A DNA stretch of 33,419 bases from Candidatus Acidiferrales bacterium (GTDB lineage Bacteria > Acidobacteriota > Terriglobia > Acidiferrales > UBA7541), in the NCBI GenBank assembly GCA_030037315.1, contig JASHRM010000189.1, forward strand, positions 1-33,419, in the 5' to 3' direction. The notes below the pieces were generated by a model that searched no databases, had not been told where the DNA came from, and saw only the letters and a program-made list of their open reading frames with translations. The first letter of the stretch is position 1; each line of letters opens with the position of its first letter. The translations under genes and the position numbers were made by a program. Positions 1 to 33,419 of this stretch are shown here, piece by piece.

Positions 1-747
1 AACCGAGCGTGCTTGGCCAAAAGCTGTTATCGCGCCTGCCACGGCGGACGACGGTGATCGTCCTGCCAAACGATGCGCCAGATCGGGGAATTGACTGATC
101 AAGGCGGGCAAACGGCCTTTCGAATTGCCGGTAAAGCCGGAAATGCAGATTTCGTTTCGGGCAATGGGAGCGACGACTAGTTGCGACCTTCGTCCCCAAT
201 AGATTTGAACGGCGTCGGCCCACGGCTCGATCGCGTAATGGCGGCGAAACCCGAAGCGCGAGCGATGGCACATGCGCGAGTCCAGGCCAGCGAAACGGCG
301 CACGTGAGAACGCTGGCCATCGGCACCGACAAGCCATTTGTATGAAACGGCGTCGCTGCCGAGGCTGACGCAGTTGTCGTTAAGCTTCGAGACTCTTGAC
401 CCCCACAGAAAACGAACGCCGAGGTTGCTTGCGCGTTCGGTCATCAACCGATGGAGGATCGTCCGGCGGACTCCAAAAGCAGAGCCAAACAGAATTCGGC
501 CGGTCGCGCAGGACCGATCATCTCGAAATTGAAAACCGGAAAAGGGAAAGCCAATCGTGGAATTGAGCTGTATTCCGAGAGTGCGCAGCGCATTTACAGC
601 TTCGGGCAGGAGGCCTTCGCCACAGGCTTTGTCGATGGGCGGAGTACGGTGGTCGATGAGGATGACCCGGAGACCTTCGAGCCTCGCGGCAATGGCTGTC
701 GCGATTCCCGCGGGGCCTCCGCCGATAACGGCGACATCCGTTTCCAC
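1..747 (-). CDS. FAD-dependent oxidoreductase/monooxygenase, 3' end outside window
   Basis: The frame is open from 747 to the window edge (249 codons), so the C-terminus is missing. A Rossmann FAD-binding motif (VIGGGPAGIATAIAA) lies within the first 25 residues. It is followed by CGEGLLPEAVNAL, a motif seen in geranylgeranyl-reductase-like and UbiH-like flavoproteins, and later by LVGADGQRS, the second FAD-contact motif with the Asp-Gly pair. The start is GTG at 745-747 with GGAGAG just upstream; an in-frame TAG lies five codons upstream of it, so no much longer form is possible. It sits 54 nt downstream of the type III polyketide synthase on the same strand and probably shares its transcript. 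In Streptomyces SrsABC a flavoprotein hydroxylates the resorcinol product of a type III PKS; by analogy (inference) this enzyme may oxidise the PKS product. A prenyl-chain reductase is the main alternative. Confidence 0.85.
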   Translation of the reverse strand, partial: METDVAVIGGGPAGIATAIAARLEGLRVILIDHRTPPIDKACGEGLLPEAVNALRTLGIQLNSTIGFPFSGFQFRDDRSCATGRILFGSAFGVRRTILHRLMTERASNLGVRFLWGSRVSKLNDNCVSLGSDAVSYKWLVGADGQRSHVRRFAGLDSRMCHRSRFGFRRHYAIEPWADAVQIYWGRRSQLVVAPIARNEICISGFTGNSKGRLPALISQFPDLAHRLAGRSPSSAVAGAITAFGQARSV

Positions 748-801
748 AAAGCTCTCCGCGATCTAAAAACTGTTCCTTCGAGGATCGCGCAAGAGTGCCG
801 G

Positions 802-1851
802 TTACCAGCGCAGAAGGACCAGCTCCGAGCAGAATCCGGGGCCCATCGCCGCCAAAATGCTCAGCGTGCCGGGAGCAGGCCGACGGCGCCTGTAAACATC
901 TTCCAGCACTAAGAGGACGGAGGTCGAGGAAATGTTGCCTACTTTTCTGAGGCACTCCCAAGAAGCTTCCAGATCTTTTGCCGTCAATCCGAGGGAGGCG
1001 GCTGTGGCCTCAAGCACTTTGGGGCCACCGGTATGCATAATCCAACTGCCAATATCGGCGCGCGACAACTGCTGCTCGGCGAGGAACTCATCGACGTCAT
1101 TTCCCAGGTGCTTCAGAACTGTGTCGGGAACCTCGGGCGAGAGAACGATGCGGAAACCCTTCTCCGAAATATCCCAGCCCATCACTCGTTCCGAGTTTGG
1201 ATACAGGGTCGATTTGGTCGCGAGAATTTCGGGTCCGTTGGAATCGACTTCGGAGCCGCAAACGACTGTGGCAGCGGCGCCGTCACCAAAGAGCAAGGCA
1301 GAAATCAAATGCGCCATCGAAAGGTCGTCGCGCTGGAGAGTGAGCGAACAAAGTTCGATCGAGAGAAGCGCGGCAGCCTGATCGGGATAGCCGCGAACGT
1401 AATCGGCGGCCCGAGAAATTCCAGCGGCTCCGGCGACGCAGCCAAGGCCGAAGATGGGAATACGCTTGATATTGGGCGAAAGGCCCATCCGATTCACAAG
1501 CCGCGCATCGAGGGAGGGAGCGGCGATTCCAGTGACCGACGTGACGAAAATTGCGCTCAAATCGCGGGGTTCGATACCGGCGCCGACTAACGCACGGCAC
1601 AGCGCTTTCTCGCCGATTTCCAGGCCGACCTCGATCCAAGCATCATTCGCCTGGCCGAAGGTGGTCATGTTTTCGTAGAAGTCGATTGTTCGAGCCGTGT
1701 AGCGGCCATCGACTTTCATGCTGTCGTCGAGGCGATCGAGTATGTCGGGGTTGGGCAGGCGGTGCCGCCAGTCGTTCTTCAGGGCGCCAACCAGCGCCTC
1801 CTGCTCGTAATAGTGCTTAGGGAATGCACTGCCAACGCCCGCAATTCTCAT
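802..1851 (-). CDS. type III polyketide synthase (chalcone/alkylresorcinol synthase family)
   Basis: This 349-residue protein has the thiolase fold of type III PKSs, which condense a CoA-bound starter with malonyl-CoA and release a cyclised resorcinol, phloroglucinol or pyrone. The catalytic triad is visible: Cys138 in FGLGCVAGAAG, His273 in IMHTGG and Asn306 in VGNISS. The stretch TGIAAPSLDARLVNRMGL is typical of the bacterial family. Length is normal (about 350-390). The ATG at 1851 has AGGAG about 8 nt upstream. The downstream FAD oxidoreductase suggests a two-gene tailoring unit. A FabH-type ketoacyl-ACP synthase III is less likely, because of the family-specific motif around the Cys and the GNISST context of the Asn. 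The starter and product cannot be predicted from the sequence alone. Confidence 0.9.
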   Translation of the reverse strand: MRIAGVGSAFPKHYYEQEALVGALKNDWRHRLPNPDILDRLDDSMKVDGRYTARTIDFYENMTTFGQANDAWIEVGLEIGEKALCRALVGAGIEPRDLSAIFVTSVTGIAAPSLDARLVNRMGLSPNIKRIPIFGLGCVAGAAGISRAADYVRGYPDQAAALLSIELCSLTLQRDDLSMAHLISALLFGDGAAATVVCGSEVDSNGPEILATKSTLYPNSERVMGWDISEKGFRIVLSPEVPDTVLKHLGNDVDEFLAEQQLSRADIGSWIMHTGGPKVLEATAASLGLTAKDLEASWECLRKVGNISSTSVLLVLEDVYRRRRPAPGTLSILAAMGPGFCSELVLLRW

Positions 1852-2065
1852 GTAAGTTCGCTCCTAGGCAACAAACACAAAGCCGGTACGACTACACCAG
1901 TCCTGATCCCTCAAGAAACGAAAAAGAGCCTGTAACCACGTGTTCCTTGTCAAAAGAGAAAAGCGAATCCGGACCACAAGCCCCTACTCCATGCAGTTGC
2001 GCGCAATTTGGCCACTCGGCGCACGTTCCGGAACAATCTCCAAGTGTCCGGTACGCTAGCAACGC

Positions 2066-3871
2066 CTAACGTCCGACCGGATGTGAACTTGCCGACCCCG
2101 AAATGCGGACAAAACTCCGGTACAGGAGTACAGCACACACAAAGGAAGCGGCCAAGAGTAGAACCCCAGATGTCCAAGAAAGCAAGCAGATTTTGCCAAT
2201 TCCGAACAGAGCAGAATAAATCATGAGACAGCCGAGAAGCCAGTCGCAAAGGTTGCGGCGAAGGTCTTGCGTCGGGGGCACGTCTGGCGCCATGCGGGCC
2301 ACGGTTTTCCAGCCGAATACGTCTGGTCGCACGCGGCGATAGAAGGCTAGGAGGGTGTCGGTGGCCTCAGGAGGAGAAAACATCGTGACCACGAGCCAGA
2401 TGAGCGTGGTGGCGCCAGTGGTCAAAAGGGTTTCCTTGGCGAAGACAACGGGCTCAGAGCCATGGAATGGCGCGGTCCACCGCAGTGCCAGCGAAATTAC
2501 CAAAGCGGCTGACATGGCGGCGATTTCACTCCAGGCGTTGATTCGCCACCAATACCAGCGCAAAAGATAGACGCTTCCTGTCCCTGCGCCGATTTCCAGA
2601 AGTACTTCCCAACCGGCGCGGATTGTTGCTATCTCCCACGAGACCCACGCCGCCAGAATCACGAGAAGGATCGTCACGCAGCGCGAAATCAGGATGTAAT
2701 GCCGCTCAGAAGCCGATGGGCGCAAGAAACGCCGATAAAGGTCGGAAATCAGGTACGAACTGCCCCAGTTCAAATGCGTTGCGACCGTGGACATGAAAGC
2801 AGCCAGAAAACCTGCGACTAGAAGTCCACGGGCAGCTCGCGGGAGATGGTCCACCGCCAGCAAAATGTAGCCGGCCTCGGGATGCGAAAGCGACGGATAG
2901 AGCACGACCACGGCAAGCGCAGCCAAAATCCAGGGCCACGAACGCAGAACGTAATGAGCAAAATTGAACCAGAGAACGGAGAGCAAACCCTGCCGCTCGT
3001 CTCGAGCACTTAAGATTCTTTGCGCCACGTAACCGCCGCCGCCGGGTTCCGAGCCGGGATACCAGAATGCCCACCACTGCACGCCGAGATAAACGCAAAA
3101 GGTGATGAGCGGCAGTGTCCAGAGCGATTCGGCGGTAAACCCGCGTGAGAAATCCGGGAAGAATGAGACCGCGTTCGACGCGCCCGGGTTCGCGTGGCGC
3201 ATCGCCGCTAATTTAGAAAGCAAAGCTGTCATCCCTCCGGCGGCGCCCACGCCATACCACGCGACTGCGATGACCACGCCCATCTTCAGAACGAACTGAA
3301 CGAGATCGGTCCACAGAACTCCCCAGAGTCCGCCGAGTGAAACGTAGATTCCGGTAAAGGGGATCAGGAAGAAGATGCAGATTGCCAATGCATTGCGATC
3401 GCCGATTCCAAGGATGACGGAAACGATGGTCGTCATGGCTTTCGTTACCCAGCCAAGAATCACGCAATTCACCAGCAGCCCGAGGTAGAGTGCGCGAAAT
3501 CCTCGCAAGAAAGCGGCGGGACGGCCCGAGTAGCGAACCTCGGCGAATTCGACGTCGGTGAGAAGCCGCGAACGCACCCAGAGGCGCGCGAAAAGAAAAA
3601 CAGTCATCAGACCGGCCGGCAGCATGCTCCACCAAAGCCAATTGCCGGCGATTCCGCTGGAGTAGACGTACCCGGTGACGACCAAGGGAGTGTCCGCTGC
3701 GAAGGTGGTGGCAACCATCGATGTGCCGATTAGCCACCAGGAAGCATGACGGCCTGAAACGAAATAATCGGTGAGCGTGCGACTCGAACGGCGGCGAAAA
3801 TAAAGTCCCTGACAGAGGGTGAAGACGAGATAAATCGCGACGACAGCCCAATCGACGAGAGAAAGCTTCAT
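2066..3871 (-). CDS. sodium:solute symporter (SSS family)
   Basis: A 601-residue polytopic membrane protein with about 13-14 hydrophobic helices. The N-terminal half contains DYFVSGRHASWWLIGTSM followed by FAADTPLVVTG, the TM1/TM2 signature of SSS transporters. Further on, AAFMSTVATHLNWGSSYL followed by DLYRRF is the conserved helix that supplies the Na2 sodium site. The family takes up sugars, amino acids or carboxylates with Na+; the substrate cannot be told here. The ATG at 3871 has no strong Shine-Dalgarno. A 214-nt gap separates it from the PKS downstream, so cotranscription is uncertain. The last 25 residues are polar and probably cytoplasmic. Confidence 0.92.
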   Translation of the reverse strand: MKLSLVDWAVVAIYLVFTLCQGLYFRRRSSRTLTDYFVSGRHASWWLIGTSMVATTFAADTPLVVTGYVYSSGIAGNWLWWSMLPAGLMTVFLFARLWVRSRLLTDVEFAEVRYSGRPAAFLRGFRALYLGLLVNCVILGWVTKAMTTIVSVILGIGDRNALAICIFFLIPFTGIYVSLGGLWGVLWTDLVQFVLKMGVVIAVAWYGVGAAGGMTALLSKLAAMRHANPGASNAVSFFPDFSRGFTAESLWTLPLITFCVYLGVQWWAFWYPGSEPGGGGYVAQRILSARDERQGLLSVLWFNFAHYVLRSWPWILAALAVVVLYPSLSHPEAGYILLAVDHLPRAARGLLVAGFLAAFMSTVATHLNWGSSYLISDLYRRFLRPSASERHYILISRCVTILLVILAAWVSWEIATIRAGWEVLLEIGAGTGSVYLLRWYWWRINAWSEIAAMSAALVISLALRWTAPFHGSEPVVFAKETLLTTGATTLIWLVVTMFSPPEATDTLLAFYRRVRPDVFGWKTVARMAPDVPPTQDLRRNLCDWLLGCLMIYSALFGIGKICLLSWTSGVLLLAASFVCAVLLYRSFVRISGSASSHPVGR

Positions 3872-3889
3872 ATCCGTGAGGTTGCGGGG

Positions 3890-3919
3890 ATAGTGTCATC
3901 AAGAAGCGCGGAGAGTCAA
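3890..3919 (-). promoter_or_regulatory. possible sigma70 promoter for the symporter
   Basis: On the minus strand TTGACT (3914-3919) is followed after 18 nt by CACTAT (3890-3895). The -35 box matches 5/6 and the -10 box only 3/6. It lies about 20 nt upstream of the symporter ATG, giving a very short leader. Weak support. Confidence 0.3.
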
Positions 3920-3950
3920 AGGGAATGCATTTTGATGTTAACGAGCGTAG

Positions 3951-3988
3951 CCAAAATGAAAAGCCCGGATCCACTTGAGATCCGGGCT
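3951..3988 (-). terminator. intrinsic terminator after the two small ORFs
   Basis: A perfect 10-bp inverted repeat, AGCCCGGATC (3962-3971) and GATCCGGGCT (3979-3988), encloses a 7-nt loop. On the minus strand it is followed by a T-rich run (TTTTCATTTT), as in a rho-independent terminator. It lies 88 nt beyond the stop codon at 4077 and would end transcription of the small ORFs before the symporter gene. Confidence 0.75.
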
Positions 3989-4076
3989 CGGGGGATTGAG
4001 AGGGAGCAACTGGGCCGAAATCAATTTCGTCGAACGAGCGCGACGATCCGGCGCGTGACGGCGCCGCCAACCAAAG

Positions 4077-4262
4077 CTAGTAATTCAGGTGTCGCAAGAA
4101 GAGCGAGACGCGAAAGACGATCTGGAGCGCAAAGACGATCATCGTGTCGCGTATCGCAGCGATCGTTTCCCGCATGGATCTTCCTTCAAGATTGCTTGCT
4201 GGAATCGCCACAGCGACGGCACCGCGGCTCGCGTTCCACCCAGCGTTCATTGGGCGCTGCAT
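4077..4262 (-). CDS. small putative membrane protein, unknown
   Basis: A 61-codon frame starting 12 nt after the preceding ORF's stop, with GGAG 6 nt before the ATG (translational coupling is plausible). The C-terminal half contains one hydrophobic stretch (MIVFALQIVFRVSLFLR) that could be a membrane segment. An internal ATG at 4172, which would give 32 residues (MRETIAAIRDTM...), has an even better site (GAAGGAAG) and could be the true start. I do not recognise a family. Support comes from the ribosome-binding sites, the neighbouring ORF and the downstream terminator, so this is a candidate and not an established gene. Confidence 0.4.
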   Translation of the reverse strand: MQRPMNAGWNASRGAVAVAIPASNLEGRSMRETIAAIRDTMIVFALQIVFRVSLFLRHLNY

Positions 4263-4274
4263 CGTCTGCTCCGG

Positions 4275-4481
4275 TTAGTTCACAACGCAAACAGGCGTAT
4301 CGTGCTCAACCGCGATGACCATGGACTTGAAAATGTCGACATCCCAGCTGTCGGCAATCCGCAAACGGACAACTTCATTCGTCTCGGACATCAAACGGCC
4401 GCGCAGCGGGACTCGAAGACTGCCGGTTACCACTCTAAGAATTACTGGTTGCCCCATCCACATTCCGTAGCCACCTTCCAT
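4275..4481 (-). CDS. small conserved-looking hypothetical protein, 68 aa
   Basis: The ATG at 4481 is preceded by GAGGAGG with about 7-nt spacing, one of the best Shine-Dalgarno sequences in the window; an earlier ATG 13 codons upstream lacks one. The product (MEGGYGMWMGQPVILRV...) has a beta-rich pattern, with alternating hydrophobic residues and polar turns such as SETNEVVRLRIADSWDVDI, and ends in VEHDTPVCVVN. It looks like a small soluble beta-barrel domain, though I cannot assign a family. The next small ORF follows 12 nt downstream and a strong terminator closes the unit. An inverted repeat (GACAGG/CCTGTC, 4526-4544) and a minus-strand TTGACA (4541-4546) lie upstream and may be promoter elements, but no good -10 accompanies them. 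Confidence 0.55.
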   Translation of the reverse strand: MEGGYGMWMGQPVILRVVTGSLRVPLRGRLMSETNEVVRLRIADSWDVDIFKSMVIAVEHDTPVCVVN

Positions 4482-4688
4482 CGCGTGCCTCCTCAGAATT
4501 CCGTGCGTCAACACTTGCATCTTCGGACAGGCTCCCGACCTGTCAAATGGTACAGGGGGCTAAAGCAAGTGGTAATCAAGTACTGGAACTAATGGTTTAC
4601 AAAGAAGCGAAGCTATAGCGGCTTATGATACTGTAAATACGAGCCTTATAGCTGACGCCCGTCGGTTCGTCACGGTTTGGGAAGGTCG

Positions 4689-5330
4689 ATGGAGCTCCTG
4701 AAAGCTCTACTGCATGATCTATACGATGTTCGAGGCCTCATCGAATGGGGCGGTACCCTCCTGGTGTGCATTGTCGTTTTCGTGGAGACAGGTCTATTCG
4801 TTGGGTTCTTCTTACCCGGCGATTCGCTTTTGGTTACAGCCGGCGTGTTCGCCGGGGCGGGGCATTTGAGGCTCGCCGAGCTACTGACACTGGTGACCCT
4901 ATGCGCCATTGCGGGCGATCAGCTGGGATATGCAATTGGCCGCAGGGCTGGCGCGGGCCTATATAAGCGAGAAGATTCGCGCTTTTTCAAAAGACGTCAT
5001 CTTCAGCAGGCGCACGAATTCTATGAGAAGTACGGCGGGAAGACGATTATCCTGGCGCGCTTCGTACCCATTATTCGGACGTTCTGCCCGCCCGTTGCGG
5101 GCGCTGCGAGAATGACTTATCGTCATTATTTGCTATATGACATTCTCGGCGGATTGCTCTGGGTGTGGAGCATGGTGTTGGTGGGCTACACCGTTGGCCG
5201 AACCGTGCCGAATATCGACCAGCGGGTTCATTACGTGATTGCGGCGGTGATTGTTCTGTCTCTAGTGCCGGCTGCATATCACGCGTGGAAGGCGCGACGA
5301 AGCCGCGCCACTTCGGATACGCCAGCGTGA
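4689..5330 (+). CDS. DedA family membrane protein
   Basis: The 213-residue protein has the hallmarks of the DedA/SNARE-associated (VTT) family: ETGLFVGFFLPGDSLL near the N-terminus, the re-entrant-loop motif RFVPIIRTFCPPVAGAARM in the middle, and four to five hydrophobic segments. DedA proteins translocate lipids such as undecaprenyl phosphate or phosphatidylethanolamine across the inner membrane; which lipid applies here is unknown. The ATG at 4689 follows GGAAGG with only 3 nt spacing; a TTG at 4677 in the same frame is the alternative, adding four residues. It stands alone on the plus strand. A strong hairpin lies 18 nt after the stop. Confidence 0.92.
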   Translation: MELLKALLHDLYDVRGLIEWGGTLLVCIVVFVETGLFVGFFLPGDSLLVTAGVFAGAGHLRLAELLTLVTLCAIAGDQLGYAIGRRAGAGLYKREDSRFFKRRHLQQAHEFYEKYGGKTIILARFVPIIRTFCPPVAGAARMTYRHYLLYDILGGLLWVWSMVLVGYTVGRTVPNIDQRVHYVIAAVIVLSLVPAAYHAWKARRSRATSDTPA

Positions 5331-5347
5331 AAAAGATCGCCTGAAAA

Positions 5348-5381
5348 GCAGAGCAGGGAGCCTGGCAGCTCCCTGCTCTGC
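5348..5381. terminator. strong shared hairpin between convergent genes
   Basis: GCAGAGCAGGGAGC (5348-5361) and GCTCCCTGCTCTGC (5368-5381) form a perfect 14-bp stem with a 6-nt loop. On the minus strand a TTTT run follows, so it fits best as the terminator of the leftward lipoprotein gene. It also sits directly after the rightward dedA gene and could act on both. Confidence 0.75.
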
Positions 5382-5599
5382 ACATTCTCGTGAACGCGAC
5401 TGAAAGTCTTCATCCACGCGGCGCCATCGGCGGCGCCTAATCCGGCTTAAAACTCATTGTCCGGCGGAGTCATAAATGATCCTCCCGTCCAATCAGTTTG
5501 ACTACGCAATTTCAGTCATACGCCGCTGCATTTACGAGCGCAAGTCAAAAAATACCTTAGTCTCGAGCGCGCCGGATTGATTCGCACCGCACCGAAATT

Positions 5600-7876
5600 T
5601 CAGAATTGAAGAATCAGTTCACCGGTCGCGACCGGACTCGTACCCGTGCTGAGGAGCAGCGCAGTGTGATCGTCGATAAGGTAGTAGGTCAGATTGTAAG
5701 TGGTTGCCGGGCTAGTTCCTGACAGCGTGCCAGTGCCGCGACCGTCTGTGCCAGCGGCGCCCAACGAACTCGATCCGACTGGATCCGAGGAAAATACGCC
5801 GCTGAAATTGTTGATGTCTAAATTGCCGGCAGAAATGGCGCCCGCACTGAACGTAACTTGTCCATCCAAAGCTGGCTGAAACAGCGAAGCGGCGGCCGGA
5901 GGAACATGGAACAGCCCTTGACCGACGAGATTGACCGCGTAGCTTCCCGCCGATTGCGACGGAGTGCCAGCTGCGCATCCCTGCGATTCGGGACCACACT
6001 GCTGGTAGCCCAACGCAGTGGAAACGGCGGCGGAATCCAGCTCAAGCATCACCAACCCGCCTTGCGTTGTGGCGTATGCGGCGAATTCTCCTGCGCGAGG
6101 GCTTGCACCCGAGGGACATGCTCCGGCGCCGTCGTAGAGTTCCAGATCGATCCGGCCGGTAGCCGCATCGACAGTGTAAGAACAAGACGCGATGGATGCT
6201 CCGTTGTTATAGGTTCCCGCATTATTCACATCGAACGTTCCACTGCTGACCACGCCATTTCCATTTGTGACGAAAGCGCCGCCATCCGCGTACGGACCCG
6301 CCGAGGAATTTCCGCCGCCCGTGAAGACATACGTCGCGTTCGCCAAGCTCGGACTCGAAGCGGCTGCGAAGATGTCTCCGGCGCTCGCGGCGCCTGTGCC
6401 GTCAATTTCGACGAGATGAATCTGCGTGACAATGTTTTCGTTCACGCCATTTTGCGCGGTGCTCAAGACATAGAATGCATATTCCAGGGAGCCAGTCGTC
6501 GCACTCGTAAGGGTCAGCGTCCCGCGACCGGTTCCGGGAAACGCAGGGTCAAACTCATATGTTCCGCTTAAGCTGTCATCCTTCAGAGTGACCGTGCCAC
6601 CTGAAATCCCGTTGTCGTTCACGTCCAAGATGGAGTTGGTATCTGGAATAGTGCCCGATCCGTTCGGGGAAAACGCGCCGGCGAACGCAATCGGGTCGTG
6701 GTGAGTGTCCGTACCAGATGCGCTGAATACGTAAGGTCCGGAGAGCAGGGAAACTGAGTTCGTCAGGGCACTGAGACTCTGCTGATCGATGGTCCCTCCG
6801 CCGGAGGCGCTAGCGTTGAAGCGCGTCAGCAGAGCGTGTTGATTGGTTGTGAGAACAAAGACCCACGTTTGGACGCCCTGCGGAGTAGTGATCAACGCTG
6901 TCCCACGCCCATCCGATCCCACTGTGTACGTGGAACTATTTCCGTTGATGATGACCTGCGTCAAAATTCCAGTGACGAAACTATCTTCATCCTCGACGCC
7001 GCTGATGATGTGACCATTTCCATCCGCTACGAAACTCCCGGCGACTGCCATGAAGCCCAACTGGTCATTCCCTGTATAGGAAAACGCATAAGGGCCGCTC
7101 AACGACTCGTCGGAGTAGGTAATGACTGCGGTGGCCGTTGCGGTTTGGGTGGTTCCGCCTGCCGGAGTCACGCTGGCGGTAATGGTCACCGAACCGCCCG
7201 GGGGAGGGAAGTCGGGCGCTTTGAAGAGCCCGGTAGAATCTATCGAGCCAATATTGCCCCCGCTACTCGATGTGGCGGTCCAAGTAGCCGCGGTCGGCAG
7301 ATTGTTGTACGTTGCCGAAAACTGAAAGCTTCCGCCCGCGGGCACGTTTGCTGAGGAAGGCGTAAGAACGAGACCCGTGCCTGAGCCAACGGTGACGATC
7401 GCCGTATTCGAGGTGACCGTGCCGGCGCCGCTAGTATTTGTAGTGTTTTGCTGTGTCACGGCGGTGATGTTCACTTGCCCCACTTGCTCGCCGTTGCCGC
7501 TCGAAGTAGTGGGCACCTGTTCGGGAGCCGTGTAGACACCGACGAGGGCGTCTGTGGTGGACGGCACGATGGTGCCGACCGTCGAATTGCCTCCCGAGAT
7601 GCCATTTACTTCCCAAGTCACGGTCGTGGTAGTCGAAGTGCTGGAGTTATCGAGGGTGACGACGGCCGTGAAATCGGTCGAGGTATTGAGCGGCACCGTA
7701 ATCGAAGTCGGAGTAATGGCGACGCTTCTGACCGTTGTTGATCCGCCACCGCCGCCGCAGGCAGCAAGAATGCAAAGAGCCAATGAGGTGCCAATCGAAA
7801 AAAATATTGCGGACCCGGTGCTTTTCACTTTTCGTAACGCAGCCCGCGCAGGTGTTTCGTTACACATCGGTATCAT
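5600..7876 (-). CDS. large repeat-containing lipoprotein with Ig-like N-terminal modules
   Basis: A 758-residue exported protein. A hydrophobic signal segment ends in the lipobox LAAC (Cys40) followed by five glycines. Residues of roughly 50-260 form two Ser/Thr-rich Ig-like (bacterial Big-type) modules (VAITPTSITVPLN, LTPSSANVPAGGSFQF). The rest holds about four diverged repeats of 110-120 residues. Each opens with a pattern like SGPYxF..G, continues AGxFxxxGxGxixxGxxDxN and ends with a strand such as YAFYVLST or TYYLIDDHTALLLST. Such lipoproteins are frequent in Acidobacteriota; their function is unknown, with surface display or adhesion a guess. The ATG at 7876 has GGAG 12 nt upstream, which is rather far. 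It is convergent with dedA and separated from it by a strong hairpin. Confidence 0.85.
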   Translation of the reverse strand: MIPMCNETPARAALRKVKSTGSAIFFSIGTSLALCILAACGGGGGSTTVRSVAITPTSITVPLNTSTDFTAVVTLDNSSTSTTTTVTWEVNGISGGNSTVGTIVPSTTDALVGVYTAPEQVPTTSSGNGEQVGQVNITAVTQQNTTNTSGAGTVTSNTAIVTVGSGTGLVLTPSSANVPAGGSFQFSATYNNLPTAATWTATSSSGGNIGSIDSTGLFKAPDFPPPGGSVTITASVTPAGGTTQTATATAVITYSDESLSGPYAFSYTGNDQLGFMAVAGSFVADGNGHIISGVEDEDSFVTGILTQVIINGNSSTYTVGSDGRGTALITTPQGVQTWVFVLTTNQHALLTRFNASASGGGTIDQQSLSALTNSVSLLSGPYVFSASGTDTHHDPIAFAGAFSPNGSGTIPDTNSILDVNDNGISGGTVTLKDDSLSGTYEFDPAFPGTGRGTLTLTSATTGSLEYAFYVLSTAQNGVNENIVTQIHLVEIDGTGAASAGDIFAAASSPSLANATYVFTGGGNSSAGPYADGGAFVTNGNGVVSSGTFDVNNAGTYNNGASIASCSYTVDAATGRIDLELYDGAGACPSGASPRAGEFAAYATTQGGLVMLELDSAAVSTALGYQQCGPESQGCAAGTPSQSAGSYAVNLVGQGLFHVPPAAASLFQPALDGQVTFSAGAISAGNLDINNFSGVFSSDPVGSSSLGAAGTDGRGTGTLSGTSPATTYNLTYYLIDDHTALLLSTGTSPVATGELILQF

Positions 7877-7928
7877 TTAGAAAGTTGGCTCCGAGAGTGC
7901 ATTTCGAATCGTTCCGAGAAAGGGCATT

Positions 7929-7934
7929 AGTATA
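7929..7934 (-). promoter_or_regulatory. possible -10 box for the lipoprotein gene
   Basis: TATACT on the minus strand matches the -10 consensus at 5/6 positions and would give a leader of about 45 nt. No recognisable -35 is placed correctly, so support is limited. Confidence 0.35.
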
Positions 7935-8140
7935 ATTCGCGTTGCTCCAGAAAACGTTCCATTTCTTTCGAAATCTTTTGGCCAGCACCGGAGCGTTCGA
8001 CAGAGCCAACCAGCCAATTGGATCGAAACCTTATCTGACCCGCCGGCGCAAGATCATCCACCCCAACCGATGAAAATCAGATTCAGTGGATGACAGAACC
8101 GAAAATTTGGTTGTCGCAGAGGCGTCTTTGAGGAGGGAGC

Positions 8141-8836
8141 CTACTTGATGAAAAGAGCTTCGCGGACCTGGTCGCGCCCGACGAACGTTTTGGAGGAACG
8201 AAATTGGCTAAAAAGCGTAAGAAGTTCGCGATTCTGAAACACATGCGTGTGCACGGCAAGAGTAGGTGAAGAGAGAAGCTCGACATTCTGACTATCGACA
8301 ATCCGATAACGATGAAAGCGCTCGGCTGCGCGACTGTGAAACAGAGCAAGCAGCGCGCCACCCTGATGAAGCAAAGACGACAAGCGCGCCACGATGCGCG
8401 AGGCGACTTCCGGATCGAAATAATCGAGCAAGTCCCATGCAAGAACGCCGTGGAAACTTTGTTCGGCGTACTGAAGCGCGTTCTCGAGAAACTTGTCGGC
8501 TAGCGACGCAAGTGTAGGCCTGATGTATTCGCCATCGACGGGCAAAGCCGTAAGCCGCTCTTCCTCGCTGGTAAGGAAGTCCTTCCAGGTGCGCAGCAGA
8601 TCCTCGGTGGAAAGCCGATAGCCTTTGTCCACGAAGAAGCTGACGGTCGACTGCCAGACCGGCCCCAAATCCAGTATGCGGCCCTGCGGGACATCGCTTA
8701 CAAGCCACAGAAATTCCTTGAGGGAATTCGATATCCGGTAATTGCCGTCACTTGGCTTGGAAGCGGGCGCGGGGCCCGGTTTGGGGGCTGAATGGCTGGC
8801 GATCGCGGTCGCGCGGCTTTTGGGCGTCCAGTTCAT
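8141..8836 (-). CDS. methyltransferase-like protein downstream of bactofilin
   Basis: A 231-residue cytoplasmic protein with a Pro/Ala-rich first 25 residues, then a domain resembling class I SAM-dependent methyltransferases. GRILDLGPVWQSTVSFF is in the place of motif I, and FHGVLAWDLLDYFDPE resembles motif IV and its helix. The glycine-rich loop is degenerate (LDLGP instead of LDxGxG), so SAM binding is uncertain. The ATG lies 8 nt after the bactofilin stop with no clear Shine-Dalgarno, which suggests translation by reinitiation and a shared function. The substrate is unknown. Calling it a methyltransferase is moderately secure by fold pattern only. Confidence 0.7.
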   Translation of the reverse strand: MNWTPKSRATAIASHSAPKPGPAPASKPSDGNYRISNSLKEFLWLVSDVPQGRILDLGPVWQSTVSFFVDKGYRLSTEDLLRTWKDFLTSEEERLTALPVDGEYIRPTLASLADKFLENALQYAEQSFHGVLAWDLLDYFDPEVASRIVARLSSLLHQGGALLALFHSRAAERFHRYRIVDSQNVELLSSPTLAVHTHVFQNRELLTLFSQFRSSKTFVGRDQVREALFIK

Positions 8837-8844
8837 TCGTAAAT

Positions 8845-9432
8845 TTATTCTGTCTGCGAAACAGTGGCGAGAGCCTGCACTTCCTCAGAGCTGGAAGTGG
8901 ATCCGGGCTTCGCCGATTCCCGCGTGTTGACCGCGGTGGTTTCGGCTTTGCCACGCAGCCGTGCGCCATCCTGGATCGCGAGCCGAGGTGCGCGGACATT
9001 GCCGGAGACGCGGCTCGAGGCTCCAAGCTGGAGCCGTTCGGTGGCCTTCAGGCTGCCCTGCACGGTCCCGTCAACAACGATTTCCCGGGCGTCAATCTCT
9101 GCTTCCACGCGGCCCTGCGGGCCGACCGTCACGCGAGCACTGGTCACGTGAATTTTGCCCTGCACCGACCCGTCAATGTAGAGATCGGAATTTCCCAGAA
9201 TCTCTCCATGAATTTTCAAGCCAGCGCCGATTCTCGACGCATTTCCGGCAAGAGTGTGCGCCACAGATGACGTGGACACCGCTACAGCTGGCGCAGAAGC
9301 CGCTTTTGGTTCAGGCGCCGGCGGGGCGGGCGCAACAGCAGGCTGCTGAACTTCGGCTGTCTTTGTCGAGTTATACGTCGGCGAAGGTGATACGTCTGAA
9401 GATGGCTTTGCCTCAGCGGGTTTACGCCACAT
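8845..9432 (-). CDS. bactofilin (polymer-forming cytoskeletal protein)
   Basis: A 195-residue protein with a Pro/Ala-rich flexible N-terminus (residues 1-60), the bactofilin/DUF583 beta-helix core (about 62-165) and a polar tail. The core shows the usual repeating rungs: IHGEILGNSDLYIDGSVQG, then VTVGPQGRVEAEIDA, IVVDGTVQGSL and SSRVSGNVRAPRLAIQDGA. Bactofilins polymerise without nucleotide on the inner membrane and organise cell-wall or polarity factors. GAGGGG precedes the ATG by about 5 nt. A near-consensus promoter lies at 9494-9522, inside the end of the upstream gene. The methyltransferase-like gene follows 8 nt downstream. Confidence 0.93.
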   Translation of the reverse strand: MWRKPAEAKPSSDVSPSPTYNSTKTAEVQQPAVAPAPPAPEPKAASAPAVAVSTSSVAHTLAGNASRIGAGLKIHGEILGNSDLYIDGSVQGKIHVTSARVTVGPQGRVEAEIDAREIVVDGTVQGSLKATERLQLGASSRVSGNVRAPRLAIQDGARLRGKAETTAVNTRESAKPGSTSSSEEVQALATVSQTE

Positions 9433-9493
9433 GGGACCCCCTCAAAGTTGGACGATGCCGTGCTGGGCGGGATGCATCCTACACGGTGAGAAA

Positions 9494-9522
9494 ACTATAG
9501 TACAGGGGAAAAGTGGTGTAAA
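9494..9522 (-). promoter_or_regulatory. sigma70-type promoter for the bactofilin operon
   Basis: TTTACA (9517-9522) and TATAGT (9494-9499) on the minus strand are spaced by exactly 17 nt and each matches 5/6 consensus bases. It overlaps the last codons of the DUF218 gene and gives a leader of about 55 nt before the bactofilin ATG. Confidence 0.6.
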
Positions 9523-10244
9523 CGGAACACTGTCCCGATACGGTACAAAGCGTCAACCGCCAGGGCCCAGGCTAAAGTCGCCTCTTCTGTTCGCACATCG
9601 TCGTGGCGCGATTCCCAGATTGCTACGAGCATGCCGACAAACTCGTGCCCGAAAATCTTCCAGCCAGTTCGCGTGCGCCACCAATCGTTCGGGTCGTATT
9701 CGGAATCGGGCGCGGAGATCACTCGCAGAATGGTGCCCGAGGGAAAAGTACGCTCCGCGAGATAGCGCGAGCGGCGCGTGTGATAGTTCGACGTAACGAG
9801 CAATATCCGTTTCCAGCTGCGGGACTGTATCAGCTGACCTATTGCAATCGTTTCGTCGCGAGTATTCTCGGCATGGTGCGCGAATAGGACGATTGCGCTT
9901 TGCGGCACACCGCGATCCATCAGGTCGTGTTGCTCCAAGTCGGCGATGCTTGCATAGGGCCGCAAGTATCTGCCGCTGGCAATGATTCGAGGAGCCCAAC
10001 CGGCCTTGAAAAGCTGTGCAGCGCGTGCGGCGCGGTCTGCGTCGAAATTATCGTCGCCGAGCATTGCAATTGCATCGCATCGCTGCGGCGCTTCATCGAC
10101 GATCCAGAACCCGCCGGCGATTCTCAGAAGAGGATGGCGGATCAGGTAGATGAAAAGACAGAAACATATCAGCGCGAGCAAAAATAGCAGGCGAAAGATT
10201 ATGCCGCCGCGCTGATGTCTGGCCCGAGAAGTGCGCCTCAACAT
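9495..10244 (-). CDS. YdcF/SanA-like DUF218 membrane-anchored protein
   Basis: A 249-residue protein with one N-terminal transmembrane helix (about residues 14-38) and a DUF218 domain after it. Domain features: the opening strand CDAIAMLGDD, the helix RAARAAQLFKAGWAP followed by IIASGR, and LLVTSNYHTRRSRYLAE with the conserved S-x-x-H. E. coli relatives (SanA, ElyC, YdcF) are involved in envelope integrity; ElyC affects the lipid carrier used for peptidoglycan and ECA. The start codon overlaps the galT stop (ATGTTGA, 7 nt of coding overlap), so the two genes are translationally coupled. The exact reaction is unknown. Confidence 0.85.
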   Translation of the reverse strand: MLRRTSRARHQRGGIIFRLLFLLALICFCLFIYLIRHPLLRIAGGFWIVDEAPQRCDAIAMLGDDNFDADRAARAAQLFKAGWAPRIIASGRYLRPYASIADLEQHDLMDRGVPQSAIVLFAHHAENTRDETIAIGQLIQSRSWKRILLVTSNYHTRRSRYLAERTFPSGTILRVISAPDSEYDPNDWWRTRTGWKIFGHEFVGMLVAIWESRHDDVRTEEATLAWALAVDALYRIGTVFRLHHFSPVL

Positions 10245-11212
10245 CTAGACGCATCCAACCGGCGCAATTGATCGGCTGCTTCTTCCGGAACGCGAGCGTT
10301 GAAATAGACTTCTTCAATGCTGTGAGATTTGGTGCGTTGCTCGATAATGGGCAAGATTTCGATGTGCCAGTGATAGTCGCCGGCGATCGTGGCCCAATAA
10401 TCGCTGAGCTCTCCCTTGGTCTGCAACGTATTTGGCGCCGTGTGCAAGGCTACGTGATAACCCGCAGCGATCTGCGAAATGCGCCTTAGGCTGCGGCCGA
10501 GCAGGCTGGCCAATTGGCGCCGATTTCCTCGATCGGCTTCAAATTGATGGTGGTGGCTTTTCGGAATGAGCCAGACTTCGTAAGCAACGCGCGAGGCGTA
10601 GGGACAGAAGGCATAGTAATCGCCGGCACTATCGATGACCCGTTTCTTCTGGCGAATCTCCTGGCGAAGCATATCGCAGAAAACACATCGCTCCCGCTCG
10701 CGATACCATTCGCGGGCTGCGCGAAGCTCGTACAAGATCCGCCGGGGGACAAAGGTGGTTGCAGTCAGCTCCGAATGGGCGTGGAAACATTCGCCGGAAG
10801 AGCCCGAAGATTGATTCTTGTGGACGGCCACGTATTTAAAACGAGCGTCGCGCTTCAAATCTGCAATTCGGATCGAGTAGGCCTCAAGAACCCGCTCGAT
10901 TTCGGCGTCATCTAGCTGTTCGAGTGAACGGTGATGCACGGGTGTCTCGACGATTATTTCGTGCGCGCCAATAGCCTTCATCCGGTCGAACATCCCATCG
11001 GCGCTGCGGGCAACCTCGCCTTCGATTCGATAAAACGCGCGTGAATGGGGATGCACACGAACCTGCCAATTCTCGCCGGGCGGCAGTTCCAGCAAGGTGG
11101 CAGCCTTGGGGTCTCCGGAAGTGAATCGGCAAGCCTCGGGCGATTCGGACTGGTTTTCCGGTTCGCCGACAACGACCCAAGTGCGAGTGACGGGGTCCTT
11201 ACGAAGTTCCAT
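10238..11212 (-). CDS. galT: galactose-1-phosphate uridylyltransferase family protein
   Basis: A 324-residue HIT-superfamily nucleotidyltransferase that would exchange UMP between UDP-glucose and galactose 1-phosphate (Leloir pathway). The nucleophile region is GECFHAHSEL: His144 matches the zinc-ligand His and His146 the nucleophile of the usual HPH. HWHIEILP near residue 290 and ERCVFCD (Cys176/Cys179) followed by FCPYASRVAYEVWLIPKSH are typical of non-enteric GalT proteins. The usual N-terminal CPFC zinc motif is degenerate (CRFT at 28-31). AGGAG precedes the ATG by 5-6 nt. No galK, galE or galM lies nearby, so a different sugar phosphate substrate, or an ADP-glucose phosphorylase-type reaction, is possible. 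Confidence 0.85.
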   Translation of the reverse strand: MELRKDPVTRTWVVVGEPENQSESPEACRFTSGDPKAATLLELPPGENWQVRVHPHSRAFYRIEGEVARSADGMFDRMKAIGAHEIIVETPVHHRSLEQLDDAEIERVLEAYSIRIADLKRDARFKYVAVHKNQSSGSSGECFHAHSELTATTFVPRRILYELRAAREWYRERERCVFCDMLRQEIRQKKRVIDSAGDYYAFCPYASRVAYEVWLIPKSHHHQFEADRGNRRQLASLLGRSLRRISQIAAGYHVALHTAPNTLQTKGELSDYWATIAGDYHWHIEILPIIEQRTKSHSIEEVYFNARVPEEAADQLRRLDASRC

Positions 11213-11243
11213 GCGGCTCCTGTTTCTAGGGCGAGTCCGACAT

Positions 11244-11249
11244 CTTATA
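11244..11249 (-). promoter_or_regulatory. possible -10 box for galT
   Basis: TATAAG on the minus strand (5/6 to consensus) would start transcription about 25 nt before the galT ATG. No convincing -35 is visible. Confidence 0.3.
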
Positions 11250-11391
11250 CCGAACTTCGCTCGATGCAGCGCTTCTGAAAGATTCTGTGTGCTATTTGTG
11301 ATTCGCTCTGGCGCAAGTGTGTTCTACACTGCGCTCCGATTCGACCGGTCCGTGCGCGAAAAATTGCGCCCGAGCATGAGTTGAGAATTCG

Positions 11392-12729
11392 ATGGCGACC
11401 TTCGTGAGCCTACAAGAGCGGAAGCACGCAGGCATCCGCAAGATGACGGTGATCCCGATGATCGCCGCGACGTATTTCATGGTCGCGGGCGGACCTTATG
11501 GCCTGGAAGGCATTGTCCAAAAAACGGGCTACAGCGCCACACTTTTGATCCTGCTCATCACGCCGTTGCTCTGGAGCGTGCCGACCGCGCTGATGGTCAG
11601 TGAATTGGCGACGGCAATACCGGAAGAAGGCGGCTTCTACATATGGGTGCGGCGAGGCTTGGGCCCCTTCATGGGATACCAGGAGACGTGGCTCACACTG
11701 GCCGGCAGCGTTTTTGAAATGGCGCTGTACCCAAATTTGTTCGTCGATTATATCGGGCAACTCGCGCCCTCACTGGTTGCGGGACATCGAGGCTTGGCGA
11801 TCGGCTTCGCCATGATCGCCGTCTGCACAGCGTGGAATATTTTTGGCGCGGACGCGGTTGGGGATGGCTCGGTGGTGCTGAATGTTGCGCTCCTTGTGCC
11901 GTTCGCGGTTTTGATCGTAGTGGCCACGATGCATGCGCATGCGGCTGGACGTGTCGTTGCGTTGCAGCATCCGGATCTGCTCGGCGGAATTTTGATTGCG
12001 ATGTGGAATTACATGGGCTGGGACAATCTTTCGACGATCGCCGGGGAAGTTGATATGCCTCAGCGCACTTATCCTCGGGCGATGTTCGGAGCACTCGTGC
12101 TGGTGATCGTGACGTATTTACTGCCGGTCGCGGCCGTAGCTCGCACGGGAATCGATCCGAATCAGTGGACTACCGGCGGATGGGTCGATGTAGGGCGGCT
12201 CGTGGGCGGCGAAGCTTTGGCAGTTGGTATTTCGATCGCGGGAGTGATTGGCGCAATTGGATCATTTGGGGCGCTTATGATGTCCTTCACACGACTACCC
12301 GTTGCAATGGCGAAAGACGGTTATTTGCCGAAGATTTTTATGCGCGAAAATCGGCGGCTGAAAACTCCGTGGGTGGCGATTGTTGCGTGCGCCATTTTTT
12401 GGGCGGCGTGTTACCCCCTGGGATTTGAAAGAAGCTTGATTCTGGATGTTTTGCTGACCGGGTTGAGCATTCTCCTCGAATTCTGGGCCTTGTTCGCGCT
12501 TCGCATGCGCGAGCCGAACCTTGCGCGCCCCTATCGAGTGCCGGGAGGAACATTCGGCACGTTTCTGATCGGGCTTCCTCCGCTTGCGCTGATCATCGCG
12601 GCGCTCGTACGGAATAGCAGAGAAGCCGTTGGGGCCACAAATGAGCTGGTAATTGGCGCTGCGGTCATCGCAGCGGGCGCCTTGATCTACTTACTGAGCC
12701 GCGCTTTCCGCAAAAACCTGATTGCCTGA
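11392..12729 (+). CDS. APC-superfamily amino acid/polyamine permease
   Basis: A 445-residue inner-membrane transporter with about 12 hydrophobic helices. The first helix carries the unwound glycine motif GGPYGLEG (33-40), characteristic of APC transporters, notably the polyamine/amino acid group related to plant PUT proteins. Other family motifs are VSELATAIPEEGGFYIWVRRG and GWDNLSTIAGEV. MSFTRLPVAMAKDGYLP is the helix 8-9 loop motif. The substrate cannot be fixed. The ATG at 11392 has only a weak GAG upstream. It is divergent from galT and alone on its strand until the DUF4139 gene 138 nt downstream. Confidence 0.9.
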   Translation: MATFVSLQERKHAGIRKMTVIPMIAATYFMVAGGPYGLEGIVQKTGYSATLLILLITPLLWSVPTALMVSELATAIPEEGGFYIWVRRGLGPFMGYQETWLTLAGSVFEMALYPNLFVDYIGQLAPSLVAGHRGLAIGFAMIAVCTAWNIFGADAVGDGSVVLNVALLVPFAVLIVVATMHAHAAGRVVALQHPDLLGGILIAMWNYMGWDNLSTIAGEVDMPQRTYPRAMFGALVLVIVTYLLPVAAVARTGIDPNQWTTGGWVDVGRLVGGEALAVGISIAGVIGAIGSFGALMMSFTRLPVAMAKDGYLPKIFMRENRRLKTPWVAIVACAIFWAACYPLGFERSLILDVLLTGLSILLEFWALFALRMREPNLARPYRVPGGTFGTFLIGLPPLALIIAALVRNSREAVGATNELVIGAAVIAAGALIYLLSRAFRKNLIA

Positions 12730-12867
12730 CGGTTCTTGTCCAGTCCCACGAGATCCTGAGTGGCAGGATTTTCCTCAAATAGCCTGCAAGAACGAGACGC
12801 CATTTCGTTCTAGGTGTGAAGGATATCGCGCGGTGTCTAAAGCTGCGCCTTTCCTCGGAGAAGAACA

Positions 12868-14442
12868 ATGAAACCTGGCAAGTTCACAATCGCAGCAATC
12901 GCAATCATAGTGTCGGTGTCAGCCGGTCGTCTTGCAGTCGCGCACTCAAGCAATTCGGCGGTTCCAGTGCAAGATACAAACTCAGGTAATCCGCCCACAC
13001 TGACGATTTACAACCAGAAATTCGCGGTAGTTCGGCAGAACTTGCCGCTGGACCTTCGCACTGGCACGAATCACATCGAAGTTTCGGATATCAGCGGACA
13101 TCTCGAACCGGATTCCGTGATCCTGCGTTCGCTGGATGCCGGCCGGCGTTTGCAAATTCTCGAACAGAACTACCGCAACGATCCGGTCACTCAGCAACTC
13201 TTACTCTCGCTCTACGAGGGGAAGACGATCGATTTCATGGTCGCCGACGCCAGCGGCGTTCCGCGCTTCGTGAAGGCGAAAATCATTCGCAGCGGATACG
13301 TGCCGCATTCGGCGCTGGCTTACTCCGAATACGGCCCACAGTATTACCAGGCACAATATTCTGCAATCGGCGCCGGTGCCGACCAGCCGATCATCGAGGT
13401 AGATGGCAGGCTGCAATTCTCGCTTCCCGGCCAGCCCGTGTTTCCAGCTCTTGGAGATGATACGGTGCTGAAGCCGACCCTTACGTGGGAATTGCAGACG
13501 GATAAAGGCGGGGCGCTGCCTGCCGAACTGAGTTACGTGACACAGGGAATGACGTGGGAGGCGAGCTACAACGTCGTGGCGCCTGCCAAAGGCAATGAGC
13601 TTGAGTTGGTCGGCTGGGTCACGTTGGACAATCAAAGCGGCAAATCCTACCGCGACGCCCGGATCAAGTTAATGGCCGGCGACGTGAACAGGATTCAGCC
13701 CAACGCAGGCCCCTACGCGGTGAAGGCGCTCGTGGATGCGAGGGATCAAGAGGCGTCCATGGCGCCGCCAGTAACCGAGCGAAACTTTGATGAATATCAT
13801 TTGTACACGCTCGAGCATCCCACCACGCTGCTGGACCGGGAAACGAAGCAGGTTGAGTTCGTCCGCTCGGCGGGAATTCAGTCGAAAACCGTGTACGTTT
13901 ACGACGGAATGCAGATCGAGCCCGCGTATCAAAACTGGAGCATGGAAAACATCCGGCAACAGGACAATTTTGGATTGCAGTCGAATCCGAAAGTGTGGGT
14001 CATGCGGGAATTCCAAAATACCAGCGCAAATCACCTGGGCATTCCCTTGCCGCGCGGACGCATCCGTTTTTATCGCCGTGACGACGATGGCCAGTTGGAA
14101 TTTACCGGCGAGAATGCCCTCGATCACACTCCGACAAACGAGACCATTCGCCTCTATACCGGCAATGCGTTCGATCTGGCCGGGGAACGCCGCCGCACGG
14201 ATTACCGAATCGATGCGCGGCAGCGCTGGATCGACGAATCATTCGAAATCAAAGTGCGAAACCATAAGGATGCGCCAGCGGAGGTGCGTGTAGTGGAGCA
14301 TCTTTATCGCAGCGCGAATTGGGAGATTCGTGCTAATTCCGATCCCTACGAAAAGAGCGACAGCCAGACGATTCAGTTTACGGTGAACGTTCCAGCGAAC
14401 GGCGAGCGGACGATCAACTACCAGGTGCACTACTCGTGGTAA
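12868..14442 (+). CDS. exported DUF4139 domain protein
   Basis: A 524-residue protein with a cleavable-type signal peptide (MKPGKFTIAAIAIIVSVSAG, cleavage probably after AVAH). The N-terminal domain opens with TIYNQKFAVVRQNLPLDL and HIEVSDISGHLEPDSVIL, a beta-rich pattern shared by DUF4139/mucoidy-inhibitor-like proteins. The second half contains GMTWEASYNVV, VTLDNQSGKSYRDARIKLMAG and the C-terminal beta-sandwich ending TVNVPANGERTINYQVHYSW, typical of DUF4139. GGAG lies 8 nt before the ATG. Function is unknown; periplasmic or surface location is inferred from the signal peptide. Confidence 0.85.
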   Translation: MKPGKFTIAAIAIIVSVSAGRLAVAHSSNSAVPVQDTNSGNPPTLTIYNQKFAVVRQNLPLDLRTGTNHIEVSDISGHLEPDSVILRSLDAGRRLQILEQNYRNDPVTQQLLLSLYEGKTIDFMVADASGVPRFVKAKIIRSGYVPHSALAYSEYGPQYYQAQYSAIGAGADQPIIEVDGRLQFSLPGQPVFPALGDDTVLKPTLTWELQTDKGGALPAELSYVTQGMTWEASYNVVAPAKGNELELVGWVTLDNQSGKSYRDARIKLMAGDVNRIQPNAGPYAVKALVDARDQEASMAPPVTERNFDEYHLYTLEHPTTLLDRETKQVEFVRSAGIQSKTVYVYDGMQIEPAYQNWSMENIRQQDNFGLQSNPKVWVMREFQNTSANHLGIPLPRGRIRFYRRDDDGQLEFTGENALDHTPTNETIRLYTGNAFDLAGERRRTDYRIDARQRWIDESFEIKVRNHKDAPAEVRVVEHLYRSANWEIRANSDPYEKSDSQTIQFTVNVPANGERTINYQVHYSW

Positions 14443-14530
14443 ATGGCGACGATGCTCGGATGAGGTCGAAAATCCGCGTCTTATTGGCCCCGGGGTTGCC
14501 GGCGGGCCCTGCGGCCGGCTTATGAGTAGG

Positions 14531-14589
14531 TCCGCCGCGCCCGGTGAATCGTATGATTGCTGCCGCGGCGGATAGACGCGCAAACGCGT
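14531..14589 (+). other. two consecutive hairpins upstream of tadA
   Basis: TCCGCCGCG (14531-14539) pairs perfectly with CGCGGCGGA (14564-14572), and inside it AATC/GATT form a small inner stem. A second hairpin, ACGCG/CGCGT (14576-14580 and 14585-14589), follows immediately. They occupy the gap between the DUF4139 gene and tadA, ending 19 nt before the tadA ATG. There is no T run, so a classical terminator is not supported; a leader structure or a rho-independent-like stop is possible. Confidence 0.4.
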
Positions 14590-14608
14590 GGTATTCTGCC
14601 GCTGAAAG

Positions 14609-15067
14609 ATGCAAGCCACTATCGCCGATCTCGAATTCATGCGTGTTGCGCTGACCGAAGCGCAACACGCCGCCCAGCGAGGCGAAGTTCCCGTGGGCGC
14701 GGTGGTGGTAGCAGATGGACGCGTTGTGGCGCGAGCGTCAAACCGCACGATTGCAGATTGCGATCCAACCGCGCACGCCGAAATTCTGGTGATTCGCGAT
14801 GCGGCAAAGATCTGCGGCAATCACCGAGTACTCGGAGCGACGCTGTATGTAACGATCGAGCCTTGCGCCATGTGCGCGGGGGCGACGGTACAGGCGCGAA
14901 TTGGCCGGCTGGTTTATGGCGCCGATGATCCAAAGGGCGGCGCCGTGAAATCCTGCTTTTCGATTTTCGAGCATCCTCAGATCAATCACCGGCTCGAAAT
15001 CATAAGCGGGGTGCTGGCGGAAGAGTCTGTGGCCTTGCTGCGGGATTTTTTTGCCGCTCGGCGCTGA
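14609..15067 (+). CDS. tadA: tRNA-specific adenosine deaminase
   Basis: A 152-residue cytidine-deaminase-fold enzyme that converts A34 of tRNA-Arg(ACG) to inosine. The zinc site is complete: HAE at 56-58 (His56, catalytic Glu58) and PCAMC at 85-89 (Cys86, Cys89). EVPVGAVVV and NHRVLGATLYVTIEPC are family signatures; FSIFEHPQINHRLEI near the C-terminus matches the TadA tRNA-binding tail. Length is normal. The start region has only a weak ribosome site (GAAAG); an ATG at codon 11 is an alternative. It converges on the MscS gene with 7 nt between stops. Confidence 0.95.
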   Translation: MQATIADLEFMRVALTEAQHAAQRGEVPVGAVVVADGRVVARASNRTIADCDPTAHAEILVIRDAAKICGNHRVLGATLYVTIEPCAMCAGATVQARIGRLVYGADDPKGGAVKSCFSIFEHPQINHRLEIISGVLAEESVALLRDFFAARR

Positions 15068-15074
15068 CCTGGCG

Positions 15075-17084
15075 CTACTTCTTGCCCGCGGCAACGCCTT
15101 GCTGTGCTTCTTGGGTAGCCGGCGCGGACGGCGAAGCGAGAGCTGGCGAAGAGGCGCTGGAGGGAGATCCGACAGATCTCACTTCCGGCTCATTCTTCAT
15201 TACGTCCAACAGCGCGCGAGTGATCTGATCGTCAATTTCAGTGACGTGCTCACGAGTAACCGGGTAGCGGATAATCAACTCGAGGGACGATTGCGTAAAT
15301 CGCAAGCGGGTTTGTGGCGATGGCATCTCGACCGGCAAGTTCAGCGTGCGTTCCATCCGGCGGTATTGCTGTTCGAGATTGTCGCGATATGTGGCGAAAA
15401 CTGCATTCACTGCTTTCAGGATCCGCTTTTCGAGCAAGGTGTAATCGCTGTCGGTTGCAAGCGTCATCGTCACTTCGTGCCAGCGGAAATCCGTTCCGGG
15501 GATCTGTTTGAAAAAACCTGCCGTCGGCTGGAAGATGATTGCGTTCGGGAATTCCACCGTGCGGCCGGTGGGCATGCCTTCGATCCCGGTTGTCGAGTCA
15601 GCGAGTTCCATAAGCGACAAGCGCATCAAATCAATGTCAACGACATTTCCTGTGGTGCCTCCGATCTGAATGCGATCGCCCACGCGAAGGCCGTATTTGC
15701 CCAAGAGAACGAAATAACCCACCGCTGATTGAATGACGTTCTGCAAGCTCACCGCCAGCCCCGCGACGATCAACCCCGCAAACGTCGTGAATGATCCGAG
15801 GTCGGTTGAAAAACTGAACGCGATGATAATCGCGTAAACGCAAAACATCACGATTCGCCGCACGAGCAAAAATTGGTGCCGGCGGCGGACGTCTGGAACG
15901 TAGCGGACCGTGCCACGTCGCCAAAGTTCTGAAATCGCCGCGGCAACCAACAAGATAAAGGCAAGAGTTATCAGCCGAACGGCGAGGCTTTTCAGCTCGG
16001 CCTTTTGCCGGCTATCGATCAGGTCGAGCCAGCTTGTGAGCTGTGATCTGTAGCGGTCCAGCAGAATGCTTTCCTTGGCCAGCGGAAGAAAAATTCCGGA
16101 CGATTGCTTGAATTGAGCCTGAAGCTGATCGATTTGATCGATGCGCTGGTTGACTGCGGCAGCGCCTGCGGTTGTTGTGGTTTGACTCGCTAGATCGTTT
16201 GCCTGACGCGCTGCTTGCTGCAGCGACTTCACCAGTGGCGACATCGTGCTGCGCACGACCTGTTTGAACGCCTCCGTTTTCTCAATCTCTGAGTTCAGAG
16301 TTTGCGCCTTCGCTCGCAAATCCCAGAGATCGGAGGCCAGCCCGATAATTCCAGAGGCTGGCGGACGGCTTGACGTGGGAATGGTGACAGAAGGATTTGC
16401 ATTGGAAGAGTTTTGCTGCGGCGGTTTTGTATCGTTGGACGTATCCGTTCGCGCTTCGGGAACGGACTGCTCCAATTCATCGACTTGCGTGAGCAGATCG
16501 TTCGTTTTGCTCGTCGATTGGTTTGCTCCTGTCGCAAACTGAAGGATCGTCTTCAAAGTGTCCCGGCGCGTCTCGAGCAAGTCGAGTTCGCTTTGAGCCG
16601 CCGAGATATTGGATTCAAGAACCGTTCGCGCACGGCCTGCGGTGCGGGGCAATTTGGCTTTCAAAGCATCCACCGCCGATTGTTTTTGCTGTACGGTGTC
16701 GTCAGCCTTCGCAACAAGCTGCGCGATGTTTTGTACGTTGCTCGGAGCCGATTCATTCGCGTTCCGAGTTTGCGCCGGATTTTGACTTGCGATTGCTTCC
16801 GCCATCGCCCGGGCATAATCAAATGAGAGCGAAAGCGCCTGATTCGCAAGCTGTTTGTTGTTGTAGACAAAGAGAACTTCCGTGGGTTCCTGCGCCAGGC
16901 GCTGTTCAGCTGTTGTGCCGCGGTACCACTCGATGCTTTGATTCAGAAATGCGACCACCTGCTGAGGATCTTGCGTCGAGGGCTTGGAGTTATCCGTCTG
17001 CGCAGACAAGCAAGCAGCAGCGGACAGAGCCAGCAGAACGCCGATCGCTTTGCGACGAAGGCGAAATTTGCGACGCCTTTGCAT
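15075..17084 (-). CDS. MscS-type mechanosensitive channel with large periplasmic coiled-coil domain
   Basis: A 669-residue protein. A signal peptide (MQRRRKFRLRRK then a hydrophobic stretch to ACLSA) is followed by about 330 residues of Gln/Ala-rich helical sequence with coiled-coil character and a Ser/Pro-rich linker. Two helices follow (about 367-385 and 408-425), then the Gly/Ala-rich pore helix FAGLIVAGLAVSLQNVIQSAVGYF (about 435-458). The MscS beta-domain comes next (LRVGDRIQIGGTTGNVVDI) and then a soluble alpha/beta cage. Function: release of solutes under membrane tension; the long extracytoplasmic part recalls MscK/YnaI-type enlarged channels. I chose ATG 17084; a TTG at 17120 in the same frame overlaps a -35-like box. 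Confidence 0.9.
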   Translation of the reverse strand: MQRRRKFRLRRKAIGVLLALSAAACLSAQTDNSKPSTQDPQQVVAFLNQSIEWYRGTTAEQRLAQEPTEVLFVYNNKQLANQALSLSFDYARAMAEAIASQNPAQTRNANESAPSNVQNIAQLVAKADDTVQQKQSAVDALKAKLPRTAGRARTVLESNISAAQSELDLLETRRDTLKTILQFATGANQSTSKTNDLLTQVDELEQSVPEARTDTSNDTKPPQQNSSNANPSVTIPTSSRPPASGIIGLASDLWDLRAKAQTLNSEIEKTEAFKQVVRSTMSPLVKSLQQAARQANDLASQTTTTAGAAAVNQRIDQIDQLQAQFKQSSGIFLPLAKESILLDRYRSQLTSWLDLIDSRQKAELKSLAVRLITLAFILLVAAAISELWRRGTVRYVPDVRRRHQFLLVRRIVMFCVYAIIIAFSFSTDLGSFTTFAGLIVAGLAVSLQNVIQSAVGYFVLLGKYGLRVGDRIQIGGTTGNVVDIDLMRLSLMELADSTTGIEGMPTGRTVEFPNAIIFQPTAGFFKQIPGTDFRWHEVTMTLATDSDYTLLEKRILKAVNAVFATYRDNLEQQYRRMERTLNLPVEMPSPQTRLRFTQSSLELIIRYPVTREHVTEIDDQITRALLDVMKNEPEVRSVGSPSSASSPALASPSAPATQEAQQGVAAGKK

Positions 17085-17090
17085 GTCCTC

Positions 17091-17120
17091 TTTAGATGAA
17101 GTAGTGATGGAACTGGTCAA
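17091..17120 (-). promoter_or_regulatory. possible promoter giving a leaderless MscS mRNA
   Basis: TTGACC (17115-17120) and TCTAAA (17091-17096) on the minus strand are 18 nt apart. A start 7 nt after the -10 would fall on the ATG at 17084. Matches are 5/6 and 4/6. Confidence 0.3.
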
Positions 17121-17187
17121 CTGGATTTCCGCATATCAGGAATGCGAATTCAGAAAATGCTTGGCGAGGTGTAAGCGAGAATCGAGG

Positions 17188-17847
17188 TTATTTCTGGCGG
17201 GATTGCAGCTGATGATAGCCGTGCTGCTTGCGTGCTTCGGCGAGACCCTTGCCGTTTCTGACTGCGTTGCGAATCGCGTCTTCGGCTTTAGCAATTTTTT
17301 CGGCGAGGGCGAGAATCTCGGCCTCGTGCCGGCGCGGGATCACGACCACTCCGTCCGAATCGCCGCGCAGAATGTCTCCCGGCGAAACTCGTGCGTCGCC
17401 GATCGTGATCGTGATTTCAGTAGCGTCGAGCTGGACGCGGTCTTTGCCCGTTCGCATGGAATAGCTCCGGCTATAAATCGGATAACCAAGTTCAAAGCAC
17501 AGCGCTGTATCGCGGCAAGCGCCATCAATCACAGTGCCCGCGATTCCACGACGATCTGCGATTTCCGTGAGAATGTCGCCCCAAACAGTTGCGTTCTCCC
17601 GACCGCCATTGTCGATGGCGATGACCGAACCTGGAGCGACATCATCGATAAATTCGCCAACTGTGCCCGCCGGTTTTCCTACGGGCCCGTAAAGAATCGT
17701 GAACGCCCGCCCAGTGAGACGAAAGCGATGATCGCGCGGCTTGATGTTCAGGCACTGACCGGCTATGCCGAGTTTATCGAGCGCGTCACTGATTGTCGCC
17801 GTATCGAGCTTGCTTGCGCTATCAACGGCGGCATCTTGGTTAGGCAA
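17188..17847 (-). CDS. RraA-family aldolase (HMG/CHA aldolase-like), copy 1
   Basis: A 219-residue RraA-fold protein. The active-site motif of 4-hydroxy-4-methyl-2-oxoglutarate/4-carboxy-4-hydroxy-2-oxoadipate aldolases is intact: WGDILTEIADRRGIAGTVIDGACRD, in which the Arg-Asp pair binds substrate and metal. The C-terminal PGDILRGDSDGVVVIPR is also canonical. These Mg-dependent enzymes split 4-carboxy-4-hydroxy-2-oxoadipate into pyruvate and oxaloacetate (the LigK step). Translation starts at TTG (17847) with AGAGGTGA 7 nt upstream; this site overlaps the stop of the second RraA gene 6 nt away, so coupling is likely. It is the last gene of the ligJ operon. An RNase E regulator role is unlikely in this context. 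Confidence 0.85.
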   Translation of the reverse strand: MPNQDAAVDSASKLDTATISDALDKLGIAGQCLNIKPRDHRFRLTGRAFTILYGPVGKPAGTVGEFIDDVAPGSVIAIDNGGRENATVWGDILTEIADRRGIAGTVIDGACRDTALCFELGYPIYSRSYSMRTGKDRVQLDATEITITIGDARVSPGDILRGDSDGVVVIPRRHEAEILALAEKIAKAEDAIRNAVRNGKGLAEARKQHGYHQLQSRQK

Positions 17848-17853
17848 CTGGCG

Positions 17854-18522
17854 TCACCTCTTCAGCATGTCTTCGTAGTTCGCGCCCATGACTTCGGAAA
17901 TCGGCCGGCCGCGACGAAGGTCTTCCGCCATAGCTGCCTCACGCGCGACGATTTGCTCGGCAGTCGACAAGACTCTTTCGATGTTTGCTCCGGCAATGAA
18001 AACCACACCGCTCCCGTCGGCAATGGCGTAATCGCCAGGATTCACCTGAACGTTACCGATCGTTACCGGGCCGCCGGTTGCGAGTTCAACGATGCGGCCG
18101 CGCGCCGTAAACGTGGTGGTCGCACTTGCAAACACGGGGAAATCAAGCTGCCGCGCTTCGTCGATATCGCGCACCGGACCATCCGCGATGACTCCGGCGA
18201 CTTTGCGGAGCTTTGCGCCCAGCGTGAGAATTCCACCCCAGCTTGCCGCATTTACGCCGCTGTGTTGTTCGATCACGATGATGTCGCCAGGCTGGGCGGC
18301 TTCGATCGCAGTGGTGCTCACATGGCGCGGTTTTCCCGGTGGCGGCTGACCGACTCCCAACTTGACGGTTAGGACGCGGCCGGCGATGCGGCCAGAGCCG
18401 GATAGCCGCGCAAAACCTGCCACTGCCCCCGACAGACGCAGTTTATCGAGGGCGTCCGAAACGGCACAGGCATCGGCGCGCTTCAACCGCTCGACGAAAT
18501 CGTTTGATGAACCCGCGTTCAT
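17854..18522 (-). CDS. RraA-family aldolase-like protein, copy 2
   Basis: The 222-residue product begins at ATG 18522 (MNAGSSNDFVERL); the frame is open further upstream but that part overlaps the dioxygenase gene and has no family similarity. It keeps the active-site block ASWGGILTLGAKLRKVAGVI followed by ADGPVRD with the Arg-Asp pair. The later motif, DxDGVVxIP in active homologs, is changed to ADGSGVVFIAG. It is clearly paralogous to the neighbouring copy (both start with SDALDKL blocks) but only distantly similar. It lies 19 nt after the dioxygenase stop and has no good Shine-Dalgarno. The two may have different substrates or form a mixed oligomer. Confidence 0.82.
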   Translation of the reverse strand: MNAGSSNDFVERLKRADACAVSDALDKLRLSGAVAGFARLSGSGRIAGRVLTVKLGVGQPPPGKPRHVSTTAIEAAQPGDIIVIEQHSGVNAASWGGILTLGAKLRKVAGVIADGPVRDIDEARQLDFPVFASATTTFTARGRIVELATGGPVTIGNVQVNPGDYAIADGSGVVFIAGANIERVLSTAEQIVAREAAMAEDLRRGRPISEVMGANYEDMLKR

Positions 18523-18541
18523 TGATTGCTTTTTTCGAATT

Positions 18542-19549
18542 TCACTGCCAATAGACGAAGCCCATCGCGCTGCCTGTGCCAGCTTCCGTGCGATAGCATG
18601 CCACGTAATCCACGAGGTGCATTTTCTTTTCGAGTGAATCCATCCCGACTGAAAGCGGCATCCAGTTCCGAATCTCGCAGGTGTTTCCAAGCAGGTAAGT
18701 TTCAGGTATCGCGGCGAGTGCTTCTTCGTCTCGCGTCTGCATGGCTTTCAGAATGCGCTGATCGAGTTCTTCGTCGATCACAAAGTGTGTTAAGCCGCCT
18801 GAGGCGAAAACGGCCACTTTCGCGTCTTCCTTCCAGCTCTCGATCGCTTTCATTAGCGCGCGTCCGAATTTGAGGCAGCGAGCAATTTTGGGGCGGTTGT
18901 TTGGAATGCCAGCGTTCAAGAACATCGGAACAGTCGGCGGAGGCGCGTCCCGCATGATTCTCCGGAAGAGAAAGCCAAACGCGTGGGGTATTCCGTGCTC
19001 GTGTCCATTTACCTTGGGTAGTTTGGACGATTCCGAGACATCGAATTCCTGATCGATCAACGATTTCACCAAATGAACGGCAAGATCCTGCTGGCCATCA
19101 TAAACGGCGCCTCCCGGCGGGCAGTGCCCGATTTCTGCGATGGCAATTCCGGGAGGCATTTTGGCCTTGGCTTCCTCTGTCTCCGGGATGTTCTCGATTT
19201 TGCTTCCCGCAAAGACCAGGAACGCGGGCGTATTTTCGTCTGTGAAAAGCTCGCGCTGGTCGTTGCCGATGATGACGGTCACATCCGGTTTCACTTCCGC
19301 AAATTTCGCGGCTAGTTTATCGAGGGCGCTTTGACATGCGTCGTAACGTTTCTTGCGTTCTTCGGGTGTGATCGCTGACGCAAATCCAGGTTGGCGAGCG
19401 GCCAGCAATTTTGGAAAATCGTAAGCCTCGCCTCGGTAGAAGTGTCTTTGATTTTTGCGGTCGGCCTCGCCGCGAAGGTGCCACATATCGGGCGGAGTGG
19501 AGAGCATCGGCCCGTGCGATGAGCCGATCCCTAAAACGATCCTGGCCAT
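18542..19549 (-). CDS. LigB/DesZ-type extradiol ring-cleavage dioxygenase (class III)
   Basis: A 335-residue single-chain dioxygenase of the protocatechuate 4,5-dioxygenase/3-O-methylgallate dioxygenase family, which opens catechol-type rings using Fe(II). It starts MARIVLGIGSSHGPMLSTPP, with His12 matching the first iron ligand of LigB. NGHEHGIPHAFGF supplies the catalytic His (His185), and FASGGLTHFVIDEELD holds the carboxylate ligand region (Glu260/261). The position of the second His ligand in LigB (NDH) is Gln98 here (GNDQ). AGGAGG stands 7 nt before the ATG. The length is closer to DesZ (methylgallate) than to gallate dioxygenases of about 420 residues. Neighbouring ligJ and RraA genes support cleavage of gallate or methylgallate. 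Confidence 0.88.
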   Translation of the reverse strand: MARIVLGIGSSHGPMLSTPPDMWHLRGEADRKNQRHFYRGEAYDFPKLLAARQPGFASAITPEERKKRYDACQSALDKLAAKFAEVKPDVTVIIGNDQRELFTDENTPAFLVFAGSKIENIPETEEAKAKMPPGIAIAEIGHCPPGGAVYDGQQDLAVHLVKSLIDQEFDVSESSKLPKVNGHEHGIPHAFGFLFRRIMRDAPPPTVPMFLNAGIPNNRPKIARCLKFGRALMKAIESWKEDAKVAVFASGGLTHFVIDEELDQRILKAMQTRDEEALAAIPETYLLGNTCEIRNWMPLSVGMDSLEKKMHLVDYVACYRTEAGTGSAMGFVYWQ

Positions 19550-19586
19550 GATTCACCCTCCTGCCGGTCTTCTAACCCCGAGGCTT

Positions 19587-20693
19587 CTAGCCCCACACCG
19601 TCCGCGCGGCGTCCACAACCAGTTCAAGCTTGGCCCACTGCTGATCTTCTGTGATGAGATTGCCCTCCAGCGTCGAGGCGAATCCGCACTGAGGGCTCAA
19701 CCCCAAATTCTCAAGAGGGAGATATTTGCATGCCTCTCGGATTCGGGCGGCAATGGACTCGGCGGTTTCCAACTCGGGACGTTTGGAGCTGATCAGGCCT
19801 AAAACAGCGACCTTGTTTTTCGGAACGAAGCGCAATGGCTCGAAGGTTCCCGAACGGGCGTCATCATACTCCAGCAGAAACCGGTCGACCGCCAGCGTAC
19901 CGAACAACTTTTCCGCAATGGCGTCGTAACCGCCCTCGGCATACCAATGACTGCGGCTATTTCCGCGGCAAAGATGGATCGCAAGAGTGACTCCTGGCTT
20001 TCGGGCAGCTTCGAAGCACGCATTATCAGCACGTATTGATTCTTCGAGCCACGGCTCGGGCTCCATTTGCATTTCCGTCCGAATCCATTCGCGCCACTTC
20101 GGATCCATAAAATAGCTGTAGCGGGGCGCGTCGATCTGTACGTAACTCACGCCTTCCGCCGCCAAGCGCGCCACTTCTCTCTTAACGATGTCGACAACGT
20201 CCCACAGCATCGCCGAATAACTTGGATAAGCCCGTTCGGATTTGCCGCGCTTGTAGGAAATCGCCGGGAATTGCGTCGCGCTGGGCAAAGTGATTTTGAT
20301 AGGGCCCGGGCTGTGCTGCTTGAGGAAGGGAAGCTCATGGCCCGTTAGCGGTTTGACGGCGTGAATTTTTTCGACGACCACGCCAGCCACTCGGCCACGG
20401 CCCAGCGTCGATCCGCCGGCGGCTGCCGTATTCCAACTGCGCGGAACGCCGTCACCAAAATCGAAACCGCGAACCGCGTCGGTGAAATCGCCCATGAAGT
20501 TCGAGCGGCGGAATTCGCCGTCCGTGAAAATTTCGAAGCCCAGCTCTTTTTGTTTTGCAAGCACTCGCAGGATGGATTTGTCTTCGACTTCCCGAAGCCG
20601 GGCTGGATCGGGTGGATCGGCGCGCCGGGCTTCAAGAAGCTCCAGTGGGCGCAAAAAACTGCCAACCTGATCGGCTCGAAATCGTACGGACAT
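19587..20693 (-). CDS. MetE C-terminal-like zinc methyltransferase
   Basis: A 368-residue TIM-barrel protein similar to the catalytic half of cobalamin-independent methionine synthase (YxjG/YxjH-like; UROD/MetE superfamily). All four zinc ligands are present: His240 and Cys242 in IHLCRGN, Glu275 in LLEYDDARSG and Cys336 in LSPQCGFAS. EVEDKSILRVLAKQKE and FEIFTDGEFRR near the N-terminus match the family. The N-terminal half of true MetE is absent. It would transfer a methyl group to a zinc-bound thiol. The ATG lies 11 nt after the ligJ stop and the dioxygenase gene follows 37 nt after its own stop. Inside an aromatic-cleavage operon a role in removing or recycling methoxyl-derived methyl groups is possible (inference). 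Confidence 0.85.
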   Translation of the reverse strand: MSVRFRADQVGSFLRPLELLEARRADPPDPARLREVEDKSILRVLAKQKELGFEIFTDGEFRRSNFMGDFTDAVRGFDFGDGVPRSWNTAAAGGSTLGRGRVAGVVVEKIHAVKPLTGHELPFLKQHSPGPIKITLPSATQFPAISYKRGKSERAYPSYSAMLWDVVDIVKREVARLAAEGVSYVQIDAPRYSYFMDPKWREWIRTEMQMEPEPWLEESIRADNACFEAARKPGVTLAIHLCRGNSRSHWYAEGGYDAIAEKLFGTLAVDRFLLEYDDARSGTFEPLRFVPKNKVAVLGLISSKRPELETAESIAARIREACKYLPLENLGLSPQCGFASTLEGNLITEDQQWAKLELVVDAARTVWG

Positions 20694-20704
20694 CTGAGTT
20701 CTCT

Positions 20705-21730
20705 CTAAGCGGCTGTTTTCGCGCCGACGTCGAGTCGGAAAAGTTTCTTGGCGTTGTCTTCGAAGATCAGCTTCTTATCGGCCGCGCTCAGCCAATCGAA
20801 GCCATCGATGTAAACTCTCACGTCATCCATCCATTTTCCTGTCTTTGGATCCTTGGCAGTGCCTACTCCTGGCCGTTCAGTGCCAAAAACGCAGCGATCT
20901 GCGCCAACGGTCTTGATTAGAAGTTCGCATGCGAGGGGGGTGTATAGTACCGTGTCGAAATAAAGTTTTCGCAAGTTATCGATGAAATTGACTGCGCCGC
21001 GGCGCAGCGACGGCGCGATGAATCTTCCCGCGTGATACGGCACGGCGCCGCCGCCATGCGAGCAAACCATCTTCAGTTTTGGAAAGTCCTGGAACACACG
21101 CGACCCCGCGAGCGAAATCACGGAGATTGTTTCTTCATTGATGAAATGCGTTGAATAGCTGTGGCGCGACGAGCGGCAGCCGGCGCCGTGGATGTATCCG
21201 GGAACGTCCAACTCAACCAGCTTCTGGTACAAAGGATACCAAAACTCATCGCCCATGCCCGGCGTATCGTAGTTCGATGCTTCGCTGGGATCGGGATTAA
21301 TCAAGCAGCCGACGAAGCCGAATTCCCTCACGCAACGCTCGAGTTCAGCGATGCAGTCTTTTGGACTGATACCGGGCGTCTGGGGAAGACCGCAAACGCC
21401 TCGAAAGACATCGGGAAAAAGCCGGCACTGCTGCGCGACCAGATTGTTGCACTCCTCGATGAACCACTGAGAAACCTTGGCCGGTTTCTCCGCGTGCATC
21501 ATTTGAAACGGGCGGGGCGAAAGCAACTGCAGATCGGTGCCGACTTCCTTCAGAAGATCCAAATGAGACTTGCCGGTGCCGAACGTTGGCTGCCTGAGAA
21601 ACGCAACCATTTCGTCGTCGCTTACTTCGACTTTTCCACGCCCGTGTGAGCCACGATGAGAGACGATGTTCGCTTTATACACATACAGCGAGTCTGGTGC
21701 GGTGAGATGTCCATGAACGTCGATTACCAT
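20705..21730 (-). CDS. ligJ: 4-oxalomesaconate hydratase
   Basis: A 341-residue amidohydrolase-superfamily enzyme that hydrates 4-oxalomesaconate to 4-carboxy-4-hydroxy-2-oxoadipate. The match to Sphingobium LigJ is visible throughout: VIDVHGHLTAP (His6, His8), SHRGSHGRGKVEV, LQLLSPRPFQMMHAEKPAKV, LINPDP, IHGAG (His181), HFINEETIS, CSHGGGAVPYHAGRF (His225), LYFDTVLYT and FGTERPGVG (Glu285, equivalent to the catalytic Glu of LigJ). The length is normal. The ATG has a G-rich site (GGGGGGAG) with very short spacing. It is the first gene of the five-gene minus-strand operon and divergent from the MFS transporter. Confidence 0.92.
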   Translation of the reverse strand: MVIDVHGHLTAPDSLYVYKANIVSHRGSHGRGKVEVSDDEMVAFLRQPTFGTGKSHLDLLKEVGTDLQLLSPRPFQMMHAEKPAKVSQWFIEECNNLVAQQCRLFPDVFRGVCGLPQTPGISPKDCIAELERCVREFGFVGCLINPDPSEASNYDTPGMGDEFWYPLYQKLVELDVPGYIHGAGCRSSRHSYSTHFINEETISVISLAGSRVFQDFPKLKMVCSHGGGAVPYHAGRFIAPSLRRGAVNFIDNLRKLYFDTVLYTPLACELLIKTVGADRCVFGTERPGVGTAKDPKTGKWMDDVRVYIDGFDWLSAADKKLIFEDNAKKLFRLDVGAKTAA

Positions 21731-21765
21731 GCTCCCCCCAATTCAAAACGCACGGCGCTACGCCT

Positions 21766-21794
21766 GTCTTATCTCCTGCAACCTCGCATGTCAA
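21766..21794 (-). promoter_or_regulatory. promoter of the ligJ operon
   Basis: TTGACA (21789-21794, full consensus) and TAAGAC (21766-21771, 3/6) on the minus strand are separated by 17 nt and lie about 40 nt upstream of the ligJ ATG. The weak -10 suggests dependence on an activator. Confidence 0.5.
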
Positions 21795-21852
21795 CCGAAT
21801 CGAAATCGAGGCAGCTTCCAACCGAGATTCCGAGTGCCGGATGCGTAGGATG

Positions 21853-21881
21853 TTGACACACATGCGGGTAAGGCATAGGCT
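21853..21881 (+). promoter_or_regulatory. promoter of the MFS transporter
   Basis: TTGACA (21853-21858, full consensus) and TAGGCT (21876-21881, 3/6) are separated by 17 nt and lie 35 nt before the ATG at 21917. The architecture mirrors the divergent ligJ promoter. Confidence 0.5.
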
Positions 21882-21916
21882 CCGGGGAATTTTGACGCGC
21901 CAGCCGAAAGGAAACG

Positions 21917-23224
21917 ATGTCTGCGCTCGACCCAACCGCAGAGAAGGTGCAGGGCGTGATGTCGAAGCCCGGCGCAGCGGCGTATTACGGCCTGGCGATT
22001 TTGACCGTGATCTACTCGCTGAACTTTCTGGATCGTACGGTTATCAACATCCTGATCGATCCGATCAAGCAGACCTACCACCTTTCCGACAAGGTGATGG
22101 GTTTCATCTCCGGCTTTGGCTTCGTGATCATGTACTCGATCCTGGCCGCGCCGGTGGCTCGATGGGCCGATCGCGGAAATCGCCGAAACCTCATTACTTG
22201 GGGACTGGTGATCTGGAGCGGGATGACGGCTCTCGGAGGGGTCGCGCGGAACGCGGTTCAACTGACCCTTTCGCGTTTCGGAGTAGGCGTTGGCGAAGCT
22301 GCGGGCACAGCGCCTTCGACTTCGATGATCTCCGATTTTTTTCCTGGAGATCGAAGGTCAACAGCAATGGCCATGTATCAGCTTGGACCTGTGATCGGCG
22401 GCTCTTTGGGAGCGTTCATCGGCGGCTGGGTGAACCATCACTACGGATGGCACGACGCGTTCCTTGTCGCCGGCGCGCCAGGCCTGCTGGTGGCGCTGAT
22501 TCTGCGATTCACCGTCAGAGAACCTCTGCGGGGCAGTTCTGAACGCACGGTGGTGAATACAAGCCAACAGAAATTTTTCAAGACGCTGCGTTTCATATGG
22601 CAGCAGCGGTGTTACATGGTCGTGCTGTTTGGATTTTGCTTCACCACGTTCACCCAATTCGGAGTTGGCACATGGGCCGCACCGTTCTTGGGCAGAATCC
22701 ATCACCTGAACACCGCACAGATCGGGACCTACATCGGAACCATCCGCGCAGCGGCAGGTTTCTCCGGCACTTTGGCGGGCGGATACCTTTCGGATTGGGC
22801 CGGACGCCGTGACATTCGCTGGAAAATTTACGTATCGGGCATTTGCTCGGTGCTTGCGTGCCCCGGCGTGTTGCTTTTTGTTTTTTCACATAGCCTTCTC
22901 TGGTGCCTCGTGGGCTTTACGATTGTCTCTGCCGCGTCGCCTGTACACGTGGGACCGATTGTCGCCGTCTCGCATTCGGTCGTGCGAGTCGGCATGCGCG
23001 CATTCGCCACTTCGATTCTCTACTTGATTTCCGAGTTAATAGGGCTGGGATTGGGTCCACTTCTAATTGGAGTATTTAACGACCACTACGCGCACCGGCT
23101 CGGTGTTGGTGTGATTCGGTATTCGATGGCCACGGCTGCGCTTACGACACTGTTTGGAGGACTTTTGTTTTGCTTGGCCGCACAGTTTCTGCGTAGGGAC
23201 ATGGAGCGCGCCGCCTCAGAATAA
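21917..23224 (+). CDS. MFS transporter (spinster-like), probable aromatic acid uptake
   Basis: A 435-residue major facilitator with about 12 helices. Helix 1 contains YSLNFLDRTVINILIDPIK and loop 2-3 has the Asp-Arg-Gly motif (RWADRGNRR). The helix 4-5 region reads RFGVGVGEAAGTAPSTSMI, and FFPGDRRSTAMAMYQLG is typical of the spinster-like/anion-cation symporter groups. AAAGGAAACG gives a good ribosome site before the ATG. It is divergent from ligJ, so import of the aromatic substrate of that operon is a reasonable inference; the sequence alone does not fix the substrate. The downstream amidohydrolase gene begins 87 nt after the stop. Confidence 0.9.
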   Translation: MSALDPTAEKVQGVMSKPGAAAYYGLAILTVIYSLNFLDRTVINILIDPIKQTYHLSDKVMGFISGFGFVIMYSILAAPVARWADRGNRRNLITWGLVIWSGMTALGGVARNAVQLTLSRFGVGVGEAAGTAPSTSMISDFFPGDRRSTAMAMYQLGPVIGGSLGAFIGGWVNHHYGWHDAFLVAGAPGLLVALILRFTVREPLRGSSERTVVNTSQQKFFKTLRFIWQQRCYMVVLFGFCFTTFTQFGVGTWAAPFLGRIHHLNTAQIGTYIGTIRAAAGFSGTLAGGYLSDWAGRRDIRWKIYVSGICSVLACPGVLLFVFSHSLLWCLVGFTIVSAASPVHVGPIVAVSHSVVRVGMRAFATSILYLISELIGLGLGPLLIGVFNDHYAHRLGVGVIRYSMATAALTTLFGGLLFCLAAQFLRRDMERAASE

Positions 23225-23311
23225 ATTTTCGAATCAAATTTCTTCCCCCCGCGTAAATTGATCGATTCGCGGGCCGCGTGCTAGATTCTCAGCGTTCTCG
23301 GAGGAATCGCA

Positions 23312-24163
23312 TTGCTTAAAGCTATCGATATGCACGCCCATATCTTGACGGGTGATCGGGCCAAGCAAGGGTGGGGGCACGCGGCTAAGGCAGGATTGCC
23401 AATTAGCACCGGCAAATACGGCACGACTCCTGACGAAATGGCTGTCATGTATCAGGGGTTGGACATGATGGCCGTCATTTTCGATGTGGATGGAGAAACG
23501 CGCAGCGGCTTGAAAATTGACAACGCTGAAACCGCGGGCTGGATGAAGAAATATCCGAAGACTTTCATCGGATTCGGAAGCGTTGATCCATGGAAGGGGA
23601 AGATTGCCGTCAACGAGGTGCAACGCTGCGCGGACATGGGCCTTCGCGGAATGAAATTCCAGCAGGCGGCCCAGGGATTCAACCCAAATGAGGAGCGGTT
23701 TTTCCCCATCTACGAAGCGATGGTTCGTTTGAATCTGCCCGTGATTTTTCACACCGGCACGACTGCTGTTGCGGCGGGTTCTCCAGGAGGGAAGGGAATT
23801 ACGCTCGAATACTGCAAGCCGATTCCCTACATCGATAACTTGGCTGCGTGGTTTCCCGAGCTGCGCATCATCATGGCGCATCCTTCGTGGCCGTGGCACG
23901 ACGACCAGTTGGCTGTGCTTCGCCACAAAGGGAACACCTACATGGATCTTTCAGGCTGGGCGCCGAAATATTTTCCGGCTTCGACGGTCCACAACATCAA
24001 TACGCTCGTGCAGGACAAAGCATTCTTCGGCACGGATTTCCCGATGATGACGCCAGAACGCTGGCTAAGTGAATTCGCGGAGCTTCCTCTGAAGGATACG
24101 GTGAGGCCAAAAATCCTGCTTCACAACGCCGCTAAGTTTCTGGGAATCGAAATTCCATCGTGA
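23312..24163 (+). CDS. amidohydrolase-2 family protein (COG2159 type)
   Basis: A 283-residue TIM-barrel metal-dependent hydrolase. IDMHAH (His8, His10) is the HxH metal motif, VIFHTGTTA supplies the third His, IIMAHPSWPWHDD the fourth and FFGTDFPMMTPERW the Asp. Relatives include LigW-type decarboxylases and 4-hydroxyphenyl-beta-ketoacyl-CoA hydrolases of lignin-monomer pathways; the GTTAVAAGSPGGKG insert resembles the latter. It starts at TTG (23312), chosen because GGAGGA lies 7 nt upstream; the next ATG is codon 7. It follows the MFS gene on the same strand. A function in aromatic side-chain processing is inferred from context. It is not a duplicate of LigJ. Confidence 0.85.
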   Translation: MLKAIDMHAHILTGDRAKQGWGHAAKAGLPISTGKYGTTPDEMAVMYQGLDMMAVIFDVDGETRSGLKIDNAETAGWMKKYPKTFIGFGSVDPWKGKIAVNEVQRCADMGLRGMKFQQAAQGFNPNEERFFPIYEAMVRLNLPVIFHTGTTAVAAGSPGGKGITLEYCKPIPYIDNLAAWFPELRIIMAHPSWPWHDDQLAVLRHKGNTYMDLSGWAPKYFPASTVHNINTLVQDKAFFGTDFPMMTPERWLSEFAELPLKDTVRPKILLHNAAKFLGIEIPS

Positions 24164-24214
24164 GGACGTCAACCTGCGGATCAGGACACCGAAGTGAACG
24201 CCGACTCTCAAGGA

Positions 24215-24304
<90 letters not shown>

Positions 24305-24407
24305 GCGGCTCAGTCCACGTAGCTTAACAAACGGGCCATTGGGTCACAACTGCGCCGGATTCCGCGATATATCCATCCAGTCCCAGATTTCTAGGGTCCG
24401 GTGGGTA

Positions 24408-24436
24408 TTGACAGAGAGGAACAGCCCGCGTAAATT
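24408..24436 (+). promoter_or_regulatory. sigma70-type promoter of the FecR-like gene
   Basis: TTGACA (24408-24413, full consensus), a 17-nt spacer and TAAATT (24431-24436, 4/6) are followed by a short leader and GGAGG before the GTG start at 24461. Confidence 0.6.
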
Positions 24437-24460
24437 CGCCTTGTAGTTTTGGAGGCAGCT

Positions 24461-25165
24461 GTGCGCGCGAATTCGCTTGCCTTGCGTTTCCTCGTGGTTG
24501 CATTTCTAGCCGTTGGATTGATTAACCTTCCTGCGATGGCTGCCGCCGAAAAGCCGCTCGGCGTTGTTGTGTCGGCTGATCATGCGAATTTGGCGAACGC
24601 AAAAGCGACCGCTGGCGCAGACGTGTACTCAGGCGATCCCATTTCGACCGACGAATCCGGCATATTGCGAATGAAGGTTGGTCCCGGCCAAATCTATCTA
24701 TTGGCCCTGAGCGCGGCGATGCTGGAACCGCCCGAAGACCAGATTCACGCACGCCTCGACAAGGGAACAATGGGGTTCTCGACGCCCGCACCGAGCGCTC
24801 TGCAGATTGAGACTCCGATCGGTTTGGTTCGCGGGGTCGATCCGAAGCCTCTTTTCGCCCAGATTACGATCATCAATCCCACACGACTCAGGGTTAGCGT
24901 CTACCAAGGCACGGTGAGCGTTTCGCGGCATGGCGAAACCAAAACCATTTCTGAGGGCGAAACCTACGACGTCGTCTTAAATACTGACCTGCAACAGAAT
25001 GCCCCGAGTCCAACTCCTCCTCCGAGCGGTGCAGGTACGAGTGGTGGCGGACCTCCCTTCAGCTTCTCGTCGGTCGCCTGGCCGGCCGCAGCCATCGGGG
25101 CTGCTGGACTTGCTGTCTGCGCTTTGTGGCCCGAGAGCGACTCCAATTTCGGCTGCTGGAACTAG
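24461..25165 (+). CDS. exported FecR-like domain protein with C-terminal hydrophobic anchor
   Basis: A 234-residue protein starting at GTG 24461, chosen because GGAGG lies 5 nt upstream; a TTG four codons earlier overlaps that site. A signal peptide (LALRFLVVAFLAVGLINLPA, cleavage near AMAAA) precedes a FecR-like beta domain: GADVYSGDPISTDESGIL, IYLLALSAAMLEPP and LRVSVYQGTVSVSRHGETKTISEGE. A Pro/Ser/Gly-rich linker and a second hydrophobic stretch near the C-terminus (SSVAWPAAAIGAAGLAVCAL) suggest a tail anchor. No sigma factor or TonB receptor is adjacent, so a classical iron-signalling role is not supported. Such lone FecR proteins are of unknown function. Confidence 0.75.
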   Translation: MRANSLALRFLVVAFLAVGLINLPAMAAAEKPLGVVVSADHANLANAKATAGADVYSGDPISTDESGILRMKVGPGQIYLLALSAAMLEPPEDQIHARLDKGTMGFSTPAPSALQIETPIGLVRGVDPKPLFAQITIINPTRLRVSVYQGTVSVSRHGETKTISEGETYDVVLNTDLQQNAPSPTPPPSGAGTSGGGPPFSFSSVAWPAAAIGAAGLAVCALWPESDSNFGCWN

Positions 25166-25198
25166 TTTTTTCGCGACCGTTTCACAGCATTTTCTCAG

Positions 25199-26230
25199 CT
25201 ATTCCTGTCTAATCTTGATCGTGATGTTTCCGTCGGACTTGACGACGCCACGCATCATGCCGTTCGTGTTGAATAGCATGGCCACGTTGCCATGGCGGTC
25301 AAGACCGATAATTCCGCCATCTCCGTGTTGTTCAACCAGCTCTTTCATGATGACGTCGGTCGCCGCCTGCTCCAGCGACACATGAAGATATTTCACTCGC
25401 GCGCAAATATCCGCCGCCACAACGTTGCGTATAAAGAATTCGCCCGTCCCAGTCGCCGAAATGGCGCAGCTTTCATTGTTGGCATAAGTACCGGATCCGA
25501 TCAGCGGGGAGTCGCCAACGCGTCCCGGCATTTTCCAATTCGTCCCGCCCGTCGAAGTCCCGGCGGCCAAATTTCCCGACTGATCCAGTGCGACAACCCC
25601 TACCGTGCCATGCACAGGCTGCGCCGATAGGCCGCTCGATTTGGTCTTTTCCTCGGCTGCTCGGCGCTCCTGGTAGTTTTTCCATCGGCTCTCGTCGAAG
25701 AAATAGTAGGGCGAAACCAAACGAACCCCCTGAGATTCCGCGAACTGCTCCGCGCCAGCGCCAACCAGCAGGACGTGCGGCGTTTTTTCCATCACAAGCC
25801 GCGCTAGGCTGATCGGGTTTGCGATCCTCTTGACGGCCGCCACGGCTCCTGCGTTCAGCGTCTGGCCGTCCATGATTGCGGCATCCAGTTCGGGCACGCC
25901 GTCGCGGGTGTAGTATCCGCCGCGGCCGGCATCGAACTGCCCGGAGTCTTCGAGAATGCGAATCGTGGTCTCCACGGCGTCCAAGCTTCGCCCGCCGCCC
26001 GCAAGCACTTTGTAACCGGCTTCCATGGCCGTCGTCATTGCGGCGCGCCGGGCCGCGATCTGTTCCGGGGTCAGGTGGCTGTAATCTCCAGCGCCGCCGT
26101 GAGCGACGAGCACAAAATTACGCGCGTTTGACTGCTTGTCCTGTGGCAGGCCTTTGCTGGCGGTCATGGCACTCGTCGCGATCAGGGCAATGGGAACGCT
26201 CGCGAGAATAAGCGTGAGCGCGCGTGTCAT
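25199..26230 (-). CDS. secreted isoaspartyl peptidase / plant-type L-asparaginase
   Basis: A 343-residue N-terminal-nucleophile hydrolase. After a signal peptide (MTRALTLILASVPIALIATS) come VLVAHGGAG and SLDAVETTIRILEDSG, then LDAAIMDGQTLNAGAVAAV. The autocleavage site is VHGTVGVVALD, giving Thr209 as the new N-terminus of the beta subunit, and the substrate loop STGGTNWKMPGRVGDSP follows. The family removes isoaspartyl residues from damaged peptides and hydrolyses asparagine; the signal peptide puts it in the periplasm or outside. The start is ATG 26230 with GGAGG 6 nt upstream; a TTG 12 nt earlier is part of that site. The gene follows the ester hydrolase 31 nt downstream on the same strand, so a scavenging operon is likely. 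Confidence 0.92.
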   Translation of the reverse strand: MTRALTLILASVPIALIATSAMTASKGLPQDKQSNARNFVLVAHGGAGDYSHLTPEQIAARRAAMTTAMEAGYKVLAGGGRSLDAVETTIRILEDSGQFDAGRGGYYTRDGVPELDAAIMDGQTLNAGAVAAVKRIANPISLARLVMEKTPHVLLVGAGAEQFAESQGVRLVSPYYFFDESRWKNYQERRAAEEKTKSSGLSAQPVHGTVGVVALDQSGNLAAGTSTGGTNWKMPGRVGDSPLIGSGTYANNESCAISATGTGEFFIRNVVAADICARVKYLHVSLEQAATDVIMKELVEQHGDGGIIGLDRHGNVAMLFNTNGMMRGVVKSDGNITIKIRQE

Positions 26231-26261
26231 AAAAACCTCCAACTGTTTTGCGGGATCGTCG

Positions 26262-28220
26262 TTATTGCTTCACCGGCACGACCGGCAGATCGATGAAGCT
26301 GGCCTCTCCCCTCACGTGATAAATCCTCTGTGTTGCCTTCACGTAGTCGTCCGGCTTCGCGAATAGAATATTCGGCACAAATGTCTGGGGATTTCGGTCG
26401 TAGAGCGGGAACCAAGAAGACTGGATCTGCACCATGATCCTGTGCCCGGGCAAAAACACGTGATTCACTTGCGGCAGGCCGAATTTGTAGGTGAGCGGCG
26501 TATTCGGCGTGATCGCCTTTGGATCCGAAAAGCTCTCGCGGTACCGCCCGCGAAAAATATCCATCGCGATGTTCAGTTCGTATCCACCCATGGCGCGATC
26601 GCTCGGGACTTCGTCCGGAAACACATCAATCAATTTAACAATCCAGTCGCTGTCCGTGCCGCTGGTTGAGGCCACCAGATTGACGATTGGCGGTCCGCTG
26701 ACTCGCACTGCTTCCGTGAGTGGCGGAGTTACGTAGGAAAGCACATCCTGCCGGTCCGATACGAAGCGCTGGTCGACAAGCAGCCAACGGTGCCACGCGT
26801 CGGAGTCTTGAAAACGATCGGGACGCGGAGAAAACGGAACTGGCTTGGCCGGGTCGGATACATATTCATCGTAGGCTTTCCCAGCGCCAGAATTATCCGC
26901 AGCAGTGGGCGCGTCAAAAGACAATCCGAAATTCGCAGTCAAGTAAAGCGGCTTTGATTTTGTTGCACAGCCGTCTTCGCAAGCGAGCGGCCACGATTTG
27001 AAGCGATCCCAATGATTTTCGCCCGTGTTGTAAATCAACACCGGCGGCGTATCCGCTTTTGGCGCTCCCTCCTTCAGGTATTGATCGAAAAATGGTTTCA
27101 ACACATCCCGGCGCCACTCCGTGGCCGTGTCTCCTCGAAAATGCAGCGGTCCCAGGGACGAGCCATCGTAATTTGCGCCGCTGTGGCGCCACGGTCCCAT
27201 CACGAGAAAATTCATATCGTTGTTGGTGTCTTTGGGCTCGATGGCGAGATAGCAGTGAATTGCGCCCCACATGTCTTCCTGGTCCCAAAGCCCCTGCTCC
27301 CACATCACCGGAACTTTCAGTGGTTGCTCCGCCATTATCTTGTCGAGCGCTTGATTCTGCCAGAAGGAATCGTATGCGGGATGCTCGCTCATCTTCAGCC
27401 ACCAGGGAAGCTGGTCGAGCCCCGCTGCTTGCGCGAAGTCTCCCGCCGATCCCGCGCGAAGGAAATTCGTGTAGTCGTCATAAGCTTGCCGGGGAATATC
27501 GTGACCCTCGCCGCGGACGATGGTCTGATCCGTAATGTAATCGAGGTTCGTCTGACGAAAGGCGCCGTAATGAAACCAGTCATCGCCCATCCAGCCGTCC
27601 ACCATCGGGCTTTCTGGCGCCGCCACTTTCAGTGCGGGATGCGGATTCACCAGCGCCATTACGACGGTGAATCCTTCGTAAGAGCTGCCGAGCATCCCGA
27701 CTCTCCCGTTCGATTCGGGAACATTTTTCACCAGCCAGTCGATCGTGTCGTACGCATCTGTGGATTCATCGGTTGTGCTGTTGTTCAGCGGCCCGCGAAG
27801 CGGCCTGGTCATGAAGTACTCGCCTTCGGATCCGTATTTTCCACGGATGTCTTGAAACACGCGGATGTAGCCATCAGCGACAAAAACCTCGTCGCCCTGG
27901 AGCAGCGTCGCGAGCATGTGGGGCGAGCGCACCCTTTCGGCTCGCGCGGCGGCGTTGTAAGGAGTCCGCGTCAAAATCATGGGGGCATGGGTCGCGCCCT
28001 TTGGGATCACGATGACGGTGAAAAGCTTCACGCCATCGCGCATCGGAATCATCACCTCACGCTTCACATAGTCGTAGGACGTTGTAGGCTGCCCAAACTT
28101 CGGCGGAATATCCGGTGTTTCAGGAGAAGTTTGCGCATGCGCGGTCGAAGCAATTAAGAGAGAAAGGATGCCGACCAGGCTGTAAAGCAAAGAACGCACC
28201 TTGACGCTGTGACGATTCAT
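26262..28220 (-). CDS. secreted alpha-amino-acid ester hydrolase (CocE/NonD family)
   Basis: A 652-residue serine hydrolase with a signal peptide (LLYSLVGILSLLIASTAHAQ). The nucleophile motif is MLGSSYEGFTVVMALV (Ser180). The acid and carboxylate cluster typical of alpha-amino-acid ester hydrolases is in GLWDQEDMWGA (Asp313, Glu315, Asp316) with SPMVDGWMGDDW upstream, and the His is in MGPWRHSG (His346). A C-terminal jelly-roll domain ends in IYHVRGEASFIDLPVVP. Such enzymes hydrolyse amino-acid esters and act on beta-lactams with an alpha-amino group. The start is ATG 28220 with GAGGGG just upstream; the frame continues 19 codons further without a ribosome site. It is the first gene of a two-gene unit with the isoaspartyl peptidase. 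Confidence 0.9.
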   Translation of the reverse strand: MNRHSVKVRSLLYSLVGILSLLIASTAHAQTSPETPDIPPKFGQPTTSYDYVKREVMIPMRDGVKLFTVIVIPKGATHAPMILTRTPYNAAARAERVRSPHMLATLLQGDEVFVADGYIRVFQDIRGKYGSEGEYFMTRPLRGPLNNSTTDESTDAYDTIDWLVKNVPESNGRVGMLGSSYEGFTVVMALVNPHPALKVAAPESPMVDGWMGDDWFHYGAFRQTNLDYITDQTIVRGEGHDIPRQAYDDYTNFLRAGSAGDFAQAAGLDQLPWWLKMSEHPAYDSFWQNQALDKIMAEQPLKVPVMWEQGLWDQEDMWGAIHCYLAIEPKDTNNDMNFLVMGPWRHSGANYDGSSLGPLHFRGDTATEWRRDVLKPFFDQYLKEGAPKADTPPVLIYNTGENHWDRFKSWPLACEDGCATKSKPLYLTANFGLSFDAPTAADNSGAGKAYDEYVSDPAKPVPFSPRPDRFQDSDAWHRWLLVDQRFVSDRQDVLSYVTPPLTEAVRVSGPPIVNLVASTSGTDSDWIVKLIDVFPDEVPSDRAMGGYELNIAMDIFRGRYRESFSDPKAITPNTPLTYKFGLPQVNHVFLPGHRIMVQIQSSWFPLYDRNPQTFVPNILFAKPDDYVKATQRIYHVRGEASFIDLPVVPVKQ

Positions 28221-28282
28221 GGAGCCCCTCAGCAGGAAAAAGTCCGGTATCTCGGGAGCCGAGCCCAAAAATCCCACCGAAG

Positions 28283-28288
28283 GTTATA
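28283..28288 (-). promoter_or_regulatory. possible -10 box for the ester hydrolase operon
   Basis: TATAAC on the minus strand (5/6), about 60 nt upstream of the ATG. TTGAAA lies upstream but only 12 nt away, so the -35 is not convincing. Confidence 0.3.
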
Positions 28289-28461
28289 ACGAAATGCCGG
28301 TTTCAACAATCGGCGCCAGGTATGCAGGATTAGGCAATATCATTGCCGATGCGTAACGGCTTTCGATTCCGATAATTATGTACTCTATGAGGGGAAGGTT
28401 TGGGAGTTCGATTCCTGTCTGCATTCGCATTTAGCGAAGGAATAGTCATCGAGGATCCTCT

Positions 28462-29382
28462 GTGAAAAAACTGAAGTGCGTGCTGTCGATTCCAGGCGAC
28501 ACCATGTACTTGCGCGCGCAAACGGCTGCGGCCAAAGCGGCAGCCGACCGGCTTGGCGTTGAGCTTGACGTGTTGAGCGCGGACATGGACCCGGTCAATC
28601 AGGGCCAGCAACTCTTAAATCTGATCCAATCGCGCACGGCGCCGAAACTGGATGCAATTCTACTGGAGCCTGTAAGCGCTGCCGGATTGCCGCGCGTGGC
28701 TGAAACCGCTGTCGCTGCCGGAATCGCCTGGGTTGTGAGTAACGCACAGGTGGACTACATCGAGGCGTTGCGCAGGAACGCCAAAGCACCTGTATTCCTG
28801 ATTTCTCAGGACCACGTCGAAATTGGACGCATTCAGGGGCGCCAAATCGGGGCCATGTTCCAGCAGGGCGGTTCAGTGCTGTACCTGCGGGGACCGGGAA
28901 TGAGTTCAATCGCCTCCAGACGCCTTGAAGGCTTGGAGAGCGGAAAGCCGAAAAATATCGAAGTCAAAGCGCTGAAGGTGCAAGGCGCGACAGCAGAGGA
29001 CGCCTACAATTCCGTGTGTTCCTGGCTGGGCCTTTCCGTGGTTCGCCCTGACAGTCTGCGATTGATCGCATCCCAGAATGCTGACTTCATTTTCGGCGCG
29101 CGAAAAGCGTTTGAGTCAAATGCTCCCGCCGCGGATCGGGCGAAGTGGTTGGCTCTGCCCGGGGCTGGCGCGGGTACCCCGGCGCAAGTGAAGCCGCTGG
29201 TCGACCAGGGCATTTTGCGAGCGGCGGTGCTCACATCCCTAACGATGGATAAGGCACTCGATATGCTCATGCACGCGCTGAAAAGCGGGGTGCAGCCGCG
29301 TGACCATACGTACGTCGAAGCGCAGTCATATCCTGGCTTCGAAGAGCTTTCCAAGAAACCGAAAGAAGCCCGCGTGCAGTAG
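28462..29382 (+). CDS. periplasmic-binding-protein-fold protein without signal peptide
   Basis: A 306-residue protein of the sugar-binding type I periplasmic binding protein fold (Peripla_BP_4-like). It shows LSIPGDTMYLRAQTAAAKAA then LGVELDVLSADMDPVNQGQQ, LDAILLEPVSAAGLPRVAE, GIAWVVSNAQVDY and LYLRGPGMSSIASRRLEGL. A normal exported homolog would begin with a signal peptide or lipobox; here the first strand (KCVLSIPG) starts at residue 4, so the protein is probably cytoplasmic. No ABC permease or ATPase is nearby. The start is GTG 28462 with GAGGA 6 nt upstream. A cytoplasmic ligand sensor is a plausible guess; no DNA-binding or kinase domain is present. Confidence 0.8.
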   Translation: MKKLKCVLSIPGDTMYLRAQTAAAKAAADRLGVELDVLSADMDPVNQGQQLLNLIQSRTAPKLDAILLEPVSAAGLPRVAETAVAAGIAWVVSNAQVDYIEALRRNAKAPVFLISQDHVEIGRIQGRQIGAMFQQGGSVLYLRGPGMSSIASRRLEGLESGKPKNIEVKALKVQGATAEDAYNSVCSWLGLSVVRPDSLRLIASQNADFIFGARKAFESNAPAADRAKWLALPGAGAGTPAQVKPLVDQGILRAAVLTSLTMDKALDMLMHALKSGVQPRDHTYVEAQSYPGFEELSKKPKEARVQ

Positions 29383-29468
29383 CGCCAGGTTGCGGACGTA
29401 CGCTCCGAGAGCCATCGCGTTGTTCCTTGCGTCTAACTGTTTCATAATGTTCTTGTGGAGCGGCTCCG

Positions 29469-30368
29469 ATGACAAAGTCGCACCTGGTCGCCCTTATCGC
29501 TGTTTTTTGCGTCCTACTGCTTGCGGCAGCCGCTGCGTTTCGCGGGCGCCACACGCTGGCGGCGGGTGTGTCGTATCTTGGACACAGCGCAGCCGCAAGC
29601 AGGCAGGATGACAGTGCGAATGAGGATGGGAAGCCACTCGTAATTCGCTTCGCAAGGAACCCCGCTCCGATGCCGCCATTTTTGGTGAACGACCTTGATG
29701 GCGGCCTTATTTCGACGGCCGCATTGCGCGGCAAAGTTGTGATTGTCAATTTTTGGGCGACTTGGTGTCCCCCATGCCGCGATGAGATTCCCGAAATGAT
29801 CGAACTTGCAAAGCGGTACAAAGATAAATTAGCGATCATCGCCGTTTCGCAGGACGACGCTCCAGCCGCAGATGTGAAGGACTTCGTGAAGGAGATCGGA
29901 ATCAATTATCCCGTCGTGATGGGCAGCAATGCTTTGTCCGAGGAATACGGAGGAGTGCCCGCACTTCCCACAACTTTTATTGTGAACACAGACGGGCGCA
30001 TCGTCCAAAAGCACGAAGGCCTTTACCCGACTGAAGTCTACGACGCCGAAATTCGTTCGCTCTTGGGTATGCCGGTGGACGCAAAGGTGGAAACTTTCGA
30101 GGATACCGGTCAGATCTTCTTGAAGAATGCGATTCGCGCCACGGAATTACCCGGAGTGAGTTTCAAGGGCCTCTCGCCGCAACAAAAACAGGCGGCGCTG
30201 AAGCGAATGAACTCGGAGATATGTATCTGCGGATGCAAGCTCACGATCGCTCAGTGCCGCATCAACGATTCGGAATGCTCAATCAGCAAGGACCTCGCCG
30301 CAAAAATCGTGAAAGAGATTGCGGCTTCAAAGCCGAATCCTCCTGCCGCGGCTGCAATTCGCAACTGA
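29469..30368 (+). CDS. TlpA/ResA-like thioredoxin with C-terminal cysteine cluster
   Basis: A 299-residue membrane-anchored or exported protein. An N-terminal hydrophobic segment (LVALIAVFCVLLLAAAAAF) precedes a thioredoxin fold. NFWATWCPPCRDEIPEM carries the redox pair Cys100/Cys103, and GGVPALPTTFIVNTDGRIV has the cis-Pro loop. After the fold, residues 250-270 form a second unit, CICGCKLTIAQCRINDSEC, with five cysteines (252, 254, 256, 263, 270). TlpA/ResA proteins reduce disulfides outside the membrane, for instance in cytochrome c maturation; the extra cysteine unit may bind metal or be the redox partner. Its stop codon directly abuts that of the convergent SPFH gene. Confidence 0.88.
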   Translation: MTKSHLVALIAVFCVLLLAAAAAFRGRHTLAAGVSYLGHSAAASRQDDSANEDGKPLVIRFARNPAPMPPFLVNDLDGGLISTAALRGKVVIVNFWATWCPPCRDEIPEMIELAKRYKDKLAIIAVSQDDAPAADVKDFVKEIGINYPVVMGSNALSEEYGGVPALPTTFIVNTDGRIVQKHEGLYPTEVYDAEIRSLLGMPVDAKVETFEDTGQIFLKNAIRATELPGVSFKGLSPQQKQAALKRMNSEICICGCKLTIAQCRINDSECSISKDLAAKIVKEIAASKPNPPAAAAIRN

Positions 30369-32432
30369 TCAGGGATTGCCGGGCTTTGGCCCAGGAGGAT
30401 CAGCCTTCGGCAGTTCGGGTTTCACGGCTACAGCGGAAACGACCGTGGGTGTTTGCGGCTCCGCTGTTTTTGAAGAATCGTTCGCACCGCGGAGCGAGCC
30501 GTTGCCGGCGAGGAAGCGCATGGCAGTGGCGGCGAGGCCGTCAATTGCGCCTCCGCCGTTTCCTCCCGAAACGAGGATATCCGGCACAAATTTCGCCTTT
30601 CCTTCTGAAAGAGCTGCAATTACGTTGACCAGCGCGGTCGCATTCGGCCCCAGCGCTTCCACCTGGGCTTGGAATCCTTTCGCGCGCGCCAGACCAATTG
30701 CCTCGACTTCGGCTCCCTTTGCCGTTCCGGTCTGGCGGATGAATTCGGACTCGCCGATCGCCTCAGCGACGCGTGCGTCGGAATCATTTTTCTTTATGGA
30801 GACGCCGACTTTCGATCGCGCCAAATCCGCTTGCATGTCCGCAGTGCCCTTCGCCTGTTCCATTTCAATGCGCTCGTCCTGAGCCGCGCGCTGCTTTTTG
30901 AATGTCTCGATTTCCTGATTCGCGATTTCGCGATGGGTTAAGACCGTGACCAAATCCTCAGGCAGCACAACGTCCTGAATATAGACGCCCTTCGTTTCCA
31001 CTTGATATTGCGCAAGCTGCTCACGTATGTGCGCGAAGGCTTGTTCCTGGACCTGCTGGCGAGTTTCGATGAACTTGATTGCAGGCATGCTCTGCAAATT
31101 GTCGCGAAAATGATTGCCCACGGCGGCTTGAAGGACTTCGTTGACGAGATTCTTCATCGTGCCGACCATGGAAATGACCCGCGGCGCGTTTGTATCGGGC
31201 ACGTGTATCTGAACCTGTAAATCGATCCTGAAAATGAAACCCTCGCAGCTTTTGGCCACAATCTGCTGCAGTTGCGCGTCGAGGTTGTGCGCTTCGGAAA
31301 CGGCGTCCGCCCAATTCAGGTTCAAAATCGACGTCGGGACGATTTCCGCTTCGTAACAGCGCGGATTCAGCGGGTATTTTCCGGTGCGCAGGGCCTCTTC
31401 CCACACGCCTCGATGACCTGGCCGAACGAGCGAGCCATATTTGAAGTTCTCACCTGAAGTATCCTGCGTGACGAGGCCCACGTAGGCTTTGATGACGGCC
31501 ACTTGCCCTTGCTTGACCACCATCATCGGCACGCGCTCGACGCTAACGAGATAGGGATTCAATGCGTACGCGCCATAGAGCAGCGGATCGTGCTGCAAGC
31601 CGATTTTTCCGCCGCGATCGAGAAATGCCTGGAAATCCTGATAATTGTTGTGGAGTTCGTTCTTGCTTCCGAGCAGGGTCTCGATGATTTGCTGATCTGT
31701 TGAACCTTGCTTTTCCATCTGCTCCATGTCGGTGAAACCACCGAGGCGGCTGGCGATGTCGCCGGATGGAAGCGGATCACCCTCATAGGTCGTCACAATA
31801 CCGATCACGTCAACCGTGCCGTCTTTGCCTTGAGGCTGCGGCTCGATGCGGACAAGCTCAAGCTGTGTGGGGCTCAGGCCAAGGGCGTCTGGAGTAAGGT
31901 CGTGACCTCGCCCGACCTTATCGCGAATTTCGGGAGAAATCGGCAGGCCGTACACTTTGCTGCGCGTTACCACCAGAAAGCCGACGGGATGAATGGGGAC
32001 GAGCGTACCCGGAGGCAGAACCGGTCGCTGGACACCCTTTTGACCGCCATTTTGGACGAAATTCTTGAGGTCCGAAAAATTTCCGAACCCCGATCTGTAA
32101 ACAGCGGATTTGGCGCCGATAGGCAGCGCCGCCCCGACTTGGGCGATCACTACGCCGATTTGGCCCGCTGGAACCTGAACCCATGGATATTTGTCCACGG
32201 CATACAACAACCATGGTTTCCATCGCAATCCGGGCATCAGGAGTTCCGCTTGGTAGCCAGCCTCGCCCTCGAAAGCGATCGGGTTGTCTTTGGCAAGTTT
32301 TTTCCAGGAGAAGCGCTTGGTCACCAAGCCTATTTCGGTCGGCCCGATTCGGCGGATCGAATGAACGAGACTGAAAACAATCAGGATGAACGCAACGAAG
32401 CAAGCGAAGAACAAAACACTGTAGCCGTACAT
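30369..32432 (-). CDS. SPFH/flotillin-like membrane protein
   Basis: A 687-residue protein beginning with a transmembrane helix (YSVLFFACFVAFILIVFSLV, residues 4-23). An extended band-7/SPFH region follows (VPAGQIGVVIAQVG, then later FRIDLQVQIHVPDTNAPRVI). A Glu/Ala/Lys-rich coiled coil (REIANQEIETFKKQRAAQDE onward, roughly 500-600) is typical of flotillins. The flotillin-like end, VEALGPNATALVNVIAALS then FVPDILVSGG, precedes a Pro-rich tail. Such proteins form membrane scaffolds. The ATG at 32432 has GAGG 6 nt upstream; a TTG 23 codons earlier lacks a site. The middle of the protein (about 200-330) has an insertion relative to short flotillins. Confidence 0.88.
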   Translation of the reverse strand: MYGYSVLFFACFVAFILIVFSLVHSIRRIGPTEIGLVTKRFSWKKLAKDNPIAFEGEAGYQAELLMPGLRWKPWLLYAVDKYPWVQVPAGQIGVVIAQVGAALPIGAKSAVYRSGFGNFSDLKNFVQNGGQKGVQRPVLPPGTLVPIHPVGFLVVTRSKVYGLPISPEIRDKVGRGHDLTPDALGLSPTQLELVRIEPQPQGKDGTVDVIGIVTTYEGDPLPSGDIASRLGGFTDMEQMEKQGSTDQQIIETLLGSKNELHNNYQDFQAFLDRGGKIGLQHDPLLYGAYALNPYLVSVERVPMMVVKQGQVAVIKAYVGLVTQDTSGENFKYGSLVRPGHRGVWEEALRTGKYPLNPRCYEAEIVPTSILNLNWADAVSEAHNLDAQLQQIVAKSCEGFIFRIDLQVQIHVPDTNAPRVISMVGTMKNLVNEVLQAAVGNHFRDNLQSMPAIKFIETRQQVQEQAFAHIREQLAQYQVETKGVYIQDVVLPEDLVTVLTHREIANQEIETFKKQRAAQDERIEMEQAKGTADMQADLARSKVGVSIKKNDSDARVAEAIGESEFIRQTGTAKGAEVEAIGLARAKGFQAQVEALGPNATALVNVIAALSEGKAKFVPDILVSGGNGGGAIDGLAATAMRFLAGNGSLRGANDSSKTAEPQTPTVVSAVAVKPELPKADPPGPKPGNP

Positions 32433-32618
32433 TCTGCGCCTCGATTCTGGCCGTTCGCGGGGATTCGCCGACACGATATCCGCACGTAACTCACTCGTCA
32501 AGTCACGCGCTTCAAATGAATCGCCTGCGCCATCCAGTTCGCAGCTTTCGATATGTGATACGTATGCGAGGGAAAAATATTTCGGTACCGTCGCGGGAGA
32601 AGGCCCAGAAATTGGTGA

Positions 32619-32798
32619 TTAGAACGGCGTGTTGTCCTTTGTTTTCAACCGCCTGGCCGCGTCGTACTTGCACTCGGCAAGGGAGCCGCTTTGCGCGGCT
32701 GCCTTCGGCGGCGAGATCGACGACGTGGTTTGGGCATCCAGTTCACGCTCGAGAAACGCGCCGAGAGCCAGATCGGGCTCGATGAGAAGAATACGCAT
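32619..32798 (-). pseudogene. decayed response-regulator receiver domain
   Basis: An ATG at 32798 with AGGAG 7 nt upstream begins MRILLIEPDLALGAFLER, the standard start of an OmpR-type receiver domain. After ELDAQ the correct sequence continues in another frame (NHVVDLAAEGSRAKRL, about 32683-32730); adding one A to the AAA run at 32729-32731 would restore it. The original frame then resumes with LAECKYDA (32658-32681) and runs into RRLKTKDNTP, a segment that normally follows the phospho-acceptor strand, so the LDLxLP block with the phosphorylated Asp appears deleted. A stop follows at 32619. No output domain remains. Two indels and an internal deletion make it a pseudogene; family identification is by pattern only. 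Confidence 0.7.
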
Positions 32799-32927
32799 GG
32801 AGACTCCTGCGGAAGGGGGGAATAGAAACCCAGTTCCCAAGGGGAATTTCAAGTTATGAAAAAGCAAAAAGTGAGTCAAAAAGAATTTTCATGAGAGAAG
32901 CGCGATGTGCGGAATCGATGCGCCTGT

Positions 32928-33419
32928 TCAGGGCCGCGTCATTTTCTCTGGCCGGACTAATGCGTCGAATTCCTTTTCCGTCAGATAACCGAGTTGCAAC
33001 GCCGATTCACGCAAACTGAGTTTTTCGTGGTGCGCCTTCTTCGCGATTTCAGCGGCTTTGTCGTAACCGATTTTCGGATTGAGAGCTGTGACCAGCATCA
33101 GAGTGTTTTTCACATACTCACGAATACGATTCTCATCGACTTCGATTCCTACGGCGCAGTGCTCATTGAAGGACCGGCAGGAATCAGCGAGCAAACGAAC
33201 AGAATTCAGAAAATTAAAGATGATGACTGGCTTAAAGACATTCAGCTCGAAATTCCCCTGCGAGCCCGCGAAGCCGATGGTGGCGTCATTTCCCATCACC
33301 TGCGCGGCAACCATGGTCATCGCCTCGGACTGAGTTGGATTCACTTTGCCGGGCATGATCGACGAGCCAGGTTCGTTTTCCGGGATGGTCAACTCGCCGA
33401 GTCCCGCGCGCGGACCGGA
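32928..33419 (-). CDS. fumC: class II fumarate hydratase, C-terminal part
   Basis: The gene runs in from the right edge; 163 C-terminal residues are visible. [17 protein letters not shown] is the signature SS-loop of the fumarase/aspartase superfamily, which holds the catalytic Ser. [36 protein letters not shown] and [18 protein letters not shown] then [19 protein letters not shown] are characteristic of FumC rather than aspartase or argininosuccinate lyase. It converts fumarate to malate in the TCA cycle. The N-terminal two-thirds lie outside the window, so the start and upstream neighbours are unknown. Confidence 0.93.

Follow-up and report, generated by a model that had tools for sequence, protein, structure and literature searches.

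A probable ligY-metE-ligZ-rraA-rraA operon for the ring-opening part of a dehydrodivanillate-type pathway in an Acidiferrales bacterium

LigZ is the OH-DDVA dioxygenase and LigY is the hydrolase of the DDVA meta-cleavage compound, DDVA (dehydrodivanillate) being a 5-5 lignin biphenyl. In Sphingobium (Parasphingobium) lignivorans SYK-6, ligZ (SLG_07720), ligY (SLG_07750), ligXa (SLG_07770), and ligW (SLG_07850) belong to a DDVA cluster, as given in PMC12997858. For the C6 compound CHPD (4-carboxy-2-hydroxypenta-2,4-dienoate), hydration followed by HMG aldolase cleavage is proposed in PMC12673573, Table 2 of which lists the CHPD hydratase as not identified for SYK-6. Among the closest named relatives are also the LigZ-LigY loci of Pigmentiphaga and Pandoraea (L086, L087, L099, L100, and L129; also L085 and L106), whereas the gallate and protocatechuate 4,5-cleavage clusters (desB, ligAB, ligJ, ligK) share enzyme superfamilies with the locus described here and differ from it in their second enzyme and in a residue at the presumed iron site.

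The window (the whole analysed stretch of 33,419 nucleotides, from a Candidatus Acidiferrales bacterium of the Acidobacteriota) contains five minus-strand genes between positions 17188 and 21730, separated by gaps of only 11, 37, 19, and 6 bases in the direction of transcription. They encode a ligY-type C-C hydrolase of the amidohydrolase superfamily (Amidohydro_2; 20705-21730), a MetE-like single-domain methyltransferase of the PRK06520 kind (19587-20693; PF01717, 1e-14), a ligZ-type class III extradiol dioxygenase (LigB-type; 18542-19549), and two RraA-like proteins, b (17854-18522; PF03737, 3e-32) and a (17188-17847; PF03737, 2.1e-35; TTG start). A divergent intergenic region of 186 bases (21731-21916), which by its position is a probable promoter site, separates them from two plus-strand genes (21917-24163) for an MFS transporter (21917-23224; PF07690, 2.7e-45) that may import the aromatic acid and for a second protein of the Amidohydro_2 family (23312-24163; PF04909, 3.3e-46; best solved relative, 3irs). 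This inventory agrees with that of an earlier note made from the same DNA. The promoter scan returned no sigma-70-like sites, and terminator-like sites numbered 10 against 9.3 expected by chance.

The order of ligZ and the two RraA genes, with ligY adjoining, is that of the SYK-6 DDVA cluster, the products being 47-62% identical; contrary to the earlier note, the locus is thus not unlike the Sphingobium lig clusters. It differs from SYK-6 in that ligY comes first and is followed, before ligZ, by the MetE-like gene, that relatives of LigXa and LigW are encoded on other contigs (C45 and C308), and that the fetched SYK-6 flank holds no match to the MFS transporter or the second amidohydrolase. 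The Pigmentiphaga and Pandoraea loci have LigZ relatives at 56-60%, LigY relatives at 59-61%, both RraA types, and LigXa relatives; however, they have a third RraA, and no MetE-like match was found in their fetched flanks.

The earlier note named the first gene of the operon ligJ. Its product is, judged by similarity, a LigY-type enzyme rather than LigJ: it scores 405 bits against the LigY structure (PDB 5vn5) and 234 bits against that of LigJ (2gwg), and is 54.8% identical to SYK-6 LigY as compared with 37.0% to the SYK-6 protein that was taken as LigJ (L216) on the grounds that a LigB-type gene adjoins it. His6, His8, His179, His223, and Glu282 (LigY numbering), which we take to be the metal and active-site residues of LigY, are invariant in all six aligned proteins. 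The enzyme is predicted to hydrolyse a carbon-carbon bond of the OH-DDVA ring-cleavage product.

Among characterised proteins, the closest match found for the dioxygenase, which the earlier note called LigB/DesZ-like, is LigZ, with 47.2% identity to the SYK-6 protein over 337 positions (full length), and cleavage of OH-DDVA is predicted. At position 98, a presumed iron-site position, all 83 LigZ-type rows carry Gln and all 18 other LigB-type rows carry His. The AlphaFold2 model (mean pLDDT 94.5) has the gallate dioxygenase DesB and LigAB as its nearest solved folds, no LigZ structure being among the matches listed. In a quick tree with flagged long branches, the window protein groups with Pigmentiphaga and Pandoraea (SH-aLRT 98-99), in a sister group of the subclade that holds SYK-6 LigZ. 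Together with a further LigY/LigZ-like pair in SYK-6 itself (52.8% and about 47%), this placement suggests that the LigZ/LigY family may not be confined to a single substrate.

The RraA-like proteins resemble their SYK-6 counterparts, RraA-b being 52.3% identical to the first RraA after ligZ and RraA-a 61.8% identical to the second. RraA-a carries the motif D-X20-R-D in 48 of 48 rows, and RraA-b carries G-X20-R-D in 62 of 62 rows, followed by Glu (59), Gln (2), or Asp (1). These we take to be the metal-binding and catalytic motifs of RraA-fold class II aldolases (D-X20-R-D and G-X20-R-D-X2-E/D), to which both proteins would belong, RraA-b having the final Glu or Asp in 60 of 62 rows. The earlier note counted on a LigK-type aldolase, yet both proteins score far below the cut-off of the LigK/PcmE aldolase model TIGR02798 (81.5 and 75.8 bits vs. 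304.5). That the two motif types recur beside LigZ-LigY makes one of the pair a candidate CHPD hydratase: RraA-a may be the aldolase and RraA-b the hydratase, although we know of no precedent for an RraA protein acting as a hydratase.

The arrangement is not due to chance, since wherever a congener has ligY and ligZ on the same contig (seven of seven cases), the order is ligY-metE-ligZ. In five of the seven, both RraA genes come next; in one (L067) RraA-b alone was found, and in another (L069) the contig ends after ligZ. The divergent side is less constant: an MFS homologue (70-79%) lies near the operon in four of the seven, two of the other three having a contig end within 2 kb of ligY, and a homologue of the second amidohydrolase (86-89%) in two. 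More widely, the LigY family comprises at least 577 confirmed candidates, from which 80 loci were kept. Their fetched flanks contain a LigZ-type gene in 56, both RraA types in 35, and LigZ with both RraA types in 29, so that the core genes can hardly be said to co-occur rarely, the outcome that the earlier note had counted against its proposal; no homologue of the second amidohydrolase (at least 35%) was found in these flanks. The core can also occur in part: of six plasmid loci examined, those of Acidovorax and Cupriavidus carry LigY and LigZ-type genes, but no RraA match was found in them.

On the basis of the LigY, LigZ, and RraA relatives and of the ligZ-rraA-rraA order shared with SYK-6, the operon probably encodes the ring-opening part of a DDVA-type pathway. 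A LigXa-like Rieske enzyme, encoded outside the operon, would take one methyl group off DDVA, and LigZ would open the resulting catechol ring beside the aryl bond. LigY would then hydrolyse the ring-opened product to 5-carboxyvanillate and CHPD. The latter is the enol of 4-methylene-2-oxoglutarate and with water would give 4-hydroxy-4-methyl-2-oxoglutarate, to be cleaved by RraA-a to two pyruvates; pyruvate plus oxaloacetate, the products proposed previously, are not supported. Carboxyvanillate would be converted to vanillate by LigW, and vanillate by LigM to protocatechuate and methyl-tetrahydrofolate, while the MetE-like enzyme would clear methyl groups as methionine.

No LigX, LigW, or LigM gene was found inside the island, which weakens this assignment, but relatives of LigXa, LigW, and LigM are encoded elsewhere in the genome. 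They comprise a LigXa relative (62%; G000:C45:5693-6946, G000 being the window's own genome), a LigW relative (60% over 314 of 336 residues; G000:C308:9036-9986; the SYK-6 query was recognised as LigW by 752 bits to PDB 4icm), and a LigM with 782.6 bits against a curated cut-off of 580. The second amidohydrolase was considered as LigW and rejected, given its weak match (37.7 bits to 4inf) and the LigW relative just mentioned; no chain named LigI is among its eight solved relatives. In a sample of 20 genomes of the genus, the window's own included, LigM occurs in 10/10 LigZ-bearing and 2/10 other genomes (Fisher p 0.0007), LigW (at least 57%) in 9/10 and 2/10 (p 0.005), and LigXa (at least 59%) in 6/10 and 1/10 (p 0.057), values to be read with the caveats that cut-offs were chosen after the lists had been viewed, that the genomes are related, and that some matches are partial. 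This co-occurrence with LigZ supports DDVA as the substrate, as does the LigXa relative (58-66%) in nine of ten proteobacterial loci of the window's LigZ group, compared with 24 of all 80 LigY loci when relatives of at least 45% in the fetched flanks are counted.

Nonetheless, several observations weaken the DDVA assignment. LigXa was not found in four of the ten LigZ-bearing genomes, which are drafts; one draft genome (G413) has LigXa, LigW, and LigM without LigZ, and G412 (96% complete) has LigZ with no LigXa and with LigW at 50-51% only. The plasmid loci without RraA and the DesB and LigAB folds of the dioxygenase point the same way, as does the position of the window LigZ outside the SYK-6 LigZ subclade. 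Placement in a sister group leaves some room for a LigZ-LigY type module that acts on another 5-substituted protocatechuate, with the same chemistry and a different acid released by LigY. The large size of the LigY family, the low share of LigY loci with a LigXa relative, and the plasmid loci of Bradyrhizobium and Rhodococcus, which have RidA genes and no LigXa match, are consistent with such a module, and to our knowledge none of the closest named relatives of the window LigZ has been characterised. However, relatives of LigXa, LigW, and LigM in the same genome, and their association with LigZ across the genus, make another substrate rather unlikely.

The MetE-like gene, rightly regarded in the earlier note as unusual in this position, sets the operon apart from the SYK-6 DDVA genes and has a match (at least 33%) in the fetched flanks of only three of 80 LigY loci. 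Its product scores 262.3 bits against NF005085 (PRK06520 subfamily), below the cut-off of 313, and 1ypx is its best solved relative by both sequence and fold. His240, Cys242, Glu275, and Cys336, presumably the zinc ligands of a MetE-type methionine synthase, are invariant in 25 of 25 rows, and the most likely role of the enzyme is to remove methyl groups as methionine. A bolder proposal would make it a new zinc-dependent, cobalamin-free aryl-methyl-ether O-demethylase that passes the methyl group of a DDVA-type or other methoxyaromatic substrate to a thiol or folate and thereby bypasses LigX. Genomic company speaks for it: besides its constant place in the seven congeners, five genomes (G000, G396, G400, G404, and G408) have a relative at 62-68% at a distance of 0.3-5.5 kb from LigM, and in three congeners without LigM (G399, G410, and G414) a relative at 69-70% adjoins a Rieske gene, which in G399 is VanA-type with pcaHG nearby. 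In SYK-6, moreover, a MetE-like gene adjoins ligW, and the LigZ-bearing genomes in which LigXa was not found would fit a bypass. If this were true, the LigZ-LigY, LigM, and Rieske/PcaHG gene groups of the genus would each have their own version of the enzyme. Nonetheless, a LigXa relative is present in the same genome, so a LigX replacement need not be assumed there; in zinc ligands and fold the protein matches methionine synthase, the gene is rare at LigY loci, and we know of no zinc MetE-like aryl O-demethylase. The proposal is thus retained as a minor and improbable one.

Of the earlier interpretation, the general outline is supported, namely meta-cleavage of aromatic acids of the lignin type by an operon that combines an extradiol dioxygenase of class III with an amidohydrolase and members of the aldolase family. 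The specific route, in which the dioxygenase would open gallate or 3-O-methylgallate, LigJ would hydrate the product, and a LigK-type aldolase would split it, is very improbable despite the shared superfamilies, the DesB fold, and the aldolase-type motifs, because the gallate dioxygenase model NF009904 (51.9 bits vs. a cut-off of 412) and TIGR02798 are not reached, LigY is closer than LigJ, Gln98 replaces His, and the genome has other LigB-type genes (C265, above the PRK13364 cut-off with 481.2 vs. 290, and C333) and a protein 40.5% identical to the presumed SYK-6 LigJ (C20).

Left uncorrected, the gallate label would misdirect assays. A Gln at the presumed iron site distinguishes enzymes of the LigZ type and can assist their annotation, and the RraA pair that recurs beside LigZ-LigY offers a concrete candidate for the missing CHPD hydratase step of SYK-6. 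The MetE-like gene, in turn, prompts one to ask what becomes of the methyl groups. The locus also suggests that the window's own lineage has the biphenyl branch of lignin catabolism, a route elucidated in SYK-6.

Judged by its sequences, the operon on the minus strand is of the LigZ-LigY type. It consists of five close-set genes that encode, in order, an Amidohydro_2 protein of LigY type (20705-21730), a MetE-like protein (19587-20693), a LigB-type dioxygenase of LigZ type (18542-19549), and two RraA-like proteins, RraA-b (17854-18522) and RraA-a (17188-17847), with 11, 37, 19, and 6 bases between neighbours. An MFS transporter gene diverges from it on the plus strand across 186 bases, and a second Amidohydro_2 gene also lies on that strand. 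All the genes listed in an earlier note are present, but some of its names, ligJ among them, do not fit. The first-gene protein scores 405 bits against the LigY structure (5vn5) versus 234 bits against LigJ (2gwg). Within the genome of Sphingobium lignivorans SYK-6, it is 54.8% identical to LigY and 52.8% to a second LigY-like protein, versus 37.0% to a protein taken as LigJ because a LigB-type gene adjoins it (L216); thus, LigY is the closer relative. It has no match among NCBIfam models, and His6, His8, His179, His223, and Glu282 are invariant in an alignment of six LigY-type proteins. The second LigY-like gene of SYK-6 (L220, approx. 2.099 Mb) is directly followed by a LigZ-like gene whose product is approx. 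47% identical to the window dioxygenase.

The SYK-6 locus was retrieved by a LigY alignment search, from which the best 80 of at least 577 confirmed candidates were kept. With SYK-6 LigZ the window dioxygenase shares 47.2% identity across 337 positions, and the window proteins fall far under the cut-offs of the gallate dioxygenase and LigK models. Residue 98, presumably the second iron ligand going by LigAB structures, is Gln in all 83 LigZ-type rows (the window and 82 relatives) and His in 18/18 other LigB-type proteins, including one from SYK-6. The evidence does not support the earlier proposal of a gallate pathway. Gln98 possibly marks an altered metal site across the entire LigZ-type family. 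The AlphaFold2 model (mean pLDDT 94.5) has a class III extradiol fold and, among the matches listed, is nearest to DesB and LigAB, a likeness that is not decisive because no LigZ structure is among those matches.

The window dioxygenase sits beside Pigmentiphaga and Pandoraea sequences, separate from SYK-6 LigZ, in a LigZ tree that was built by a quick method and has long branches flagged. Nine of the ten proteobacterial loci in this group have a LigXa relative of 58-66%, the tenth (L081) one of only 35-36%; among the best 80 LigY loci, 24 have one of at least 45%. Three Pandoraea clusters (L099, L100, L129) each encode a pair of distinct LigZ-type dioxygenases, together with one Rieske gene near LigXa (approx. 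62%) and another that is distant (approx. 33%). Any dioxygenase match occurs in 11 of the 396 phylum-sample genomes, own counted; close ones (45-51%) occur in four besides the window's own. A close match is likewise absent from the 29 genomes examined that belong to the same family but to other genera. Two congeners (L070 of G408, L071 of G412) have an extra LigZ-type gene (48-49%) with no LigY or RraA match in the 12-15 kb read.

4-Carboxy-2-hydroxypenta-2,4-dienoate (CHPD), the C6 product of LigY, is the enol of 4-methylene-2-oxoglutarate, and 4-hydroxy-4-methyl-2-oxoglutarate aldolase belongs to the RraA family. According to passages of PMC6874591, SYK-6 LigX, LigZ, and LigY convert dehydrodivanillate (DDVA) to 5-carboxyvanillate and CHPD; passages of PMC12673573 propose a CHPD hydration/aldolase route and give the SYK-6 hydration enzyme as not identified. 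Addition of water to CHPD would yield 4-hydroxy-4-methyl-2-oxoglutarate, for which RraA-a would be the aldolase, RraA-b being a candidate CHPD hydratase. This division of labour is conjectural; RraA-b may just as well act as a second aldolase. RraA-b shares 52.3% identity, and RraA-a 61.8%, with the products of the two SYK-6 genes between ligZ and ligY. We take D-X20-R-D and G-X20-R-D-X2-E/D to be the two RraA motif forms. The former occurs in 48/48 RraA-a rows; G-X20-R-D occurs in 62/62 RraA-b rows, followed two residues on by Glu (59), Gln (2), or Asp (1), extra copies of the window's own sequence being among the rows. Since the two sets carry different motifs, the module has one RraA per motif type. 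Passages of PMC5065237 place one of two motifs, required for metal binding and catalysis, in most homologs.

Among the best 80 LigY loci (79 from Pseudomonadota, one from Myxococcota), at least 56 contain a LigZ-type gene, at least 36 RraA-a, at least 50 RraA-b, at least 35 both, and at least 29 LigZ plus both, all lower bounds because 31 loci are under 20 kb. Four of six plasmid loci (Polymorphobacter, Aminobacter, Rhodococcus, Bradyrhizobium) have LigY, LigZ, and both RraA types; those of Acidovorax and Cupriavidus have LigY and LigZ types and no RraA matches. RidA-family genes adjoin the LigY-like gene in the Rhodococcus (L052) and Bradyrhizobium (L053) modules, which may indicate an amino-substituted or other substrate. 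A locus from the same class (L038, G187) combines the four core genes with transporter genes, without MetE.

The window's own genome (82.6% complete, 339 contigs) encodes relatives of LigXa (62%) and LigW (60%; SYK-6 LigW was recognised by 752 bits to 4icm) and a LigM (782.6 bits, cut-off 580). LigZ (at least 71% to the window) occurs in 10 of 20 genus genomes, own counted. LigM accompanies it in 10/10 versus 2/10 other genomes (Fisher p 0.0007), LigW of at least 57% in 9/10 versus 2/10 (p 0.005), and LigXa of at least 59% in 6/10 versus 1/10 (p 0.057), with cut-offs set after the lists were viewed, draft genomes that are related to one another, and a small number of partial or stop-containing matches. 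Two observations count against a DDVA pathway: no LigXa relative was found in four of the ten LigZ-bearing drafts, and G413 has LigXa, LigW, and LigM without LigZ. The most likely substrates are DDVA-type lignin biphenyls.

The MetE-like gene lies between ligY and ligZ in all seven congeners with both on one contig (L060, L061, L063, L065, L066, L067, L069). As an operon member it is unusual, as earlier noted; a relative of at least 33% occurs within the fetched flanks of only 3 of the best 80 LigY loci. The protein has a methionine synthase fold (1ypx top match), its presumed zinc ligands are kept in 25/25, and it scores 262 bits against the nearest named subfamily (NF005085), below the cut-off of 313. 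The SYK-6 MetE-like protein (L224 328-1443; 37% to the window), whose gene adjoins ligW, exceeds it (459.8 bits); a 56% relative of that gene follows ligY directly in a gammaproteobacterial MAG (L079 3245-3845, to the contig end). Several genus genomes have many MetE-like matches (G402 up to 12 stretches, fragments counted).

In G000 (the window's genome), G396, G400, G404, and G408, LigM lies 0.3 to 5.5 kb from MetE-like relatives of 62-68%, which fall in a clade of eight (98/97) whose other three members are off LigM contigs. At L183, L184, L188, and L197, LigM is surrounded by a MetE-like gene, a second one of approx. 333 aa, and a gene for a conserved protein of approx. 480 aa with no Pfam or NCBIfam match (L184 copy scanned); in L188, methylenetetrahydrofolate reductase comes next. 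In G456, of the same class, a 59% relative lies approx. 2 kb from a LigZ-type gene. In G399, G410, and G414, which have no LigM or LigZ matches of the kind counted in the genus, a 69-70% relative adjoins a Rieske gene, in G399 VanA-type with pcaHG close by. Because such LigM-lacking cases fit a methyl-tetrahydrofolate role poorly, direct demethylation of methoxylated aromatics by the MetE-like protein is retained as an improbable alternative; the simplest role would be consumption of methyl-tetrahydrofolate from LigM. Methoxylated aromatics are the theme common to the MetE-like gene neighbourhoods, and the LigZ-LigY type operon described here carries an unusual MetE-like member.
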